Of a stretch of 64,000 nucleotides of DNA, positions 1-64,000 are shown one piece after another. The translations under genes and the position numbers were made by a program. Source of the DNA: Synechococcus sp. SynAce01 (GTDB lineage Bacteria > Cyanobacteriota > Cyanobacteriia > PCC-6307 > Cyanobiaceae); NCBI RefSeq assembly GCF_001885215.1, contig NZ_CP018091.1:2604001-2668000 (forward strand). Reading direction: 5' to 3'. How positions within the stretch are numbered: the first letter of the stretch is position 1; the number at the start of each line of letters is the position of its first letter. The notes below the pieces were generated by a model. It did not search any database. It was not told the origin of the DNA and saw nothing but the letters and a program-made list of their open reading frames with translations.

Positions 1-44
1 CACAGACCCGTGGCATTGAGCTCTGATGGAAGGGTGGCAAGGGT

Positions 45-620
45 TCAGCTGGGGCGCAGCAGCCGAAAGGTGAGGTTGAGGCGCGGCTGGCTCACCCGGC
101 GGCGGCGGGGCAGTTCATGCAGCCAATGTTGCTGGGTGGGTGGATCCATCAGCAGCAGATCGCCATGGCCAAGCTCCAGGCAGTGACGCTCACGGCTGTC
201 CGGGCCTCGCCCTTTGGGTTTGAAGCGAAAACTGCGGGTTGCCCCCAGGCTCAATGAAGCGATCGGCGCGCTGGGGTCGAGTTCAGGTTCATCGTCGGCA
301 TGCCAGCCCATCCGGTCGTCCCCGTCCCGGTAGAGATTGATCAGCACCGAGTTGAAAGCACAACCAGCGAACGCGTTAGCAGCGCACCGCAAATCCAGAA
401 CGCGGGGGATCCAGGGCTGGGCGATCTGCTGTTCACCGCTGTAGGTGTAAGCAAAACCAGGATCGGCCATCCAGCAGGTGAGCCGGGGCAGAAGCCGCCG
501 CTGCCCGAAGATCTGAATCGAGTCCTGCTGCCAGGGCACCTCCGCTTGCAAGCCTTTCAGGGTGGCGTCGGCATCAAGCAGCCAGCCTGGCTGGTGACGC
601 AGCTTCAGGGTCTGGGTCAA
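45..620 (-). CDS. AlkB-like 2-oxoglutarate/Fe(II) dioxygenase
   Basis: 191-residue protein of the AlkB family, which repairs alkylated nucleic acid bases by oxidative demethylation using 2-oxoglutarate and Fe(II). The iron-binding HxD is visible in WHADDE, the distal histidine in HWLHELP, and the 2-oxoglutarate arginines in the C-terminal RRRRVSQPRLNLTFR stretch. The length is typical of short bacterial AlkB homologues. The start is TTG; it overlaps the TGA stop of the upstream gene (TTGA), which suggests translational coupling. No in-frame ATG lies before the conserved core. The family call is firm; the substrate (DNA, RNA or protein) is not known. Confidence 0.85.
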   Translation of the reverse strand: MTQTLKLRHQPGWLLDADATLKGLQAEVPWQQDSIQIFGQRRLLPRLTCWMADPGFAYTYSGEQQIAQPWIPRVLDLRCAANAFAGCAFNSVLINLYRDGDDRMGWHADDEPELDPSAPIASLSLGATRSFRFKPKGRGPDSRERHCLELGHGDLLLMDPPTQQHWLHELPRRRRVSQPRLNLTFRLLRPS

Positions 621-1117
621 CGGCAGCCGTAGACGGAGATGGTGTAGCTGAAGCCGGTGGCGTTGGCGTTGTAGCCACTGCCCACTTTCATGTTCACCTG
701 GCTGACGAGCTTGTTGGCGGGGGGCAGCACCGGGCCGAATTGCTTGAACTCCCCGGGCTGGGCGTCGAAGGTTTCATTCACCACCTGAAGGTTGGTGCCA
801 TCGCTGAATTTCAGATAGGCCTGGATCGGAAAGGGGCCCGCCTTGGTGGAGGTGGATTTGAAATTGAGCCGGTAGCTGTTGTAAGGCCTGGTCACCGCGA
901 AGTCGGTGTTGAAGTTGGTGCGTCCGAAGGGGAACACCAGGGGACCGTCGAGCTGGATCGACTTGCTGACGCTGGTGCCGCCACCCACGGCGTTCAGCTT
1001 GCTGCAGGTGGCAGCCTGCGCCCCTGACGTCAGCAGCACCCCGCCTAGGAGCAGAGCGAGCCAGGGCAGGGCCGTGGCTGAAGCGGGGCGCAAAAGCGTG
1101 AAGAGGGAGCGAGGCAT
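617..1117 (-). CDS. secreted hypothetical protein
   Basis: 166-residue protein that I do not recognise. A hydrophobic signal peptide (about residues 13-36, ending SGAQA-A) predicts export to the periplasm or outside. The mature part is rich in Ser, Thr, Asn and Gly, with two cysteines (just after the cleavage site and at the C-terminus, VYGC) that could pair, and looks like a small beta-sandwich. ATG at 1117 is preferred over a GTG one codon upstream. It runs into the AlkB-like gene with a 4-base overlap, so the two are probably co-transcribed, but no functional link is evident. Confidence 0.6.
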   Translation of the reverse strand: MPRSLFTLLRPASATALPWLALLLGGVLLTSGAQAATCSKLNAVGGGTSVSKSIQLDGPLVFPFGRTNFNTDFAVTRPYNSYRLNFKSTSTKAGPFPIQAYLKFSDGTNLQVVNETFDAQPGEFKQFGPVLPPANKLVSQVNMKVGSGYNANATGFSYTISVYGCR

Positions 1118-1270
1118 CACGGATTCTATTCAGTGGTCAGTAGAAAAACATAAAAGAGTGCTCTGCCGCTCGGTTCGGATGATTCGCTATTTGTTTCGGG
1201 CCACCCACCCTGTGGAGCCAGGGGATCCGGCATACGGTTTTCCTACACAGAAACAACGTCAGGAGGTCAA

Positions 1271-3898
1271 ATGCAACCCACCGCCGAGCAGTTCACCGAG
1301 AAGGCCTGGGGCGCGATCGTCGCCGCCCAACAGCTGGCCCAGCAGCGCCGCCACCAACAACTCGAAACCGAACATCTCTTCGCGGCCCTCTTGGCAGAGC
1401 CTGGCCTGGCCACGCGCATTCTCGAGAAGTCGGGGGTGGATCCCGCCGTGCTGGCCCAGAAGGTGGAAACGTTCATCAGCACGCAGCCCAGCCTGGGTGC
1501 GGCGCCTGAGTCTGTTTTTCTGGGCAAGGCGCTCAACGCCCTGCTCGATCAGGCTGAGGTGTTCAAGAAGGAGTTCACAGACAGCTTCCTTTCGATTGAG
1601 CACCTGCTGTTGGCCCTGGCAGGCGATGGGCGTTGCGGGCGCCAGCTGCTCTCGCAGTGCGGCATCGATGCGGCGAAACTACGGGAGGCGATCGATGCGG
1701 TGCGAGGCAGCCAGACGGTGACCGATCAGAACCCCGAGGGCACCTACGAATCCCTGGAGAAATACGGCCGTGATCTCACCAAGGCGGCGCGCGAGGGCAA
1801 GCTCGATCCGGTGATCGGCCGCGATGAGGAAATCCGGCGCACCATCCAGATCCTCAGCCGCCGCACCAAGAACAACCCGGTGCTGATCGGTGAACCGGGT
1901 GTGGGCAAAACCGCGATCGTGGAGGGGTTGGCCCAACGCATCGTCAACGGTGATGTGCCCTCGGCCCTGCAGAACCGCCAGTTGATCTCGCTCGACATGG
2001 GCGCCCTGATTGCCGGCGCGAAATACCGCGGTGAATTCGAGGAGCGGCTCAAGGCCGTGCTCAAGGAGGTGACCTCCAGCGAAGGCCAGATCGTGCTGTT
2101 CATCGATGAGATCCACACCGTGGTGGGTGCTGGTGCCGCCGGGGGCTCGATGGACGCCAGCAACCTGCTCAAGCCGATGCTGGCCCGCGGTGAGCTGCGT
2201 TGCATCGGTGCTACCACCCTCGATGAGCACCGCCAGCACATCGAGAAGGATCCGGCCCTGGAACGCCGCTTCCAGCAGGTGTTCGTGGATCAGCCCACGG
2301 TGGAAGACACGATCTCGATCCTGCGTGGCCTCAAGGAGCGCTATGAGGTCCACCACGGCGTACGCATCGCCGATAACGCGCTGGTGGCAGCGGCCGTGCT
2401 CTCCAGCCGCTACATCGCCGATCGCTTCTTGCCGGATAAGGCGATCGACCTGATGGATGAATCAGCGGCCCGATTGAAGATGGAGATCACCTCCAAGCCC
2501 GAGGAGATCGATGAGATCGATCGCAAGATCCTGCAGCTGGAGATGGAGAAGCTCTCTTTGGGCCGCGAATCGGACCCGGGCAGCAAGGAGCGGCTGGAGC
2601 GGATCGAGCGGGAACTGGCGGAGCTGGGCGAACAGCAGAGCGGCCTCAATGCCCAGTGGCAGAAGGAGAAGGGCGCCATCGATGCCCTCTCCGGCCTCAA
2701 GGAAGAGATCGAGCAGGTGCAGTTGCAGGTGGAACAGGCCAAGCGCAGCTACGACCTCAACCGGGCCGCCCAGCTGGAGTACGGCACCCTGGCCGACCTC
2801 AACAAGAAGCTCGCGGCCAAGGAGGCGGCCCTCAACGCCGAAACCGGCGAAAAGAACCTGTTGCGTGAGGAGGTCACCCAGGACGACATCGCCGAGGTGA
2901 TCGCCAAGTGGACCGGCATCCCGGTGGCCCGCTTGGTGCAGAGCGAAATGGAGAAGCTGCTGCATCTCGAAGCGGAGCTGCACAACCGGGTGATCGGCCA
3001 GCAGCAGGCGGTCACGGCGGTGGCAGATGCGATTCAGCGCTCCCGCGCCGGGTTATCAGATCCGAATCGGCCGATCGCTTCGTTCCTGTTTCTTGGACCC
3101 ACGGGCGTGGGCAAGACGGAACTCTGCAAAGCCCTGGCCGCCCAGATGTTCGACAGCGACGACGCCATGGTGCGCATCGACATGAGCGAATACATGGAGA
3201 AGCACGCTGTGAGCCGCCTGATCGGCGCCCCTCCCGGCTATGTGGGTTACGAAGAGGGTGGCCAGCTCACCGAAGCCGTGCGCCGCCGGCCCTATGCGGT
3301 GATCCTGTTCGATGAGGTGGAAAAGGCCCATCCCGATGTGTTCAACGTACTGCTCCAGGTGCTCGATGACGGTCGCGTCACCGACGGCCAGGGCCGCACG
3401 GTGGATTTCACCAACACGGTGCTGATCCTCACCAGCAACATCGGCAGTGCCTCGATTCTGGATCTGGCCGGTGATCCGGCCCGCCATGGCGAGATGGAGA
3501 AGCGAGTGAACGAGGCCCTGCGCGCTCACTTCCGGCCGGAGTTCCTCAACCGCCTGGATGAATCGATCATCTTCCACAGCCTGCGCGCCGATGAACTGCG
3601 CCAGATCGTTGTGCTGCAGGTGGAACGTCTGCGTCAGCGCCTCGAAGGGCGCAAGCTGGGCCTTGAGCTGAGCACCGAAGCACTCGACTGGATCGCTGCC
3701 GCCGGATATGACCCGGTGTATGGGGCCCGTCCCTTGAAGCGTGCGATTCAACGGGAGCTGGAAACACCCATCGCCAAAGCGATCCTGGCCGGTCGCTTCC
3801 TTGAAGGCAGCACGATCGGCGTAGCTGTGGAAGCTGCGGGAGATAGCAGGCGGTTGTGCCTCTCCCAGGCCCTCAGCCATGAACTGGCGATGGTGTGA
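1271..3898 (+). CDS. clpB: ATP-dependent disaggregase ClpB
   Basis: 875-residue Hsp100 chaperone that, with DnaK, pulls proteins out of heat-induced aggregates in the cytosol. The order is a Clp N domain (about 1-145), AAA+ domain 1 with Walker A GEPGVGKT near residue 207 and Walker B VLFIDEIH, the coiled-coil middle domain (about 400-520, rich in Glu/Lys/Leu), AAA+ domain 2 with Walker A GPTGVGKT near 609 and Walker [13 protein letters not shown], and the C-terminal domain. A full AGGAGG Shine-Dalgarno sequence four bases before the ATG fixes the start. The length matches cyanobacterial ClpB1. No full CIRCE operator is visible upstream. Confidence 0.97.
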
Positions 3899-4114
3899 TG
3901 ACCAACCTGGCGTGAGGAGCCAATCGTCCGACTGACAGCAAGGAGAGCACGCTGCCGTACAACCAGTCACCTTGAGAAAATGGCTGGAGATCATCAATTG
4001 AGCGCGAATTCGACGGCTACTCGGTTTCTTTGTGCTTTCAACTGTCAATCTTTTGTTTCTTTTAACAATCGCTACCCTGTAGATTAATAAAAGAACGTTC
4101 AGGCGCCTTTTTTC

Positions 4115-5227
4115 ATGCTGCATGTTGACATTCCTACGCGTGCCGAAATCGAAGCGCTGATGCTCAATCACGGCCCAGCACGGGTCAGCTTGGTCCTGCC
4201 GACCACACCGCTGACCCAGGCGGCCCAGGGCGACCGAATCGTCTTGAAAAACCTGACTGAGCAGGCCGTTGAGCAGCTCGCCAGCCACGACAAGCCTGAA
4301 GTACTCGCCATTGAGGAACTGCTCCACGATCTGATCGATGATGATGATTTCTGGGAGGTTCAGGCCAACAGCCTTGCCGTCTTTGTGTCGCCAGAAGGCC
4401 TGCGCAGCTTCCGCTTGCCCAACCACCTCAAGCCCGCCGTGGAGGTCAGCGACCGTTTTCACGTTCAGCCTCTGCTGCGCACGGTCACAGTGAATCAGTC
4501 GGCCTACGTGCTTGCTCTGGCACAGAACAGCGTGCGCCTGGTCGGGGTCTCCTCCGACCTGCCGGCTGTTGAGCTGAACTTGGACGGCATGCCGAAGGAT
4601 GTGGCCAGCTCAGCCCGAAAGACGTCGATCAAAGACCGTTCACCCAGCGGCCGCCTTCAGGGCTCAGAAGGCATGAAAGTGCACCAAGTTCAATATGCAC
4701 GCAAGATCGATCAGGCGCTGAGGGTGCTGCTGGTAGGCAAGGAAACCCCATTGATTCTGGCAGCGGCAGAGCCGATGCAATCGATCTACCGCGAACTGCA
4801 GTCGTATCCGCACCTGGCTCGCACGGCAATCCAGCACAATCCTGAAACGCAGAGCGATGCCGAATTGGCCTCAAACGCACGCTCCATCCTTGATGAACTG
4901 TTCAGAGATGAGCTTGCTGAGATCCATTCCCTTTACGCGCTGCGCACCAGCCAGAGTCGGACCACATCCGATCTAGTCCAGGCGGCCCGCGCGGCCACCT
5001 ACGGCGCCATTCAATTGCTATTGATTGACATTGACGATGTCACCCCCGGCACCGTCGACGACGATGGAGCTGTGACTTTTGCCGATGGCCCCAGTGCCAA
5101 GAGCTACGGACTTGTCGATGAGATTGCCAGCCGCGCCCTAGTCACAGGCGCCAAAGTCATGGGTGTGCGCAAAAGCGATATCCCCGGTGAGGCGAAGCTT
5201 GCGGCGATCTTGCGCTACCCGTTCTGA
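4115..5227 (+). CDS. baeRF-like (eRF1-related) protein
   Basis: 370-residue cytosolic protein resembling the bacterial archaeo-eukaryotic release factor (baeRF) families, which share a fold with eRF1/Pelota and are thought to act at ribosomes. Seen in the sequence: an N-terminal stretch with VSLVLPTT, a segment around LAVFVSPEGLRSFRLP followed by FHVQPLLRTV, and a C-terminal alpha/beta region ending GVRKSDIPG...AAILRYPF. All of these are typical of that group. It is preceded by an AT-rich 216-base spacer that probably holds its promoter, and is not in an evident operon. The family call comes from recalled motif similarity; the role is unproven. Confidence 0.6.
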   Translation: MLHVDIPTRAEIEALMLNHGPARVSLVLPTTPLTQAAQGDRIVLKNLTEQAVEQLASHDKPEVLAIEELLHDLIDDDDFWEVQANSLAVFVSPEGLRSFRLPNHLKPAVEVSDRFHVQPLLRTVTVNQSAYVLALAQNSVRLVGVSSDLPAVELNLDGMPKDVASSARKTSIKDRSPSGRLQGSEGMKVHQVQYARKIDQALRVLLVGKETPLILAAAEPMQSIYRELQSYPHLARTAIQHNPETQSDAELASNARSILDELFRDELAEIHSLYALRTSQSRTTSDLVQAARAATYGAIQLLLIDIDDVTPGTVDDDGAVTFADGPSAKSYGLVDEIASRALVTGAKVMGVRKSDIPGEAKLAAILRYPF

Positions 5228-5346
5228 ATGCGTATTTTTTGAGAGCATCCCAATAGCTTCGGCAAGCAGGTTCTTCGTGCCACCTCATACCTGGTGCGGG
5301 AACCTGCTCAGGTCATTGACGTTTGTATCTCGTCCCCATAAGGCCC

Positions 5347-6370
5347 CTAGCTGCTGGCACCCATCTCCATGCCATCCGCTGGAATGTCTGGATTAGTACC
5401 AGAGCCAGTAGTAGCAAGCGGAGTTGGAACCAGAAACAATGCCTTGATGGTGGCCGCAATCGGTACGGCCGTGATCACACCGTAGAAATCAGCCAATGTC
5501 GCCCCCACCATCACCGAGAACAAAATCACGATCGGATTGAGTCCGGTGAGCTTGCCAAGAAGCCGCGGCGGCAGGATATTTTCGATCACCTGATCAACGA
5601 GAATCAGCACGCTGAACACGCGCAGCCCAAGCCAGAAACTCTTGAACATAAACAGGATGCTCACGACCAGAATGGCAAGGATGGCGCCAAAGGGAATGAA
5701 GCCCATCAGGCCGATGGCAAAACCTGAGAGGATTGGGAAAGGTGCCCCCAACAGCATCAAAGCGGGCGTCAATGCCGTGATCAGCACCACCGTCAGCACC
5801 AGCTGGTTGAAGATGTAGCTGTTGAAGTTACGCCGGAGCACGCCGAGAACATACAGGCCACGGTCATCCGGTAACCAGGACACCAAACAATTGCGGACCA
5901 GCTCACCGCCATAGATCAGGAAGAAGACGGTGAGCACAAACAGGAAGAAGATGCTGAAGAACCCGCCTAGAGAACCGGAGACGAAACTTGGAATCCCGAG
6001 CAACACACTTTCAAGCTGCTCTTTGATGTTGCTGGCTATCGCTGGAATCAATCCACTCCGGCAACGTCTGGACCAATCGAAAGAAAGCAATCACCAGCAT
6101 GGGCACCAGCGTGGCGCTGGCGAGAATCACCCCTACGCTGAAGAGCAGAAACACCGCTACGATCGCCCAGCTGCGCTTGAAGCCCAGGCGTTTCTGTAGC
6201 AATCGAACCGGAATGTTCAGAATCAAGGCGATCACCCCCGCCAGGATGAAGGTAGAAACAACACCTTCGAAGGCGCGGTAAAGCCCACTGAAGACCCAGA
6301 GGTTCAGCACGATCACCGGAAAGACGAAGCCGAGCACCAGGGAGCGGGGTAGACGTGAAGGCAGGGTCAT
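5347..6370 (-). pseudogene. AI-2E/PerM family transporter, frame broken
   Basis: Membrane protein of the AI-2E family (PF01594 type) in two overlapping frames. The N-terminal part starts at ATG 6370, has three membrane segments and reads to LVQTLPEWIDS near 6045 before running off frame. The C-terminal part (from about 6055 to 5347, frame with SGLIPAIASN) carries the remaining membrane segments and the conserved LIDQVIENILPPRLLG-like region. The 1024-base span is not a multiple of three. The periplasmic loop between TM3 and TM4 is shorter than usual, so a small deletion with frame loss is likelier than one miscalled base. The protein is probably non-functional unless this is an error. Confidence 0.7.
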
Positions 6371-6394
6371 GGCCCACGGCTCAGAGGCCCGCGA

Positions 6395-7534
6395 TCAAGA
6401 CCCCTCGATCGGCTCTCTTTGGCTGGGTATGGACTCGATCCAGCGATCGGCGATCTCACCGGTGAGGCCTTGGCGCTGCATCCTGACCAGGGCCACGTCC
6501 AGTGGGCGCTCCAGGGCGCTGCCGCTTTGGATCACGATCCCATAGGGTTCGGTCGCCAGGCTGAAGGGGGCCAGTTTCTGCCGAGCTCCGGGATTCTGGA
6601 GCAGGTGATATTTCAACGCCGGGCGATCAAAAATCACGCCCTGCACCCCTTCTGCCTCCAGCAGGGCAATGGCGTCCTCCAGGGAGTCGGTCTGGGTGAG
6701 CCTTGCTTCGTAATGGTTGCCCCATTTCACGCTCGTGGTGCCACGCACCGCAGCGATCGGCACACCACGCAGGTCGGCAGGTTCGGAGAGGGGCTCGCCA
6801 CCCAGCTGGGCCAGGGAGATCGTGAAGGCCGAGGCCAAGCCAGCCGTGATCGAAGAAACGGCGATCAACGACACCACCATCCACACACCCGAAATCCAAC
6901 GACCAATGCCGGTTACCGGAGCGCGGTCGCCGTATCCGACGGTGGTCAGTGTGACGAGGGCAAACCACATGCCGTTGCCGATCCCACGGATGTAATGGCG
7001 CGGAAAATGCTCTGGATTTTTGCGATGTTCAGTCAGCCAGATCAGATTCCCCACCACGAACAAGCAGATCAGCAGCACACCCGCCGAAGACAGAGCCGCC
7101 CAGCCGAAAAACGGGCGCAGCCTCCGCCAGAGGCCTGGCGATCGTTCCGAAACCAGCAAGCCGACATGGCTGATGTAATAAGGCTGGGTGAATTCGATAC
7201 CATCGATCATCAACCGATCCGAGGTGATGCTGATCGGACCGATCGCCACATCCAGCTCACCATTGGCCACGTTCTTGATGCTTGCTGCTGTCGATGTCTG
7301 TGGAATCAGTTTGTAGGGCAAGCCTTCTGAAGAAGCGAAATCCCTCCAGACGTCAATGCTGATTCCCTGGGTGACGTCTCCTTCGCGCATCACGAAGGGG
7401 GCTGAGCCGGACACACCCACCCGCAGCGTCTGCGCTTGCACCCTGATGCAAAAGCCGGTCGAGGCCACCACCAACCCGGCCAACCCCAGGGCCAGGCGGA
7501 CGAACGGACGAGCTGTGGGAACAACCAGGGGCAT
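6395..7534 (-). CDS. GluR0-like ligand-gated potassium channel
   Basis: 379-residue protein built like prokaryotic ionotropic glutamate receptors. It has a signal peptide (to about residue 35, RVQAQ), the first half of a periplasmic-binding domain (36-130, with GISIDVWRDFA and FTQPYY), a membrane segment at 143-168, a pore loop with the potassium selectivity filter TTVGYGD at 197-203, a second membrane segment (about 212-238), and the second half of the binding domain (245-370). The channel is thus inserted inside the ligand-binding domain, as in Synechocystis GluR0. It probably passes K+ when a periplasmic amino acid binds. It stands alone, reading away from the psbA region. Confidence 0.9.
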   Translation of the reverse strand: MPLVVPTARPFVRLALGLAGLVVASTGFCIRVQAQTLRVGVSGSAPFVMREGDVTQGISIDVWRDFASSEGLPYKLIPQTSTAASIKNVANGELDVAIGPISITSDRLMIDGIEFTQPYYISHVGLLVSERSPGLWRRLRPFFGWAALSSAGVLLICLFVVGNLIWLTEHRKNPEHFPRHYIRGIGNGMWFALVTLTTVGYGDRAPVTGIGRWISGVWMVVSLIAVSSITAGLASAFTISLAQLGGEPLSEPADLRGVPIAAVRGTTSVKWGNHYEARLTQTDSLEDAIALLEAEGVQGVIFDRPALKYHLLQNPGARQKLAPFSLATEPYGIVIQSGSALERPLDVALVRMQRQGLTGEIADRWIESIPSQREPIEGS

Positions 7535-7881
7535 GGCAGCAACGCAAGTCGATCAGACTAGGCCCGACTTGCGAGCTGTTCCGAGATGGATGGCTTGTCA
7601 ACGCTGACTCTTGCGGCTGCACGGACCAGCTCCAATCGTGCCAACAGAACAAGGTCGACAGGCTCCAGCAGGTTGAAGAAACGACAGCAGCGACCAGATG
7701 CCTGTCAGGCTCCGGCCTGGCTATGAGCAAGCCCTGAGACAGCAGGTGCCTTGATGTTGCCGGAGCCGATCAAGGAGGAGTCATTTGTAATTCGTACAGC
7801 ATTGAGTTCTTTCACCAATGACGATCTCGACGCGTGACTCATACTTGCGGGATTGCTGTTGGCAGGACCCCATCAACCCAC
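7535..7881. other. intergenic region without a recognisable gene
   Basis: About 350 bases between the channel gene start and the psbA terminator. Reading frames here have no conserved features and overlap the real genes' edges. It presumably contains the channel promoter on the minus strand, but I cannot identify -35/-10 elements with confidence. Confidence 0.5.
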
Positions 7882-7912
7882 AAAAAAGCCCCCCTCGCAG
7901 TGAGGGGGGCTT
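7882..7912 (-). terminator. Rho-independent terminator of psbA
   Basis: A perfect 11-bp inverted repeat (7886-7896 with 7902-7912) with a 5-base loop and a C/G-only core. Read on the minus strand it is followed by a run of six T. It lies 47 bases past the psbA stop and fits the end of the psbA transcript. Confidence 0.9.
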
Positions 7913-7958
7913 GAGGTGAAAGGCATGGCTGGAGCCAACAGGGTTGACTCCGCTGCGA

Positions 7959-9037
7959 TCAGCCGATGGAAGGCGTGATCAAAGCCACAGGGGTGGCTTC
8001 TGCAGAGGCCAGGTCAAGCGGGAAGTTGTGAGCGTTGCGCTCGTGCATCACTTCCATGCCCAGACCGGCACGGTTCAGCACGTCAGCCCAGGTGTTGATC
8101 ACGCGGCCTTGGCCATCGAGGATCGACTGATTGAAGTTGAAACCGTTGAGGTTGAAGGCCATCGTGCTCACGCCAAGGGCGGTGAACCAGATGCCACAAC
8201 CGGCCAGGTGGCGAGCAGGAAGTGCAGGCTGCGGCTGTTGTTGAAAGAGGCGTACTGGAAGATCAGACGACCGAAGTAGCCGTGGGCCGCCACGATGTTG
8301 TAGGTCTCTTCCTCTTGGCCGAACTTGTAACCGTAGTTCTGGCTCTCGCTTTCGGTCGTCTCACGCACCAAGGAGCTGGTGACGAGTGAACCGTGCATGG
8401 CCGAGAACAGGGAGCCGCCGAAGACACCAGCCACACCCAGCATGTGGAAGGGGTGCATCAGGATGTTGTGCTCGGCTTGGAACACCAACATGAAGTTGAA
8501 GGTGCCGGAGATGCCGAGGGGCATGCCATCAGAGAACGAACCCTGACCGAAGGGGTAGATCAGGAAGACAGCCGAGGCAGCCGCCACAGGGGCGCTGTAG
8601 GCGACACAGATCCAGGGGCGCATGCCGAGGCGGTAGGAGAGTTCCCACTCGCGGCCCATGTAGCAGAAGATGCCGATCAGGAAGTGGAAGATCACCAGCT
8701 GATAGGGACCGCCGTTGTACAGCCACTCATCGAGGCTGGCGGCTTCCCAGATCGGGTAGAAGTGCAGGCCGATGGCGTTGCTGGAAGGAACAACAGCACC
8801 GGAGATGATGTTGTTGCCGTACATCAAGGAGCCGGCGACAGGCTCGCGGATGCCGTCGATGTCGACAGGGGGCGCGGCCACGAAGGCCACGATGAAGCAG
8901 ATGGTGGCAGCCAGCAGGGTGGGGATCATCAGCACACCGAACCAACCGACATACAGGCGGTTGTTGGTGGAGGTGACCCACTCACAGAACTGACTCCAGG
9001 CAGAAGCGCCTTGGCGCTGCTGGATGGTGGTGGTCAT
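7959..9037 (-). pseudogene. psbA: psbA, photosystem II D1 protein, single-base frameshift
   Basis: D1 reaction-centre subunit of photosystem II, a thylakoid membrane protein binding P680, pheophytin, QB and the Mn cluster. From ATG 9037 the frame matches D1 through FNNSRSLHF up to WPVV, then goes off frame and stops at 8168. The remaining D1 C-terminus ([15 protein letters not shown] to ITPSIG) continues in another frame to 7959. The span is 1079 bases, one short of 360 codons. Adding one G in the GTTGTGG-CATC stretch near 8194-8195 restores the conserved sequence. Residue 130 is Glu (MGREWEL), the mark of the high-light D1:2 form. The C-terminal processing site DLA/S is present. Either a broken copy or a sequencing error in a G run. 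Confidence 0.93.
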
Positions 9038-9558
9038 AAGGACGGGGGGTGATGCTCCGAAGAGCGGGAAATAGGTCCGGAGAACCGGCCTTATTAATGT
9101 ACAGCAAACTTTCGAAACATTTTAAGCTGGAAGGCAGGGGATCGATCAGCTCATTGGATCACAATCATTAGCCAGGCTTATGAGTCATGTCCTGACCAGG
9201 GGGGCTGAGCGTTTCTGTGAGTGGGAGTTCCTGATAAGAGTCTCAAGCTTGACGTTCTTGGCTGGGCGTTTTCTTTCACATCGTTCCCTTGAAAGCTTCC
9301 GGATAACCATGCCGCTGATCAGCTGTGGCGGTTCAGAAGACCAGGCTCAGAAAGTGTGACGGGGTTCCCCGGGTCCTTGAGATCACAGTTGATGCGAATC
9401 AAGTTGGGGCCCTGATAGCCCTGCAAATCGCCCTGCCTAAAACCGTTCCTGATTTGCCCTCTTTTGGTCGTTTTTGTTCCTAGAGCGGGTCTAGGCCGTT
9501 TGGGACCACCCAGAAAGACTATTTGGACAAACTCTTGTGCTGCAACCGATCTGAGCGA
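9038..9558. other. psbA upstream region, no gene seen
   Basis: About 520 bases between psbA and tRNA-Leu. The part nearest psbA (about 9085-9125) is AT-rich and should carry the psbA promoter on the minus strand; a TAATAA hexamer is a possible -10, but I see no convincing -35. The part downstream of the tRNA 3' end has an open frame on the minus strand that begins inside the tRNA, so I do not count it as a gene. Confidence 0.4.
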
Positions 9559-9642
9559 TGGGGGCAGGGGGACTTGAACCCCCACAGCCTTGCGGCCTGC
9601 GGATTTTAAGTCCGCTGCGTCTACCAATTTCGCCATGCCCCC
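9559..9642 (-). tRNA. tRNA-Leu (anticodon UAA)
   Basis: 84-base class II tRNA on the minus strand. The acceptor stem GGGGGCA pairs with TGCCCCC, followed by discriminator A. The anticodon stem GCGGA/TCCGC encloses loop CTTAAAA, giving anticodon TAA. A long variable arm and the GGTTCAAGTCC T-arm are present, and CCA is not encoded. There is no group I intron in the anticodon loop, unlike tRNA-Leu(UAA) of many other cyanobacteria. Confidence 0.97.
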
Positions 9643-9685
9643 GGCTCAGGCAGCTTAGATTTCAGGGGTAGGGGTTTCTTTTTCC

Positions 9686-9937
9686 ATGCCACTGCTTGGA
9701 CTTCTCAGCTCGCTCAGTACCGACTCCCTGCTGGTGATCGGCGCCTATCTGGCCGTGGCCGGTGCCTATCTGGTGGTGGTGCCTTTGGCCCTTTACTGGT
9801 GGATGAACACCCGCTGGACGGTGATGGGCAAGCTTGAGCGCCTCGGCATCTATGGGCTGGTTTTCCTGTTTTTTCCCGGCTTGATCCTGTTCTCCCCCTT
9901 CCTCAACCTGCGCATGGCTGGCCAGGGCGAGGCCTGA
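9686..9937 (+). CDS. ndhL: NAD(P)H-quinone oxidoreductase subunit L
   Basis: 83-residue membrane subunit of cyanobacterial NDH-1, used in cyclic electron flow, respiration and CO2 uptake. Two to three hydrophobic helices cover most of the protein, with the NdhL-typical [20 protein letters not shown] and [14 protein letters not shown] segments. The gene order ndhL-DUF3007-trpA is common in Synechococcus and Prochlorococcus and supports the call. The next gene starts only four bases after the stop. Confidence 0.93.
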
Positions 9938-9941
9938 GCCG

Positions 9942-10277
9942 ATGACCCGCGGTCAATCGCTGCTGCTTGGCCTGGGCGTGTTTGCCCTCGGTGGAGTGGG
10001 CTACTGGGGTTTTCAGGCCGCTGGGATGGAAGAGGTCTCAGCCGGTATTGCCGCTGAAGCTGTCCTGATCCTGGTGGTGGTCGGCTGGACGGGCAGTTAC
10101 CTGTTCCGTGTTGTCACCGGCAAGATGTCCTTCATGGAGCAGCGGCGTCAGTACCGCGCTGGCTACGACGCCTTGACGGAGGAGCAACTCCAGAAGGAAT
10201 TCGACGCCTTAAGCCCCGGCGAGCAGGAGAAATTGCTGCGCGAGATCGGTCAGCTCAACGACGAACCTGAGCTGTGA
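9942..10277 (+). CDS. DUF3007 family membrane protein
   Basis: 111-residue protein with two membrane helices at the N-terminus (about 5-25 and 35-57), then a charged cytosolic tail rich in Glu and Gln ([16 protein letters not shown], then [15 protein letters not shown]). This matches the conserved cyanobacterial DUF3007 family. It starts four bases after ndhL, so the two are co-transcribed. Its constant position beside ndhL suggests a thylakoid role, perhaps linked to NDH-1, but this is inference. Confidence 0.8.
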
Positions 10278-10308
10278 GACGCTCCCTGTCGTGCCTGACG
10301 AGCCTCCG

Positions 10309-11154
10309 ATGAGCACCGCCCCCTCCGCCGCCAGCCTCAGCACGTCTGGAGGAACCCCGATCCAGCAACGCTTTGCAGCACTGGCAGGGCAAGGTCGCTG
10401 CGCCCTGATGCCGTTTCTGGTGGCGGGTGACCCCGATCTGGCCACTACCGGCCTCACCCTGCTGGCCCTCCAGGAGCGAGGCGCCGATGTGATCGAGCTG
10501 GGGATTCCCTACAGCGATCCGCTTGCGGATGGTCCGGTGATCCAGGCCGCTGCCGGCCGTGCCCTCGCCGCTGGCACCACTCCCGCTGCCGTGCTGGAGC
10601 TGCTGGCCAGCCTGCGCGGCCGGCTGACGATCCCTGTGGTGCTGTTCACCTACACCAACCCCCTGCTCAACCTGGGCATGGAAAGCTTCTGTCACCAGGC
10701 CGCCGCCGCCGGTGCCGCCGGCCTGGTGGTGCCCGATCTCCCGCTGGAGGAGGCCGAGCGGCTTTCACCGATCGCCACCGCCGAAGGGCTCGATCTGGTG
10801 CTGCTGGTGGCCCCCACAACGCCAGCTGCCCGCATGGCCAGGATCGCCGCCGCCAGCCGCGGCTTCACCTATCTGGTCAGTGTCACCGGGGTTACGGGCG
10901 TGCGCCAGCAACTCGAAGAGCGCGTGGGCGGGTTGGTGAGCCAACTCAAGGCCCTGGGGCCCACACCGGTGGCCGTTGGTTTCGGCATCTCCGGCCCCGA
11001 TCAGGCCCGCCAGGTGCGCCAATGGGGGGCTGATGGGGCGATCGTTGGCAGTGCCCTCGTCAAACGAATGGCAGCAGCAAGCGCTGCTGGCGATGATCCA
11101 GCCGTCGCTGCTGCTGGGTTCTGCGCCGAGCTCCGCTCTGCCTTGGACGGCTGA
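10309..11154 (+). CDS. trpA: tryptophan synthase alpha subunit
   Basis: 281-residue TIM-barrel enzyme that cleaves indole-3-glycerol phosphate to indole and glyceraldehyde 3-phosphate and passes indole to TrpB. Visible motifs are [11 protein letters not shown], the catalytic Glu in [14 protein letters not shown], and the phosphate-binding GFGIS and [10 protein letters not shown] regions. ATG at 10309 is chosen; a GTG six codons upstream (10291) is possible, and the first 20 residues are poorly conserved. It is the last gene of the ndhL-DUF3007-trpA run. No trpB is near. Confidence 0.95.
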
Positions 11155-11174
11155 ACCCACTTCCCACCTCCCCG

Positions 11175-11834
11175 ATGACCGCGTCTCGCTCCGTGTTCGG
11201 CTTCAACCAGGATCTGCCCTTCTCAGAAGCCTGCGAGCGCAACAAGCAGCCGATCCTCGACGTGCTGAGTCAATGGCTGCCAGCGACCGCCAAGGTGCTC
11301 GAGGTGGGCTCCGGCAGTGGTCAACATGCCGTCCACATCTGCCGCCAGCTCAGCGTGCAATGGCAACCCAGCGAACAGCGCCAGAACCTGGCTGGGCTGC
11401 AGCGTCGCGTCGATTTCGAAGGGGGTGCGGCTCTGCCGGGCCGGCTGCTGCAGCCGATTCCGTTGGATGTGACCGATCTGAAGCAATGGCCTTCAGGTCC
11501 CTTCCAGGCCGTGTTCAGCGCCAACACCGCCCACATCATGTCCGCGCCAGCGGTGAGTGAACTGCTGGCCGGTAGTGCCAGGGTGCTGGATCCAGGCGGG
11601 CTGCTGCTGCTCTACGGACCGTTCCTCAGCGGCGGCGTCCACACCAGCGCCAGCAACGCCGCCTTTGATGCCCACCTGCTCAGCCTCGATCCAGCCATGG
11701 GTGTTCGTGATGCGGCTGAACTCAGTGATGAAGCCGCTGCCCTTGGCCTCACGGCCTTGGAGGATCTGGATCTGCCGGCCAACAACCGGGTGCTGATTTT
11801 TCGGTGTGATCAGGCCGTGAGCACGAAGCGATAA
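11175..11834 (+). CDS. DUF938 SAM-dependent methyltransferase
   Basis: 219-residue cytosolic protein of the DUF938/UPF0585 class. It has a Rossmann-type methyltransferase core with the SAM-binding motif LEVGSGSGQHAVH near residues 42-54 and the family-typical FSEACERNKQPIL N-terminus and FSANTAHIMS segment. It lies 20 bases after trpA on the same strand and may share its transcript. Its 3' end overlaps the convergent dehydrogenase gene by 25 bases. The methyl acceptor is unknown. Confidence 0.85.
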   Translation: MTASRSVFGFNQDLPFSEACERNKQPILDVLSQWLPATAKVLEVGSGSGQHAVHICRQLSVQWQPSEQRQNLAGLQRRVDFEGGAALPGRLLQPIPLDVTDLKQWPSGPFQAVFSANTAHIMSAPAVSELLAGSARVLDPGGLLLLYGPFLSGGVHTSASNAAFDAHLLSLDPAMGVRDAAELSDEAAALGLTALEDLDLPANNRVLIFRCDQAVSTKR

Positions 11835-12805
11835 CGCACATCACCCCGGCGCAACCGATCGATGGCGGTGTTGATCTCGGCCATCGGCAGGGTTTCCACC
11901 ATCGGGGCGATCTGGTGGCGCGCGCAGAATTCCATCATCTTGCGCAAGCTCGCCGGCGAGGAGGTGGGGCTGCCGGTGATCTGGCGGCGACCAGAAATCA
12001 GGGCGAAGGCCTGGATGGGGATCGGCTCGGTCACCACACCCAGCTGATGCAGGCGGCCCAGGGGCGCCAGGGCGTTGATCACCGCGTCCCAATCGAGCGA
12101 ATGGTTGCTGGTGTTGATGATCACGTCATAGCGATTCGGGGTGGAAGCCAGATCAGCCAGCAGCTGTACGTCATGGGCACCGAAGCTGCGGGCCTCTTCT
12201 GCCTTCGAGAGCGTGGTCGTGATCGCCGTGACCTGGCAGCCCCAGGCGGCCGCGAACTGCAGGGCGAGATGGCCGAGTCCGCCGATGCCGATCACGGCCA
12301 CATGGGCGGTCGGAGAAATCGCCTCGTCGATCAGAGGCGCAAACACGGTGATGCCTCCGCAGAACAGCGGCCCGGCCAGGGCGGGGTCGACGCCGGCGGG
12401 GATCGGAATCAGCCAGTCTTGGTGGGCTTTGACGTGGCTGGCAAAACCACCGCTGCGGCCCACCACGCTGGATTCGAGATCGGCGCAGAGGTTCTGATCT
12501 CCGCCCAGGCAGAGGGTGCAGTGGTTGCAACTGCCGGCGATCCAGCCCAGGCCCCGCAGCTCACCGATCCACTCCTGGGGAACGCCCTCGCCAACGGCGA
12601 CGACCCGCCCCACCACCTCGTGGCCGGCCACCAGCGGAAAGGTGCTCACCCCCCAGGCGTTGTCGAGCATCGAGACATCGCTGTGGCAGAGGCCGCAGTG
12701 CAACACCTCCAACAGGGCTTCCCCCGGACCGGGAGGTAACAACTCGGTGTTGGTGAGTTGCAGGGGGGCGCCGGCTTCAGCGGCCTGCCAGGCTGTGATC
12801 TGCAT
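11810..12805 (-). CDS. zinc-dependent alcohol dehydrogenase
   Basis: 331-residue medium-chain dehydrogenase/reductase. The catalytic zinc site is in CGLCHSD and GHEVVGRV, the structural zinc cysteines in CNHCTLC and the following C, and the nucleotide-binding glycines in GIGGLGHLALQFA near residue 172. The arrangement fits the NADP-preferring YahK/cinnamyl alcohol dehydrogenase type, which reduces a range of aldehydes. It converges on and overlaps the DUF938 gene. The physiological substrate cannot be told from sequence. Confidence 0.9.
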   Translation of the reverse strand: MQITAWQAAEAGAPLQLTNTELLPPGPGEALLEVLHCGLCHSDVSMLDNAWGVSTFPLVAGHEVVGRVVAVGEGVPQEWIGELRGLGWIAGSCNHCTLCLGGDQNLCADLESSVVGRSGGFASHVKAHQDWLIPIPAGVDPALAGPLFCGGITVFAPLIDEAISPTAHVAVIGIGGLGHLALQFAAAWGCQVTAITTTLSKAEEARSFGAHDVQLLADLASTPNRYDVIINTSNHSLDWDAVINALAPLGRLHQLGVVTEPIPIQAFALISGRRQITGSPTSSPASLRKMMEFCARHQIAPMVETLPMAEINTAIDRLRRGDVRYRFVLTA

Positions 12806-12875
12806 CAGGGCGGGATGGCAAACAGGCCTCCAGCATGGCGTCTACACCTGAAGGACCTGCCTTAACGTCTGTGTT

Positions 12876-14690
12876 ATGGACCCGCAGGCCATCCCGGGCG
12901 AGGTGCGCATTGCCCTGCTAGGCATGCCCAACACCGGCAAGTCGACCCTGTTCAACAAGCTCACCGGCGGCGATGCCCATGTCGCCAATTGGCCAGGCCT
13001 CACCGTCGAGCTGCTGCGCGGCTCCCTGCCTGCCGATAGCCAGGGTCGCCATTACAGCTTGATCGACCTGCCCGGAATCCATGACCTGCTCGGCGGCAGC
13101 GAAGACGAGCAGGTTGTGCAGCGCTTCCTGCTGGAGACCCCACCGGATCTGGCCATCGTGGTGGTCAATGCCAGCCGGGTGAATACGCAATTGCGGCTCG
13201 CCCTGGAACTGCAGGCCAGCGGCCTGCCTCTGCTGATCGCCTTGACCATGAGCGATGAGGCCCCCCGCTTTGGGGTGCAGGTCGACGAAGAGCGCCTGAG
13301 CGAGGAGCTCAAGCTGCCGGTGCTCTCGATCAGCGCCAGACACAACCAGGGGATGGAAACCTTGCTGGAGCAGATCCACCGCTTCGAGCAGATTGAACCA
13401 GCGCCGCTTGCTCCGGCTGGACCCGCTGCGCTGGAGCAACGGCTGGCCCAGCTCGCCGAGCGCTGCGTGCAGTTGCCTGAGGGCCTGATCGACCGGCTCA
13501 GCGATCGCCTGGACGGGATCCTGCTGCATCCCGTGGCGGGACTGCTGGCCTTCCTGGCGGTGATGCTGGCGATGTTCCAGCTGATCTATGCGATCGGTGT
13601 GCCGATTCAGGAGGTCTTAGCGCTGGGCTTCGACTGGATCCAGCAGGTCGCCCTCTTTCCGGCCCTGGCTGCCGTTGGCCTGCCGGACTTTGTGGTGGCC
13701 TTCTTGGCGGAAGGCCTCTGGCTTGGGCTGAGCACGGTGATCAGCTTCATGCCGATCATTTTCATCTTTTATTTGATGGTCGCCCTGATCGAAGACTCGG
13801 GCTATCTGGCGCGCGCGGCCTTCTTGATGGATGGATTCATGCACGGCCTGGGCCTTGATGGTCGTGCCTTCGTGCTGCAGATTCTCGGCTTTGGTTGCAA
13901 CGTGCCGGCGATCATGGGCACCCGGGTGATCCGCGATCGTTCGGCGCGGCTGCTCACCATGCTGGTGATTCCCTTCTCCCTTTGCCAGGCCCGCCTGGCG
14001 GTGTTTGTGTTCATCGCGGGGGCCTTCTTTGCCCGGCCGTGGTGGGCCGCTGGTCTGGTGATTTTCGGGTTTTACGTGATGAGTTTCGTGGCTGCCACCC
14101 TCACGGCCCTGCTGTTCAAAGGCGTGTATCCAAGCCGGGACGCCTTCGTGCTTGAGCTGCCCCCTTACCGCCGTCCGCAGCTTGAGGCGATGCTGAAGCG
14201 GGCCTGGTTGGAGATGACGCGCTTTTTTTTCACCACCCGCCGCTTCATCCTCCTCGGAGTCATCGGCATCTGGCTGCTCAACAACCTGCCGCTCGGTGTC
14301 GATCCGTTTTCCGGACAGTCGCTGGCCGGCCAGCTCGGAACCCTGTTTCAGCCGCTGCTCGGGCCGATCGGCATGAACCCCCAACTCACAATTTCGCTGA
14401 TTTTCGGCTTCATCGCCAAGGAAATCCTGCTCGGGGCCATGGCGGTGATCTATGCCACGTCTCAGGCCAATCTGGGCGAGGCCATCGCCGCTTCAATCAC
14501 TCCCTTGCAGGCGCTGAGTTTCATGATGTTCACTCTGCTCTACACCCCTTGCCTCTCCACCGTGGCGGTGCAGCTCAAGGAATCGGGCAGCAAAGGTTTC
14601 ACTCTGTTGTCACTGGGCTGGTCGTTGGGCCTGGCCTGGCTGATGGCTGCTCTGCTGTATCAAGGAGGCCTGCTGCTGGGGCTGGGCTGA
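12876..14690 (+). CDS. feoB: ferrous iron transporter FeoB
   Basis: 604-residue inner-membrane Fe2+ uptake protein. The N-terminal G domain carries G1 GMPNTGKST at residues 16-24, switch I NWPGLTVE, and DLPGIHDL (G3). A helical linker follows, then a polytopic membrane domain with the Gate motifs, including GFGCNVPAIMGTR and a C-terminal LYTPCLSTVA. It is shorter than the 773-residue E. coli protein but in the range of cyanobacterial FeoB. feoA is not upstream as usual; it lies on the opposite strand and overlaps the last 92 bases. Cys residues in the two gates are present. Confidence 0.95.
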   Translation: MDPQAIPGEVRIALLGMPNTGKSTLFNKLTGGDAHVANWPGLTVELLRGSLPADSQGRHYSLIDLPGIHDLLGGSEDEQVVQRFLLETPPDLAIVVVNASRVNTQLRLALELQASGLPLLIALTMSDEAPRFGVQVDEERLSEELKLPVLSISARHNQGMETLLEQIHRFEQIEPAPLAPAGPAALEQRLAQLAERCVQLPEGLIDRLSDRLDGILLHPVAGLLAFLAVMLAMFQLIYAIGVPIQEVLALGFDWIQQVALFPALAAVGLPDFVVAFLAEGLWLGLSTVISFMPIIFIFYLMVALIEDSGYLARAAFLMDGFMHGLGLDGRAFVLQILGFGCNVPAIMGTRVIRDRSARLLTMLVIPFSLCQARLAVFVFIAGAFFARPWWAAGLVIFGFYVMSFVAATLTALLFKGVYPSRDAFVLELPPYRRPQLEAMLKRAWLEMTRFFFTTRRFILLGVIGIWLLNNLPLGVDPFSGQSLAGQLGTLFQPLLGPIGMNPQLTISLIFGFIAKEILLGAMAVIYATSQANLGEAIAASITPLQALSFMMFTLLYTPCLSTVAVQLKESGSKGFTLLSLGWSLGLAWLMAALLYQGGLLLGLG

Positions 14691-14940
14691 TTGCGGGATC
14701 TGGGAGCGAGGCCGTGTCCATTTGGGCGGCCTCACGGCGACGCAACATGAACTCCATCAGTCCGGCCCGCAGGTGCAGTAACCCACCTGGATAACCCCGC
14801 CGTAACACCTGCAAGGCAACACCTGGACGCACGCCCATCGCCCTGAGGCGAGCCTGGAGCGCCGGCTGCTCCGGCAGGCTCCTGAGCCAGACGGTTTCTC
14901 CGGTTGGAACGACCGCTAAAGGGCGCAGGACCTCGGTCAT
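14599..14940 (-). CDS. feoA: FeoA domain protein
   Basis: 113-residue protein whose first 75 residues form an SH3-like FeoA domain: LRAMGVRPG, VLRRGYPGG and LMEFMLRR are the family hallmarks. FeoA is a cytosolic partner of FeoB in Fe2+ uptake. It is transcribed against feoB, and its Ala/Pro-rich tail (about residues 76-113) is encoded antisense to the feoB 3' end. The tail has no family counterpart that I recognise. The ATG at 14940 is the only good start. Transcription of both genes should interfere at the overlap. Confidence 0.85.
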   Translation of the reverse strand: MTEVLRPLAVVPTGETVWLRSLPEQPALQARLRAMGVRPGVALQVLRRGYPGGLLHLRAGLMEFMLRRREAAQMDTASLPDPAISPAPAAGLLDTAEQPSARPGPTTSPVTTE

Positions 14941-15164
14941 CGCATCGTGTCCGTTGAGCTCTTTGTATCGGCCGCTTGTAAGGAGCTGCCTCCATTGACC
15001 TGTCTGCGCTGACCTGTCTGCGCTGACAGTGCAGAGCCATCAAGCTAAGCCGGTGCCTGTTGCGGGTGCCTGTTGCAATTGGCTGCGGCCGGGCCTCAAG
15101 CGGCGCCATTGCGTTGCTGTTGCCCTGAAACTTCGGTGTCTACCATCCGCTAACCCCTGCATCC

Positions 15165-15434
15165 ATGGCCCGATTCGTGCTCTGGGGAACGTATTGCCCC
15201 AACGCCGTTGAAAAACGCACACCCTTTCGCGACGACCATCTCTCAGGCCTTCAGCGTCAGAAGGACAGCGGCCTGCTGGTCACCCTCGGACCCACCGAAG
15301 GCAGCAGCCATGTGTTTGGGATCTACGAGGCCGACAGTCAGTCGCAGGTGGAAGCCGCTCTCCACGCCGATGTGTATTGGCGGGAGGGGATCTGGACGGA
15401 GCTGAAGGTCTACCCCTGGATCGAGGCGTTTTAA
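15165..15434 (+). CDS. YciI-like protein
   Basis: 89-residue cytosolic protein of the YCII (ferredoxin-like alpha/beta) family. Conserved features are RFVLWGTYCPNA, the His in RDDHLSGL, LGPTEGSSHVFGIYEA, and the C-terminal VYWREGIWTELKVYPW. Members of this family are small enzymes or hydrolase-like proteins of mostly unknown substrate. ATG at 15165 follows the vector of conservation. The stop overlaps the convergent cytochrome gene by four bases. Confidence 0.8.
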   Translation: MARFVLWGTYCPNAVEKRTPFRDDHLSGLQRQKDSGLLVTLGPTEGSSHVFGIYEADSQSQVEAALHADVYWREGIWTELKVYPWIEAF

Positions 15435-15856
15435 GCCTTTGGGCTCTCGGCGGCCCAGTTGTTCAGGGCCTGCTGCCACACCCAATCGCCGACAAGCTCC
15501 GCTCCACCCTCGCCGAGGACGGCTCCATAGCCGCCCATCTGGCCGATTCCTCCGGCAGCAATCGCGGCAATGGCCTCGGGCCCGCCAACGCCGTTGCGCT
15601 CCAGCGCCGCCAACTTCAGCGTTTTGCCGCGGCGCAGGATGTTACCGCCATTGACATGACAGCCGGCGCAGTGGGCCTCAAATAACGAACCAGCCAAGGA
15701 CTTTGTGGTGGCGCCATAGGCCGCTCGAGGCCAACTGATCAGCAGCGACAGTCCCAGCACGGCCGCCCAGACCAGTAGTCGCCGCCACCAGAACCCAACT
15801 CTTGCGGCAGTAGCGGCGAGGCTGTTGGTTTGGAAAGCTGGACTGTTGCTGTTCAT
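15431..15856 (-). CDS. cytochrome c6-like protein
   Basis: 141-residue exported c-type cytochrome. A long N-terminal hydrophobic segment (about residues 25-48, ending AAYG-A) targets it to the lumen or periplasm. The haem site is CAGCH in LFEAHCAGCHVNGGN, and the probable axial Met is in GIGQMGGYG. The spacing and the TLKLAALE segment match cytochrome c6, the carrier between cytochrome b6f and photosystem I, but the Met region departs from the usual MPAFGG of PetJ, so a c6-like paralogue is likely. ATG 15856 is preferred: upstream codons (to 15988) are Lys/Arg-rich and unlike a signal peptide. Confidence 0.8.
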   Translation of the reverse strand: MNSNSPAFQTNSLAATAARVGFWWRRLLVWAAVLGLSLLISWPRAAYGATTKSLAGSLFEAHCAGCHVNGGNILRRGKTLKLAALERNGVGGPEAIAAIAAGGIGQMGGYGAVLGEGGAELVGDWVWQQALNNWAAESPKA

Positions 15857-16251
15857 CCTGGGTACATTTCTCCGCTTCAGCGATTTCCTTGATTTGTTGG
15901 GCTTGATCCTATGTTTTTTGGTCCTTGGTCCTTTGGTGTTGTCAGTGCTGTTCAGATCGGCTTGACAAGCGATCATGCTGGGATTCAATCAATCAGAGAA
16001 ACGAATCGTTTTTTAGGCTTTAATCCTGCTGATTCAAAAGAATTCTTGAATAGAGTGACCTCATGCAAGCTTCAAACCCTGAACTAAAAGGTCACTACTG
16101 TCAGGCCAGTGATCTCAACTCATTCATTTCTACTCACTGATCTGAGCTCACTGAGTTGAAACGATCTGACCAGTATTTCAGGCCAATACCGGCAAAGCCA
16201 GACATGCAAACAAGGCAGGTCATGGGGCGATAATCCCGATTGGCTCCTAGG
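15857..16251. other. AT-richer intergenic region
   Basis: About 395 bases upstream of the cytochrome c6-like gene, more AT-rich than the surroundings. It holds several copies of the short word CTCACTGA and a spaced inverted repeat TCAACTCA/TGAGTTGA around 16110-16160. It should contain the cytochrome promoter on the minus strand. I see no supported gene. Confidence 0.4.
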
Positions 16252-16494
16252 TCACTGGTCAATCGGCAGGCCGGCCTGGTGGGCCCGCTGGTAACGCTGA
16301 TAGAGATCGAGGGGTGAGCGGTAGCGCTGGGGCAGACAGTCATGCAGACGCTGCAGATTGTGCCAACAGTGGGTGCGCTGGATGCGTTCCTGGCTGCGTT
16401 CGTCGGCCACCAGCCGGCGCAGGGCCTGGCAGTAGGCCGAAAAGCCCGCTTCAAGCTCACCAATCGTGAGCGGTTTTGAATCGGCCATGGTCAT
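16252..16494 (-). CDS. small conserved cyanobacterial protein
   Basis: 80-residue soluble protein, rich in Arg, Gln and Leu, mostly helical. The segment RTHCWHNLQRLHDCLPQRYRSP looks conserved, with two His and two Cys in about ten residues that could bind a metal. I recall similar short proteins in Synechococcus but know no function. ATG 16494 is chosen because a GGAG lies 11 bases upstream; ATG 16488 is also possible. Confidence 0.55.
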   Translation of the reverse strand: MTMADSKPLTIGELEAGFSAYCQALRRLVADERSQERIQRTHCWHNLQRLHDCLPQRYRSPLDLYQRYQRAHQAGLPIDQ

Positions 16495-16610
16495 TCGCAG
16501 TTCAACTCCATGGGCCTTTCGATGACCGTATAAAAGAACGCGTCACCATTGCGAGTGTATCCGGCCGAGCGGTCAGATCTCGTTTCATTTCTTCGCAGCC
16601 GCTCCTCACC

Positions 16611-17087
16611 ATGACCTCGCTGCGCCCCCTCACCAGCCAGGACCACCCTGAAATCGTTGAGGTCTACCGCGACGCGGTTCTCAGCCAGGCCCCACGTCTG
16701 TACAGCCCCGAGCAGGTGCGGGCCTGGGCCCAGCTTGCCGCCGGCCGGGCCTCTCTGCCCAGGGAGCTGGAGCGTGGCACCGGTCTGGTCAGCACCGGTT
16801 CTGGGGGCGAGGGCATTGAGGCGTTCGCCCTGCTCGAACCCGCCGATCGCCTTTCCCTCCTCTACTGCCGTGGACGCTCCAGCCGCCAAGGGCGCGGCAG
16901 GGCCCTGTTGCGGGCCCTTGAAGCGCTCGCCCGCGATGCCGGCACCCCGAAGCTGCGCACCGAGGCCAGCTTTCTCTCCAGGCCGTTGTTTGAGCGTGAG
17001 GGCTGGCAGGTCGACAGGTTCGAGACCCTGCCCCTCGCTGGCGTCATTTTTCATCGCTTTCGGATGTCGAAATGGCTGCAGGGCTGA
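16611..17087 (+). CDS. GNAT family acetyltransferase
   Basis: 158-residue enzyme of the GNAT fold, which moves an acetyl group from acetyl-CoA to an amine. The acetyl-CoA loop is SRQGRGRALLRALEALAR (R/Q-x-x-G-x-G/A type) near residues 90-108, and the C-terminal FEREGWQV and GVIFHRFRMSK fit the family. ATG 16611 sits right before the conserved TSLRPLTSQDHPEI start of the domain; longer frames upstream are not conserved. Substrate unknown. Confidence 0.8.
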   Translation: MTSLRPLTSQDHPEIVEVYRDAVLSQAPRLYSPEQVRAWAQLAAGRASLPRELERGTGLVSTGSGGEGIEAFALLEPADRLSLLYCRGRSSRQGRGRALLRALEALARDAGTPKLRTEASFLSRPLFEREGWQVDRFETLPLAGVIFHRFRMSKWLQG

Positions 17088-17142
17088 ACCTGCCAATGCC
17101 GCTGCGGGCCTAAACAAGTGGTTGGCGGGCGCTCCTGGATCC

Positions 17143-17670
17143 ATGGCTGAGAAAGACCTCCAGCTGTTTCTCACCAAGGTGGAGCAGCTCAATGCCTTTG
17201 TGGCCCTGAGTCAACGCGATCTCGGCCTCGGCGAAGCCCTGCGCAACTGCGCTGATCACCAAGCCGTGGTGGCCCTGGCGCTGCAGCACGGCTTTGCGAT
17301 CGGTCGGCGCTGGGGAGAGGGACCTGGAGCCGCTGAGCCCGAGCAACCACAACCCGCCAACTTGCTGGTTGGCCAGTGCCCTGATTCCGGCCAGGAATAC
17401 AAGCAGCGCCTGGTGGAGACTCCGGGGTTGTGGCTGGAGCGCATCCACTCCTGCAGTTACAGCGGCAGTTGGCAGGACCAGCCGTTCAGCGAGTGGCTGA
17501 CGCTGTTAAGAGGAAGCGCCGAACTGGCCTTCTCAGGTCCAGACGAGCGGGTTCTGCTGAGCCAAGGAGATCAACTGTTGATCGAACCCCACCGCCGCCA
17601 TCGGGTGGTGGCTACAGATCCAGCCCCCGGAACCCTCTGGCTTGCTCTGTTCTGGGGGGCCGATCCCTGA
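17143..17670 (+). CDS. Nif11-like domain / cupin fusion protein
   Basis: 175-residue protein with two parts. Residues 1-60 resemble the Nif11 leader domain (DLQLFLTKVEQLNAFVAL, then GLGEALRNCADHQAVVALALQHGF), known both in nitrogen-fixation-linked proteins and as leader of peptide natural products. Residues about 74-172 form a small cupin beta-barrel (ERIHSCSYSGSW, FSEWLTLLRGSAELAF, LLSQGDQLLIEPHRRHRV with a His pair that may bind a metal, and TLWLALFWG). There is no double-glycine cleavage site between them, so it is not a simple precursor. Its last 59 bases overlap psiE on the other strand. Function unknown. Confidence 0.75.
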   Translation: MAEKDLQLFLTKVEQLNAFVALSQRDLGLGEALRNCADHQAVVALALQHGFAIGRRWGEGPGAAEPEQPQPANLLVGQCPDSGQEYKQRLVETPGLWLERIHSCSYSGSWQDQPFSEWLTLLRGSAELAFSGPDERVLLSQGDQLLIEPHRRHRVVATDPAPGTLWLALFWGADP

Positions 17671-18103
17671 AGTCGGCTTTGCGCACCAGCCAGTACCCGG
17701 CCGAAAGGCTGACCACCGTGACGCCCAGCCCCAACAACAGCATCGGCTTGTTCTCAGCTCCTGGCGGCAGCACGATCACTTTCCGGGCCACTGCCGTGAG
17801 CGCGGTGATCAACACCAGTTCGATCTGCACGACGTGGCGGCGCAAATAAGCCGTGACGTTCTGCAGCACCTCCAAGGCAATGAGCAGGGTCAACACATCG
17901 CCGAGGATCTTGATCAGGTCATCGCCAAGCCAGCCGCTGGCGGGATTGCTGAATTCACTCAGAACCGAAACCACCAGCTGCACCGTGGCAGCCACCAGAA
18001 CGATGCAGATCAGCACCGACAGCAATTTGGCCAGTTGCCGCTCAAACCGTTCGACGAGGCCCATGAAGGCCTCGTCGCTAAAGGCGTTTTTAAGGCGGCG
18101 CAT
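17612..18103 (-). CDS. psiE: PsiE family membrane protein
   Basis: 163-residue inner-membrane protein of the phosphate-starvation-inducible PsiE family. Four hydrophobic helices are visible, with the family-typical LGDVLTLLIALEVLQNVTAYLR, VVQIELVLITALTAVARKVIVL and GLGVTVVSLSAGYWLVRKA segments. ATG at 18103 shares one base with the stop of the upstream gene (TGATG), showing coupling. No pho box is evident. The biochemical role of PsiE is unknown. Confidence 0.85.
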   Translation of the reverse strand: MRRLKNAFSDEAFMGLVERFERQLAKLLSVLICIVLVAATVQLVVSVLSEFSNPASGWLGDDLIKILGDVLTLLIALEVLQNVTAYLRRHVVQIELVLITALTAVARKVIVLPPGAENKPMLLLGLGVTVVSLSAGYWLVRKADFRDRPPRTEQARGFRGLDL

Positions 18104-18399
18104 CAATTATTGAACGGGCTGAATTCCGGCCTGGCACGCGTGTCGCCTGGGGGGTTCTCCAGGGTGGTGTTGCAGGTGACGGAACCGTCGGGGCCCGTGA
18201 CGCAATCCACAGGTTTGACGCGGGTGGCCGGTCCGACATTGCTGCCGCGCTCCAGCAGGAACGACTCGCTCTGAGCCAGGTTCTGGTCGAGGGCAGGCGA
18301 ACCGCCCCATACAACCCCTGCCAGCAGCAGAGCCATGGCGAGGGCGTTCTGGCCGTGCCCGCAAGGGCGTTTGGGCTTCGGGCGTGATCGCATGCTCAT
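18103..18399 (-). CDS. exported hypothetical protein
   Basis: 98-residue protein that I do not recognise. A basic N-terminus is followed by a hydrophobic stretch (ALAMALLLAGVVWGG) that looks like a signal peptide; the mature part is short, hydrophilic and has two cysteines (VDCVTGPDGSVTCNT) likely to form a disulfide. Translationally coupled to psiE downstream. The start could also be ATG 18393. Confidence 0.5.
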   Translation of the reverse strand: MSMRSRPKPKRPCGHGQNALAMALLLAGVVWGGSPALDQNLAQSESFLLERGSNVGPATRVKPVDCVTGPDGSVTCNTTLENPPGDTRARPEFSPFNN

Positions 18400-18438
18400 T
18401 GCGGCGTCATCAGGGCCTCTCACTCTGCCTCTAAAGGC

Positions 18439-18741
18439 CTAACTTTTCTGTCCTTCACGGATCTCGTTGAGCAACGCGTCGAGATCGAGATCCAGCTGGG
18501 CGAGGGGATCAACGGCCTCCTCGCTCTGCCACTGGGTCTCGATGGCGCAGAGCCGTTCAGCCACGGCGCCCAAGCCCGCCTCAACGTGCAGACGCTGCAG
18601 CTCCTCAAGCAGCGCCGGCATCTTGATCGACTCAGCCCGCAGGGCCCTGCGCAGATCGGATTGGGTACGGCCGGAATGGCGCAACCAATCTTTCAAAAAC
18701 ACCTGCAGGGAATCGAGCTGTTCAGGACTCAGCGTCGCCAT
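18439..18741 (-). CDS. conserved small helical protein
   Basis: 100-residue soluble protein, helical throughout, with a segment like a helix-turn-helix (HSGRTQSDLRRALRAESIKMPALLEEL, about residues 22-48) and an acidic C-terminus (LDLDLDALLNEI). The ATG shares a base with the stop of the ykvA-like gene (TAATG), so they are coupled. It could be a small DNA-binding protein, but I do not recognise the family. Confidence 0.55.
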   Translation of the reverse strand: MATLSPEQLDSLQVFLKDWLRHSGRTQSDLRRALRAESIKMPALLEELQRLHVEAGLGAVAERLCAIETQWQSEEAVDPLAQLDLDLDALLNEIREGQKS

Positions 18742-19100
18742 TACCGGGAAGGAGGGAACCAGCGATCCAGCTTGCGCCTTGCCCGTTGGCGGATGTCCGG
18801 GGTGAGGTGGCTGCCGGTCATGCCGAGCAGGGCCGTGATCGCCACCAGGTCGTCACTGAAGCCGGCCACGGGGATGAAATCGGGGATCAGATCGAGCGGC
18901 AGCAGCAGGTAGGTCAACGCTGCCATCACCGTGATCCGCACCTGGGGAGGGGTGTTGCCATCCAGCAGCAGCTCCAGGCATTCGAGAGCAGGCAGGGCGA
19001 TGGCGCGGCCGGCGCGGCGCAGCAATCGCTGCAGCACACCCTCATCAACGACGCTGCTCTCGAGCACCTCGGTGTCAACGGTGGTTTCGGTTGAGGCCAT
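18741..19100 (-). CDS. YkvA/DUF1232 family protein
   Basis: 119-residue protein with the DUF1232 signature: a hydrophobic helix followed by LLPLDLIPDFIPVAGFSDD (about residues 66-84). A second helix follows, then a basic C-terminus. It is probably membrane-attached. ATG 19100 is preferred because the upstream codons are not conserved. It opens a run of four same-strand genes ending in psiE. Function unknown. Confidence 0.85.
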   Translation of the reverse strand: MASTETTVDTEVLESSVVDEGVLQRLLRRAGRAIALPALECLELLLDGNTPPQVRITVMAALTYLLLPLDLIPDFIPVAGFSDDLVAITALLGMTGSHLTPDIRQRARRKLDRWFPPSR

Positions 19101-19187
19101 GGGTCTATCCACAGCAATGAACTTAGCCATCATCCTTGCCCCGGACAAGACGGGCAAGTTCGGTTTTTATCCAGCGACGGTCGGTGA

Positions 19188-20117
19188 TCATCCCCTGGCT
19201 GCTTCCACCAGGCCACTTTGCAGGCCGATCCGGCGCATCTTGCGCAGGGCCCGCTGCACCACCTGGCGGCCATACTCGCGGCTGCAGCCGAGTTGTTCCG
19301 CCACTTCCGCCAGGGTTCGCCACTGGTGCCCCTGATCGAGTCCGAAGCGCAACAGCACCACGGCGCGCTCACGCTCGCTGAGATCGGAGCGATCCAACAA
19401 CTCCCAGGCCACCGCGTGGCGTTCACTGACTTCGGCTTGCTCCAGAGGTGACGGCTGGGTGCTGGGCAACACATCCAATAACTCTGAAGGGTCTGCCTTG
19501 GCGCTTACCGCCCCCTGCAGGCTGACGGTGACCGTACGCAGTTCGCAGGCCAGTAGATCTTCGAGCTGGTCAAGCGGAAGCGTGAGCTTGGCCGCCAACT
19601 GGTCGTGACTGGGGGAGGTGCCGTTCGCTTGCATCAACTCGGCCCTGGCCGCCCGCAGCCGCGTGAGCTTCTCGTTCACATTGACGGGAATCCGGATGGT
19701 TCGGCTCTGGGTGGAGAGGGCCCGGTTCAGCCCCTGACGAATCCACCAATAGGCATAGGTGCTGAAGCGATGACCACGGGTGGGATCATATTTTTCAACG
19801 GCCCGGCACAGGCCGATCGTGCCTTCTTGAATCAGATCGAGCAGATCAAGGCCCTTGCCCTGATAGCGCTTGGCCAGATTGACGACGAGACGCAAGTTTC
19901 CGACCACCATCTGGTCCTTGGCCCTGGTGCCGTTGCGGATGTGGCGACGCTCCAGGTCGGAGTACAGGCAAGCTGTTCCTGTGCCACCGGAAAGCCTGCA
20001 GCGTTCGGTGAGGGCCACCATGCTCTGCACTTTTCGGCCCAGGGTGAGTTCCTGAACCGGGGTGAGCAATGGATGGCGACCGATCTCAGCGAGATAGGAA
20101 CTGAGTGAACTGGACAT
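19188..20117 (-). CDS. group 2 sigma-70 factor
   Basis: 309-residue RNA polymerase sigma factor. Region 1.2 (SLSSYLAEIGRHPLLTPVQE) opens the protein; region 2 has NLRLVVNLAKRYQGKGLDLLDLIQEG and YDPTRGHRFSTYAYWWIRQ (2.3/2.4); region 3 has RTIRIPVNVNEKL; region 4 has the helix-turn-helix WRTLAEVAEQLGCSREYGRQV. The short N-terminus without region 1.1 marks a non-essential group 2 sigma (SigB/C/D/E type) used in stress, light or stationary phase. An insertion of about 20 residues after region 1.2 (CRLSGGTGTACLYSD) is unusual. Stands alone. Confidence 0.92.
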   Translation of the reverse strand: MSSSLSSYLAEIGRHPLLTPVQELTLGRKVQSMVALTERCRLSGGTGTACLYSDLERRHIRNGTRAKDQMVVGNLRLVVNLAKRYQGKGLDLLDLIQEGTIGLCRAVEKYDPTRGHRFSTYAYWWIRQGLNRALSTQSRTIRIPVNVNEKLTRLRAARAELMQANGTSPSHDQLAAKLTLPLDQLEDLLACELRTVTVSLQGAVSAKADPSELLDVLPSTQPSPLEQAEVSERHAVAWELLDRSDLSERERAVVLLRFGLDQGHQWRTLAEVAEQLGCSREYGRQVVQRALRKMRRIGLQSGLVEAARG

Positions 20118-20296
20118 GGAACTCTCAGCAGCTTGGCTGATTCAAATTACGGTGCTTTTGGGCCAGTCCATCTAGCCCCTACGAATCAACAGGTTGGCTA
20201 CTGATTTTGTTCCAAAATCATTAGTTTTTATACCGAGTTGAAGCGCCATCGCGGCCTGCGCTCGTGTCAGCCCAGGGGGCCGCTACCGTCGGCGAA

Positions 20297-20902
20297 ATGG
20301 CACCCGCGATGAGCGCTCTCGACGCCTTTCCTGCCCAGATCCTCTCTGGCTTTCTGCAGCAAGGACTTTCTCTGCCCGCACTTTCACTGCCTGGTCTCTC
20401 CCTGCCAGGCCTCTCCCTGCCTGGGTTCGTGTTTCCCAGCGGCGTGCTGCCCAGTGCGGCGGTGGCCTACGTCCACTACCTCAGTTTCATGGTCTGCTTC
20501 GGCGCGCTCGTGCTGGAGCGCCGCCTGATCAAGGCCGACCCGGCCAGGGGGGAAGCGATCCTGATGGTGGTCACCGACGTGGTGTACGGCATCGCTGCCT
20601 TGGCGGTGCTGGTCAGCGGCATCCTGCGGGTGCTGCATTACGGCCAGGGCAGCAGCTTCTATACGGAAAATCCCCTGTTCTGGTGGAAGGTGGGCGTCTA
20701 CCTGGCTGTCGGCGCCCTCTCCCTGTATCCCACGATCACCTACATCCTCTGGGCGATTCCGCTGCGCAAGGGTGATCTGCCCCAAGTGAGCGAAGCCCTG
20801 GCCACGCGCCTGCGCTGGGTGCTGAATATCGAATTGGCTGGCTTCGCCACCATCCCCTTGCTCGCCACCTTGATGGCCAGGGGCGTCGGTCTGCCCGGCT
20901 GA
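20297..20902 (+). CDS. DUF2214 family membrane protein
   Basis: 201-residue membrane protein with four helices. The DUF2214 body runs from AVAYVHYLSFMVCFGALVLERRL to the C-terminus, with ENPLFWWKVGVYLAVGALSLYPT characteristic. Before it lies a low-complexity stretch of repeated LSLPG units (about residues 30-46), which is not part of the family. ATG 20297 is chosen; GTG 20264 and ATG 20309 are alternatives. Function unknown; the histidine near the first helix could hold a cofactor. Confidence 0.75.
   Translation: MAPAMSALDAFPAQILSGFLQQGLSLPALSLPGLSLPGLSLPGFVFPSGVLPSAAVAYVHYLSFMVCFGALVLERRLIKADPARGEAILMVVTDVVYGIAALAVLVSGILRVLHYGQGSSFYTENPLFWWKVGVYLAVGALSLYPTITYILWAIPLRKGDLPQVSEALATRLRWVLNIELAGFATIPLLATLMARGVGLPG
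20361..20424 (+). repeat. 15-base tandem repeats encoding LSLPG
   Basis: About four imperfect copies of a 15-base unit (CTCTCCCTGCCAGGC type), in frame within the DUF2214 gene, so copy changes would keep the frame. Confidence 0.8.
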
Positions 20903-20904
20903 AG

Positions 20905-21744
20905 GTGGTGGATCGAAGCGCCGTTTGTTTGAGGGCCATCACGCTGCTGGGAATTGGTCTGGGCCTGCCTTTGCCAGCTCTGGCGAGCGATCGCTGCCCG
21001 CCTGCGCAAGCCAGCCGGCCGTGGCAAGAGCCTGCCACCAGCCCAGCAGCCAGCCCAATGGCCCACCCAGCGGCCAGCTCAGAGGGGCAGGCGGCAGGCG
21101 AGGTGGCGCCTGATTCCGGCGACTACCGCCAAGCCCTCGATCCTTCTGTCGCCGGCTGGCCCGTGCTGGCCCATTGGTGCGTCTGGGTGGAGCCGACCAG
21201 CCTGGAAGGTCCGGGCGCTCGCTTTGAGCAGCGCTGGCTGACGGCCGTGGAATCGGCCCTGGGGCAATGGCAGGGTCACCTGCCGCTGCAGCGGGTCAAC
21301 GATCCAGCCCGGGCGCAGGTGTTCGTTCGCCGCCGCCGCCCCCCGCTGATCTCCCTGGAACCAGGCCAGAGACGCGCCAGCCATGGCCGGGCCAGCCTGA
21401 CCCTGCAAGAGACTGAACGCCAGGGGGTCTGGCGCCTTGAGCCGCGCGTAGAGGTGTTGATCAGCCCGGATCAGCGCCGCGAAGCCACTGAAGCCACGGC
21501 CCTGCATGAGCTCGGCCATGCCTTCGGGCTCTGGGGCCATAGCCCCGAGGCCAGCGACGCGATGGCTGCGGTGCCAGGCGCCGTGCCGGTGCTGCAGCTC
21601 ACGGCCCGTGATCTGGCCACCCTGCGCTGGCTCTATGCCCAACCCAGTCGCTTCGGTGTGCTACAGCCCCTGAATGAGCTTGAGATTGGGCCCGGCAAAA
21701 AGAGATCTCCTGAAACGTCTGCCGCTGGTCAGGACGGCTCCTGA
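20905..21744 (+). CDS. exported metzincin-like zinc peptidase
   Basis: 279-residue protein with a signal peptide (to about residue 28, PALAS) and an Ala/Pro/Ser-rich linker to about 70. The extended zinc motif HELGHAFGLWGH at 201-212 matches HExxHxxGxxH of metzincins, and Met220 (SDAM) is a plausible Met-turn. It thus resembles matrixin-type proteases acting in the periplasm or outside. Start is one of two adjacent GTG codons, two bases after the upstream gene. Its 3' end overlaps hisIE by 16 bases. Substrate unknown. Confidence 0.8.
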   Translation: MVDRSAVCLRAITLLGIGLGLPLPALASDRCPPAQASRPWQEPATSPAASPMAHPAASSEGQAAGEVAPDSGDYRQALDPSVAGWPVLAHWCVWVEPTSLEGPGARFEQRWLTAVESALGQWQGHLPLQRVNDPARAQVFVRRRRPPLISLEPGQRRASHGRASLTLQETERQGVWRLEPRVEVLISPDQRREATEATALHELGHAFGLWGHSPEASDAMAAVPGAVPVLQLTARDLATLRWLYAQPSRFGVLQPLNELEIGPGKKRSPETSAAGQDGS

Positions 21745-22493
21745 GTGCGCCTTGGCGCTCCTCGCCGGGCCGCCAGCACCTCCTGCACCCGCCGCCAGGG
21801 GACGCCGTGGTGGGCCAGGGCCACCTGCAGGTGAAAGATCAGATCGGCCGCTTCGCCGGCAATGGCAGCGGCATCGTCGTCCTTGCAGGCCATCACGAAC
21901 TCAGCGCTCTCCTCGCCGATCTTCTTGAGGATGCTGTTGTCACCGCCTTCCAGCAGCTTGTTGGTATAGCTGCCGGGTTCGGGATGGTCGCGGCGCCCAT
22001 TGATCACCCGCGCCAGTTCGCTGCAGGCATCGGCCGGCGGCTGGGCACCAGCGTTCAGGCGTTCTGCGCTGATGCCTGTTGCTGTCAATCCATCTGCGAA
22101 GAAGCAGCTGCGGGCGCCGGTGTGGCAGGCCACGTCTCCGCGTTGCTCGATGCTCAGCAGCAACACATCGGCGTCACAGTCGTAGCGGAGGCCGCGCAGG
22201 GTCTGGATATGGCCGCTTGTGGCACCCTTGTGCCAGAGCTCCTGACGCGAGCGGCTCCAGTAGTGCACCTCGCCAGTGGCCAGGGTCTGCTCGATCGCTT
22301 CGGCGTTCATCCAGGCCAGCATCAGCACGGCCCCGTCGAGCCAGTCCTGGGCGATGGCGGGAATCAGACCCGCCGCGTTAAAACGCAGTACCCCAATCAG
22401 CTCAGGCCATGGCAGGGAGCCAGCGGCGGTGCGGCGGGGCTGAAATGATGCCTCCAAGGCCTGCAGTGTCGAGTGGCTGCGATCCTCCCCCAT
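21729..22493 (-). CDS. hisIE: bifunctional HisIE
   Basis: 254-residue fusion for two steps of histidine synthesis: phosphoribosyl-AMP cyclohydrolase (HisI, about residues 38-150) and phosphoribosyl-ATP pyrophosphatase (HisE, about 165-250). HisI shows WMNAEAIEQTL, YWSRSRQELWHKGATSG, CDADVLLL and the zinc/catalytic CHTGARSCFF; HisE shows GSYTNKLLEGG, KIGEESAEFVMACK and EAADLIFHLQV. The start is uncertain: ATG 22493 gives about 35 residues before the conserved LRFNAAGLIPAIAQD, and no ATG lies closer. With this start it is only three bases from the divergent QueD-like ATG. Confidence 0.93.
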   Translation of the reverse strand: MGEDRSHSTLQALEASFQPRRTAAGSLPWPELIGVLRFNAAGLIPAIAQDWLDGAVLMLAWMNAEAIEQTLATGEVHYWSRSRQELWHKGATSGHIQTLRGLRYDCDADVLLLSIEQRGDVACHTGARSCFFADGLTATGISAERLNAGAQPPADACSELARVINGRRDHPEPGSYTNKLLEGGDNSILKKIGEESAEFVMACKDDDAAAIAGEAADLIFHLQVALAHHGVPWRRVQEVLAARRGAPRRTQEPS

Positions 22494-22496
22494 CCC

Positions 22497-22982
22497 ATGA
22501 CGGCAGCACCAGCGGCGGCCTACAGCTGCTCCAAACAGTTCAGCGGCTACCCCTGCTGCCACCGCCAGTGGCGCCACAGCGGCCACTGCCGTTTCGTGCA
22601 CGGCTACAGCCGCAGCTTCACCTTCTGGTTCCGGGCCCACCAACGCGATGCCAACGGCTTCGTGGTTGATTTCTCCGGCTTGCAGGCCCTCGAAGCCCAG
22701 CTCGCCAAGCAGTTCGATCACACCTTTCTTGTCAATGCCGACGACCCATTGCTGGAGCAGTGGCGCGAGCTCGAGGCCCAGGGCGGCCTGGATCTGCGCG
22801 TGATGGCCAACGTGGGCATGGAGGCCAGCGCCGAGCTGGTCTGGGGCTGGGCCAATGCCCTGTTGCAGAACCAGGAATCCGGCCGGGCCTGCTGCTGGAA
22901 GGCCGAAGCCCGCGAGAACGAGAAGAACGCGGCCTGCTTCGAGGCGATTCCCGCCTGGTTCCAGCTGCGGGCCGACAGCTGA
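22497..22982 (+). CDS. QueD-like 6-pyruvoyl-tetrahydropterin synthase family protein
   Basis: 161-residue T-fold protein of the QueD/PTPS family, which makes pterin or 7-deazaguanine precursors. The N-terminal SCSKQFSGYPCCHRQWRH and GHCRFVHGYSRSF replace the usual zinc-binding HGH with HGY (His35, Tyr37), so the zinc site is atypical. NGFVVDFSGL, FDHTFLVN and the Glu near VGMEASAELVW are typical of the family. Its stop overlaps the next ATG by one base (TGATG). Placement with transporters in a zinc-related block suggests a zinc-linked paralogue rather than housekeeping QueD, which is inference. Confidence 0.75.
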   Translation: MTAAPAAAYSCSKQFSGYPCCHRQWRHSGHCRFVHGYSRSFTFWFRAHQRDANGFVVDFSGLQALEAQLAKQFDHTFLVNADDPLLEQWRELEAQGGLDLRVMANVGMEASAELVWGWANALLQNQESGRACCWKAEARENEKNAACFEAIPAWFQLRADS

Positions 22983-23956
22983 TGGGTCTGCAGCGTCTGG
23001 CCACCACCTGGGCCCTGTTCCAGGCCTTGCTCGTTGAAGCGATGCCGTTTCTGCTGATCGGTGTGGCGATCGCCACCTTGGCGCGCTGGCTGAGCCCTGG
23101 CGGTCGCTGGGTGCGGAAGCTGCCAAGCCAACCGCTGCTCGGGCCGCTCAGCGGCGCTGCCCTCGGTTTCGCCCTGCCGGCCTGCGAATGCGGCAATGTG
23201 CCGGTGGCCCGGCGGCTGCTGGCCTCCGGTGCGCCCCTGGGCGCGGCGCTGGGGTTCCTGTTCGCCGCTCCGGTGCTCAACCCGATTGTGCTGGCCAGCA
23301 CCTGGGCCGCCTTCCCGGATAAGCCCTGGTTGTTGCTGGCCCGGCCCCTGGGCGCCGTGGTGGTGGCCGTGGCGCTGGCCACCCTGCTGGGCCAACGCTC
23401 CGAAGCCCTGCTGCTCACCCCGGAGCTGCTGGAAGAACGGCGTCTGAGCCAACCGCTCAGCCAGGTTTCGCTGCTGGATCGCCGCAGCGGATTGATCGGC
23501 AGCCAGCCGCCGACGCCGCTGCCGGCCGACGTGCCGGTGCGACGACAGCCGCTGGCGGAGGTGCTGGGCCACGGCAGCTCGGAATTTCTTGGCCTGGCCC
23601 TGCTGCTGGTGTTCGGCTGCCTGATCGCGGCATTGGTCCAAACCGTGCTGCCGCGCAGCTGGCTGCTGGCCGTGGGAGGGGCACCAACCCTCTCGATCCT
23701 CAGCTTGATGCTGCTGAGCCTGGTCGTGTCGGTGTGCTCGAGCGTGGATGCCTTCCTGGCCTTGGGGTTCGCCGCCCAGGTCACACCCGGTGCCCTGCTG
23801 GCCTTCCTGCTGCTGGGGCCGGTGATCGACCTCAAGCTGATCGGCCTGTTCGGCGTCTTGCTGCGCCCGCGCGCCATCCTGCTCACGGCAGCAGGAGCAG
23901 GTCTGGTGGTGCTGTTGATTGGCCAATGGGCGAATCTGATCCTGTTACTTGATTAG
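22982..23956 (+). CDS. putative permease (DUF318/ArsP-like)
   Basis: 324-residue inner-membrane protein with eight or so helices and the family motif PACECGNVP (about residues 61-69), also FAAPVLNPIV and VCSSVDAFLALGF. These two-part permeases occur next to TIGR03943 proteins, as here, and are often tied to metal regulons. The reading frame now ends LLD-TAG inside the left end of the IS element. Removing the element restores a TGA two codons earlier that overlaps the ATG of the TIGR03943 gene. Transported solute is unknown. Confidence 0.8.
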   Translation: MGLQRLATTWALFQALLVEAMPFLLIGVAIATLARWLSPGGRWVRKLPSQPLLGPLSGAALGFALPACECGNVPVARRLLASGAPLGAALGFLFAAPVLNPIVLASTWAAFPDKPWLLLARPLGAVVVAVALATLLGQRSEALLLTPELLEERRLSQPLSQVSLLDRRSGLIGSQPPTPLPADVPVRRQPLAEVLGHGSSEFLGLALLLVFGCLIAALVQTVLPRSWLLAVGGAPTLSILSLMLLSLVVSVCSSVDAFLALGFAAQVTPGALLAFLLLGPVIDLKLIGLFGVLLRPRAILLTAAGAGLVVLLIGQWANLILLLD

Positions 23957-24981
23957 GCAGCAAGCTCCGCAGGCAGCCCTTTTGGGACCTAGGCTGGTAC
24001 GCATATACCAGTCGTCACTGCCATGGCTATGAATCGGATCCAGTTCCAGGCCAGCCTGTCGCTGCCCCAGTTTATTGAGCTCTACGGAACCGAGCAAAAA
24101 TGTGAAGTTGCCCTGGAACAGGCGCGCTGGCCTGATGGTTTCCGTTGCCCACGTTGTGAGGGCAAGGAGTACGGGCTCATCATTGGCAGGCGCCACAAGC
24201 GCTATCAGTGCCGGAGCTGTCGTCATCAAGCCACCCTCACGGCCGGTACCATCTTGGAGGCAACAAAGTTACCTCTGACCACCTGGTTCCTTGCCTTCTA
24301 CCTCGTCGGCCAAGCCAAGACAGGAATCTCCTCACTAGCTCTGAGGCGTCATCTCGGTGTGAACTACCGAACGGCATGGTTGCTTCAGAACAAGATCATG
24401 CAGGCAATGAAAGAACGTGATGGCGCCTATGTCCTCAGAGGAAGGGTGCAGGTGGATGATGCCTACCTTGGCGGAGAACGCTGTGGTGGCAAGCCTGGTC
24501 GTGGATCGGAGAACAAGGTGCCGGTCGTGGCAGCCGTCTCTGTCGATGAGGCGGGCCACCCCCGGTATATAAAACTTGCCACCGTGCCCACGTTCTCTTT
24601 TGCCGCTATTGCTGATTGGGCCCAAGATTCACTGGCGATAGGCTGTGAAGTGATCTCCGATGGGCTGGCTTGCTTTCGCGCCGTTGCAGAAGTCGGTTGC
24701 TTCCATCATCCTGTGGTCGTAAAGGGTCGTCATCCCAATGAATTACCAGAATTCCGTTGGATTAACACGGTGCTCAGCAACTTGAAAACCAGCTTCAGCG
24801 GCAGCTTCCATGCCCTTCGCTTCGAAAAGTACGCTGATCGCTACTTGGGCGCCTTCAGCTACCGCTTCAATCGGCGGTTCAATCTGGCGGCAATGACCGA
24901 GCGTGTGGTTCATGCCATCTGCAGCTGTCAAGCACGGCCGGAACGACTCCTGAGGTGTGCGGAGTTTGCTACCTAATCGAG
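23948..24981 (+). mobile_element. IS1595-family insertion sequence
   Basis: 1034-base element with terminal inverted repeats of 24 bases, 21 matching (23948-23971 and 24958-24981), and flanked by an 8-base direct repeat TCCTGTTA (23940-23947 and 24982-24989), the duplication size of the IS1595 family. It carries one intact transposase gene whose stop lies inside the right repeat. Intact ends and exact duplication indicate a recent insertion. Confidence 0.93.
24023..24976 (+). CDS. IS1595-family transposase
   Basis: 317-residue transposase of the ISXO2-like DDE type. An N-terminal zinc ribbon (CPRC at about 42-45 and CRSC at about 63-66) is followed by a helix-turn-helix and the catalytic core, with the first Asp in VQVDDAYLGGE, a second in EVISDGLACF, and the last acidic/Asn region in GRHPNELPEFRWINTVLSNLKT and FSGSFHALRFEKYADRYLGAFSYRFNRRF. 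It looks full length. ATG 24023, with 24029 as alternative. Confidence 0.93.
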   Translation: MAMNRIQFQASLSLPQFIELYGTEQKCEVALEQARWPDGFRCPRCEGKEYGLIIGRRHKRYQCRSCRHQATLTAGTILEATKLPLTTWFLAFYLVGQAKTGISSLALRRHLGVNYRTAWLLQNKIMQAMKERDGAYVLRGRVQVDDAYLGGERCGGKPGRGSENKVPVVAAVSVDEAGHPRYIKLATVPTFSFAAIADWAQDSLAIGCEVISDGLACFRAVAEVGCFHHPVVVKGRHPNELPEFRWINTVLSNLKTSFSGSFHALRFEKYADRYLGAFSYRFNRRFNLAAMTERVVHAICSCQARPERLLRCAEFAT

Positions 24982-24988
24982 TCCTGTT

Positions 24989-25678
24989 ATGAGCTGGCGA
25001 CCTGGCTTCAACAGCGGCCTCAAGGCCCTGAGCCTGGGGCTCTGGGGGGTGGTGCTGGTGCAGAGCGGCGCCAGTGGCCGTCTCGACCTGCTCCTGCGCG
25101 CCGTCTTCCATCCGCTGGTGTGGATCAGTGGCGGGCTGCTGCTGGCGCTGGCCGTGCTCGAACTGGTCAGCGGTCAGGAGGCGCCGCTACCACGGCGCCA
25201 GCGCCTGGGCTTTCTGGCGGGCTGCCTGGCGGCGTTGGCGGTGTTGCTGCTGCCGCCGGTGCCCTCCTTCGCCGACCTGGCCGCCAACCGCAGCCAGGAC
25301 TTTCAACCGGGCCCGGGCCTTAATTTCGTTGTGCCACCGGGCCAACGCAGCCTCACCGAGTGGGTGCGCCTGCTGCGCAGCGAACCGGACCCCAAGCTGC
25401 ACCAGGGCGATCCGGTCAAGATCAGCGGCTTCGTGCTACCCGTGCCGGGTGATCGCCCCCAGCTGGCGCGCCTGCTGGTGCGCTGTTGCCTGGTCGATGC
25501 GGTGCCGGTGGGCCTGCCCGTGCTCTGGCCTGCTGATCAACCCACCCCCGAAGCCGATCTGTGGTTGGCGATTGAAGGGGTGATGGAGAACGAAACCGTG
25601 GCCGGCCAGAATCGCAGTGTGGTGCGGGTGCGCCAGGTCCGCCCGATCCCCCGCCCCCAACGGCCGCTGGAACCATGA
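24989..25678 (+). CDS. TIGR03943 family protein, permease partner
   Basis: 229-residue membrane protein. Two or three helices fill the first 90 residues; the remainder is a soluble domain with GDPVKISGFVLPV and LLVRCCLVDAVPVGLPV, typical of TIGR03943 (YcgQ-like) proteins, which pair with the preceding permease. Its ATG begins in the last base of the right-hand IS target duplication, so the gene was rebuilt intact by the insertion, but it is now cut off from the permease transcript unless the IS drives it. Role probably in solute or metal transport. Confidence 0.8.
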   Translation: MSWRPGFNSGLKALSLGLWGVVLVQSGASGRLDLLLRAVFHPLVWISGGLLLALAVLELVSGQEAPLPRRQRLGFLAGCLAALAVLLLPPVPSFADLAANRSQDFQPGPGLNFVVPPGQRSLTEWVRLLRSEPDPKLHQGDPVKISGFVLPVPGDRPQLARLLVRCCLVDAVPVGLPVLWPADQPTPEADLWLAIEGVMENETVAGQNRSVVRVRQVRPIPRPQRPLEP

Positions 25679-25688
25679 AAGGCCTGCG

Positions 25689-27044
25689 ATGAAAGCTTTG
25701 GCCCGGAACACGGTGGCTGTGATGTTGCTGGCAGGGGTCGGCGTGGCCCTGGCCCAGCAGCAGCTGTTGGTGCGCATGCCGCCCCGCTTGCAATCCCTGC
25801 GCCAGGCGGCGGCCAGCTCAGGACCCGCGGCGCTGAGTCTGGAGTTCAGCCGGCCGATGGAGCGCTCCTCGGTGGCAGCCGGCAGCAGCCTGAACCCGCC
25901 GATCCCCTTCAGCCTGCAGGGCCAGTCCAACCCCCTGTTGCTGTTGCCGCAGGCAGGCGAGCGGATCGATGGCCCGCTGGTGCTGGAACTGACCGGTCGC
26001 GATCGCCGCGGGCTCGCCCTCGCTGGTGGCCGCTGGCGCTGGGATCCCCGCCCCCACCTGCTCGCGGTGGTGCCGGTGAACGGCGGCGAACAGGTACAGG
26101 TGCGCCAGCACGATGGCGCCTGGACCCCGCTCACCCCGGTCTGGCCGTCGATCCCGGAGCTCGAACCCATGGCCGACGGTGGCGGCCTTGGCCTTGTCAG
26201 CCGCGATCTGGAGGCCAATCACCAGGTCTGGCGGCTGCCGATCAGCCAGGAAAACCTGGTGGCGCTGCCTGGAAGCCTCCAGCCGGTGGGAGCCGGAACC
26301 TTACAGCCCTTCGGCGGGCCGCCCCTGCGCTTTGCCCAGCTCAGCAGCAACCGCCTGGGCGAACTGCTGGTGCAGGCAGCGCCCCGGCAGCCCGGCAACG
26401 ACCAGCTGGTGCTCTGGGAACGCGGCGGCGGCCGCTCCATTCTCGAAATCGAAAGCAGCGGGCCGGTGGCCCTGCTCCCCCAGGGCGGCGAGCTGATCGT
26501 GCCGGAGCAGGAAGGCCTGGCCCTGCGCACCCTGCCGCCCCGGCCGATCCAGCGGCAGGTGCTGCCCGGCAGCCGCGATCTCAGCAGTTTCTGTCCGGTG
26601 GCCGGCCGCGCCCTGTTGGTGCGCCACTGGCCCGATTTCCGGCGTTCACTGGAACTGGTGGAACCCGGCCAGGCGCCCCGCTCGCTCTGGCTGGGCAGCG
26701 AAGGGCTGGTGGCTAGCGCCTGCTCGCGCAGTGGCGAGCGGGTCTGGGCGCTGTTGATTGAAGGGGTCGGCCAACCCAGGCTCACGCTGCTGGCCCTCAA
26801 CCGCGCGGGCCAGGTGCTGCAGCGACGCCCCCTGGAGGGCTGGGAGCTGGAGCCGGGCACCGGGCTCGACTACGACCCCACCGGCGACCGCCTGCTGCTG
26901 GCCCTGCGGCCCCTGCTCCCCATCGGCGTTGCTGGCAGGAGCGCAGCTCCCCAGGCCCAGGCCGCCCTGATCGATGCCACCAGCCTGGAGCTCACCTTGC
27001 TCGGCAAGCCGGTGAGGCAGGTGCGCTGGCTGGTGGCGGGCTGA
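25689..27044 (+). CDS. exported hypothetical protein in zinc block
   Basis: 451-residue protein with a signal peptide (residues 1-22, ending GVALA). The remainder has repeated beta-strand-rich segments (for example GLGLVSRDLEANHQVWRLP and ALLIEGVGQPRLTLLALN) that look like a beta-propeller, after an N-terminal Ig-like part. It starts ten bases after the TIGR03943 gene and probably belonged to the same operon. It converges on znuB with a three-base gap. I do not recognise the family. Confidence 0.65.
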   Translation: MKALARNTVAVMLLAGVGVALAQQQLLVRMPPRLQSLRQAAASSGPAALSLEFSRPMERSSVAAGSSLNPPIPFSLQGQSNPLLLLPQAGERIDGPLVLELTGRDRRGLALAGGRWRWDPRPHLLAVVPVNGGEQVQVRQHDGAWTPLTPVWPSIPELEPMADGGGLGLVSRDLEANHQVWRLPISQENLVALPGSLQPVGAGTLQPFGGPPLRFAQLSSNRLGELLVQAAPRQPGNDQLVLWERGGGRSILEIESSGPVALLPQGGELIVPEQEGLALRTLPPRPIQRQVLPGSRDLSSFCPVAGRALLVRHWPDFRRSLELVEPGQAPRSLWLGSEGLVASACSRSGERVWALLIEGVGQPRLTLLALNRAGQVLQRRPLEGWELEPGTGLDYDPTGDRLLLALRPLLPIGVAGRSAAPQAQAALIDATSLELTLLGKPVRQVRWLVAG

Positions 27045-27047
27045 TCC

Positions 27048-27878
27048 CTAACCGATCGCCCCCTGGCGCGGTGCCAGGGTCAGGGCACCCAGGAAGCCCA
27101 GCAACTGCACAATCACCACACAGGGCCCGGACGGCAGGTTCAAGGCCCCCGAGAGCAGCAGGCCCAGCACCGCGCAGAGGGCCCCGAGGCCCGAGGCCAG
27201 CAGCACGTAGGAATTGAAGTGGCTGCTCACCAACCGGGAGGCACAGGCGGGGATCACCACAAACGCACTGATCAGCAGCACCCCCACGGCCTTGATCGAG
27301 ATCGCCACCACCAGGGCCAACAAAAGAATGAACAGCAGACGATGAACGGGAACGGCCACCCCACGCGAGAGGGCGAGCGATTCATCGATGGTGAGCAGGA
27401 TCTGGTCGCGGCGGGTGAGGGCCAGATAGGCCAGGGCCGTGAGCAGCAGGGCCGAGATCAGGCCCAGATCCAGCCAGGACACACCGAGGATGTCGCCGAA
27501 TAGCAGGCTCTGGATGTTGCCCTGGTAGGTGCGCACGAAGCTGAGGGCCACCACCGCCACCGACAACGACGAGGAATAGACGATGTTGAGCAGGGCATCG
27601 GTGGGCAGGCGGCTGCGCTCCACCAACCGACTCACCAACAGGGCGAAGATCACCGCAAAGGGGATCAACACCAGGGTGGGATTGAGCCCCAGCAGGATGC
27701 CGATAGTGATGCCCAGCAACGACGAGTGGCCCAGGGCATCGCTAAAGAAGGAGAGCTGGCGCAACACGGCAAAACTGCCCAGCAGGCCGCCGAGGGCGCC
27801 GGTGAGCAGGCCACCGAGGAGGGCCCGCTGCATGAACGGCAACTGCAGCAGCTCCAGGAAGGGGGCGGCTTCGCTCAT
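27048..27878 (-). CDS. znuB: zinc ABC transporter permease
   Basis: 276-residue inner-membrane permease of the ABC-3 family with about eight helices, carrying zinc across the inner membrane with ZnuC and ZnuA. FSDALGHSSLLGITIGILLG, PTDALLNIVYSSSLSVAVVALS and KAVGVLLISAFVVIPACASRL are typical. ATG 27878 shares one base with the znuC stop (TGATG), so the two are coupled. Order znuA-znuC-znuB on the minus strand, divergent from zur. Confidence 0.9.
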   Translation of the reverse strand: MSEAAPFLELLQLPFMQRALLGGLLTGALGGLLGSFAVLRQLSFFSDALGHSSLLGITIGILLGLNPTLVLIPFAVIFALLVSRLVERSRLPTDALLNIVYSSSLSVAVVALSFVRTYQGNIQSLLFGDILGVSWLDLGLISALLLTALAYLALTRRDQILLTIDESLALSRGVAVPVHRLLFILLLALVVAISIKAVGVLLISAFVVIPACASRLVSSHFNSYVLLASGLGALCAVLGLLLSGALNLPSGPCVVIVQLLGFLGALTLAPRQGAIG

Positions 27879-28657
27879 CAGGAGGATGGGTTGGCGTGGC
27901 GATGGTGGTACGGAACGAAACCCCGGCCGTAGACACGCTCCAGCTGGGAGGGGCTGAGGGCGTGATCGGGCGGCCCGGAGCAGCAAAGGCGGCGGTTGAG
28001 GCAGAGCACGCCATCGCAGGTCCGGCGCACCATCTCCAGGTCATGGGATACCTGCAGGACAGTCCAGCCCTCGCTGCGGCGCAGGTCGAACAGCAGGCCA
28101 TAGAACTGCTCGGCCATCTGGCTGTCGAGGCCGGCCTGGGCCTCATCGAGCACCAACAGGCGGCGGGGGCGCACCACGCAAAACGCGAGCAGCACCCGTT
28201 TGGTCTGGCCGCCGGAGAGCTCGCTGATCAGGCGATCGGCCAGGTCGCTGCAGTGGGTTTTGGCCAGGGCCCGGCGAACGGCCGCTCGCCGGGCCTCGCC
28301 TCCAACCCAGTTGAACCGAATCCCGGCCGGATCCCAGCCCAGGCCCACGAATTCAGCCACGCTGAGTGGGCAGCGGTTGCGCACACCGAAGCTCTGGGGC
28401 AGGTAGGCCACCTGGTCGCGCACCAAAGAGGGCAGCTGACCTTTGCGCCCGAGCCGCCGGCCCAGCAGCCGCACCTCGCCGCTCCTGTGGGGAAGGATGC
28501 CGAGCAGGGCCTGCACCAGGCTACTTTTGCCGGCACCGTTGGGACCGATCAGGGCGGTATCGCTCTCGGCCGCCAAATCAAAGCTGACGTTCTCCACTGC
28601 CACGGCGCCCTCCCGGCAGACCGTCAGCCCGCTGACTTCGAGAACCATTTCCGCCAT
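27878..28657 (-). CDS. znuC: zinc ABC transporter ATPase
   Basis: 259-residue ABC ATPase. Walker A GPNGAGKSS (about 39-47), Q-loop YLPQSFG, signature LSGGQTKRV, Walker B LLVLDEAQAGLD and switch His in VSHDLE are all in place; the usual Pro after DE in Walker B is Ala-Gln here, as in other metal-type ATPases. It energises zinc uptake through ZnuB. It lies 32 bases after znuA and overlaps znuB. Confidence 0.92.
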   Translation of the reverse strand: MAEMVLEVSGLTVCREGAVAVENVSFDLAAESDTALIGPNGAGKSSLVQALLGILPHRSGEVRLLGRRLGRKGQLPSLVRDQVAYLPQSFGVRNRCPLSVAEFVGLGWDPAGIRFNWVGGEARRAAVRRALAKTHCSDLADRLISELSGGQTKRVLLAFCVVRPRRLLVLDEAQAGLDSQMAEQFYGLLFDLRRSEGWTVLQVSHDLEMVRRTCDGVLCLNRRLCCSGPPDHALSPSQLERVYGRGFVPYHHRHANPSS

Positions 28658-28689
28658 CAGCCCAGCCTACCCAGTGTTCTGACTCCAGA

Positions 28690-29640
28690 TCAGGGCGCGA
28701 AGGCCGCCGCCAGGGCCTTGCCGTTGCGGCGCATCTGGCTGAGGTAGTAGCCAGGCTTGCCGGCCTCGGCCGGGCCGGTTTCAAGCGGATCAAACACGCC
28801 GATCTTCACGCCCAGATCGGCGGCGAGGGCATTGAAGGATTGGCGCCCCTCCTGGGGCTCGCTGAGCAGGGTCTTGAGCTCGGTCTGCTCGACCAACTGG
28901 CTGACGCGCTGCAGGTCGGCCGGGGTGGGATTCAGCTCGGGAGACTCCACCACAAAGGCGACCTTGAGCTGGTAGCGCTCGGCGAAGTAGGGGGCGAAAT
29001 CGTGATAGGCCACGAAGGTTTTGCCAGCAAACGGTTTGAGCTGGCTGGCCAACTCGGCATTGAGGGAGCGGAGTTCATCGACGAAGGCAGCGGCATTGGC
29101 GCTGAACTGCTCGGCGCAGTCGGGCTTCGCGGCGATCAGGCCATCGCGGATGGTGTCCACCTGCTGGACGGCGCGGAGGGGATCGAGCCAGACGTGGGGA
29201 TTGATCGGACCGTGATCGTGGCCGTGATCGTGGCCGTCGGCATGGTCGGGGTCTTTGGCGTCTTTTTCAGTGTTCTCCAGGGTGGGGATGCCGGCGCTGG
29301 AGTCGATCACCTGGAGGCCGCTGTTGTCGGCGTTGACGATCAGCTTGTCGAGGAAGGTTTCCAGGCCCAGGCCGTTCTTGACGAGCACGTCGGCCTTCTG
29401 CAGCCGCACCAGATCACCGGGGGTGGCCTGGAAATCGTGGGGGCTGACCGTGGTTGGCATCAGGGCCTCCACCGTGGCGCAGGTGCCGGCCACAGCTTTG
29501 GTGAATTCAGTGATCGGCAGGAAGGTGGTGACCACATGGAGGGCGGCATCGCTGGAGGGCGCAGGCCCAGACGCATCGCTGCCACAGGAAGCCAGCAGGA
29601 CGGCGGCCAGCAGGGCCATCGGGCGGAGCGGTGCGTTCAA
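28690..29640 (-). CDS. znuA: zinc-binding lipoprotein
   Basis: 316-residue periplasmic cluster A-I binding protein that captures zinc for ZnuBC. A short hydrophobic segment ends in the lipobox LLASC, so the protein is probably lipid-anchored. Zinc ligands are in the TTVSPHDF, NPHVWLDP and AYHDFAPYFA regions, with Glu/Asp in the C-terminal lobe. A His/Asp-rich loop (DHADGHDHGHDHG, about 125-140) is characteristic of zinc-specific members. The start is unclear: TTG 29640 gives a positive n-region; ATG 29619 is the alternative. A Fur-family box lies upstream at 29696-29710. Confidence 0.9.
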   Translation of the reverse strand: MNAPLRPMALLAAVLLASCGSDASGPAPSSDAALHVVTTFLPITEFTKAVAGTCATVEALMPTTVSPHDFQATPGDLVRLQKADVLVKNGLGLETFLDKLIVNADNSGLQVIDSSAGIPTLENTEKDAKDPDHADGHDHGHDHGPINPHVWLDPLRAVQQVDTIRDGLIAAKPDCAEQFSANAAAFVDELRSLNAELASQLKPFAGKTFVAYHDFAPYFAERYQLKVAFVVESPELNPTPADLQRVSQLVEQTELKTLLSEPQEGRQSFNALAADLGVKIGVFDPLETGPAEAGKPGYYLSQMRRNGKALAAAFAP

Positions 29641-29695
29641 AGGAGTGACCAGAACAAACGGATCGGGCCGCCAGAATCGACCAGCGGCGATTTGA

Positions 29696-29710
29696 GAATG
29701 GTACTCATTC
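29696..29710. promoter_or_regulatory. putative Zur box between znuA and zur
   Basis: A 15-base 7-1-7 imperfect palindrome (GAATGGT-A-CTCATTC; five of seven positions pair) in the divergent znuA/zur space. The Fur family binds such sites. It shares 11 of 15 bases with the site before the porin gene at 31513. It is well placed to shut off znuACB when zinc is plentiful and perhaps to control zur itself. Confidence 0.7.
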
Positions 29711-29811
29711 AGGAAGCTATGCAGGCCGGCTTTGGCCAATCAGCCCCTGGCGAGCGGCGACAAGCGAAGCTCACTCCATAGGATCGCGTGGTGTTCTCAG
29801 TGCCCTTCGCC

Positions 29812-30237
29812 ATGGCCGCCCAGGTCGCCGATCCAGCGGTCCGCCAAGGTCAGCTCAACCCCAAACAGACCCATCTGCTGGAGCAACTGCAACAGGCCAG
29901 CGAGGAACTCACGGGCCAGGAGCTCCATGCTCGCCTGCGCGGAACCCCCCACGGCATGGGTCTGGCCACCGTGTATCGCCACCTGCGCACCCTGCAGCAA
30001 CGCGGCCTGGTGCGCTGCCGCCATCTGCCCAGCGGCGAAGCCCTGTTCGCTCCCACCGAACGGGATGAGCACCATCTCACCTGCGTCGATTGCGGCAGCA
30101 CGGTGGTGCTGCAGAGCTGCCCGATGCACGAGGCCCACCTGAGTGCCAGCCAGCTGGGTGGCTTCCAGCTCCTGTTCCACACCCTCGAATTCTTCGGGCT
30201 CTGCGCCGGCTGTCAGGAGCGCCAAAACTCGGCTTAA
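29812..30237 (+). CDS. zur: zinc uptake regulator Zur (Fur family)
   Basis: 141-residue metalloregulator. The winged-helix domain has GMGLATVYRHLRTLQQRGLV; the dimerisation domain has RDEHHLTCVDCG and the C-terminal CAGC, which with CVDC form the structural zinc site. It is divergent from znuACB, the usual context of Zur. With Zn(II) it should bind Fur-type boxes and repress zinc-uptake genes. ATG 29812 is preferred over GTG 29788. The last codons run into an 18-base tandem repeat. Confidence 0.9.
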   Translation: MAAQVADPAVRQGQLNPKQTHLLEQLQQASEELTGQELHARLRGTPHGMGLATVYRHLRTLQQRGLVRCRHLPSGEALFAPTERDEHHLTCVDCGSTVVLQSCPMHEAHLSASQLGGFQLLFHTLEFFGLCAGCQERQNSA

Positions 30238-30273
30238 GCCCAAGACTCGGCTGAAGCCCAAGACTCGCCCTCA
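30221..30273 (+). repeat. 18-base tandem repeat at the zur 3' end
   Basis: Three consecutive near-identical units (GCCCAAGACTCGGCTGAA type), the first (17 bases) forming the last codons and stop of zur, the others non-coding. It probably arose by slippage and lies in the spacer to the convergent dioxygenase gene. Confidence 0.8.
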
Positions 30274-30321
30274 GCCCAGACCAGCAGCCAAACCAGTTTC
30301 TTGATCGATGCCCGGCCCGCT

Positions 30322-30987
30322 TCAGTCGCCCCAGATCCGCAGCAGGTTGCTGTAGCTGCGGCTGATCAGGTCGAAGGCCTCCCCCTTGCCCTGCTGGCTG
30401 AACAGGAGCCGCCGGGCTGTGTCGAGCTCAAACAGAAGTTCCCGTTGCTCGGCGCTGCGGATGCGGCTCTGGATCCAGCCCACGCAGACCAGCCGATCGC
30501 CATCGCTCACGGGCTCCACCCGGTGCAGCAGGGTGCTCGGGTAGACGATCAAATCGCCGGCAGGGAGCCGAAAGGTCTCCTCACCATGGGGAAACTCCAG
30601 CACCAGTTCGCCGTCGCTATAGGCATCAGGCTCCGATAGAAACAAGGTGAAGGAGAGATCGGATCGCCCCTCCGCCATGTAGGCGTTATCCACGTGGCGG
30701 CCATAGCCCTCACCGGGGCCTGAGCGGCAAAAGCGCAAGCTGTGGATCCGCGCCGGCAGGGCGGCTGAGGCCAGCAGGGGATGGCCCTGCAAGGCCTGAT
30801 GCACCAGCGGCAGCAGGCTTTGATGCAAGGCCGAACCCCGCGGCAACTGGCGGTTGTGCTTCACGGTTCGGGCATGCCAGCCGGCGCTGTCTTGGCCCGG
30901 GCGCCAGTCGGCCTCGGGAGCGAGCAGACGACGGCACCAACCGGCGAGCTGGTCGGCTGGCAGCAGCGAGTCGATCTGGAAACGCAT
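30322..30987 (-). CDS. PKHD-type Fe(II)/2-oxoglutarate hydroxylase (PiuC-like)
   Basis: 221-residue dioxygenase of the PiuC/YbiX class. The iron site is HVDN (HxD) in YGRHVDNAYM and the distal His in STLLHRVEPV, with the 2-oxoglutarate Arg soon after (DRLVCVGW region). ELVLEFPHGEETFRLPAGDLIVYPS is typical of this group. Relatives are often iron- or siderophore-linked, and here it sits in a zinc block. ATG 30987 gives the standard length. Substrate unknown. Confidence 0.85.
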   Translation of the reverse strand: MRFQIDSLLPADQLAGWCRRLLAPEADWRPGQDSAGWHARTVKHNRQLPRGSALHQSLLPLVHQALQGHPLLASAALPARIHSLRFCRSGPGEGYGRHVDNAYMAEGRSDLSFTLFLSEPDAYSDGELVLEFPHGEETFRLPAGDLIVYPSTLLHRVEPVSDGDRLVCVGWIQSRIRSAEQRELLFELDTARRLLFSQQGKGEAFDLISRSYSNLLRIWGD

Positions 30988-31178
30988 CGGAGCAGAAACA
31001 AAGGGATGGGGGCGCTGCAGCGGGCGGGCGGGCTGGAGTGGGGCTGGCTGGCGCGGGCCTCGTAACAAAAAGCACCCGGGCGGGTGACCGTTCCAACCCA
31101 GCGCTTCAACCCACCGCTTCTGCGACCCACGGCTGCTGAGGCCCATTCAGAATCTCTCTCACACGATTCGGATCGACC

Positions 31179-31439
31179 ATGTCACGACCCAGCATCGCCC
31201 TCTTTCTTGCCGCCAGCGGACTGATCGCCGGCGTGGCGGGCTGCGGCATGGTCCCTGGATTGAACGAGCAACGGATGCCCTGGGACAGGGAATCGCGGCG
31301 CGATAACGACGACAGGGATGACAACGAAGACCAACAAAGGGAAGGCCGTGAATGGGGCGAAGACAGGGAAGGCGGCGAGGGTGGCGAAGGAGGAGAGGGA
31401 GGCGAAGGCGGTGAAGGAGGAGAAGGCGACGACGACTGA
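31179..31439 (+). CDS. small acidic Gly/Glu-repeat lipoprotein
   Basis: 86-residue protein with a lipoprotein signal (LIAGVAGC, lipobox cysteine at residue 22). The mature part is extremely hydrophilic: Asp/Arg/Asn-rich, then about eight GGE/GEG repeats and a DDD end. Such an acidic, unstructured anchor could bind cations at the membrane. It lies between the dioxygenase and the Zur-boxed porin. No family recognised. Low-complexity sequence of this kind could also be a fast-evolving spacer gene. Confidence 0.6.
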   Translation: MSRPSIALFLAASGLIAGVAGCGMVPGLNEQRMPWDRESRRDNDDRDDNEDQQREGREWGEDREGGEGGEGGEGGEGGEGGEGDDD

Positions 31440-31512
31440 AGAGCTCCAGCTCCCTTAGCCGGCGGCCCAACTGCTCAAAGACCACAAACCAGGCCCTTTG
31501 CCATCGCAACGC

Positions 31513-31527
31513 GAACGATTATCATTC
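31513..31527. promoter_or_regulatory. putative Zur/Fur box before the porin gene
   Basis: A 15-base 7-1-7 palindrome GAACGAT-T-ATCATTC (six of seven positions pair), 70 bases upstream of the porin ATG. It resembles the box between znuA and zur (11 of 15 identical), so zinc control by Zur is likelier than iron control by Fur, though both proteins could bind. Confidence 0.7.
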
Positions 31528-31596
31528 TTACCAAGATCCGAGCTGGCTTCGCCACCCGGATGTTGCGCAAACCGTCCGTCCGCCCTCCAGCCGCCC

Positions 31597-33207
31597 ATGT
31601 TCACCCGCCTGATCGCCCCTGCAGCCCTGGGTCTGCTCTCCCCTTTGGCCCCCATCCACGCCCCGGCCACGGCTGCTCCCGCCACAGTCCCAGCCACCGT
31701 TCAGGCCACCGCGATCAACCTCGCCGCAATCGACGCCTACGCCGCCTCAGCGCGATCAGGCCTGGAGCAGGTCACCAGCATCACCCAGTTCTCCGATGTG
31801 CAACCCACCGAGTGGGCCTATCAGGCCCTCTCCAGCCTGGTGGAGCGCTACGGCTGCGTGGCGGGTTATCCCGATGGCACCTTCCGTGGCAAGCGCTCGC
31901 TCAGCCGCTGGGAAGCCGCTGCCCTCCTCAACGCCTGCCTGGATCGGATCACCGAGGTGACCGATGAGCTGCGCAGGCTGATGAAGGAGTTTGAAACCGA
32001 ACTGGCCGTGCTCAAGGGCCGGGTCGATGGCCTGGAGGCCAAAGTCGGCGAGCTGGAGGCCAGCCAGTTCTCCACCACCACCAAGCTCAGCGGCCTGGCC
32101 ACCTTTGTGGTGGGGGCCAACGCCTTCAGCGGCAGCGCCAATGCCGAGGTGGACTCCGCCCGCGCCCAGGTGGGGGCCACCACCTTCAGCTACGACCTGC
32201 AGCTCAGCCTTGACACCAGCTTCACCGGCAAGGACCTGCTGCGCTCGATCCTGCGGGCCGGCAACTTCAGCGATTCGGTCTTCGGTGGCGCCGGACCAAC
32301 CGGCGGCATCGCCGGCTTGGAAGTGGCCTTCCAGGAAGACTCCGGCCCCAATTCCGTGGGCATCGACAAGCTCTACTACCAGACACCACTCGGCGCCGGC
32401 TTCACCGCCACCGTTGGCGGCCGCGTTGGCCAGGAAGACATGCTCGCCCTTTGGCCCAGCGTCTATCCAGCTGACACCGTCTTGAACGTGCTCACCCTCA
32501 ACGGGGCACCGGTGGCCTACAACAAAAACCTCGGTGCCGGTGCCGGCCTCTGGTGGCAGTCCAACGGCTTCAGTGTCAGCGCCAACTACGTGGCGGCCAA
32601 CGGCAACCTCGGCAATCCCAGTGAGGGTGGCATCGGCACCAACGCCTCCGCCGGCACCGGCACCGTTCAGATCGGTTACGGCGCCGAGCAGTGGGGCCTC
32701 GCCGCGATCTATTCCTACCTACAGGCCGGCGTCGATGTGCCTGGCGCCACGCCTTTCACCGCAGCAGCCCTGGTGGAGAACCCCGCCAGTCGCACCAATG
32801 CCGTTGGCCTCAGTGGTTACTGGCAACCGGCCAACTCCGGCTGGATTCCCTCGATCAGCGCTGGCTGGGGGATCAACACCACCTCCTACGACAGCGATCA
32901 GAGTGATGGTGCGTTGACCACCAGTCAGTCGTGGATGGTGGGGCTGCAGTGGAGCGATGCCTTCTTTAAGGGCAATGCCCTCGGCATGGCCGTGGGACAA
33001 CCGGTGTTTGCCACCGCCCTGCAGGGCGGCGAGACCCCCAACGACGGCAATTTCGCTTGGGAGTGGTGGTACAAGGTTCAAGTCACCGACAACATTTCGG
33101 TGACCCCAGCGCTCTTCTACCTCAGCCGCCCTTTGGGTCAGGACACACCCTCGGGTGAGAGCTTCCGCCAGCTTGGCGGGCTCGTGAAAACCACCTTCCA
33201 GTTTTGA
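31597..33207 (+). CDS. SomA/OprB-type porin with SLH domain
   Basis: 536-residue outer-membrane porin. A signal peptide (to about residue 27) is followed by an SLH domain (about 63-118: FSDVQPTEWAYQAL, then GCVAGYPDGTF and LSRWEAAALLNAC) that ties the protein to peptidoglycan, a coiled coil (about 118-155) and a 16-strand-type beta-barrel domain to the final Phe. It admits small solutes or metal ions. With a Fur-family box upstream it may be a zinc-limitation porin, as known for marine Synechococcus. ATG 31597; an open frame from 31498 would run through the operator. Confidence 0.88.
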   Translation: MFTRLIAPAALGLLSPLAPIHAPATAAPATVPATVQATAINLAAIDAYAASARSGLEQVTSITQFSDVQPTEWAYQALSSLVERYGCVAGYPDGTFRGKRSLSRWEAAALLNACLDRITEVTDELRRLMKEFETELAVLKGRVDGLEAKVGELEASQFSTTTKLSGLATFVVGANAFSGSANAEVDSARAQVGATTFSYDLQLSLDTSFTGKDLLRSILRAGNFSDSVFGGAGPTGGIAGLEVAFQEDSGPNSVGIDKLYYQTPLGAGFTATVGGRVGQEDMLALWPSVYPADTVLNVLTLNGAPVAYNKNLGAGAGLWWQSNGFSVSANYVAANGNLGNPSEGGIGTNASAGTGTVQIGYGAEQWGLAAIYSYLQAGVDVPGATPFTAAALVENPASRTNAVGLSGYWQPANSGWIPSISAGWGINTTSYDSDQSDGALTTSQSWMVGLQWSDAFFKGNALGMAVGQPVFATALQGGETPNDGNFAWEWWYKVQVTDNISVTPALFYLSRPLGQDTPSGESFRQLGGLVKTTFQF

Positions 33208-33297
33208 TCGCCCGGTCTTAACTATGAAATTGGTCTGGCAACGATCGATCAACCTTCGTGGCCGCCCGTTCCACCAACCTTCATAATCAGATTCGAA

Positions 33298-33416
33298 ACG
33301 GTTTCAGCGGGGAACAGCCGCTGAAGGCAACAGGGAAAGTGCCGTTCGAATCGGCCGCTGTCCCGCAACTGTGATTTGGCTTGTTTTCAAGTCGATAAGT
33401 CAGGATTCCTGCCGTT
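33298..33416 (+). promoter_or_regulatory. cobalamin riboswitch
   Basis: The B12 box GCCGCTGTCCCGCAACTGTGA at 33354-33374 is near-canonical, preceded by the conserved AACAGGGAA and GTGCC...AATC elements and followed by AGTCAGGATTCCTGCC closing the fold. It lies directly before cbiM and should turn the cobalt operon off when adenosylcobalamin is abundant. Confidence 0.93.
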
Positions 33417-33452
33417 TTGCACAATCCAACCGTCTAACCTGCGAGGCACAGT

Positions 33453-34211
33453 GTGACGACTTTCAAGGCTAAGTCGGCCAGTCTTTTTGGCATGGCAGCA
33501 CTCAGTGCCGCCATTGTTTTGCTTTCTCCAGCACCTGCCCAGGCGATGCACATCGCTGAGGGGTTTTTGCCTTTTTCTTGGGCCGTCTTCTGGTGGCTGG
33601 TGTCCCTGCCATTCCTGCTGATAGGGATGCGCTCGATGGCTCGAATCACCCGTGAGCATCCCGAATTGAAGCTGCTGCTGGCGCTGGCCGGCGCCTTCAC
33701 CTTCGTGCTCTCCGCCCTGAAGCTGCCCTCGGTGACAGGCAGTTGCTCCCACCCCACCGGAACAGGGCTGGGGGCGATCTTGTTCGGTCCCTGGGTGATG
33801 ACCGTGCTCGGATCCGTCGTGCTGCTGTTTCAGGCGTTGTTGCTGGCCCATGGCGGCCTTACCACCCTGGGCGCCAACATGTTTTCGATGGCGATCGTTG
33901 GTCCGCTGGTGGCCTGGCTGGTGTTCCGCAGCCTCAATTCAACCGGCAACACACGCCTGGCCGTCTTCGCAGCGGCGGCCCTGGCTGATCTCGCCACCTA
34001 TGTGGTCACCGCCGGCCAGCTGGCCCTGGCCTTTCCCGCTGCCAGTGGTGGATTCAGCGCCTCATTCCTGAAGTTCGGCAGTATTTTCGCGATCACCCAG
34101 CTGCCCCTTGCGATCACCGAAGGTCTGCTCACAGTGCTGGTCTGGAACTGGCTGCAGAACTACGGCCAACGCGAACTGACCACCCTCCAACAGCTCGCCC
34201 AGAAGGCCTGA
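33453..34211 (+). CDS. cbiM: cobalt ECF transporter substrate-specific subunit CbiM
   Basis: 252-residue inner-membrane protein that binds and moves Co(II) as part of CbiMNQO. A signal peptide ends before MHIAEGFLP; the His after the new N-terminal Met is the metal-binding hallmark. The remainder has seven or so helices with [24 protein letters not shown] and [19 protein letters not shown] start at 33453. Control by the riboswitch upstream favours cobalt over nickel. First gene of cbiMNQO, with CbiN starting five bases after its stop. Confidence 0.95.
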
Positions 34212-34215
34212 AACC

Positions 34216-34575
34216 ATGACAAACCCCAAACCCCAACAACGGGCGCAGCACAACTGGCTGCTGGTGGCCGGCGTGCTGGCCCTGACGATCTTTCCTTTGC
34301 TGTTCGTTCGCGGTGAGTATGCCGGCTCTGATGGCCAGGGTCAGGAGGCGATCGAAACGCTTCAGCCCAACTATGAAGCCTGGTTTGAGCCCCTCGTCGA
34401 GCTGCCCAGCTCGGAGATCGAGAGCCTGCTCTTTTCCAGCCAGGCAGCCCTGGGAGCCGGTGTGATCGGCTACGTGATCGGTCTCTATCGGGGCCGCAGC
34501 GAAGGCAGGAACCAGACCGATTCGGTCTCCAAGTCCACGTGCTCCAAGCCAAAGGATGAGCCTTCGGCTCTATGA
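34216..34575 (+). CDS. cbiN: cobalt transporter accessory subunit CbiN
   Basis: 119-residue membrane protein with two helices (about 14-32 and 75-94) and an exposed loop containing GSDGQGQEAIETLQPNYEAWFEPL, typical of CbiN. It works with CbiM in metal loading. The tail after about residue 100 is not conserved. Its stop overlaps the cbiQ ATG by four bases. Confidence 0.92.
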   Translation: MTNPKPQQRAQHNWLLVAGVLALTIFPLLFVRGEYAGSDGQGQEAIETLQPNYEAWFEPLVELPSSEIESLLFSSQAALGAGVIGYVIGLYRGRSEGRNQTDSVSKSTCSKPKDEPSAL

Positions 34576-35372
34576 GCCACGTCCTCGATGCCCTGGCCCA
34601 CGGCAATCGCCTCAGGGGGTTGCCACCGGGCCAGAAGTTGGCCTTTTCGGGGATCCTGCTCGCGCTGGCCTTGGTAGCTCCAGCCCCGATCCAGCTGCTG
34701 CTCACGTTGTGGGTTGGCGTCTGGATCGTGGGCCATGCCGCCATTCCAGCGCGCCTCTACCTGCCGATCCTGCTGCTGCCCCTTGGTTTTGCCGTGGCCA
34801 GCCTGCCGGCCCTGCTGCTTGGCCTGGTGGGAAGCGAGAACTTCGCCAGCGTCCAGGCCGACGTCTGGCAAGGCCTGGGCCATCCGCTGGGGGGCTGGAC
34901 CTTGTATGTCAGCAAGCTTGGAATCAACCAGGCCTCGTTGCTGCTGACCCGTTCGCTTGCGGCCACCAGTGCGATGCTCTTCCTGCTGCTGACCACGCCG
35001 ATCCACGAGCTGATCGGGGTACTGCGCAAGCTGCGTTGGCCGCCGCTGCTGCTGGAGTTGATGGTTTATGTCTATGGCTTCATCTTCACGTTGATGGCCA
35101 TTGTTGAAGACATCCACGTGGCCCAACAGGCCCGTTCGGGCTACATCAGCTGGAAACGATCTCTACACAGCTTCGCTCTGCTGATCGGTCAATTGCTCGA
35201 GCGTTCCTTGAACTCCTATCGCTCCTTGTCCATGGGCCTGGCCGCCCGGGGCTTCCGCTCCGAGTTGCGCGTGATCAGCGGTCAAAGCTTTCGTCGCTCC
35301 CGGAGCCTGGAAGCGGAGGCTGTTGCTGGAATCCTGCTGCTCAGTGGCCTCAGCCTTGCGCTGCAACCATGA
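34572..35372 (+). CDS. cbiQ: cobalt ECF transporter transmembrane subunit CbiQ
   Basis: 266-residue ECF-T protein with five to six helices. The ECF coupling motifs with Ala-Arg-Gly/Ser are visible as QQARSGYI and GLAARGF near residues 183 and 219. It connects CbiM to the CbiO ATPase. Overlaps cbiN upstream (ATGA) and cbiO downstream (ATGA), so the whole set is translationally coupled. Confidence 0.93.
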   Translation: MSHVLDALAHGNRLRGLPPGQKLAFSGILLALALVAPAPIQLLLTLWVGVWIVGHAAIPARLYLPILLLPLGFAVASLPALLLGLVGSENFASVQADVWQGLGHPLGGWTLYVSKLGINQASLLLTRSLAATSAMLFLLLTTPIHELIGVLRKLRWPPLLLELMVYVYGFIFTLMAIVEDIHVAQQARSGYISWKRSLHSFALLIGQLLERSLNSYRSLSMGLAARGFRSELRVISGQSFRRSRSLEAEAVAGILLLSGLSLALQP

Positions 35373-36292
35373 GAGCAGCAGCCGTGAGAGCCGCCAAGCC
35401 ATCGAGTGAAACTCCATTGCTGGAGTTCGATGCCGTGGATTATCAGTATTCCTGTTCTCTGGCGCCATCCATTCGGCAGTTGAGCCTGCGCATTCCCGAG
35501 GGGGCCCGCTGTGGCTTGATTGGCGAAAACGGCTGCGGCAAAACCACCCTGTTCCTGCTTGCCAATGGCCTGCTGCGGCCCCAACACGGCCGGATTCGCT
35601 GGCGCGGCGAACCGATTGCCTATCAGCGCCAGGCACTCGCCCAGCTGAGGCAACGGGTGGGGCTGGTGTTCCAAAACCCCGAGCACCAGCTCGTGGCCAC
35701 CAGCGTGGCCGAAGACCTCTCCTACGGGCTGGTCAACCTGGGCATGGACGACAACGAAATTCTCTGGCGGGTTAAGCAGGCCATCGTCCACTTCGATCTC
35801 GAAGCGCTGGTGGATCGGCCGGTGCACGGGCTCAGCCTGGGCGAGAAAAAGCAACTCTCGCTGGCCGACGTGATGATGCTGGAACCTGAGCTGTTACTGC
35901 TCGATGAACCCACCGCCTACCTCAGCCCCGGCCATTGCCGCGAGCTATTGCTTCAGCTCCAACGCATCCACGCAGCAGGAACAGCGATCGTGGTGGCCAG
36001 CCATGACCTTGATTTTCTTGATGGCTGGGCCGAATGGCTGTTCGTGATGGATCGCGGCGAACTCGTGCTGGAGGGCCCCCCGGCCGAGGTGTTTGCCCAG
36101 AGACAACACCTCGAAGCGCTGAACCTGGGGATTCCACCCCGCCTAGCCCTGCTGAAACGCTGGCGTGAGCTGGCCCAGCGGCACTTGAAGCTGCCGCCAG
36201 TGGAGCTTGAGGCGCTGGAGCGATTACTGCGTGAGCCGGAACAATCTGATTGCAACCAACAACCCGCCCAAACCCCTGGACTGGGGGATTGA
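35369..36292 (+). CDS. cbiO: cobalt ECF transporter ATPase CbiO
   Basis: 307-residue ECF-A ATPase. Walker A GENGCGKTT near residue 52, Q-loop VFQNPEHQ, signature LSLGEKKQLS, Walker B LLLLDEPTA and the switch His in SHDLDFL are all present. The C-terminal 60 residues contain a further helical part (ALLKRWRELAQRHLKLPPVELEAL). It completes the cbiMNQO uptake system. Confidence 0.94.
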   Translation: MRAAAVRAAKPSSETPLLEFDAVDYQYSCSLAPSIRQLSLRIPEGARCGLIGENGCGKTTLFLLANGLLRPQHGRIRWRGEPIAYQRQALAQLRQRVGLVFQNPEHQLVATSVAEDLSYGLVNLGMDDNEILWRVKQAIVHFDLEALVDRPVHGLSLGEKKQLSLADVMMLEPELLLLDEPTAYLSPGHCRELLLQLQRIHAAGTAIVVASHDLDFLDGWAEWLFVMDRGELVLEGPPAEVFAQRQHLEALNLGIPPRLALLKRWRELAQRHLKLPPVELEALERLLREPEQSDCNQQPAQTPGLGD

Positions 36293-36332
36293 AACCCTCA
36301 CCGCATCGACTCCCCGCTACGAAACGATGGGC

Positions 36333-36506
36333 TCAAAGGCGGCAGCCGAACTGGATGTCGCCCTGATCGAGCAGGCGGCCGAGGCGCAGGGCTGCGGCCT
36401 CCTCCACCCGCGAAAAGCTGGCTTGCTGGGCAACCACCCAGTCGAGCTCGGCGGGGGTGATCACACCGCTGGACACAGACTCAAGAAACAGCTCTCCGAC
36501 GGTCAT
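36333..36506 (-). CDS. small conserved cyanobacterial protein
   Basis: 57-residue soluble protein on the strand opposite cbiO. It is helical with the segments VGELFLESVSSGVITPAELDW and LRLGRLLDQGDI. I recall similar short proteins in Synechococcus genomes. ATG 36506 fits the conserved start; the longer open frame upstream is not conserved. Function unknown. Confidence 0.6.
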   Translation of the reverse strand: MTVGELFLESVSSGVITPAELDWVVAQQASFSRVEEAAALRLGRLLDQGDIQFGCRL

Positions 36507-36641
36507 GGAAATGGTTGCGGAATGTAAACATTCTGCCGCACCGGTGGCCCGGCTGCGGGCTAAGCCGTTGCAGCAGCTTGAAACGTCAGACTCACATTTC
36601 TTAATCAGATCAGCCATGCTGGGTGAAGTTGATCGCCAACC

Positions 36642-36767
36642 ATGACCACCCTCACCTTGCTGGAAGTGTTCCTTGGCTTCCTCACCGCCGCGATGGCGCT
36701 GTGGGCCGTGACCCTCTCCGCCCCAACCCAAGCCTCCCCTCCCTCCCTGGAGAGCATCACCCGATGA
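36642..36767 (+). CDS. 41-residue membrane microprotein upstream of DoxX
   Basis: A short frame not overlapped by another gene: residues 2-30 form one hydrophobic helix (LTLLEVFLGFLTAAMALWAVTL) and the end is polar (SPPSLESITR). Its TGA overlaps the ATG of the DoxX gene (ATGA), the usual sign of translational coupling, which makes it likely real. It could be a small partner of the DoxX protein; this is inference. Confidence 0.55.
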   Translation: MTTLTLLEVFLGFLTAAMALWAVTLSAPTQASPPSLESITR

Positions 36768-37303
36768 ACTCCTTTTTGAACCGCTATTTCCTCAAGGAAG
36801 GCTGGCGAGCCAGTGCTGGCCTGCTGATCCTCCGCCTGGCGATCGGCACGATGATGATCCACCACGGTTACGAGAAGCTGGCTGATCCCGCCAACTTCGC
36901 GGCGGCCTATGTGGAGCCACTGCACCTGCCCTTTCCAATCCTGATGGCCAACGTGGCCGGCCTCTCTGAGGTGATCGGCTCCTGGTTCTTGATCCTCGGC
37001 TTCCTCTCGCCCATCGGCGCCCTGGCCCTGGTGGGCACGATGTCTGTGGCGGGATACCACCACATCCTCACCAGTGGCTTCAACATCTATCTGATGGAGC
37101 TGGTGGTGCTCTATTTCGGAGGCAGCCTGGCGATCCTGCTGATGGGCCCCGGCCGCATCTCCTTCGATGCCGGCATCGTTACTGGCCTTCTGCAAACCGA
37201 TGTAGAGCAGGAGTCATTCTTTTCTTCCACCACCGGCCAGCCCATCCCAGTCGAAGTGTCTGATCGGCAAGCAGCCAGCAGGCCAACCGCCGGGCGGCGC
37301 TGA
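36764..37303 (+). CDS. DoxX family membrane protein
   Basis: 179-residue membrane protein with four helices. The DoxX family signature appears in ILRLAIGTMMIHHGYEKLADP and the later FPILMANVAGLSEVIGSWFLILGFLSPIGAL. Members act in redox or quinone-linked reactions, but this one has no known partner other than the coupled microprotein upstream. The C-terminal 35 residues are polar and not conserved. Confidence 0.85.
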   Translation: MNSFLNRYFLKEGWRASAGLLILRLAIGTMMIHHGYEKLADPANFAAAYVEPLHLPFPILMANVAGLSEVIGSWFLILGFLSPIGALALVGTMSVAGYHHILTSGFNIYLMELVVLYFGGSLAILLMGPGRISFDAGIVTGLLQTDVEQESFFSSTTGQPIPVEVSDRQAASRPTAGRR

Positions 37304-37392
37304 TCCACGCCAAGGGGCGGCTCCAGGGCATCAGGCTGGTTTCAAGGCGTCAGACTGTGCGCAGAACCAGGCCTTGGGCCGTCCTCCCCTCC

Positions 37393-38526
37393 ATGACCAG
37401 CACCACCACGGCATCAACTGCTCCAGCCCCTGATCGCACCGACGCGCTGGTTACGGGCCTGCCGGTGACCATCCTCACCGGTTTCCTTGGGGCTGGTAAA
37501 ACCACCTTGCTCATCCACATCCTCAGTAATCAGGAGGGGATCAAAACCGCCGTTCTGGTCAATGAGTTTGGCGAAATCGGCATCGACAACGATCTGATCA
37601 TCTCCACTGGCGACGACACGGTGGAGCTGAGCAATGGCTGCATCTGTTGCTCGATCAATGGCGAGCTGCTTGAGGCCGTTGAACGGATCCTTCAGCGCCC
37701 TGACCCCGTCGATTATCTGGTTGTTGAAACCACAGGCCTGGCTGACCCCTTACCGGTTGCCATGACCTTCCTGGGAAGTGAGCTGCGTGACAGCACCCGA
37801 CTCGATTCGATCATCACTTTGATCGATGCCGAGAATTTTGATGCCGAGCTGGTGAACAGTGAGGTGGGTCGGGCCCAGATCGTCTACGGCGACATCCTCT
37901 TGCTGAACAAAGGAGATCTGGTCGAGGAAGAGCGCTTGCTGGCGTTGGAGCAGCAGCTTCTCGAGATCAAGCCGGAAGCTCGGATCCTGCGTTCGATCAA
38001 GGGGGCAGTTCCGCTGCCCTTGCTCCTCAGCGTTGGGTTGTTCGAATCCGACCGGATGGCGGAGGAGCAAGCCGCCGAAGCCGCGCACGATCACAGCCAC
38101 GACGAGCATCACGGCCATGACCATGGGCATCACCATGATCACGGGCATGACCACGGCCATAACCACGAATCCAGCCACGCTGCAGAAGACCCCGCAGAAC
38201 ACCCGTCAGACCATCTGGCGATCGAAGGCTTCACGTCGCTGTCGTTTGCAGCAGAAGGCCCCTTTGGCTTGCGCAAATTTCAGAATTTTCTCGACAATCA
38301 ACTGCCGCCCGGGGTGTTTCGCGCCAAAGGCATCCTCTGGTTCAAGGAAAGTGAGCGGCGCCATGTGTTCCACCTGGCCGGTAAGCGTTTCTCGATCGAC
38401 GACAGCGACTGGCCTGGTGAGCGCAAGAACCAGTTGGTGCTGATCGGCAAAAACCTCGACCACGCCAAATTGCGTGAGCAGCTGCGGGCGTGTGTTTCCA
38501 AGGACGCCGGCAAGGGATTCGGCTGA
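37393..38526 (+). CDS. CobW/COG0523 metal-chaperone GTPase
   Basis: 377-residue G3E GTPase of the CobW group, which delivers metal to target proteins using GTP. Walker A GFLGAGKTT is near residue 32, the metal-binding CxCC is in NGCICCSI (about 88-95), ETTGLADP and NKGDLVE follow, and a His/Asp-rich loop of about 30 residues (near 231-260) should hold many metal ions. The CobW C-terminal domain ends the protein. ATG 37393. Between cobalt uptake systems the metal may be Co, but zinc is also possible for His-rich members. Confidence 0.88.
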   Translation: MTSTTTASTAPAPDRTDALVTGLPVTILTGFLGAGKTTLLIHILSNQEGIKTAVLVNEFGEIGIDNDLIISTGDDTVELSNGCICCSINGELLEAVERILQRPDPVDYLVVETTGLADPLPVAMTFLGSELRDSTRLDSIITLIDAENFDAELVNSEVGRAQIVYGDILLLNKGDLVEEERLLALEQQLLEIKPEARILRSIKGAVPLPLLLSVGLFESDRMAEEQAAEAAHDHSHDEHHGHDHGHHHDHGHDHGHNHESSHAAEDPAEHPSDHLAIEGFTSLSFAAEGPFGLRKFQNFLDNQLPPGVFRAKGILWFKESERRHVFHLAGKRFSIDDSDWPGERKNQLVLIGKNLDHAKLREQLRACVSKDAGKGFG

Positions 38527-38549
38527 TCAGCCCCCATACTTGCCATGCA

Positions 38550-38715
38550 GTGGTTCCCCGGATTCAGCCTGGGGAGGCAACGAGGAAAGTCCGGTGCGGG
38601 TCAATCTCCCCAGGGGGATGACCACTCCAGTCCGGCACTGTCCCGCAGCTGTGATGGACCCGGTCAAAAGCTTCGGCCTTGAATCCTGTCCTCAGTCAGA
38701 ACGCTCGCCCTGTTT
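38550..38715 (+). promoter_or_regulatory. second cobalamin riboswitch
   Basis: The B12 box GCACTGTCCCGCAGCTGTGA at 38635-38654, GAGGAAAGTCCGGTGC upstream of it, and AGTCAGAACGC downstream form the conserved core of the cobalamin riboswitch. It begins soon after the cobW-like gene and ends about 47 bases before the HupE-type gene, so it controls the transporter and not the GTPase. Confidence 0.9.
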
Positions 38716-38761
38716 CGCCCCTTTTCCATCCCATCGCCGGCGCGGACCGGTCGTACCCACC

Positions 38762-39385
38762 ATGCCAACACCTTCCTTCCTGTCTCCCTCTGGCCGGCAA
38801 CTCGGCCTGGCAGCCTGCGCCGGCCTGGGGCTGAGTCTGATCGGGGCCGTACCTGCCTCCGCCCACTCCATCGCTGGCGCCGGTTTGGCAACGGGCTTCA
38901 GCCATCCGCTGCTGGGGCTTGATCACCTGCTGCTGCTGGTCGGGGTCGGGGCTTCGGCCTCCTTCATCAGCTCAACGCTGTTGCTCTATGCCCTGGCAGG
39001 CGCTGCGTTGGGCTCCCTGTTCGGCCTCAGCGGTGGCCAGCTGCCCCTGGCGGAACTGGTCGCGGCCCTGGCTGTCTCGCTGCTCGGTCTGCTGATCCTG
39101 CGCAGCCGCCGCCAGGCCGGCGCCCCGCCCGCCACCCTCTACGGGCTGGTGGTGATGGGTTCAGTCGCCGTTCACGCCATGCTGCATGGCCATGAAGCCA
39201 GTGGAGCCAACAGCTGGTGGCTGGGTGCTTTCCTGGCCTCAACCCTGGTGGTTGGCGTCAGTTATGGGGTGCTGCGCAAGCTCGGCACAGTCTGGACCCT
39301 GCGGCTCGCTGGACTGCTCAGCCTCGCTGGCGGGGTCCTCGCCCTGGCCCAGATCGAGGCCTTGCGGGCCGTCGGTGCCGGTTAA
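38762..39385 (+). CDS. HupE/UreJ-type metal transporter (probable cobalt)
   Basis: 207-residue membrane protein of the HupE/UreJ family. After a signal peptide (PASA-H), the mature N-terminus begins HSIAGAG, and FSHPLLGLDHLLLLVGVG gives the metal-coordinating HP(x)5DH motif; HAMLHGHE forms the second site. Six helices. Under a cobalamin riboswitch such proteins bring in cobalt, not nickel. It provides a second cobalt route besides cbiMNQO. Confidence 0.87.
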   Translation: MPTPSFLSPSGRQLGLAACAGLGLSLIGAVPASAHSIAGAGLATGFSHPLLGLDHLLLLVGVGASASFISSTLLLYALAGAALGSLFGLSGGQLPLAELVAALAVSLLGLLILRSRRQAGAPPATLYGLVVMGSVAVHAMLHGHEASGANSWWLGAFLASTLVVGVSYGVLRKLGTVWTLRLAGLLSLAGGVLALAQIEALRAVGAG

Positions 39386-39461
39386 CCGGCCTCGGTTGGC
39401 AACGATTGGAACAAATTTGCCGCCGATCCTGGCTATTCTTTGGAGACTAAACGCCGGAGAC

Positions 39462-39614
39462 ATGGCTGAACTTCTGCTCTTGACCGGCGTCTTCGCCCTG
39501 TTTGGCCTCGCCCTGTGGCTCACCACCGACTCCGATGACGACAACTCCGGAGGTGGTCTGATGCAGCCTTCTCTTGTTCCGATCCCGATCCGCTCCTCCA
39601 ATCGCACCCGCTGA
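39462..39614 (+). CDS. small membrane protein
   Basis: 50-residue protein with one helix (LLLLTGVFALFGLALWL) and a polar C-terminus with DSDDDNSGGG. It ends 18 bases before a strong terminator, so it is probably a real transcription unit. I recall similar short cyanobacterial proteins but no function. Confidence 0.6.
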   Translation: MAELLLLTGVFALFGLALWLTTDSDDDNSGGGLMQPSLVPIPIRSSNRTR

Positions 39615-39632
39615 GCGCTTAGCCATCACTTC

Positions 39633-39659
39633 CCCCGATCTTTGGATCGGGGTTTTTTT
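39633..39659 (+). terminator. Rho-independent terminator
   Basis: Perfect 8-bp stem (39633-39640 with 39645-39652), loop TTTG, and a run of seven T. It ends the HupE/small-protein transcription unit. Confidence 0.93.
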
Positions 39660-39861
39660 ATGGGAGCTTGGGCCGCGCCTCCCTTGAAATCACAGGCGGA
39701 CCATCAGCCGTAGCAAAAGCTACGTTCAGCTGCCCTAATTGATCGGCCCGTTGCTTATGGGGTTCCCTAACTTCAGCCAATTGACGCCTGAGCCGAAGCC
39801 GGCGTCTGAATCTGAGGATGCAGGTCCCCAGCATCCCTACTAATGCACATCTAACTCACCC

Positions 39862-40929
39862 ATGCCCACCCACGTTGACCAGTCCAAGACAAAGCATCGC
39901 GGCCTCTCCGCCCTGCTGGTGGCTGCGACAGTCGGAGCCCTTGGAATCGCCACGATCGCTTGCACCCCATCGGAAGACTCGCAGCAGACGAAGGAGGTGA
40001 ATGTCTACTCCGGACGGCACTACAACACGGACAAAGAGCTTTACAAACAGTTCACCGAAGAGACCGGCATCAAGGTGAATCTGCTGGAAGCCAAGGACGA
40101 CGAATTGCTGGCGCGGCTCAAGACCGAGGGAAACAACAGCCCGGCCGATGTGCTGGTGCTGGTCGATGCGGCCCGGCTGCAGCGGGCCCAGGATGACAAC
40201 CTGTTTCAGCCGATCGACTCCGAAGCCCTGAACCGCGACGTGCCCGCCGAGTTGCGTGATCCCAAGGGGAACTGGTTCGCCCTGACCCGCCGGGCTCGGG
40301 TGATCATGGTCAACCCTGACGTGGTGAACCCTGATCAGGTCACCAGTTACGCCGATTTGACCAATCCCGCTTTGAAGGGCAAGCTCTGCCTGCGCAACAG
40401 GGCCAGTGTCTACAACCAATCGCTGGTGGCTGATGTGCTGGTTCAAGAAGGCGAGGCCGACACCGCGCAATGGGTGAAGGGAATGGTGGCCAACGTGACT
40501 CAGCCACTCTTCACCAGCGACACGCCGATGCTGCGCGCCCTCGGCAATGGTGAGTGCGGCGTCACGGTGGCCAACCAGTACTACCTGGCCCGCATGCTCT
40601 CACCCGAGGCCCCTGCCAACGATCGCGACCCCGCCGCCAACATTCGCGTCGTCTTTCCCAATCCCACCCACGTCAACGTCACCGCAGCCGGTGTCACCAG
40701 CAGCTCCAAGAATCCCAAGGCGGCCACCATGCTGATCGAGTTTCTGGCCTCACCTAGCACAGGCAAGGGCTACGCCTCGGCAAACAACGAATACCCACTC
40801 ACAGGGTTCGGTGACAACCCAATCCTCAACAACTGGGGAAGCTTCACAGCCTCGAAGGTCAGCGTTGAGCAGTTGGCCAACGCGAACAAGCAGGCCACCG
40901 AATTGATGGCCGAAAACGGCTGGAAGTAA
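39862..40929 (+). CDS. futA: iron ABC transporter binding protein FutA
   Basis: 355-residue Fe3+-binding protein. The N-terminal hydrophobic segment ends in a lipobox (IATIAC, Cys about 34), so it is membrane-anchored in the periplasm. VNVYSGRHYNTDKELYKQF and the double Tyr in VANQYYLARM supply iron-binding tyrosines, and VFPNPTHVNVTAAGV is typical of the IdiA/FutA group. It lies 59 bases before futB, so the two form an operon. No Fur box could be identified in the upstream 200 bases. Confidence 0.93.
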   Translation: MPTHVDQSKTKHRGLSALLVAATVGALGIATIACTPSEDSQQTKEVNVYSGRHYNTDKELYKQFTEETGIKVNLLEAKDDELLARLKTEGNNSPADVLVLVDAARLQRAQDDNLFQPIDSEALNRDVPAELRDPKGNWFALTRRARVIMVNPDVVNPDQVTSYADLTNPALKGKLCLRNRASVYNQSLVADVLVQEGEADTAQWVKGMVANVTQPLFTSDTPMLRALGNGECGVTVANQYYLARMLSPEAPANDRDPAANIRVVFPNPTHVNVTAAGVTSSSKNPKAATMLIEFLASPSTGKGYASANNEYPLTGFGDNPILNNWGSFTASKVSVEQLANANKQATELMAENGWK

Positions 40930-40988
40930 GCCAGCCGCCCATCCCAACTCCCCTCGCGAGGAATCCACCTGTTACCCACTCCGCGTCG

Positions 40989-42623
40989 ATGACAGCCTCC
41001 CCCCTCTCGCAGCCGGCGCTGATCGCCCGCCGGTCCATGCCAGGCGGGAGGCTCAGCATCGTGATCGTCGTTTTGGCGATCTGTCTACTGGCCCTGGTGC
41101 CGCTCCTCGCCCTGCTGCGTGATGGCTTCGCCGGCGGGGCCGAGGGGGTGGGGCTCGGCTTCGACGGTCCAGCTCAGATCGTCGGAACTCTGCAACTGGT
41201 GGTGGGCGAGGGGATTCTCGGGGCCGTGCTGGGCACCGCCACCGGCTGGCTCACCGCCGCCTGCAGCTTTCCGGGCCGCCGGATCCTGCGCATCGCCCAG
41301 CTGATCCCATTGGCCTTTCCCGCCTACCTGCTTGCCGCCAGCCTTATCGACTGGGGCAGCCACCACGGCCTGCGCGTTCATGGCGTCGGTTGGGCCCTGA
41401 TCTTGCTGACGTTGACCACGTACAGCTACGTGTTCCTACTGAGCACGGAAAGTTTTTCGATCAGTGGCAAGGCCCTGCTCGAAGCCAGCCGCAGTCTGGG
41501 GGTGGGGCCATGGCGCAGTTTCTGGCGGGTTGCCCTGCCGATTGCCCTGCCCTCGATCGGAGCCGGTGTGGCCCTGAGCGCGATGGAGGTGGTCAATGAC
41601 CTTGGTGCGGTGCGCTTGCTGGGAGTTCCGACGCTCTCAGCCGGTATTTTCGATCGCTGGCAGGTGGATGGCGATCCAGGGGGCGCGGCCCTGCTCTCGC
41701 TGATCGCCTTGGCGATCGTGCTGTTGCTGGTGTTCGCCGAGCGGACCCTGCGTCGCCGCAGTCGGCGCTGGAATCTGGCGGAAGGCAGCAGCTCCAGGCA
41801 CATCTGGGAACTGGTGGGTTGGCGTGCCTTAGCTGCCCAGTTGATCACCGCCCTGCCGCCAATCGCCACCTTGACCATTCCGATCCTCTGGGTCGCCGAA
41901 GGCTGGCAGGGAATGGGGAACGAGCCCATCCAAGACCTGCTTCCCCTCGCCGGCCGCAGTCTGGGCCTGGCCCTTCAGGCCACAGTGATCACCGCGTTCG
42001 CGGCCCTGTTACTGGCGATCATCAGGCGCTGGAGTCCCCAGAACCTGGTGCGCCAGCTCAGTTTTGTCGCGGGCATGGGCTACGCGGTGCCTGGCAGCGT
42101 GCTCGCCCTTGGCCTGATGCTGTTCGGTGGGCCGCTGGCGATCAGCCCTCTGATGCTTCTGATCTGGGGTTACGGGGTGCGCTTTTTGGCAGTGTCCAAG
42201 CAGGGACTGGATGCGGCCTTGGAGCGGCTCCCCCCAAGCATCGACGAATCGGCCACCAGCCTGGGCTGCTCCTGGTTCGGCGTGCTCAGGCGCATCCATC
42301 TGCCTCTGTTGAAGGGGCCGATGCTGGTGGGCAGCCTGCTGGTCTTCGTTGATGTGGTCAAGGAGCTGCCGTTGACCCTCTCGCTGCGCCCCTTCGACTT
42401 CGACACCCTGGCGGTGCGGGTGTTCCAGTACGCCAGCGACGAACGGGTGGGGGCGGCCATGGGCCCTGCCCTGATGATCATGGTGCTCGGCTTGGTCGCC
42501 TCCATGGCCCTGGTGCCGAGCCTGGAAAGCCTCAGCCAGGACACGCTCAAACGTCAGCCTGTCCAATCCGACCAATTCGCAGCTCAGATCTCGCCGGGAT
42601 TGCCGGCCAAGGTCCACGCCTGA
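40989..42623 (+). CDS. futB: iron ABC transporter permease FutB
   Basis: 544-residue permease of the FbpB type, made of two repeated halves of about six helices each. The cytosolic EAA-like loops are visible as ALLEASRSLGVGPWRSFWRVALP (first half) and SIDESATSLGCSWFGVLRRIHLP (second half). It carries Fe3+ from FutA. No ATPase gene (futC) lies near, so it must be encoded elsewhere. ATG 40989. Confidence 0.92.
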   Translation: MTASPLSQPALIARRSMPGGRLSIVIVVLAICLLALVPLLALLRDGFAGGAEGVGLGFDGPAQIVGTLQLVVGEGILGAVLGTATGWLTAACSFPGRRILRIAQLIPLAFPAYLLAASLIDWGSHHGLRVHGVGWALILLTLTTYSYVFLLSTESFSISGKALLEASRSLGVGPWRSFWRVALPIALPSIGAGVALSAMEVVNDLGAVRLLGVPTLSAGIFDRWQVDGDPGGAALLSLIALAIVLLLVFAERTLRRRSRRWNLAEGSSSRHIWELVGWRALAAQLITALPPIATLTIPILWVAEGWQGMGNEPIQDLLPLAGRSLGLALQATVITAFAALLLAIIRRWSPQNLVRQLSFVAGMGYAVPGSVLALGLMLFGGPLAISPLMLLIWGYGVRFLAVSKQGLDAALERLPPSIDESATSLGCSWFGVLRRIHLPLLKGPMLVGSLLVFVDVVKELPLTLSLRPFDFDTLAVRVFQYASDERVGAAMGPALMIMVLGLVASMALVPSLESLSQDTLKRQPVQSDQFAAQISPGLPAKVHA

Positions 42624-42741
42624 GCCGTGTGAAATGGGCTACCCGCCATAGTTGCCATTGATCTACACATTTGTCAGAACGTCTGGACAGTCAAACGTCT
42701 GGACAATCAGGTCAAGAGCCAACGCTAGAGGCCTCCTATTG

Positions 42742-42960
42742 ATGGATCAATTTCACAGAGCCTCAAGAGACGATCGCAACGATCTTCAGTGCACACACCA
42801 GCTCACCAGCCTCCGCGACTGGTGCATGGAACGGTTGTCGATCCTCTCGCTCCAGCCCGACCTGGAGGATGCCCGCGCCATGACCAGGGAATACCAGGAG
42901 ATGTTGATGGAAACCAGTGCCTCCTCAACACTCTGGATGCAAGTCTGGCGAAGCCGCTGA
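42742..42960 (+). CDS. small hypothetical protein
   Basis: 72-residue soluble helical protein with two Cys (residues about 17 and 28) and an acidic/helical end (DLEDARAMTREYQEMLMETS). ATG 42742 is chosen; the frame is open upstream, but that part holds a direct repeat (ACGTCTGGACA twice near 42680-42700) and does not look coding. Unknown family. Confidence 0.5.
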   Translation: MDQFHRASRDDRNDLQCTHQLTSLRDWCMERLSILSLQPDLEDARAMTREYQEMLMETSASSTLWMQVWRSR

Positions 42961-43051
42961 GCGCTGCCTTGGCGGCGCTGTGTATCTTTTCATACGTTCT
43001 CCACGATCAATCGCAACCTGATTGTGATGGCTTCACTTCTTAGCTTGAGAG

Positions 43052-43270
43052 GTGGAGACATCCAGCCCATTGATTCACCCACAGGAAGAGCGATTGTTCA
43101 CTGATACCCATCCGACCTTGCTGATCCGGCTGGGTTTCTCCGCCTTGTTATTCACCGTGATTTTTGGTGCGATCGCGGTAGCCAGTGTCGGAAGCAGGCC
43201 ACTGCAGCTCCAGGTCTTGGAGCTGCCGGGCGATCGCCCGGCTGTGCAAGGGCACAACGCAGATCGCTAG
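43052..43270 (+). CDS. small membrane protein
   Basis: 72-residue protein with one hydrophobic helix (about 24-46, IRLGFSALLFTVIFGAIAVASV). GTG start preceded by GAGAGG. Its TAG stop lies inside the IS481 target duplication, so the insertion leaves the frame whole. No family recognised. Confidence 0.5.
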   Translation: METSSPLIHPQEERLFTDTHPTLLIRLGFSALLFTVIFGAIAVASVGSRPLQLQVLELPGDRPAVQGHNADR

Positions 43271-43271
43271 A

Positions 43272-44316
43272 TGTGCTTTCTCACCAGGTCATTCAGCGAT
43301 CAGCAGCCGCTGGAGGCATTGCTGAGGCGTGAGGCCACCGAGAGCCATGTGGCACCTGCTGCCGTTATAGATCCCCAGATAGCGGGGTAGCCAGCGGTTG
43401 CGTTCATCCGATGTTTGGTAGGCGATCACGTAAGCCCATTCCGCCAGGATGGTTTTGATGAACCGTTCGGCCTTCCCGTTGGTCTGCGGCGTGTAGGGCT
43501 TGGTGCGGATGGGCTTGAGATCCAAGGCGCGACAGGCTTTTCGCCAGTCTCCAGAGCGGTAGGAGGGGCCGTTGTCTGAGAGGATCCGCCGACAGGTGAT
43601 CCCCTGCTCAGAGAACCAGCCGACGGCACGGGCCAGGAATCCAACGGTCGTCTCCTTCTGCTCATCAGCCAGCACTTCGACGTAGGCCAGGCGGGTGGCG
43701 TCGTCGATCGCGACATGTACCTTCTCGTAGCCGGCACCTCGGGAGGAGCCTTGACGACGGTCGCCGGTGATGCGGTGGCCGACCCGCTCAAACCTGGCCA
43801 GCTGTTTGATGTCGACATGGATCATGTCCCCGGGGCGCTCCCACTGGTAGCGACGAACAAGACGTTTGGGGTCAAGGTTCTTCAGGCGTCCCAGGCCCAG
43901 GCCCTTCATGAGCCGACCAACGGTGGAGAGGGGCGCACAGAGAGCCCTGGCGATGCGGCGGAGCGTGCAGCGCTGGTGCCGCAGGTCTACAGCCTGCTGG
44001 AGTTGCTGCGGATCGAGCGTCCGCCGCTGGCTGCGGCGAACACTCCGTCGATCCGCCAGTGCCGCTACGCCGCCTGCTCGAAACCTGGAGAGCCACTTGT
44101 AGGCCGTACGCAGGCTGATCCCGGCTTGTGCTGCAAGGGCTTTGAGTGGCACGCCTTCATCGAGATGCCGGCGGATGAGCCGTTCCCGACTGATGGGTGT
44201 CAGTCGGGCCAGAGGGTGGCTATGCATGGTGTGTGAGGTCTTGGGACGGTGGTGACACTCCGACCCTGGCGACCTCACACCCCCTTGTCAGCTGAACAAC
44301 GTGGTGGGACTACACA
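43272..44316 (-). mobile_element. IS481-family insertion sequence
   Basis: 1045-base element with TGTG...CACA ends. The terminal inverted repeats are 26 bases with 19 matching (43272-43297 and 44291-44316), and 6-base direct repeats GCTAGA flank it (43266-43271 and 44317-44322). One transposase gene on the minus strand fills it, with its stop in the left repeat. Confidence 0.93.
43289..44227 (-). CDS. IS481-family transposase
   Basis: 312-residue DDE transposase. An N-terminal helix-turn-helix (LKALAAQAGISLRTAYKWLSRF) is followed by a second HTH-like part and the integrase core, with catalytic Asp in MIHVDIKQL, Asp in ILSDNGPSY and Glu in NGKAERFIKTI. The TPQQCLQ end is typical. It appears complete. 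ATG 44227 gives the usual start; a longer frame runs to 44278. Confidence 0.93.
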   Translation of the reverse strand: MHSHPLARLTPISRERLIRRHLDEGVPLKALAAQAGISLRTAYKWLSRFRAGGVAALADRRSVRRSQRRTLDPQQLQQAVDLRHQRCTLRRIARALCAPLSTVGRLMKGLGLGRLKNLDPKRLVRRYQWERPGDMIHVDIKQLARFERVGHRITGDRRQGSSRGAGYEKVHVAIDDATRLAYVEVLADEQKETTVGFLARAVGWFSEQGITCRRILSDNGPSYRSGDWRKACRALDLKPIRTKPYTPQTNGKAERFIKTILAEWAYVIAYQTSDERNRWLPRYLGIYNGSRCHMALGGLTPQQCLQRLLIAE

Positions 44317-44381
44317 GCTAGAGCCGAATCAAACCCTTGGCTGGGTGTCCTCCTATTCTGATTGTCAATTCAGGTACCACC

Positions 44382-44957
44382 ATGGTTTCAGATGTCATAC
44401 AAGCGTCCAAAGCTCTGGGGACCGGGGGAAGAGCCGTCTCGCAGCCCCTCGAAGAAGCCCTGCTCGATGGCTTGCAGCAGCACCTGAGCATGGAACTCAA
44501 TGCCAGTTCGGCCTACTGGGCCCTGGCCATCTGGTTCGCCGAGCGGGAATTCCGCGGTTTCTCGCTCTACTTCAAGCAGGAATCAGATCAGGAACGCGGA
44601 CACGCCGGCATCTTTGCCGATTATTTGGTTGGTCGCGGTCAGCCTGTCGCCCTCGATGCCATCGACAAGCCCCGCCAGAACTGGGACAGCCTCGAAGAGG
44701 TCTTCGCCGCTGTATTCCAGATTGAAACAGAGGTCACCACCTCCCTGATGCAGCTTTATTCGCTGGCGGAACGTTCCGGTGACGTGCGCACCACCGTCTT
44801 CCTTGACCCGTTGATCGAAAAGCAAACGGGCGCCGAGGCCGAGTCGGCTCACCTGCTCGGACGGCTTCGGCTGTGCGAAAACAATCCGGCGGCCCTGCTG
44901 CTACTCGACGGCGAACTGTTCGCCGGTCAGTCTTCACCCGCCAGCATGGGCAGCTGA
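44382..44957 (+). CDS. ferritin
   Basis: 191-residue four-helix-bundle iron storage protein. Ferroxidase ligands are visible as the Glu in MELNASSAYWALA and the ESDQERGH (ExxH) segment, with ETEV and EKQTGAEAES carrying the remaining acidic residues. It oxidises Fe2+ and stores it in the cytosol. ATG 44382. Beside fur and futAB it belongs to the iron block. The right end of the IS481 element lies 66 bases upstream, so the ancestral promoter region may have been displaced. Confidence 0.9.
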   Translation: MVSDVIQASKALGTGGRAVSQPLEEALLDGLQQHLSMELNASSAYWALAIWFAEREFRGFSLYFKQESDQERGHAGIFADYLVGRGQPVALDAIDKPRQNWDSLEEVFAAVFQIETEVTTSLMQLYSLAERSGDVRTTVFLDPLIEKQTGAEAESAHLLGRLRLCENNPAALLLLDGELFAGQSSPASMGS

Positions 44958-45269
44958 GCCTCCGGGCCTTGGGCTGCGCCGGGTGAGTTCCAACAGGAAC
45001 TCAATTCCGAGCGGGTCGAGATTGGGTTGCTGTTTGAGCTGGCGGGCAATGGCCTGCAGTTCGCACTGACGTTGCTGGAGCTGCTGCTGTTCCGCTCGTA
45101 GGCGAGCAAGCAGCCCCTTGGCCTGGCAACAGCCCAGATCCATGGCGATTCTTTTGTTGCGGCCATGGATCCGGCCCATTTCGCGGCAGAGTCCGCCCAC
45201 CAAGCTGCCGACCTGATTGGGAAGGCGAGGGGGAGGCGCGGTCTGCATCAGCCTTGGATCAGATCTCAT
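44934..45269 (-). CDS. hypothetical protein coupled to crp-like gene
   Basis: 111-residue soluble protein with a Gln/Leu-rich coiled coil (about 52-82: LLARLRAEQQQLQQRQCELQ) and an EFLLELTRR helix. Its ATG overlaps the stop of the Crp/Fnr gene (ATGA); its end overlaps ferritin by 24 bases on the other strand. No known family. Confidence 0.55.
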   Translation of the reverse strand: MRSDPRLMQTAPPPRLPNQVGSLVGGLCREMGRIHGRNKRIAMDLGCCQAKGLLARLRAEQQQLQQRQCELQAIARQLKQQPNLDPLGIEFLLELTRRSPRPGGSAAHAGG

Positions 45270-45868
45270 GTCGCTTCGAGCGGGGCCGATTCCACCAGCG
45301 CTGGAGCCAGTCGCAACACCGCTTCGCCGGCTGGGGATTGCAGCAGATCGGCCTGACGGATCCTGGAGATCAAGCGGGTGGTGGTGACCCGGGTAGTGCC
45401 GATCAATTCACCGATTCGCTCATGGGTGAGGCGGAATGGCAGGTCGCACCAGGAACCGCAGCGGCGGCCCAGCCGCCTGACCAGCAGGCCAAGCAAGGCA
45501 TGGAGGCGTTGCTCAGCGCTGCCGAGGTGGCGGATGCGCAGCAGTTGCAACGTCCACTCATTGACAGGATCGAAGCCGTCACCGCTGAGAGCTTCGGAAT
45601 CGCTGCGGAAACAGAGAGGCGTGAGTGCTTCGACGCAGACCCCTTCACTGCAGAGCCGATCGGTGCGCAACAGGTCACCGGCCTGAAGAAAGGCCAGGGT
45701 CATGCCCTCGGTTTCTTCACAGGGGCAAAACACCCTGGCGATGCCTTCGAGCACTTCAATGCAGTGACCACCAGGACCGGAGCGCGTGCTGGGATCCAGC
45801 AGCACCGTCTGGCCGACGGGCATGCGTACGGAAGCGGCTGGCGTGTCAGGCAAAAAGCGAAAAGCCAC
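45266..45868 (-). CDS. Crp/Fnr family transcription regulator
   Basis: 200-residue regulator with a divergent cyclic-nucleotide-type sensor domain (about 14-105) and a C-terminal winged helix (LPFRLTHERIGELIGTTRVTTTRLISRIRQADLL). The cysteine distribution (CPCEE, RLCSEGVC) is not the Fnr iron-sulfur pattern. GTG start at 45868, with a perfect palindrome 12-30 bases upstream. Its place between ferritin and fur suggests a role in iron or redox control. Confidence 0.85.
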   Translation of the reverse strand: MAFRFLPDTPAASVRMPVGQTVLLDPSTRSGPGGHCIEVLEGIARVFCPCEETEGMTLAFLQAGDLLRTDRLCSEGVCVEALTPLCFRSDSEALSGDGFDPVNEWTLQLLRIRHLGSAEQRLHALLGLLVRRLGRRCGSWCDLPFRLTHERIGELIGTTRVTTTRLISRIRQADLLQSPAGEAVLRLAPALVESAPLEAT

Positions 45869-45879
45869 GGGTCGGGGCT

Positions 45880-45898
45880 ATTGCGAATGACTCGCAAT
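45880..45898. promoter_or_regulatory. palindromic operator candidate before the crp-like gene
   Basis: ATTGCGA-atgac-TCGCAAT, a perfect 7-base inverted repeat with a 5-base spacer. It lies 12 bases before the GTG of the Crp/Fnr gene, a repressor position. Confidence 0.6.
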
Positions 45899-45928
45899 CT
45901 AAACAGTCGACCGGCTTTCTTGCAAGTG

Positions 45929-45957
45929 GTTCTCAATAGCAATTGGTAGTTGCAAAT
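45929..45957. promoter_or_regulatory. motif shared with the fur upstream region, copy 1
   Basis: GTTCTCAATAG-(8)-TAGTTGCAAAT in the space between the crp-like gene and the next small gene. Nearly the same sequence (with one base less) lies before fur at 46726-46753. Likely a binding site for a common regulator, perhaps Fur. Confidence 0.5.
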
Positions 45958-46216
45958 GACCTGGTGCTTTTTGAGCCCCCGATCTGTGCGATCCGCACGC
46001 TGGGCCAACGAAGACTGGCGGCAGAGTTTCAGCGACCCGATCCACAACCTCAACGCCATGATCCGAATCCTGGGTGATCGCGACAGCCTGCTGGCCGCTC
46101 TCACCGCCCACTGGGCCGACCAATCCATCGGCCTGAGCGCGCCACCACAAGCTGCCGATCGCTTCGCACTCCAGCGTCGTGTTCAGGGCGCTAAGTCGCG
46201 CCGATCTGCCGACTAG
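45956..46216 (+). CDS. small hypothetical protein
   Basis: 86-residue protein with WANEDWRQSFSDPIHNLNAMIRIL and LTAHWADQSIGL segments, predicted helical. The ATG overlaps the 3' end of the shared motif, which makes the start doubtful. Its stop overlaps fur by four bases on the other strand. No family recognised. Confidence 0.45.
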   Translation: MTWCFLSPRSVRSARWANEDWRQSFSDPIHNLNAMIRILGDRDSLLAALTAHWADQSIGLSAPPQAADRFALQRRVQGAKSRRSAD

Positions 46217-46716
46217 AAGCTGGATTGGGCGCCCGACTCGCCTCTGTCCTGGCAGTTGCGGCAAAGGGCCCTGACATTGAGAACGCATTCGATCAGGCGA
46301 AATCCCTGGGCGCTGGCGGCCTGCTCGCCTGCGGTAAGCACCGGGGCACTCTCGAATTCCTCGGTGCGGCCGCAGCCGATGCAGACAAGATGGTGGTGGT
46401 CGCGGTGGGTGTCACTGAACAACTCAAAGCGACGCCCCCCTTCGGGCAGTTCCAGCTCCCGCAACAGCTCCATCGCGCTGAGCAGGCGCAGGGTGCGATA
46501 AACCGTAGCCAGCGACACTTTCTCTTCTGCCCCCAGCAGGCGCTGGTGCACCTCCTCAGCGCTGAGGTGACTACCTTCGCCGATGCGTTTGAACAGGGCT
46601 AGAACCTTCTGCCGCTGGGGCGTGAGCCTCTGGCCCCGGCCATGCAGGCTGGTGCGCAGTTCAGTGGCCTGCAGTGGTTCGCCGCTGAGGGGGGTGGTAC
46701 GGGCAGACACGAACAC
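46213..46716 (-). CDS. fur: Fur family regulator (ferric uptake regulator)
   Basis: 167-residue metalloregulator. The winged-helix domain has RLTPQRQKVLALF and VSLATVYRTLRLL; the sensor part has DTHRDHHHLVCIGCG and the C-terminal CRNC, giving the HHH regulatory site and the two CxxC of the structural zinc. It probably represses iron uptake genes with Fe2+. GTG start at 46716; the shared motif ends ten bases upstream, suggesting autoregulation. PerR remains possible. Confidence 0.88.
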   Translation of the reverse strand: MFVSARTTPLSGEPLQATELRTSLHGRGQRLTPQRQKVLALFKRIGEGSHLSAEEVHQRLLGAEEKVSLATVYRTLRLLSAMELLRELELPEGGRRFELFSDTHRDHHHLVCIGCGRTEEFESAPVLTAGEQAASAQGFRLIECVLNVRALCRNCQDRGESGAQSSF

Positions 46717-46725
46717 AACCCTGTC

Positions 46726-46753
46726 GTTCTCAATAGTAAGGGCAGTTGCGAAT
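46726..46753. promoter_or_regulatory. motif shared with the crp-like upstream region, copy 2
   Basis: GTTCTCAATAG-(7)-CAGTTGCGAAT directly upstream of the fur start. It matches the copy at 45929-45957 in both outer blocks. TTCTCAA and TTGCGAA form an imperfect dyad. Confidence 0.5.
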
Positions 46754-46763
46754 TTTTGACGAC

Positions 46764-47846
46764 TTAAGCCGTTGGGCCGCTTGGGCCCATGGAGCCGGTG
46801 GCGGCCCGGGCTGATCGCCGGCGCTCAGCGGTGGCCACCAGGGCGTCATCGAGCCAGGACGTCAGGGCCGCCAACACGTCGGCCAGGGTGACCAGCAGCC
46901 GGTAACTGAGGGCAACCGCCAGCAGTGGGGCCTCAGGGATCTCCAGACCAAGGCGCAACAACAGCACCGCCTCGAACACCCCCAGCCCGCCTGGCGCGCC
47001 CGGCACCACCAGACCGACGGTCCAGGCCAGCAGAAAGCCCGCCAACCAACTGGGCCAGGCCAAGCTCAGCTGCTGGTCAAAGGCGAGCACACAGCAGGCG
47101 AAACCCAGGAAACGCAGCAACACAAACACCAGCTGGGGCAGTAGCGGCAGCAGCGGATAACCAGGCAGGGCGAATGGCACCAGGGCCTCCACCTCGTCGG
47201 GGCGAAGCTCCAAAGCCAATTGGCGAGCCCGACGTCGCTCCAGCCTGGCGAGCAGGGGATTAAGCCAGCGCGGACCCAGCACAACCAATGGCAGCAGGGC
47301 CAGCAGGCTCAGACCGCCCTGCCAGCCACCCAGGGGGATCAACAACAGGGCAGCACTGGCCGCCAGGATCGGATCAAGCAGCACGGCCACCAGGGCCTGG
47401 GGCGTGGTCAGGCTCGAGCCTGCTGGGACACTCAGCAAGGCGGCTTCGCCATTGGCCTTGGCTTGCTCGCCCAGGCGCAGCCGTTGCACCCTGGCCGCCA
47501 GATGCCAGATGCCTCCAGGCAAATACTTAAGCAGGTTGGAGCGCAGGTAGAAGCGCACGCAGGCGTCCCAGGCAGGCCGAAAGCCGAGCCAGCGCAGCCC
47601 CACCGTCCAGGCCAGACCATTGACCACCAGGCTCAGCAGGCTGATGCCGATGCCGATCGTCAGCCACAGCCAACCCTGGGGGTCGAGGCGCGTGGCCAGT
47701 AGCTGGGGCCCATTGCCGAGCAGGGCGGCGGCGACGAAGCCGAAGCTCAGCAGGCTCACCCAAAGGCGCGACCCACCCGGGAGTGGGTGCTTGGCCAGCC
47801 AGGCCGGCCAACGGCGCAGAAAAGAGAGGGAGGGGAACGTCGGCAT
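46764..47846 (-). CDS. UPF0104/LPG synthase-like membrane protein
   Basis: 360-residue integral membrane protein with eight or so helices, of the lysylphosphatidylglycerol synthase transmembrane type. NLLKYLPGGIWHLAARV and LVVPGAPGGLGVFEAVLLLRL are the two conserved family segments. It lacks the soluble aminoacyl-transfer domain of MprF. The ATG shares a base with the larC stop (TGATG). Its natural role is unclear, perhaps lipid flipping or glycolipid transport. Confidence 0.85.
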   Translation of the reverse strand: MPTFPSLSFLRRWPAWLAKHPLPGGSRLWVSLLSFGFVAAALLGNGPQLLATRLDPQGWLWLTIGIGISLLSLVVNGLAWTVGLRWLGFRPAWDACVRFYLRSNLLKYLPGGIWHLAARVQRLRLGEQAKANGEAALLSVPAGSSLTTPQALVAVLLDPILAASAALLLIPLGGWQGGLSLLALLPLVVLGPRWLNPLLARLERRRARQLALELRPDEVEALVPFALPGYPLLPLLPQLVFVLLRFLGFACCVLAFDQQLSLAWPSWLAGFLLAWTVGLVVPGAPGGLGVFEAVLLLRLGLEIPEAPLLAVALSYRLLVTLADVLAALTSWLDDALVATAERRRSARAATGSMGPSGPTA

Positions 47847-49129
47847 CAAACGACTCGACCTGTCTGTTCAGCATTGTCGTTGCCGGTGTCATTGCCGATG
47901 CCATGCAGCTCGCCATGCTCCAGACCCAGGGCGTGGTTCACGCCATCGCGCAGCTGGCGCAGGCTGAGGCCGTGCTGCCGGGCCAGGGCCGCCAGGTCGT
48001 CGTACTCGGGTTTGGTGCGCTCGCTGCCATCGGGAAGCCGGGCCACTTTCAGCCGGACCGGTCCCCAGGGAGTGCTCAGTTGACGCATCCGCCGCGGCAG
48101 ATGCCAGCGCTGCTGCAGCTGTTCGCGCACCCCCAGGCTGCTGCTGTGGCGCCACCAGATCGCGCGCAAGCCCTCGGCCTGATCAGGGCGTGCAACCAGC
48201 GTAATCACCAGGCCGCTGCGGCCTTTCTTCATCTGGGCCGCCTGGGTGAACACCTCCAGGGCCCCAGCAGCCCGAAGCTCCTCGGCCAGGAAGGCCAGAT
48301 CCTCGGCGCTGGCGTCATCCATCTGGGCTTGCTGCAGCAGCACCGTCTCCAACCGGGGCCCATCGGAGCTTGATGGCGCGTCAGCCAACGGGTCGGGGTT
48401 CTGCGCCAACCAGAGGCGCAGCAGATTGGGACGGTCGTCCAGCTGCCGGTGGCCCAGGCCGATCCCCACGGCAGCCGGCACCATCGGCGGCGAGGCGCCA
48501 AAACTCTCGGCCCAGGCGGCGATCAGGGCCAGACCCGTGGGCGTGGTCAACTCGCCAGGCGGCAAACCCGCGCCACCTGCCAAAGGGATGCGATGACGGC
48601 GGGCCAGCTCCAGCACCGCAGGAGCTGGCAAAGGCAGCAGGCCGTGGGCCGTGGTCACCGAACCATGGCCTGCCGGCAGCGGCGAACAGATCAGCCGATC
48701 AACGCCGAAATGCAGCAAGCCAGCGCAGACCCCCACCACATCGACAACGGCATCCACCGCCCCCACTTCGTGGAAATGAACAGACTCCGCGGCATGGCCG
48801 TGGACGGCGCCCTCGGCCTCGGCCAAACAACCGAACACCTTGAGCACCTGCTGCTTCAGCGTCGGATCGATCGGGCCGTCGCTGATTCGCTGGCGCAGGT
48901 CAAGCCAGGTTCGCTGCGGCGGTTGCGCCTCCAGCAGCTCCAGCGTGAGGCGAGAACCGCGCAGCCCACCACTGCGCGCCTGTTCACAGCGCAAGCGGTA
49001 GGCAGCGTCAAATCCGAGGCTGGCCAACGGGCCCTCCACAACGGAATGGGGCAGGCCCAAATCGAACAGGGCCGCCAGCACCATGTCGCCGGCCACGCCG
49101 GTGGGGCAATCGAGGTAGGCCAGGCCCAT
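47846..49129 (-). CDS. larC: nickel-pincer cofactor biosynthesis protein LarC
   Basis: 427-residue protein of the LarC family, which inserts nickel into pyridinium-dithiocarboxylate mononucleotide to make the NPN cofactor. DCPTGVAGDMVLAALFDLG opens it; VHFHEVGAVDAVVDVVG and LPAGHGSVTTAHGLLPLPAPAV are the family hallmarks; a C-terminal part follows with KEG-like GRSGLVITLVARP. It is one continuous frame, not split as in Lactobacillus. No larA, larB or larE is near. It lies second to last in a four-gene operon. Confidence 0.9.
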   Translation of the reverse strand: MGLAYLDCPTGVAGDMVLAALFDLGLPHSVVEGPLASLGFDAAYRLRCEQARSGGLRGSRLTLELLEAQPPQRTWLDLRQRISDGPIDPTLKQQVLKVFGCLAEAEGAVHGHAAESVHFHEVGAVDAVVDVVGVCAGLLHFGVDRLICSPLPAGHGSVTTAHGLLPLPAPAVLELARRHRIPLAGGAGLPPGELTTPTGLALIAAWAESFGASPPMVPAAVGIGLGHRQLDDRPNLLRLWLAQNPDPLADAPSSSDGPRLETVLLQQAQMDDASAEDLAFLAEELRAAGALEVFTQAAQMKKGRSGLVITLVARPDQAEGLRAIWWRHSSSLGVREQLQQRWHLPRRMRQLSTPWGPVRLKVARLPDGSERTKPEYDDLAALARQHGLSLRQLRDGVNHALGLEHGELHGIGNDTGNDNAEQTGRVV

Positions 49130-49133
49130 GGCT

Positions 49134-49841
49134 TCAGCGCATCAGGCGGGGGGCTGCGGCCAGCAGTTGCTCGGCGCGGCTCTCGAGCTGGTCACGCTGC
49201 CGGCGCAACAACTGCTCAACTTCCCGGCGCGCCCGCCTTTGCTCCAGCTGGGCTGTGGCCACATCAAATCCCGACAATCCCCACAGCCGCCCGAGCAGGG
49301 CCCTGTCATCGCCGCCGCCTCTGGAGCTGCCATAGAGCAGTGTTTCGGCGGCGATACCGGCCTGGAGCACCCGGCTCCAGCGGCGCAGATCTTCGGCTGC
49401 CAACTTGGCGTGGGCTGGCGGTTCGAATTCGGTGCTGCCATTGACGTTGAGGCCGGCCCGCAGGCAGGCCAGGCTGCCGATCAACACCCGCCGGATCGGC
49501 AGGTCATTGCATTCAGCCAGCAGCGAATGGCCCGCCTCATGGATGGCGATTCGCCGCAGGCGCGCCTGGCCGCCTGGCAGGGCTTCAGCCAGCAAATGCC
49601 CGCCGCGCCCACCAAACCGCACCCCATCAACGGTGATCGCCACCAAGGCACCGCCCGCCGCCAAGGCGATCAACCAGGGGGAGATCCCCAGCAGTGGCCC
49701 CAACACCGCCAGCGCTGTCACGCTGGCCACGGCGATGCCAGCGCTGAGCGTGGCGACGGAGCCATCGCCGGGATCGCCGGGTGTCCCTGGCGAACGACCA
49801 GTTGCCAGGGATTCAGTGGATTTGGGGCGCTCCTCAGGCAA
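49134..49841 (-). CDS. membrane metallopeptidase-like protein with HEAGH
   Basis: 235-residue protein with two membrane helices (about 29-50 and 54-72) and the zinc motif HEAGH at 101-105, in a context (IAIHEAGHSLLAECNDLPIRRVLI) like the M41 protease domain of FtsH. No AAA domain precedes it. A helical C-terminus with many Arg and Gln follows. It may be an ATP-independent membrane protease. TTG start three bases after the upstream stop, so coupled. Confidence 0.7.
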   Translation of the reverse strand: MPEERPKSTESLATGRSPGTPGDPGDGSVATLSAGIAVASVTALAVLGPLLGISPWLIALAAGGALVAITVDGVRFGGRGGHLLAEALPGGQARLRRIAIHEAGHSLLAECNDLPIRRVLIGSLACLRAGLNVNGSTEFEPPAHAKLAAEDLRRWSRVLQAGIAAETLLYGSSRGGGDDRALLGRLWGLSGFDVATAQLEQRRARREVEQLLRRQRDQLESRAEQLLAAAPRLMR

Positions 49842-49844
49842 GGT

Positions 49845-50564
49845 TCAGCCCCCCGGCCGGATGATCGCGCTGCGCAGACCCGCGCGTGGCTGGATCTCGC
49901 CATGGCTAGCGCTTGACTTGCCGTTTCGCTTGTTACTGCCGCGATCCTTGCCGCCGCGGTTGCCGCGCTGGGCCACTGGAGCGATCACTTCATAGCGCTC
50001 CGTGCACAGATGGCTGCCCTGACGACGTAGGTCAAGGGAAACGAAGTGACGCAGGTGCTCCAGGGGAATCTCGCCCTTGAGCTGCAATTTGAATGGCTGA
50101 ACGCGGCTGCCGTCGGCGCGGGGCTTCTGGCGGATCTTGATTACCACCTCGCCACTCTCAGGTCGGGTGTAGATCAACTCGCCGCGAACGGAGAAGTAGT
50201 CGTCTCCCTCGGGAAGTTCATCGCCGTTGCCTGGGCTCGATTCCGCCGTCTCCACAGGCTCAGCGGCTGTGGGGGAGTCGAGGGTGCTCGGCTCCCAGAC
50301 GCCAACGATCTGGAGGTGGAGGTTGTCGGTTTCGCGCAGACGTGGGTAGACGACCCAGAGATGGGGAGTGGCCATGTCGAGGTGGCGGCGAACCAGGCTG
50401 AGCACACGACCCAGTACAACGGCTTCGATCTCGGTGCCGTCGTCGCTGCGGATCACACCGCGGCTGGGCTGCTCGGCGTCGGTCGGAACGTACTGACCGC
50501 GGACCAAGCCAATGGCCCGGTACTGCATCGGTTCGGTAACCGGGGAAATCGGATGGTGACGCAT
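49845..50564 (-). CDS. conserved hypothetical protein
   Basis: 239-residue soluble protein. The first 90 residues look like a beta-rich domain (YRAIGLVRGQYVPTD, HLQIVGVW); after an acidic linker (TAESSPGNGDELPEGDD) a second domain has YFSVRGELIYT and FKLQLKGEIP; the C-terminus is Lys/Arg/Gly-rich (RGNRGGKDRGSNKRNGK), suggesting nucleic-acid or ribosome contact. ATG 50564. First of the four-gene larC operon. I recall similar cyanobacterial proteins without known function. Confidence 0.65.
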   Translation of the reverse strand: MRHHPISPVTEPMQYRAIGLVRGQYVPTDAEQPSRGVIRSDDGTEIEAVVLGRVLSLVRRHLDMATPHLWVVYPRLRETDNLHLQIVGVWEPSTLDSPTAAEPVETAESSPGNGDELPEGDDYFSVRGELIYTRPESGEVVIKIRQKPRADGSRVQPFKLQLKGEIPLEHLRHFVSLDLRRQGSHLCTERYEVIAPVAQRGNRGGKDRGSNKRNGKSSASHGEIQPRAGLRSAIIRPGG

Positions 50565-50646
50565 TGTGAGGGGGGGCAACCAATGGCCCAGTGCGCAATC
50601 TAGCCAGGCCTCCAGGCAGCAGACTCAGGGGCAAACGAATTCAGCC

Positions 50647-51552
50647 ATGGCTCCCCGCCTGACCGTTGGTGGCATCGTCGGCGCCCCCCGGGGCCTCTGG
50701 CTGGGTGGGTCTGCACTGCTTCTCGCCCTTGCCGCGTTGTCGGCCGGCTGGTGGCTGGGCCAGCGCGGCTTCGGCATGGCCGGCGCTGATCGCTCCGAGC
50801 AAGAAGCGCTCAAGCAAGTCAATTTGCTCCAGGAGGATCTCAGCAGCGGCAAAGCCACCGCCAGCCAGCAACAACGCTTGCTGGAATTGCTGTTGGCACT
50901 TCAAAAGAATGCCGAAGCCACGGCGTTGCTGGAGCGAATGGCGGATCAGCAGCCCGATCGCTGGCCACTGCGGTTGATGCTGGCCGAACTAAGGCGCGAT
51001 CAGAATGACCGCAAGGGAGCCGAGCGCGAGGTACGCCAGCTGCTCAACATCAAGCCCGACCGGATCGAAGCCCTGCAACTGATGGCCTTGCTCCAATTCG
51101 AGCAGGGGCGGGGCGAACAGGCCCAAAGCCAGCTGGAGGCCGCCCACAAGGCAGCGTCCAAGTCCACTCAGCAAGCAGAGCCCGCCCAGCAAGCCAAGGC
51201 GCTGCAGGTCGGCCTGCTGCTCGCAGACCTCTTACAACGCCGGGGGAAGCAACAGGAGGCCGATCAGCTCTACCGGAAGCTGGCCAAAGACCATCCCAAC
51301 AGCATGGAACCCAGCTTGGCTCTGGCCCTGCTCAGCCATGAGCGCGGCCAGACCCAGGCCGCCCTAAACCTTCTCGCTGAAGCCAGGAAACGGCTTCCTG
51401 ATCCCCAGGATCCCCGGCTGGATCAGGTGGCGGCCTCCTGGGGACTGGCCCCCTTGCGAGAGGCCGCCAATGGCCAGGCTCCTAGGGCGCCATCACCCCT
51501 GCCGATCCAGGGATCTGGGGCCCCGCTGGCCCCTGGACCTCCAGCTCCCTGA
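50647..51552 (+). CDS. membrane-anchored TPR protein
   Basis: 301-residue protein with one N-terminal helix (about 18-37) and a soluble domain of helical repeats: three to four TPR-like units (ATALLERMADQQPDRWPLRLMLAEL, IEALQLMALLQFEQGRGEQA, LLADLLQRRGKQQEADQLY, SLALALLSHERGQTQAAL). TPR proteins are scaffolds for complex assembly. The Pro-rich end (about 280-301) overlaps the convergent gene by 71 bases. Confidence 0.8.
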   Translation: MAPRLTVGGIVGAPRGLWLGGSALLLALAALSAGWWLGQRGFGMAGADRSEQEALKQVNLLQEDLSSGKATASQQQRLLELLLALQKNAEATALLERMADQQPDRWPLRLMLAELRRDQNDRKGAEREVRQLLNIKPDRIEALQLMALLQFEQGRGEQAQSQLEAAHKAASKSTQQAEPAQQAKALQVGLLLADLLQRRGKQQEADQLYRKLAKDHPNSMEPSLALALLSHERGQTQAALNLLAEARKRLPDPQDPRLDQVAASWGLAPLREAANGQAPRAPSPLPIQGSGAPLAPGPPAP

Positions 51553-51808
51553 GGGCACGGTCGACAGCATCGCCGGGATTGGTGGCGTCTTTGAGGCCCT
51601 GACTGCGGCGAAGCATGTTCATCAGCTCAAGTGGATTGGTGGCGTCGATGATCCCCTTTTCCTTGGCAGGGCCGTCATCGAAGAACTGTCGCTGCTGCAG
51701 CGATTGGCCGCTCCCTGTGCCAACCCCCAAGCCTTCGGCACCGGCCGGAGACAGGAGGAAAGGAACGCTGAGCAAGGCCAAGGCGCTGAGAGCCATGCAA
51801 CGGGCCAT
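51482..51808 (-). CDS. secreted small protein
   Basis: 108-residue protein with a signal peptide (to about residue 24, SPAGA). The mature part contains two DATNP motifs (IIDATNPLELMNML and LKDATNPGDAVDRAL), an internal repeat. It overlaps the TPR gene's 3' end. No family recognised. Confidence 0.55.
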   Translation of the reverse strand: MARCMALSALALLSVPFLLSPAGAEGLGVGTGSGQSLQQRQFFDDGPAKEKGIIDATNPLELMNMLRRSQGLKDATNPGDAVDRALRELEVQGPAGPQIPGSAGVMAP

Positions 51809-51873
51809 GGCGAAACAGGCGGAGGTTATGGGGCAATGCTAAGGGTCTTCGCCAACGGCTCGACCCGCCCGCC

Positions 51874-52692
51874 ATGCGCATCGCCACCTGGAACGTGAAT
51901 TCCGTCCGCAGCCGGCTTGAGCAGGTGCTGGCCTGGCTGGAGCGGCAACGCCCCGATGTGCTTTGCCTTCAGGAAACCAAGGTCGAGGACCATCTGTTCC
52001 CCGCTGAGGCCTTCGAAGCCCTGGGTTACAGCGCTGCCATCAGCGGTCAGAAGGCTTACAACGGTGTCGCCATCCTCAGCCAACTCCCCCTGGAGGATGT
52101 GAAGGTTGGCTTTGGCGCTCTGTTGCCAGGCGATGGGGCCGCCGGACCCTTGAGTGAACAGAAACGGCTGATCAGCGCCCTGGTGGATGGGGTGCGGGTG
52201 CTGAACCTCTACGTCCCGAATGGATCGGCTCTGGGCAGCGAGAAATACGCCTACAAGCTCGATTGGCTGTCCTGTTTGCGGCGCTATCTCGAGGCCCAGG
52301 GCGAGCAGGCCGAGGCGCTCTGCATGGTGGGAGATTTCAACATCGCCCTGGAGGACCGGGACATCCACGACCCTGGCCGTCTGGGCGGCGGCATCATGGC
52401 CAGCGACGCCGAGCGCCAGGCCCTGCGCGCGGCATTAAGCGATCGGCTGCACGATGTCTTCCGTCTCTTCGAGCCCAACGGAGAGCATTGGAGCTGGTGG
52501 GACTACCGCAGCGGCGCCTGGGACCGCGACCGGGGCTGGCGGATCGATCACATCTACCTCACAGACGATCTGATCGCCTGCGCCACCGGCTGTGCCATCG
52601 ACAAAGTGGTCCGCGGCAACACCCAACCCAGCGACCATGCCCCGGTGGTGGTGAATCTGCAGTGGCCAGAAGAAGACATCGATGACGACTAA
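51874..52692 (+). CDS. xthA: exodeoxyribonuclease III
   Basis: 272-residue DNA repair nuclease of the EEP family that cuts at abasic sites and removes 3' blocks. IATWNVNSVRSR, LCLQETKVED, LNLYVPNG, VGDFNIALEDRDI and the catalytic SDHAPVVV are all present. ATG 51874. It converges on glcD with a 70-base gap lacking a clear terminator. Confidence 0.95.
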   Translation: MRIATWNVNSVRSRLEQVLAWLERQRPDVLCLQETKVEDHLFPAEAFEALGYSAAISGQKAYNGVAILSQLPLEDVKVGFGALLPGDGAAGPLSEQKRLISALVDGVRVLNLYVPNGSALGSEKYAYKLDWLSCLRRYLEAQGEQAEALCMVGDFNIALEDRDIHDPGRLGGGIMASDAERQALRAALSDRLHDVFRLFEPNGEHWSWWDYRSGAWDRDRGWRIDHIYLTDDLIACATGCAIDKVVRGNTQPSDHAPVVVNLQWPEEDIDDD

Positions 52693-52762
52693 ATCAAGTC
52701 GATCAGCCTCGATCAACCGCTGGTCTCTAAGAAGACGGGCATGAACGGGAAAGGGTCCTGGC

Positions 52763-54271
52763 TCAGAACACTTCCACAGTTTCGGGGACCACATCTGCGC
52801 CGATCCCATCCCTGTAGATGGTCAGGCTGCGGGCCCGCCGAGCCGATTCGCCACAACTGCGCGGGGTGGGGAACAGTTTGCCGGGGTTGGCGCGACCTTC
52901 GGGATCAAATGCCCGGCGCACCCGTTGCATGGTGGCCAGATCCTCGGGGCTGAACATCCAGTCGAGATAGCAGCGCTTGTCGGAGCCGACCCCGTGCTCA
53001 CCGGTGATGCTGCCGCCGGCATCAATGCACAGACGCAAAATGTCGGCTCCCAGTTCCTGGACGCGATCCAACACGCCGGGGCTGCTGGCGTCGTAGAGGA
53101 TCAGGGGGTGAAGATTGCCATCACCGGCATGGAAGACGTTGGCCACCGGCAGTTTGTAGCGGGCGCTCAGGGCTTCAATCGCCGCCAGCACGGCCGGTAG
53201 GGCACTGCGCGGAACCACCCCATCCTGAACGTAATAGGTGGGGGTGATCCGGCCCACCGCTGCAAAAGCAGACTTGCGACCTTTCCAGAGCAGGGCCCGA
53301 TCCGCTTCGCTGCGGGCCCGACGGATCGAGCGGGCACCGGCCAGGCGGCAGAGGTCGATCGTGTGCTCTGCCGCCGCGCTCACTTCCTCGCTGCGGCCAT
53401 CGAGCTCAATCAGCAGCACAGCGGCCGCATCTCGCGGGTATTCGTCGTGGCCGAAGAGGTCGTCGACCGCATTGATGGTGAAGTTATCCATGATCTCCAT
53501 CCCAGCCGGCAACACCGCCGCCGCCGTGACACTGCGCACCGCCTCACCGGCGGCCTCCATCGCACTGAAATCGGCAAGCAGCACTTCAACGGTCTGCGGT
53601 TGGGGCAGCAGCCGCAGGGTGATGGCCGTGGCAATGCCGAGGGTGCCTTCGCTGCCGATGAACACACCACGCAAATCCAGTCCCGGCATCTCCGCCAACG
53701 AACCGCCCAGCCGGGTGATCTGGCCATCGGGCAAGACCACCTCCAGCTCGAGCACGTGGTTGCTGGTGACGCCGTATTTGAGGCAATGCACCCCACCGGC
53801 GTTCTCAGCCACGTTGCCGCCGATGCTGCAGACCACCTGGCTGGAGGGATCGGGGGCGTAATAAAAGCCTTCGCCGCTCACCGCCCGGGTCACCCAGCTG
53901 TTGACCACCCCGGGCTGCACGGTGATGCGCTGATTCTCCAGATCGAGAGCCAGCACCGAGCGCATGCGGCTGGTCACCACCAGCAGGGCTTCCTGTTCCA
54001 CCACCGCTCCGCCGGAGAGGCCGGTGCCACTGCCCCGCGCCACGAACGGCACTCCCAGCTCATGGCAGCAGCGCAGAATGGCGGCCACTTGCTCGGTGGT
54101 TTCCGGCAGCACCACCAGCGGGGGCTCATGCCGGTGCAGGGTAAGGCCGTCGCTGTCATAGGTGAGCAGCTCCTGGCGCTTCGCCACGAGGGCCCGCGCT
54201 GGCAGGATCCGTCGCAGACGTTGCTCAATTCGCTTCCAGGGAAGGCACAAGGTGCTGGGCGTATCCACCAA
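52763..54271 (-). CDS. glcD: glycolate dehydrogenase FAD subunit GlcD-like
   Basis: 502-residue flavoprotein of the VAO/PCMH family that oxidises glycolate (or lactate) in photorespiration. The FAD-binding segment is VARGSGTGLSGGA, followed by GGNVAENAGG and GSEGTLGIAT; the C-terminal cap ends with the GDGNLHPLI and GEHGVGSDKRCYL metal/substrate motifs. In cyanobacteria GlcD may use quinone. Divergent from hemL with about 106 bases between. No glcE/glcF neighbours. Confidence 0.9.
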   Translation of the reverse strand: MVDTPSTLCLPWKRIEQRLRRILPARALVAKRQELLTYDSDGLTLHRHEPPLVVLPETTEQVAAILRCCHELGVPFVARGSGTGLSGGAVVEQEALLVVTSRMRSVLALDLENQRITVQPGVVNSWVTRAVSGEGFYYAPDPSSQVVCSIGGNVAENAGGVHCLKYGVTSNHVLELEVVLPDGQITRLGGSLAEMPGLDLRGVFIGSEGTLGIATAITLRLLPQPQTVEVLLADFSAMEAAGEAVRSVTAAAVLPAGMEIMDNFTINAVDDLFGHDEYPRDAAAVLLIELDGRSEEVSAAAEHTIDLCRLAGARSIRRARSEADRALLWKGRKSAFAAVGRITPTYYVQDGVVPRSALPAVLAAIEALSARYKLPVANVFHAGDGNLHPLILYDASSPGVLDRVQELGADILRLCIDAGGSITGEHGVGSDKRCYLDWMFSPEDLATMQRVRRAFDPEGRANPGKLFPTPRSCGESARRARSLTIYRDGIGADVVPETVEVF

Positions 54272-54377
54272 GGAAAGCAGGTTCAGCCATCTGGACTTTA
54301 ACGAGCAGGCGCCAGCTCAGCGAAATCGTCCGTTGTTGCGTAAGGATGGGAAATGGTTTCGCATCTGAGGGCTGGTC

Positions 54378-55742
54378 TTGCCGCTTCAGTTGCCGGAGCA
54401 CCTCCTGACGTCTGCGGATTCAGCTTTGACTACGGCCCCCGTATCGGCTCCTGCCCTGAACACCGACCGGTCCCAGGAACTGTTCAACGCCGCTCTCAAG
54501 CTGATGCCGGGCGGCGTGAGTTCCCCGGTGCGGGCTTTTCGCTCCGTGGGCGGGCAGCCGATCGTCTTTGACCGCGTCAAAGGGGCCTACGCCTGGGATG
54601 TGGATGGCAACCGCTACATCGATTACATCGGCAGTTGGGGGCCGGCGATCTGCGGCCACGCCCATCCCGAGGTGATCGCCGCCCTGCATCAGGCCCTCGA
54701 CAAGGGCACCAGCTTTGGCGCCCCCTGCGCCCTGGAGAACCGGTTGGCGGAACTGGTGATCGAGGCGGTCCCCAGCGTGGAGATGGTGCGCTTCGTCAAC
54801 TCCGGCACCGAAGCCTGCATGTCGGTGCTGCGGCTGATGCGTGCCTTCACTGGCCGCGAGAAGCTGATCAAGTTCGAAGGCTGTTACCACGGCCACGCCG
54901 ACATGTTCCTGGTCAAGGCCGGCTCCGGCGTTGCCACGCTCGGCCTGCCCGATTCCCCCGGCGTGCCCCGCAGCACCACCGCCAACACCCTCACCGCCCC
55001 GTACAACGACCTGGAGGCCGTTAAAAAGCTCTTTGCCGAAAATCCGGGCGAAATCGCCGGGGTGATCCTGGAGCCGGTGGTGGGCAATGCCGGCTTCATC
55101 GTGCCCGAACCGGGCTTTCTGGAAGGCTTGCGCGAACTCACCCGCGACCACGGCGCCCTGCTCACCTTCGATGAGGTGATGACCGGCTTCCGCATCGCCT
55201 ACGGCGGCGCCCAGGCCAAGTTCGGTGTCACCCCCGACCTCACCACCCTGGGCAAGGTGATCGGCGGTGGTCTGCCCGTGGGGGCCTACGGCGGCCGAGC
55301 CGACATCATGGACCTGGTGGCTCCGGCCGGTCCGATGTATCAGGCCGGCACCCTTAGCGGCAATCCCCTGGCGATGACCGCCGGAATCAAAACCCTCGAA
55401 CTGCTCAAGCAACCCGGCACCTACGAGCGCCTGGACACAATCACCCAGCGTCTCTGCGCAGGCATCCTGGCGGCGGGCAAGGAAGCTGGGCTGCCGATCA
55501 GCGGCGCCCACATCAGCGCCATGTTCGGCTTCTTCCTCTGTGATGGCCCGGTGCGCAACTTCGAGGAGGCCAAGGCGGCCGACACCGCCAAATTCGGCCA
55601 GCTGCACCGCGCCATGCTTGAGCGGGGCGTGTATCTGGCCCCCAGCGCCTTCGAAGCGGGCTTCACGTCCCTGGCCCACAGCGACTCCGACATCGACGCC
55701 ACCCTCACCGCCTTCAGGGCCTGCTTCGCCGCGATCGCCTGA
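54378..55742 (+). CDS. hemL: glutamate-1-semialdehyde 2,1-aminomutase
   Basis: 454-residue PLP enzyme that makes 5-aminolevulinate for haem and chlorophyll. [54 protein letters not shown] and the PLP Lys (about 293) in [19 protein letters not shown] are all in place. The start is TTG at 54378, supported by GAGGG six bases upstream; TTG 54426 would remove 16 weakly conserved residues. Conserved length is slightly exceeded. Confidence 0.95.
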
Positions 55743-55838
55743 GGGTTGCGGCTGCAGGCAGCAAGTGCCAGGTCTGGCGGGCTTGCAGCGAACACTTTCA
55801 GGGCACTTGCGGCGAAAGCGATTTCAGCCTGGGCAGCT

Positions 55839-56339
55839 TCAGCCCAGCATCAGGCCGCCGTCCTCGCGCAGATACTCCTGCCAACTGCGCAGGTCATAAA
55901 CGAGCTCTTCGAGGCTCAGCAACGCCAGTTCCCGCTCCAGAGCAAGGCGAAGCCGGCGCTCCAGGGCCTGGGCCACCCGTTCTCCAGCCAACTCTGGGCC
56001 GGGCTCCAGCCCTTCAGCCACTGACTCTGTAACTGATTCTGGTACTGAATCTGGAGCTGGCTCGCTGACTGGATCAGCGGCCGGATCGGCCCCCACGGCC
56101 CTGAGCACCTCCACCAGGGAAATTGCTGCGGGCTTGCGGCTGAGTCGATAGCCGCCGCTGCGGCCCCGCCGCGCCTCCACCAACCCCGCGCGGCGCAGCA
56201 GCAACAGCACCTGCTCCAGCATCGGGGCCGGCATCTCCTGGCTGGAAGCCAGATCGGGCCCTGAACGCCAGCGTTCGGGCTCCAACGCAAGCTCCAGCAA
56301 AGCCTGGATCGCCTGCAGGCCCCGGCGCTTGAGCATCAT
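55839..56339 (-). CDS. Rrf2 family regulator lacking cysteines
   Basis: 166-residue winged-helix protein of the Rrf2 family (RRGLQAIQALLELAL; MPAPMLEQVLLLLRRAGLVEARRGRSGGYRLSRKPAAISLVEVLRAV). It has no cysteine at all, so it cannot bind an iron-sulfur cluster as IscR does. Between the HTH and a C-terminal helix lies a low-complexity segment of Glu/Pro/Ser/Val (about 85-115). Divergent from an AT-rich foreign gene. Its ligand or cue is unknown. Confidence 0.8.
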   Translation of the reverse strand: MMLKRRGLQAIQALLELALEPERWRSGPDLASSQEMPAPMLEQVLLLLRRAGLVEARRGRSGGYRLSRKPAAISLVEVLRAVGADPAADPVSEPAPDSVPESVTESVAEGLEPGPELAGERVAQALERRLRLALERELALLSLEELVYDLRSWQEYLREDGGLMLG

Positions 56340-56604
56340 TTTACTTGCTCAAGGCGCACACAACCGCCAAACTAGGCCAGCAGGAATTTTCTATTATGCA
56401 AACATATGACTTCTGGGTCTGCATAAATTGCAGAAACGAGAAGAACTCCTTTCCGGAACTGGCTCCAGAACTGCTGGTGCTGGTACAAGCTTCTACTCTG
56501 AAGACTGGGAGTGCTTAGCCTAGAAAAATATTAATACAGGAATCGCGATCGGGCGGCCCATTTAGCAACTTACGACTAAACTTTTTCATTTTCAGGAGTT
56601 CTAC

Positions 56605-57525
56605 GTGCTTGGTAAAATATTGAGCAGGCTCATCACGGGAAAGCCGAGATACAGAAGCGCTCCAAAAATTGAAATCTCAAGTGTAATATCCTATGAAGAC
56701 TATATAAATATTGCAAATGACGAGCTGAGGACCGACTTAATTAATTTAATATTTGAGAAGAAGCTCGCCCTTGACTCTTCTAAGCAGTTTGCATACAATG
56801 GCTACTGCTATGTGTTCAAGGCTTTTGTCGACTTTATTGTAGATTATGATTATGCTTATAAAGTAGATAATATCTTGATGCCAAATTGGAGAGAAAGACT
56901 AGCATGTCCAGTCTGTCATCTCAACAACAGAATGCGTGCCGCTGTTCATATATTTAGACTAGAAACTCAAGCAAATGAAAACGCAAAAATCTATATCACT
57001 GAACAAACGACTATTCTTTGCAAGCTATTCCAGCAATCTTACAAGAATACATGTGGTAGCGAGTATCTAGGAGAGCTTGTAAGGCGTGGAAGCAGCAACA
57101 GCAATGGAATCAGAAACGAAGATCTTACGAACTTATCGTTTAATTCAAACAGATTCGACGCAATATTGTCATTCGACGTTTTAGAGCATATTCCAAACTA
57201 CAAGAAAGCACTAGAAGAGTGCTACCGCTGCATTAAGCCTGGTGGGTCAATATTTATTAGTGCACCTTTTGAGCTTGCTTCTAAAAAGAATATAATGCGA
57301 GCTTACTTGTGTCAAGCAGGAGGCTTGGTCCATCTGCTGCCCCCCGAATATCACGGCGATCCAATTAATCCTGAAGGATGTCTTTGCTTTTATCATTTTG
57401 GCTGGGATATTCTCGATGATCTTAGAGAGGTGGGATTTAGTGATGCCAAAGCCCTTCTTTATTGGTCTAAAGAATTTGGGTATTTAGGCGGTGAACAATT
57501 AATACTTGTGGCACAAAAAGAATGA
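56605..57525 (+). CDS. AT-rich SAM methyltransferase-like protein, probably acquired
   Basis: 306-residue protein of the class I methyltransferase type. A CPVC motif at 101-104 (single half of a zinc site), then a region YITEQTTILCKLFQQ in place of the usual glycine-rich motif I, FDAILSFDVLEHIP (motif II-like, about 189-202) and CIKPGGSIFISAPF. Similar proteins occur in surface-polysaccharide clusters. GTG start with AGGAG six to ten bases upstream. Base composition (well below the region in GC) and many ATA/AGA-type codons mark it as foreign. No polysaccharide genes are near. Confidence 0.75.
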   Translation: MLGKILSRLITGKPRYRSAPKIEISSVISYEDYINIANDELRTDLINLIFEKKLALDSSKQFAYNGYCYVFKAFVDFIVDYDYAYKVDNILMPNWRERLACPVCHLNNRMRAAVHIFRLETQANENAKIYITEQTTILCKLFQQSYKNTCGSEYLGELVRRGSSNSNGIRNEDLTNLSFNSNRFDAILSFDVLEHIPNYKKALEECYRCIKPGGSIFISAPFELASKKNIMRAYLCQAGGLVHLLPPEYHGDPINPEGCLCFYHFGWDILDDLREVGFSDAKALLYWSKEFGYLGGEQLILVAQKE

Positions 57526-57536
57526 TAAATATTATA

Positions 57537-57565
57537 CTGCCTAGGAAGTGCATCGACCTAGGCAG
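57537..57565. repeat. inverted repeat between convergent genes
   Basis: Perfect 9-bp inverted repeat CTGCCTAGG/CCTAGGCAG with an 11-base loop, at the edge of the AT-rich island and overlapping the ubiD stop. No clear T run follows on the plus strand; on the minus strand the flank is AT-rich. It may serve as a weak bidirectional terminator. Confidence 0.6.
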
Positions 57566-59123
57566 CGCGGGCCGCCAGCCGTTCGAGCACATGCTCAAGC
57601 GTGTAACCAAATAGCACCGGATCGGGATCGCAGGCATCGATGTCGGCCAGGCCCAATTCGGCCCAGCGCCCATCGAGATGGGCCTCCAGCTCGGCCGGGC
57701 GGCTGAGCGGTTCGCCCCAGGCGTGGCGCTTCTCCGGACCGATCTTGGTGGTGGCGTCGATCGCCAGCCTGCCGCCCAGGCCCAGCCGCTCGCTGGCGAA
57801 ATCAAGTGAATCGAACGGGGTGTCCTCCAACACGAACAGATCCCGCTGGGGATCCACCTGGGCGCTGATCGCCCAGATCACCTGGCGGGGATCACGGATG
57901 TTGATGCTGCGGTCGACCACCACCACGAACTTGGTGTAGGTGAACTGGGGCAGGGCGCTCCAGAAGGCCATCGCCGCCCGCTTGGCCTGGCCGGGGTAGG
58001 CCTTGTCGATGGCGATCACGGCCAGCTTGTAGCTCAGCCCTTCCATCGGCAGGAAGAAATCGACGATCTCCGGGATCTGCTGGCGCAGGATCGGCGTATA
58101 GATCCGGTTCAGGGCGATCGCCAGCATCGCCTCCTCTTTCGGCGGCCGGCCGCTGAAGGTGGTGAGAAACAGCGGGTTACGCCGCTGGGTGACGCACTGA
58201 AAGCGCACCAAAGGTGAAGCCTCCACACCGCCGTAGAAGCCCATGTGGTCGCCGAACGGACCATCGGGCAGCTCCTCTCCCGGGGTGATCGTGCCCTCCA
58301 GCACCACCTCGCTGTGGGACGGCACTTCCAGGTCAACGGTTTTGCACTTGGCCAGCCGCACCCCTTCACCGGCATAGATGCCGGCGAACAGCCATTCGGA
58401 GAGCTGCACCGGAATCGGCGTGGCGGCCGCCATCACCAGCAGGGGGTGGACGCCGATGGCCACCGCCACCTCCAGGGGCTTGCCCATGGCAGCGGCCTTG
58501 CGCAGGTGCCGGGCGCCGCCGCGCACGCTCAGCCAGTGCACCGTCATCGTGTTCACCGACTGGCGCTGCAGCCGGTAGACGCCCACATTGGGTACGCCGG
58601 TTTCCGGATCCTTGGTGATCACCAGGCCCAGGGTGATCACCCCGCCGGCATCGCCGGGCCAGGGCCGCAGCAGGGGCAGCGCGTCAAGGTTCACCTGATC
58701 GCCCTTGAACACCTGCTGGTGGCAGGGGGGAATCAGGTCGCGGTCGGGGCGGGCCTTGACCACATCCCAGAGCACGCCACCGAAGCGCATCGCCTCCTTG
58801 AGCCCCTTGGGGGGGCGAGGCTGCTGCAGCAGGGCAAGCCGCTCGCCGAGGTCTTCGAGCTGCTCGGCGTGTTCCATCCCCATGCTCCAGACCACGCGCT
58901 GGACGGTGCCGAGCAGGTTCACCGCCACAGGCATCGGGCTGCCGATCACATTTTCAAACAGCAGGCCCGGGCCGCCGCGGGCCAGCACCCGGTCGGCGAT
59001 CGCGGCGAGCTCCAGATCGGGATCCACCGGGGCGGTGATTCGCCGCAGTTGTCCGCGCTCTTCGAGCAGGGCAAGAAAGCCGCGAAGGTCGCGTGTTGCG
59101 CTCTTTGGCAACGCCACCGTCAT
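57558..59123 (-). CDS. ubiD: UbiD family decarboxylase
   Basis: 521-residue prenylated-flavin-dependent decarboxylase. RDLRGFLALLEERGQLRRI opens it; the metal/prFMN site is in VGVYRLQRQSVNTMTVHW; SGRPPKEEAMLAIALNRIY and DRSINIRDPRQVIWAIS follow. The catalytic Glu pair lies near EGVRLAKCKTVDLEVPSHSEVVLEG. It probably removes the carboxyl group of 4-hydroxybenzoate-type precursors for plastoquinone synthesis. ATG 59123. Divergent from comB with 55 bases between. Confidence 0.9.
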   Translation of the reverse strand: MTVALPKSATRDLRGFLALLEERGQLRRITAPVDPDLELAAIADRVLARGGPGLLFENVIGSPMPVAVNLLGTVQRVVWSMGMEHAEQLEDLGERLALLQQPRPPKGLKEAMRFGGVLWDVVKARPDRDLIPPCHQQVFKGDQVNLDALPLLRPWPGDAGGVITLGLVITKDPETGVPNVGVYRLQRQSVNTMTVHWLSVRGGARHLRKAAAMGKPLEVAVAIGVHPLLVMAAATPIPVQLSEWLFAGIYAGEGVRLAKCKTVDLEVPSHSEVVLEGTITPGEELPDGPFGDHMGFYGGVEASPLVRFQCVTQRRNPLFLTTFSGRPPKEEAMLAIALNRIYTPILRQQIPEIVDFFLPMEGLSYKLAVIAIDKAYPGQAKRAAMAFWSALPQFTYTKFVVVVDRSINIRDPRQVIWAISAQVDPQRDLFVLEDTPFDSLDFASERLGLGGRLAIDATTKIGPEKRHAWGEPLSRPAELEAHLDGRWAELGLADIDACDPDPVLFGYTLEHVLERLAARAA

Positions 59124-59178
59124 AGGGGCAAGGATCAGGTGCTGCTTACTGTGACGCACCTCCCCCTTCGGCCGCGCC

Positions 59179-59952
59179 GTGCAGATCCTCACCTTCCACA
59201 GCTCGGAATCCGTGCCGCCGCTGGGGCCCGAAGCAGCGGGCAACCCAGGCGCTGGATCCAGCCCCGATGCCGCCGTGGTGATCGACGTGTTGCGCGCCAC
59301 AACCACAATCGCCTGGGCCCTGCAGAACGGTGCAGAAGCGGTCCAGGCCTTCGCCGATCTGCAGGCGCTGGAGGCGGCAGCTGCTGGCTGGCCGGCTGAG
59401 AAACGGCTGCGGGCCGGCGAGCGAGGCGGCACTCGGGTTCAGGGGTTTGATCTGGGTAATTCCCCCCTGGCTGTCACGCCGGAGTTGGTGGGTGGCAAAC
59501 GGATCTTTCTGAGCACCACCAATGGCACGCGCTCACTCGATCGGGTCAGCGGCGTGCCCCTGCTGCTGACAGCCTGTCTGCCTAACCGCAATGCCGTTGC
59601 CCAGCGGCTGCTCGAGCAAGGGGCCAGCACGGTCTGGATCGTGGGCAGCGGCTGGGAAGGGGCCTACTCCCTGGAGGACACCCTGGCCGCCGGGGCTGTC
59701 ACCGCCGCCGCCATCGAACTGGGCCTGAAAAGGGGCGAAACGGTGGAGTCAGGCAATGACGAAACGATGGCCGCCCTGGCGCTCTGGCAGCAGTGGAAGC
59801 ACGACCCTGAAGCCTGCCTGCGACTGGCCAGCCATGGCAAGCGACTGGAGGCCTTGGGGAACCACGATGCCGACTTCCGCTGCTGCGCGGCTCTGGACAA
59901 TCTGCAAATCGTGCCAATCCAGACCACACCGGGCGTGCTCAAGGCCAGCTGA
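59179..59952 (+). CDS. comB: 2-phosphosulfolactate phosphatase-like protein
   Basis: 257-residue protein of the ComB family. [47 protein letters not shown] and [18 protein letters not shown] are the family motifs. The archetype removes phosphate from 2-phosphosulfolactate in coenzyme M synthesis; cyanobacteria do not make CoM, so it probably acts on another sugar or sulfonate phosphate. GTG start. Confidence 0.88.
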
Positions 59953-60025
59953 CGCAACGCCACGGGGGCTGCCTGAGGCCCGGAGCCCCTCCCCTACAGT
60001 TCCGCCGACCTGCCCTTCTTCTTCG

Positions 60026-60844
60026 GTGTCGAGCTTCCTTGCAGCTGCCCTGCAAATGACCAGCACGCCGGATCCGGAGGCGAATTTCACCGCCGCTGAG
60101 GAACTGATCGAGCTGGCCGCCAGGCGCGGCGCCGAACTGGTTGGTTTGCCGGAGAATTTCGCCTTCATGGGCGATGACTCCCGCCGCCTGGAGTTGGCTC
60201 CCAGCCTGGCCGAACGCTGCAGCCGTTTTCTGGTCACGATGGCCCGGCGTTACCAAGTCACCCTGCTGGGGGGTGGATTCCCTGTGCCGGCCGGCGAGCG
60301 CGTCACCTTCAACCGTGCCGAGTTGGTGGGCAAGGACGGCCAGCTGCTGGCCCGCTACGACAAAATCCACCTCTTCGATGTGGATCTGCCGGACGGCAAC
60401 ACCTACCGCGAATCGGAAACGGTTCAGCCCGGCACCGCCCTACCGCCGGTTGTCGATGTGCCCGGGCTCTGCAGGGTGGGCTTGTCAATCTGCTACGACG
60501 TGCGCTTCCCGGAGCTCTACCGCCATCTGGCTGGAGCTGGAGCAGAGCTGGTGATGATTCCAGCCGCCTTCACCGCCTTCACCGGCAAGGATCATTGGCA
60601 GGTGCTGCTGCAGGCAAGGGCGATTGAGAACACCGCCTACGTGCTGGCGCCCGCGCAGACCGGCTTGCACTATGGGCGCAGGCAAACCCATGGGCACGCG
60701 CTGGTGATCGATCCCTGGGGAACTGTGCTGGCTGACGCTGGAGTGTCGGTTGGGCTGGCCGTGGCACCGATCGATACCAGCCATGGCCAAAGGGTCCGGG
60801 CCCAGATGCCGAGCCTGAACCACCGTTGTCCCTCGCTGTTCTGA
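60026..60844 (+). CDS. nitrilase-family carbon-nitrogen hydrolase (Nit2-like)
   Basis: 272-residue enzyme of the C-N hydrolase family. The catalytic triad is visible: Glu in GLPENFAF, Lys in YDKIHLFDVDL, and Cys in GLSICYDVRFPELYR. The Nit1/Nit2 branch removes deaminated glutathione or omega-amides. GTG 60026 is chosen because SSFLAAALQM precedes the first core strand; ATG 60056 would remove it. Next to comB on the same strand. Confidence 0.9.
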   Translation: MSSFLAAALQMTSTPDPEANFTAAEELIELAARRGAELVGLPENFAFMGDDSRRLELAPSLAERCSRFLVTMARRYQVTLLGGGFPVPAGERVTFNRAELVGKDGQLLARYDKIHLFDVDLPDGNTYRESETVQPGTALPPVVDVPGLCRVGLSICYDVRFPELYRHLAGAGAELVMIPAAFTAFTGKDHWQVLLQARAIENTAYVLAPAQTGLHYGRRQTHGHALVIDPWGTVLADAGVSVGLAVAPIDTSHGQRVRAQMPSLNHRCPSLF

Positions 60845-60852
60845 GTCTGAGG

Positions 60853-61920
60853 ATGTTTCATCGACCACTGCTGGGGCCACTGAGCCGCGTTCTGCTGGGC
60901 GGTGTAGCCCCCCTGGCACTCCTGCTGGGCTCCCTGCCGGCAGAAGCCGCGAGCGCCCTGGCGGCTTGGCGGATCGCCCGTGATGGGGCGCTGGAGCTGC
61001 GTACCTCACCGTCCATCTCGCTCACGGCGTTCTATGAGGCCGGCAAGGGTGGCGTCGGACCGCGCATCTGGATCGATCTGCCTGGTGCCCCCAGCCGCAC
61101 CCGCAGCATTCGCGGCAACGGGGCCCTCAAGGAGATCCGGATCGGCAAACCCGATCCCAACACCACCAGGCTCGTCCTGGAATTTTTACCTGGCACCCGC
61201 TTGAACCCGCGCAATATGCGGCTGGTCGGAACAGCCCGTGATCGCTGGAGGTTGGAGCTCGAAGGCCTCCGCTCCGGCAGCATCGCCTCGCTGGGCGAGG
61301 GCAGCCTCGAAGCCCCAACCGTGGCCTGGTCACGGCCGGCCAGCACGGGCCCGCTGCCGTCCGTGCCGAGTGGCCGTTTCACCGTGGTCATCGACCCGGG
61401 CCATGGCGGCCCCGATCCGGGTGCGATCGGCATCGGCGGACTGCGTGAGACCGATGTGGTGCTCGACATCAGCCTGCAAGCAGCCAGATTGCTGCAGAAC
61501 CGTGGCGTGCGGGTTGTGATGACACGCACCTCAGAGGTGGATGTCGACTTACCGCCGCGCGTCTCGTTGGCTAACAGCAGCCGCGCCCACGCCTTTGTGA
61601 GCATTCACGCCAATGCCCTGAGCATGGCGCGGCCTGATGTCAACGGCATCGAAACCTTCTACTTCCAGAGTTCCCTCTCCAAGGCTCTGGCCAGCTCTGT
61701 ACAGAGAGAGGTGGTGGGCGTGTCACCGGGCAGCCCGAATCGGGGCGTCAAACCAGGTCGCTTCTTCGTGATCCGCCGAACCGTGATGCCCGCCGCCCTG
61801 GTGGAAACCGGCTTCCTGACCGGAAATCTGGACTCCCCCCGGCTGGCCACGGCCTCGCACCGCAGCCAGCTGGCCAACGCGATCGCCCGCGGCATCCTCA
61901 ATTACCTGGGGGGAGGCTGA
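60853..61920 (+). CDS. N-acetylmuramoyl-L-alanine amidase AmiC-like
   Basis: 355-residue periplasmic cell-wall hydrolase. A signal peptide (to about 32, PAEA) is followed by an AMIN domain (about 35-140) that targets septal peptidoglycan, then the Amidase_3 catalytic domain, with zinc ligands in IDPGHGGPDPGAIG, the Glu in GLRETDVVL, His in SIHANAL and catalytic Glu in LVETGFLTG. It cleaves cross-links at cell division. ATG 60853 is preferred to TTG 60826. murI starts on the next base after its stop. Confidence 0.92.
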   Translation: MFHRPLLGPLSRVLLGGVAPLALLLGSLPAEAASALAAWRIARDGALELRTSPSISLTAFYEAGKGGVGPRIWIDLPGAPSRTRSIRGNGALKEIRIGKPDPNTTRLVLEFLPGTRLNPRNMRLVGTARDRWRLELEGLRSGSIASLGEGSLEAPTVAWSRPASTGPLPSVPSGRFTVVIDPGHGGPDPGAIGIGGLRETDVVLDISLQAARLLQNRGVRVVMTRTSEVDVDLPPRVSLANSSRAHAFVSIHANALSMARPDVNGIETFYFQSSLSKALASSVQREVVGVSPGSPNRGVKPGRFFVIRRTVMPAALVETGFLTGNLDSPRLATASHRSQLANAIARGILNYLGGG

Positions 61921-62745
61921 ATGGCGGCCCGTATCGGCTTGATGGATAGCGGTGTGGGCGGTTTAACAGTGCTTCGGCGGGTGATCGAATGCCACCCCAA
62001 TCAGGCCTTCCTTTACCTGGGGGACACGGCGCGGGTGCCCTATGGACAGCGATCAAGCGCCGAAATCCGCTTGATTGCCCAGGAAATCGCGTACTGGATG
62101 CGACAGGAACAGGTGGACATGGTGGTGATGGCCTGCAACACCACCAATGCCCTGGCCTTCGACCTGGTCGAAGCCGAGGCGGGCGTGCCGGTCCTTGGCT
62201 TGATCGACAGTGTGGCCAGCCAGCTGCGGGCCGATCGGGTGGGGGTTCTGGCCACCCCGGCCACTGCGGCCAGTGGCGCCTATGGCCTGGCCCTGCGTGA
62301 GCTGCGCCCTGACACGACGGTGGTGGAAGTGGGCTGTCCGGCCTTCGTCCCCCTGATCGAGGCCGGCAACTTCGATGATCCCCGCCTCAGGGAAGCGGCA
62401 ACGGCCTATCTCAAGCCCTTGCTGAACGCCCGGGTGGAAGCGATTGTGCTGGGCTGTACCCACTACCCCCTGCTGGAGGAGCTGCTGCGTGACCTGCTCC
62501 CCGCCGAGATCACCCTGGTGGACCCAGCGGTGGCCACCGTCGAGCGGCTTGGCGCTCTTCTCCAGCAAGCCCCGGTTCCGGCCAGTTCGCGCTGCGGACT
62601 CCACCCCAGCAAGTTGACAACCCACGCCGGCCGTTTCTGCGTCACCGGCGACCCCGACGCCTTCGCTCTTGCCGCCACCCCCTGGCTGGGTTGGCAGCCC
62701 CAGGTGGAGAAGGTTGGCCTTCACTCGCCGGTGAGCTCCTCCTAG
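61921..62745 (+). CDS. murI: glutamate racemase
   Basis: 274-residue enzyme that makes D-glutamate for peptidoglycan. The two catalytic cysteines lie in MACNTTNALAFD and VLGCTHYPLLEELL; the N-terminal IGLMDSGVGGLTVLRRV is the substrate-binding loop. Directly joined to the amidase gene (no space between stop and ATG), forming a cell-wall pair. Length is usual. Confidence 0.96.
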   Translation: MAARIGLMDSGVGGLTVLRRVIECHPNQAFLYLGDTARVPYGQRSSAEIRLIAQEIAYWMRQEQVDMVVMACNTTNALAFDLVEAEAGVPVLGLIDSVASQLRADRVGVLATPATAASGAYGLALRELRPDTTVVEVGCPAFVPLIEAGNFDDPRLREAATAYLKPLLNARVEAIVLGCTHYPLLEELLRDLLPAEITLVDPAVATVERLGALLQQAPVPASSRCGLHPSKLTTHAGRFCVTGDPDAFALAATPWLGWQPQVEKVGLHSPVSSS

Positions 62746-62768
62746 GATCATCCAGACGGGCGGAGGAC

Positions 62769-63740
62769 ATGGCAACGGTTGCGGAATTGCTCCAGCCAGT
62801 TGAAAACGATCTAGAAGTTCTGCTCAGTGATCTGCGCAGCTTGATCGGCGCCGGGCATCCGATCCTGCAGGCGGCAGCTGAACACCTTTTCAGTGCAGGC
62901 GGCAAGCGCATCCGCCCGGGGATCGTGCTTCTGCTCTCGCGGGCCCTCTCGCCCGATGGCGAGCTCGGCAGCCGCCATCGCCGGCTGGCAGAGATCACCG
63001 AGATGATTCATACCGCCTCCCTGGTCCACGACGACGTCGTGGATGAAGCCTCAACCCGGCGCGGTGTCGACACGGTTCATAGCCGCTTCAACAATCGTCT
63101 GGCGGTGCTCGCCGGTGACTTTCTCTTCGCCCAGGCGAGCTGGCACCTGGCCAACCTGGACGATCTGGCCGTCGTCAAGCTGCTCTCCCGCGTGATCATG
63201 GATCTGGCTGATGGCGAGGTGCGCCAAGGCCTCTATCGCTATGACACCGGCCAGAGTTTCGAAACCTATCTCGAGAAGAGCTACTGCAAAACGGCCTCGC
63301 TGATCGCCAACAGTGCCAAGGCCGCCGGCGTGCTCAGCGGCCTGGAGGTGGGCCAGCTCGACCAGCTCAATCGCTTCGGCCGTCAGTTGGGCCTGGCCTT
63401 CCAGGTGGTCGATGACATTCTCGACTTCACCGGCAGTGATCAGCAACTGGGCAAACCGGCCGCCAGCGACCTGGCCGCCGGCTACCTCACCGCCCCGGCC
63501 CTCTATGCCCTCGAAGAGCGGCCCGCCCTGACCGGCCTGATCGAGCGGGAATTCTGTGAGCCCGACGATCTCTCCCAAGCCCTTGAACTGGTGCGGGGCT
63601 GCGAGGCGATCCCCCGCTCCAGGGCCCTGGCCGAGGGCTTTGCAAAGGAAGCCGGAGAGGCCCTCGATTGGCTGCCGAGTTCGGAAGCCGGAACCGCCCT
63701 GCTGGCTCTACCCGAGTTTGTGCTCAGCCGCCTCTATTGA
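62769..63740 (+). CDS. sds: polyprenyl (solanesyl) diphosphate synthase
   Basis: 323-residue prenyl chain elongase that makes the side chain of plastoquinone. The first aspartate-rich motif is in LVHDDVVDEASTRRG, the second in VVDDILDFTGS. GGKRIRPGIVLLLSRAL and GDFLFAQASWHLANL are typical. GGAGG just upstream of ATG 62769 fixes the start. It follows murI by 24 bases. Supports photosynthesis as well as respiration together with ubiD nearby. Confidence 0.93.
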   Translation: MATVAELLQPVENDLEVLLSDLRSLIGAGHPILQAAAEHLFSAGGKRIRPGIVLLLSRALSPDGELGSRHRRLAEITEMIHTASLVHDDVVDEASTRRGVDTVHSRFNNRLAVLAGDFLFAQASWHLANLDDLAVVKLLSRVIMDLADGEVRQGLYRYDTGQSFETYLEKSYCKTASLIANSAKAAGVLSGLEVGQLDQLNRFGRQLGLAFQVVDDILDFTGSDQQLGKPAASDLAAGYLTAPALYALEERPALTGLIEREFCEPDDLSQALELVRGCEAIPRSRALAEGFAKEAGEALDWLPSSEAGTALLALPEFVLSRLY

Positions 63741-64000
63741 TCACCCGGCTGCCTGAGGGCTGGTTGGCCACCAACAGCAGCCCACCGATGATCGCCATGT
63801 TCTTGAGCAACTGGATCCGCTCGCCCGCATCCGACACCTCGCCGTGGAAGATCAGGCTGGTGGGAATCAGAAAGATCAGCAGCAGCAGGGCACCAACTCG
63901 GCTGTGCCAACCACTGATCAGCAGCAAGGAACCCACCGCCAACAGCACCATGGCCAGCGACAACAGCAAAGGAGCGAAGGGGAGTCCTTTGGCACTGATT
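63724..64000 (-). CDS. DoxX family protein (cut by window end)
   Basis: C-terminal part of a DoxX-like membrane protein. About 91 residues are visible, with FAPLLLSLAMVLLAVGSLLLISGWHSRVGALLLLIFLIPTSLIFH split over two helices and LLKNMAIIGGLLLVAN. The frame is open through the window edge at 64000, so the start is missing. It converges on and overlaps the prenyl synthase gene by 17 bases. Confidence 0.8.
   Translation of the reverse strand, partial: ISAKGLPFAPLLLSLAMVLLAVGSLLLISGWHSRVGALLLLIFLIPTSLIFHGEVSDAGERIQLLKNMAIIGGLLLVANQPSGSRVINRGG

Follow-up and report, generated by a model that had tools for sequence, protein, structure and literature searches.

One conserved palindromic motif stands before both znuA/zur and an SLH-type porin gene, and it is kept at these places in related genera. 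We think it likely that its two copies, here termed box A and box B, serve as operators for a zinc repressor that recognises a single motif; through them, Zur would shut off znuA-znuC-znuB and the porin, and loss of zinc would free both. The porin is probably a Zur-repressed gene. With a site of the same zinc-sensor type before an inner-membrane pump and an outer-membrane pore, the cell would probably open its inner and outer membranes to zinc at the same time when zinc runs short. Joint zinc uptake across the inner and outer membranes had been proposed in the first-pass annotation. The proposal gains from a shared conserved motif that is absent from the sampled porin paralogs and from nearly all of the iron genes tested, but Fur at the porin box is still a rival.

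The window, the whole 64-kb stretch of DNA analysed, spans positions 2604001-2668000 of contig C1 of a one-contig, 2.75-Mb genome. Its host is a freshwater-type relative of Synechococcus/Cyanobium, judged by the named proteins that match its porin best. On the minus strand, znuA (28690..29619) encodes the periplasmic zinc-binding protein of an ABC importer, with a His/Asp-rich loop (PF01297, 238.6 bits); znuC (27878..28657) encodes the ABC ATPase (PF00005) and znuB (27048..27878) the ABC-3 permease (PF00950, 198.3 bits), so that all three parts of a ZnuABC importer lie in one cluster. Scores against the NCBIfam zinc equivalogs fall below their cut-offs (ZnuA, 136 of 268; ZnuC, 115 of 306; ZnuB, 134 of 284), as they do for AztA-C, and zinc specificity is therefore deduced from zur and the His-rich loop. 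On the plus strand, zur (29800..30237; protein Zur1) matches PF01475 with 60.1 bits against a cut-off of 23.1, and its start is uncertain (GTG at 29788 or 29800, or ATG at 29812). Between zur and the porin lie a gene for a PKHD-type Fe(II) dioxygenase (30322..30990, minus strand; assigned by Pfam/NCBIfam), present there in some relatives, and a small Asp/Glu/Gly-rich lipoprotein-like ORF (31179..31439, plus strand) with no Pfam or NCBIfam match. The latter was seen in three same-genus relatives, although in two of these the alignment spans no more than 34 and 43 aa. The porin itself (31597..33207, plus strand) carries both an SLH domain and an OprB barrel by Pfam (PF04966, 44 bits; PF00395, 29.9 bits) and belongs to the SomB subfamily, scoring 289.7 bits with NF033921 over 59-536 against a cut-off of 100.

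Both boxes are candidate Zur-type operators on the plus strand. Box A (29693..29713; P21 score 25.1) lies between znuA on the minus strand and zur on the plus strand, and box B (31510..31530; P21 score 28.4) lies before the porin. These limits follow from motif discovery in relatives, which yielded a 21-base site. A palindrome search with no motif supplied was run on 51 upstream regions, seven of them from the own genome; the relatives were represented by 20 stretches from 19 related genomes, picked from a porin search of 121 genomes. The search returned a 21-base consensus of 24 bits, TGAGAATGATaATCATTCTCA, and a 15-base consensus, TGAGAATNATTCTCA. Two 7-1-7 Fur-type palindromes had been described earlier as 15-mers, GAATGGTACTCATTC at 29696-29710 in box A and GAACGATTATCATTC at 31513-31527 in box B, and both are indeed found there, although they are imperfect. 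The former has arms GAATGGT and CTCATTC around a central A, with 5 of 7 arm pairs matching, and the latter has arms GAACGAT and ATCATTC around a central T, with 6 of 7 matching. The best register of box A starts 3 bases to the left of the earlier 15-mer. The reported agreement of the 15-mers at 11 of 15 positions holds on the same strand and rises to 12 of 15 with one of them reversed, and the reported distance of 70 bases to the porin is borne out by a measured 69 bases between the end of the box B 15-mer and the porin ATG at 31597. A promoter-like element, TTGCCA-16-TATCAT (31498..31525, plus strand; a consensus match only, at 10 of 12 positions), has its second hexamer within box B.

Taken on its own, the resemblance of the two 15-mers is a weak find, barely above chance. 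When up to 3 mismatches were allowed in the 64-kb window, one direction of the comparison gave 2 matches (own site counted) versus 0.66 expected, equalled by 14 of 100 shuffles, and the other gave 3 versus 0.34 expected, equalled by 1 of 100. We therefore undertook a comparison with relatives. A znuA-only matrix, trained on the znuA boxes of nine other genomes with the own genome left out, ranked box B first (25.8 bits) and box A second (25.1 bits) in the window, with a lead of 8.5 bits over the next place at 16.6, and a matrix trained on 18 porin boxes taken from other genomes gave the same two top ranks (box B, 27.0; box A, 18.5; third, 17.8); for both leave-out matrices, the register of the training sites came from the pooled motif search, a small leak.

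In the discovery set, a site was present before znuA in all 10 relatives' genes taken and before the porin in 19 of 20 relatives' copies, at 13.8 bits or more, the remaining copy being without one. With the znuA-only matrix, 21 of 27 relatives' porin loci with upstream DNA reached 14 bits and six stayed below, two further loci cut off at a contig end being left out of this count. The same operator-like site before znuA and the porin, conserved in relatives, is the pattern looked for in a Zur regulon. Control genes behaved differently. No site was found upstream of 19 porin paralogs from 17 genomes, including two from the own genome, when the pooled matrices were applied (best scores, 8.0 bits with the 15-base and 8.6 bits with the 21-base matrix; one upstream region covered only 159 bases and another 336). 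None of 20 feoB upstream regions carried a site (best, 7.6 bits; one region limited to 213 bases). Upstream of idiA, a periplasmic iron-binding gene that lies at 39862 in the window, 1 of 27 regions exceeded 13 bits with the 15-base matrix (14.5 bits) and 0 of 27 with either 21-base matrix. We conclude that the motif is not in use at these two standard iron genes, and by this test it does not stand before iron genes of these genomes. The 27 idiA upstream regions yielded no AT-rich palindrome and hence no Fur motif, so that Fur and Zur motifs are not directly separable. Long-chain flavodoxin was discarded as a Fur reference: the own genome gave no match, 3 of 16 genomes did, and at those three loci no 15- or 21-base match exceeded 7 bits.

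A wider scan of named genomes covered at least 80 porin loci with flanks of up to 7 kb, 77 of them with upstream DNA. The znuA-only matrix reached 14 bits at 36 of these 77, and at 2.6% of 2000 random 460-base windows drawn from the same loci, windows that can include the boxes. Physical linkage to zur, znuA or cobW in the flank proved a weak predictor of the box and was set aside: a box stood at 21 of 28 loci with such a link and at 15 of 49 without, the proportions among hold-out loci from genomes not used before were 13 of 18 and 13 of 41, and a tree-based pair test of linkage versus box was not significant. A tree of 80 porins (77 loci, the window porin and two own-genome paralogs; three sequences dropped as too short) was more telling. 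The box was present in 13 of 13 rows of the window porin's own clade, 12 of 13 of its sister clade, 6 of 7 of a seven-row clade and 3 of 3 early rows, and in 2 of 25 of a 27-row clade and 0 of 16 of a 16-row paralog clade. The box goes with porin lineage, and linkage to zur is the poorer guide; the sister clade keeps the box, yet its flanks of up to 7 kb contain none of zur, znuA and cobW. Synechococcus sp. WH 5701, a strain in culture, has zur, a boxed porin and a COG0523 gene one after another.

The solved structure nearest to Zur1 is PDB 7ne9 (E 7.1e-47), which we take to be SynZur of WH8102. Against the NCBIfam Zur equivalog PRK11639, Zur1 scores 21 bits, below the cut-off of 167. A second zinc island at C1:962-975.5 kb holds a COG0523 gene, znuB2-znuC2-znuA2, two WD40 genes, another COG0523 gene and zur2 (C1:973.9 kb), which is 54% identical to zur. 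All eight zinc ligands reported for SynZur, namely the sensory D77, H79, C95 and H115 and the Cys4 site C83, C86, C123 and C126 (PMC9337993), are kept in Zur1 and in Zur2, and Fur of the own genome is without C95 and H115, two of the sensory ligands. At the places of Asp24/Glu25, Arg62 and Arg78, which SynZur has instead of the canonical site, Zur1 has Glu, Glu, Arg and Glu and Zur2 has Arg, Glu, Arg and Glu; position 78 is thus Arg in SynZur and Glu in both proteins. Four sites mark the island: one each upstream of the first COG0523 gene and of znuA2, one separating the two WD40 genes and one in the gap from the other COG0523 gene to zur2. The znuA2 box differs from box B at 1 of 15 bases. 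Among 27 genomes, 3 yielded a second zur. The idea that one regulator serves both znu and the porin draws on the shared motif, but it overlooked this second znuABC-zur island; with a second Zur that has boxes of its own, the single-regulator claim is not established.

Scanning the genome, as the first-pass annotation had suggested, does find box-like sites in zinc loci. With the pattern GAAYGAKWMTCRTTC at up to 1 mismatch, 5 of the best six places in the own genome fell in zinc loci, the pattern having been drawn up after some of its sites were already seen; the sixth (14.4 bits) is at 1260817, where an amidotransferase-like ORF starts. In seven relatives, the pattern TGAKAAYNRTTMTCR had six perfect places among the matches listed: four before this porin, each in a different genome, one before the island COG0523 gene of a further genome, and one beside integrase-like ORFs of one of the first four. 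Places 397022 and 694967 were rejected as sites; they lie inside ORFs and score 20.4 bits with the 15-base matrix and under 8 bits with the 21-base matrix. C1:1017548 was rejected also: it has one mismatch to an earlier search pattern, but falls within the opening codons of a small ORF and stays below 13 bits with either matrix.

In relatives, the frequent gene order is a DUF1980-type gene, a hypothetical gene, znuB, znuC and znuA, followed by zur, porin and COG0523, and the arrangement of znuB-znuC-znuA facing zur, porin and COG0523 recurs in several genera. The COG0523 GTPase gene of the window (cobW family; 37357..38526, plus strand) is an ortholog of this porin-adjacent or porin-near gene. 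It is 69.7-81% identical to the copies in ten relatives' loci, compared with 55-64% for the island COG0523 gene, and has the better bit score in 9 of the 10 comparisons. Between it and the window porin lie cbiM, with a cobalamin riboswitch at 33282-33430, cbiQ, cbiO and a DoxX-like gene, an arrangement shared by one relative. The COG0523 gene starts 36-72 bases after the porin in eight loci and approximately 360-430 bases after it in three; in two others it is about 1.6-1.7 kb from the porin, and in a further two it is located elsewhere. The short gap points to a shared transcript, and in several relatives the porin and COG0523 genes are probably cotranscribed where it occurs. Of ten COG0523 upstream regions, none carried the 21-base site; one of the closely spaced genes matched the 15-base matrix with 13.4 bits within its opening codons.

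From these elements, the following circuit can be proposed. When zinc is plentiful, zinc-loaded Zur dimers would occupy the 21-base sites and cover promoters. At the porin, the Zur site overlaps the promoter-like -10 hexamer, and RNA polymerase would be blocked there, a step we propose by analogy because the published account of WH8102 places the Zur box over the -10 elements of both znuA and znuC (PMC9337993). While Zur is bound, znuA-znuC-znuB and the porin would be off; as zinc falls, Zur would release, and the outer-membrane pore and the inner-membrane importer would both be made. In several relatives, the porin transcript would also carry the COG0523 GTPase, predicted to hand zinc to proteins. 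The sequences themselves show the sites and how they are conserved, their tie to certain porin lineages and to zinc genes, and the ligand set of Zur; Zur binding and repression, passage of zinc through this porin, the shared transcript and the choice of the acting Zur paralog are what we infer.

Other readings of box B must be weighed. Iron-loaded Fur could repress the SomB-type porin through box B while Zur reads box A only, similar motifs explaining the likeness of the two; fur lies at 46213-46716, approximately 16 kb from box B. The subfamily label given to the porin by NCBIfam, "iron uptake porin", speaks for Fur, as do matches of 14 of 19 (box B) and 13 of 19 (box A) to the classical 19-base Fur consensus. 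Many porin boxes are also GATAAT-rich and resemble the classical Fur box, and there is the single idiA upstream site of 14.5 bits. Imelysin genes were found in 5 of 27 genomes, and none of them is farther than about 1.5 kb from a member of this porin family; in Synechococcus elongatus, the imelysin IrpA is a protein of iron starvation. At five loci the porin and an imelysin/di-haem pair are divergently oriented; one locus belongs to the own clade and four to the sister clade, that is, 4 of the 13 members of the boxed clade without zur, znuA or cobW nearby. A matrix built on znuA boxes nonetheless ranks box B over box A, the motif is missing from feoB (20/20) and idiA (26/27), box B and the znuA2 box differ by a single base, and the porin adjoins COG0523 and zur genes in several lineages; in two genomes the imelysin pair even sits between porin and zur. 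On balance we hold exclusive Fur control of box B to be quite unlikely, and dual control of the porin by Zur and Fur to be possible.

Zinc control could also be divided differently, with Zur2, or both Zur proteins at different zinc set-points, chiefly reading box B and the porin forming part of a two-sensor network. The complete ligand set of Zur2 and the near-identity of box B to the znuA2 box suit this arrangement. Boxed porins are nevertheless present in many genomes that yielded one zur, which indicates that Zur2 is not needed for site retention, and we regard this arrangement as unlikely. That the two 15-mers are alike by accident, and the porin not metal-regulated, would agree with a pairwise match near expectation, but conservation across genera, the paralog control and the porin tree speak against this explanation, and we give it next to no credence. 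Our preferred reading is still that of one Zur-type motif serving both genes.

Regulation of a porin by Zur had been put forward as known for marine Synechococcus. The WH8102 zur-mutant RNA-seq does not bear this out, as the portion of the report available names no porin (PMC9337993) and the word "porin" occurs 0 times in its main text. Eight genes besides zur changed at the authors' thresholds, and the changes described include znuABC and neighbours, bmtA and synw0360 (PMC9337993). In the same account, WH8102 Zur (SYNW2401, PDB 7ne9) shares with our proteins the Zur type and the eight zinc ligands, and its regulon shares a box among the znu genes and over the promoter (PMC9337993). It differs in that znuABC is repressed, the metallothionein gene bmtA is activated and no porin is named there (PMC9337993), whereas our genome has zur beside znuA, a boxed porin and a second Zur. 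A WH8102 proteome study lists porin SYNW2224 among changing proteins, with Zur unmentioned in the text available (PMC3865332). According to the accessible parts of two reports, Zur of Anabaena PCC 7120 likewise links the inner-membrane ZnuABC importer to a route across the outer membrane and to COG0523 proteins, but this route consists of TonB-dependent transporters, not an SLH porin (PMC10957091, PMC9705863), and the Anabaena porins studied are not known as Zur targets in the literature. The second island fits the cluster of COG0523 subfamily 5 with WD40 genes, znuABC and Zur sites (PMC2770081); unlike in our genome, a second zur and a porin are not mentioned in the available description of that subfamily. 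As proposed here, porins are tied to zinc homeostasis in the case of oprD, listed in a Zur review table (PMC6103462), and of MspD of Mycobacterium smegmatis (PMC13098993), as far as these sources were available. Ties between Zur or zinc and porins are therefore already known elsewhere, and in cyanobacteria no Zur-regulated porin was recognised in a literature search of partial coverage. OprD and MspD are presumably porins of other types than the SLH porin.

Porins commonly count as unregulated, and zinc is usually taken to cross the outer membrane through TonB receptors. We lean slightly towards a broader proposal, in which one SLH porin lineage of Cyanobium-type Synechococcus would be a dedicated zinc-starvation porin, repressed by Zur and joined in several relatives to a COG0523 zinc GTPase, in place of the TonB-dependent zinc receptors of filamentous cyanobacteria. 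It would provide one regulated path from the outside to cytosolic zinc enzymes, with a cbi operon and its cobalamin riboswitch here now placed between porin and GTPase. With its box kept from genus to genus, a porin under Zur control would offer a defined gene for experiments. If the proposal is true, part of the large picocyanobacterial porin family would consist of metal-specific members, and the family label "iron uptake porin" may mislead.

A transposase-like ORF (window positions 24023-24976) lies immediately ahead of the TIGR03943 gene (24989-25678), which often neighbours the znu genes. Ahead of the porin is a small lipoprotein-like, Asp/Glu/Gly-rich ORF (31179-31439) that belongs to no known family; it is 95% kept in one related genome (G001) and partly kept in two others (G002 and G003). 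Two cobalamin riboswitches, one at 33282-33430 before cbiM and the other at 38534-38725 before a gene that, from its sequence, we take to be HupE/UreJ-like, both sit mid-way in the zinc and iron cluster of the window.

The second zinc island of the source genome (G000:C1:958001-976000, locus L062) carries four Zur-type sites. Its genes comprise a COG0523 gene, a CobW_C-like protein, metallophosphatases and transposase-like ORFs, together with znuB2-C2-A2, two WD40 genes, another COG0523 gene, zur2 and a gene for an FAD enzyme.

Among relatives (genus g59, Synechococcus WH 5701; loci L109, L113 and L300), zur and the porin have a divergent ZnuA-type protein nearby, and the znu-part matches of L109 and L113 are distant (24-40% identity). 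Another locus, L279, encodes a cyanobacterial-type porin on a contig titled Bifidobacterium breve MAG, which is probably misbinned or mislabelled.

A pair encoding an imelysin (M75) and a di-haem oxidoreductase is divergent from the boxed porin in three loci (L258:4265-6591, from the sister porin clade; L103:9127-11495; L104:8751-11110). In two genomes the pair is flanked by the porin and zur, an arrangement that suggests a link to zinc besides iron.
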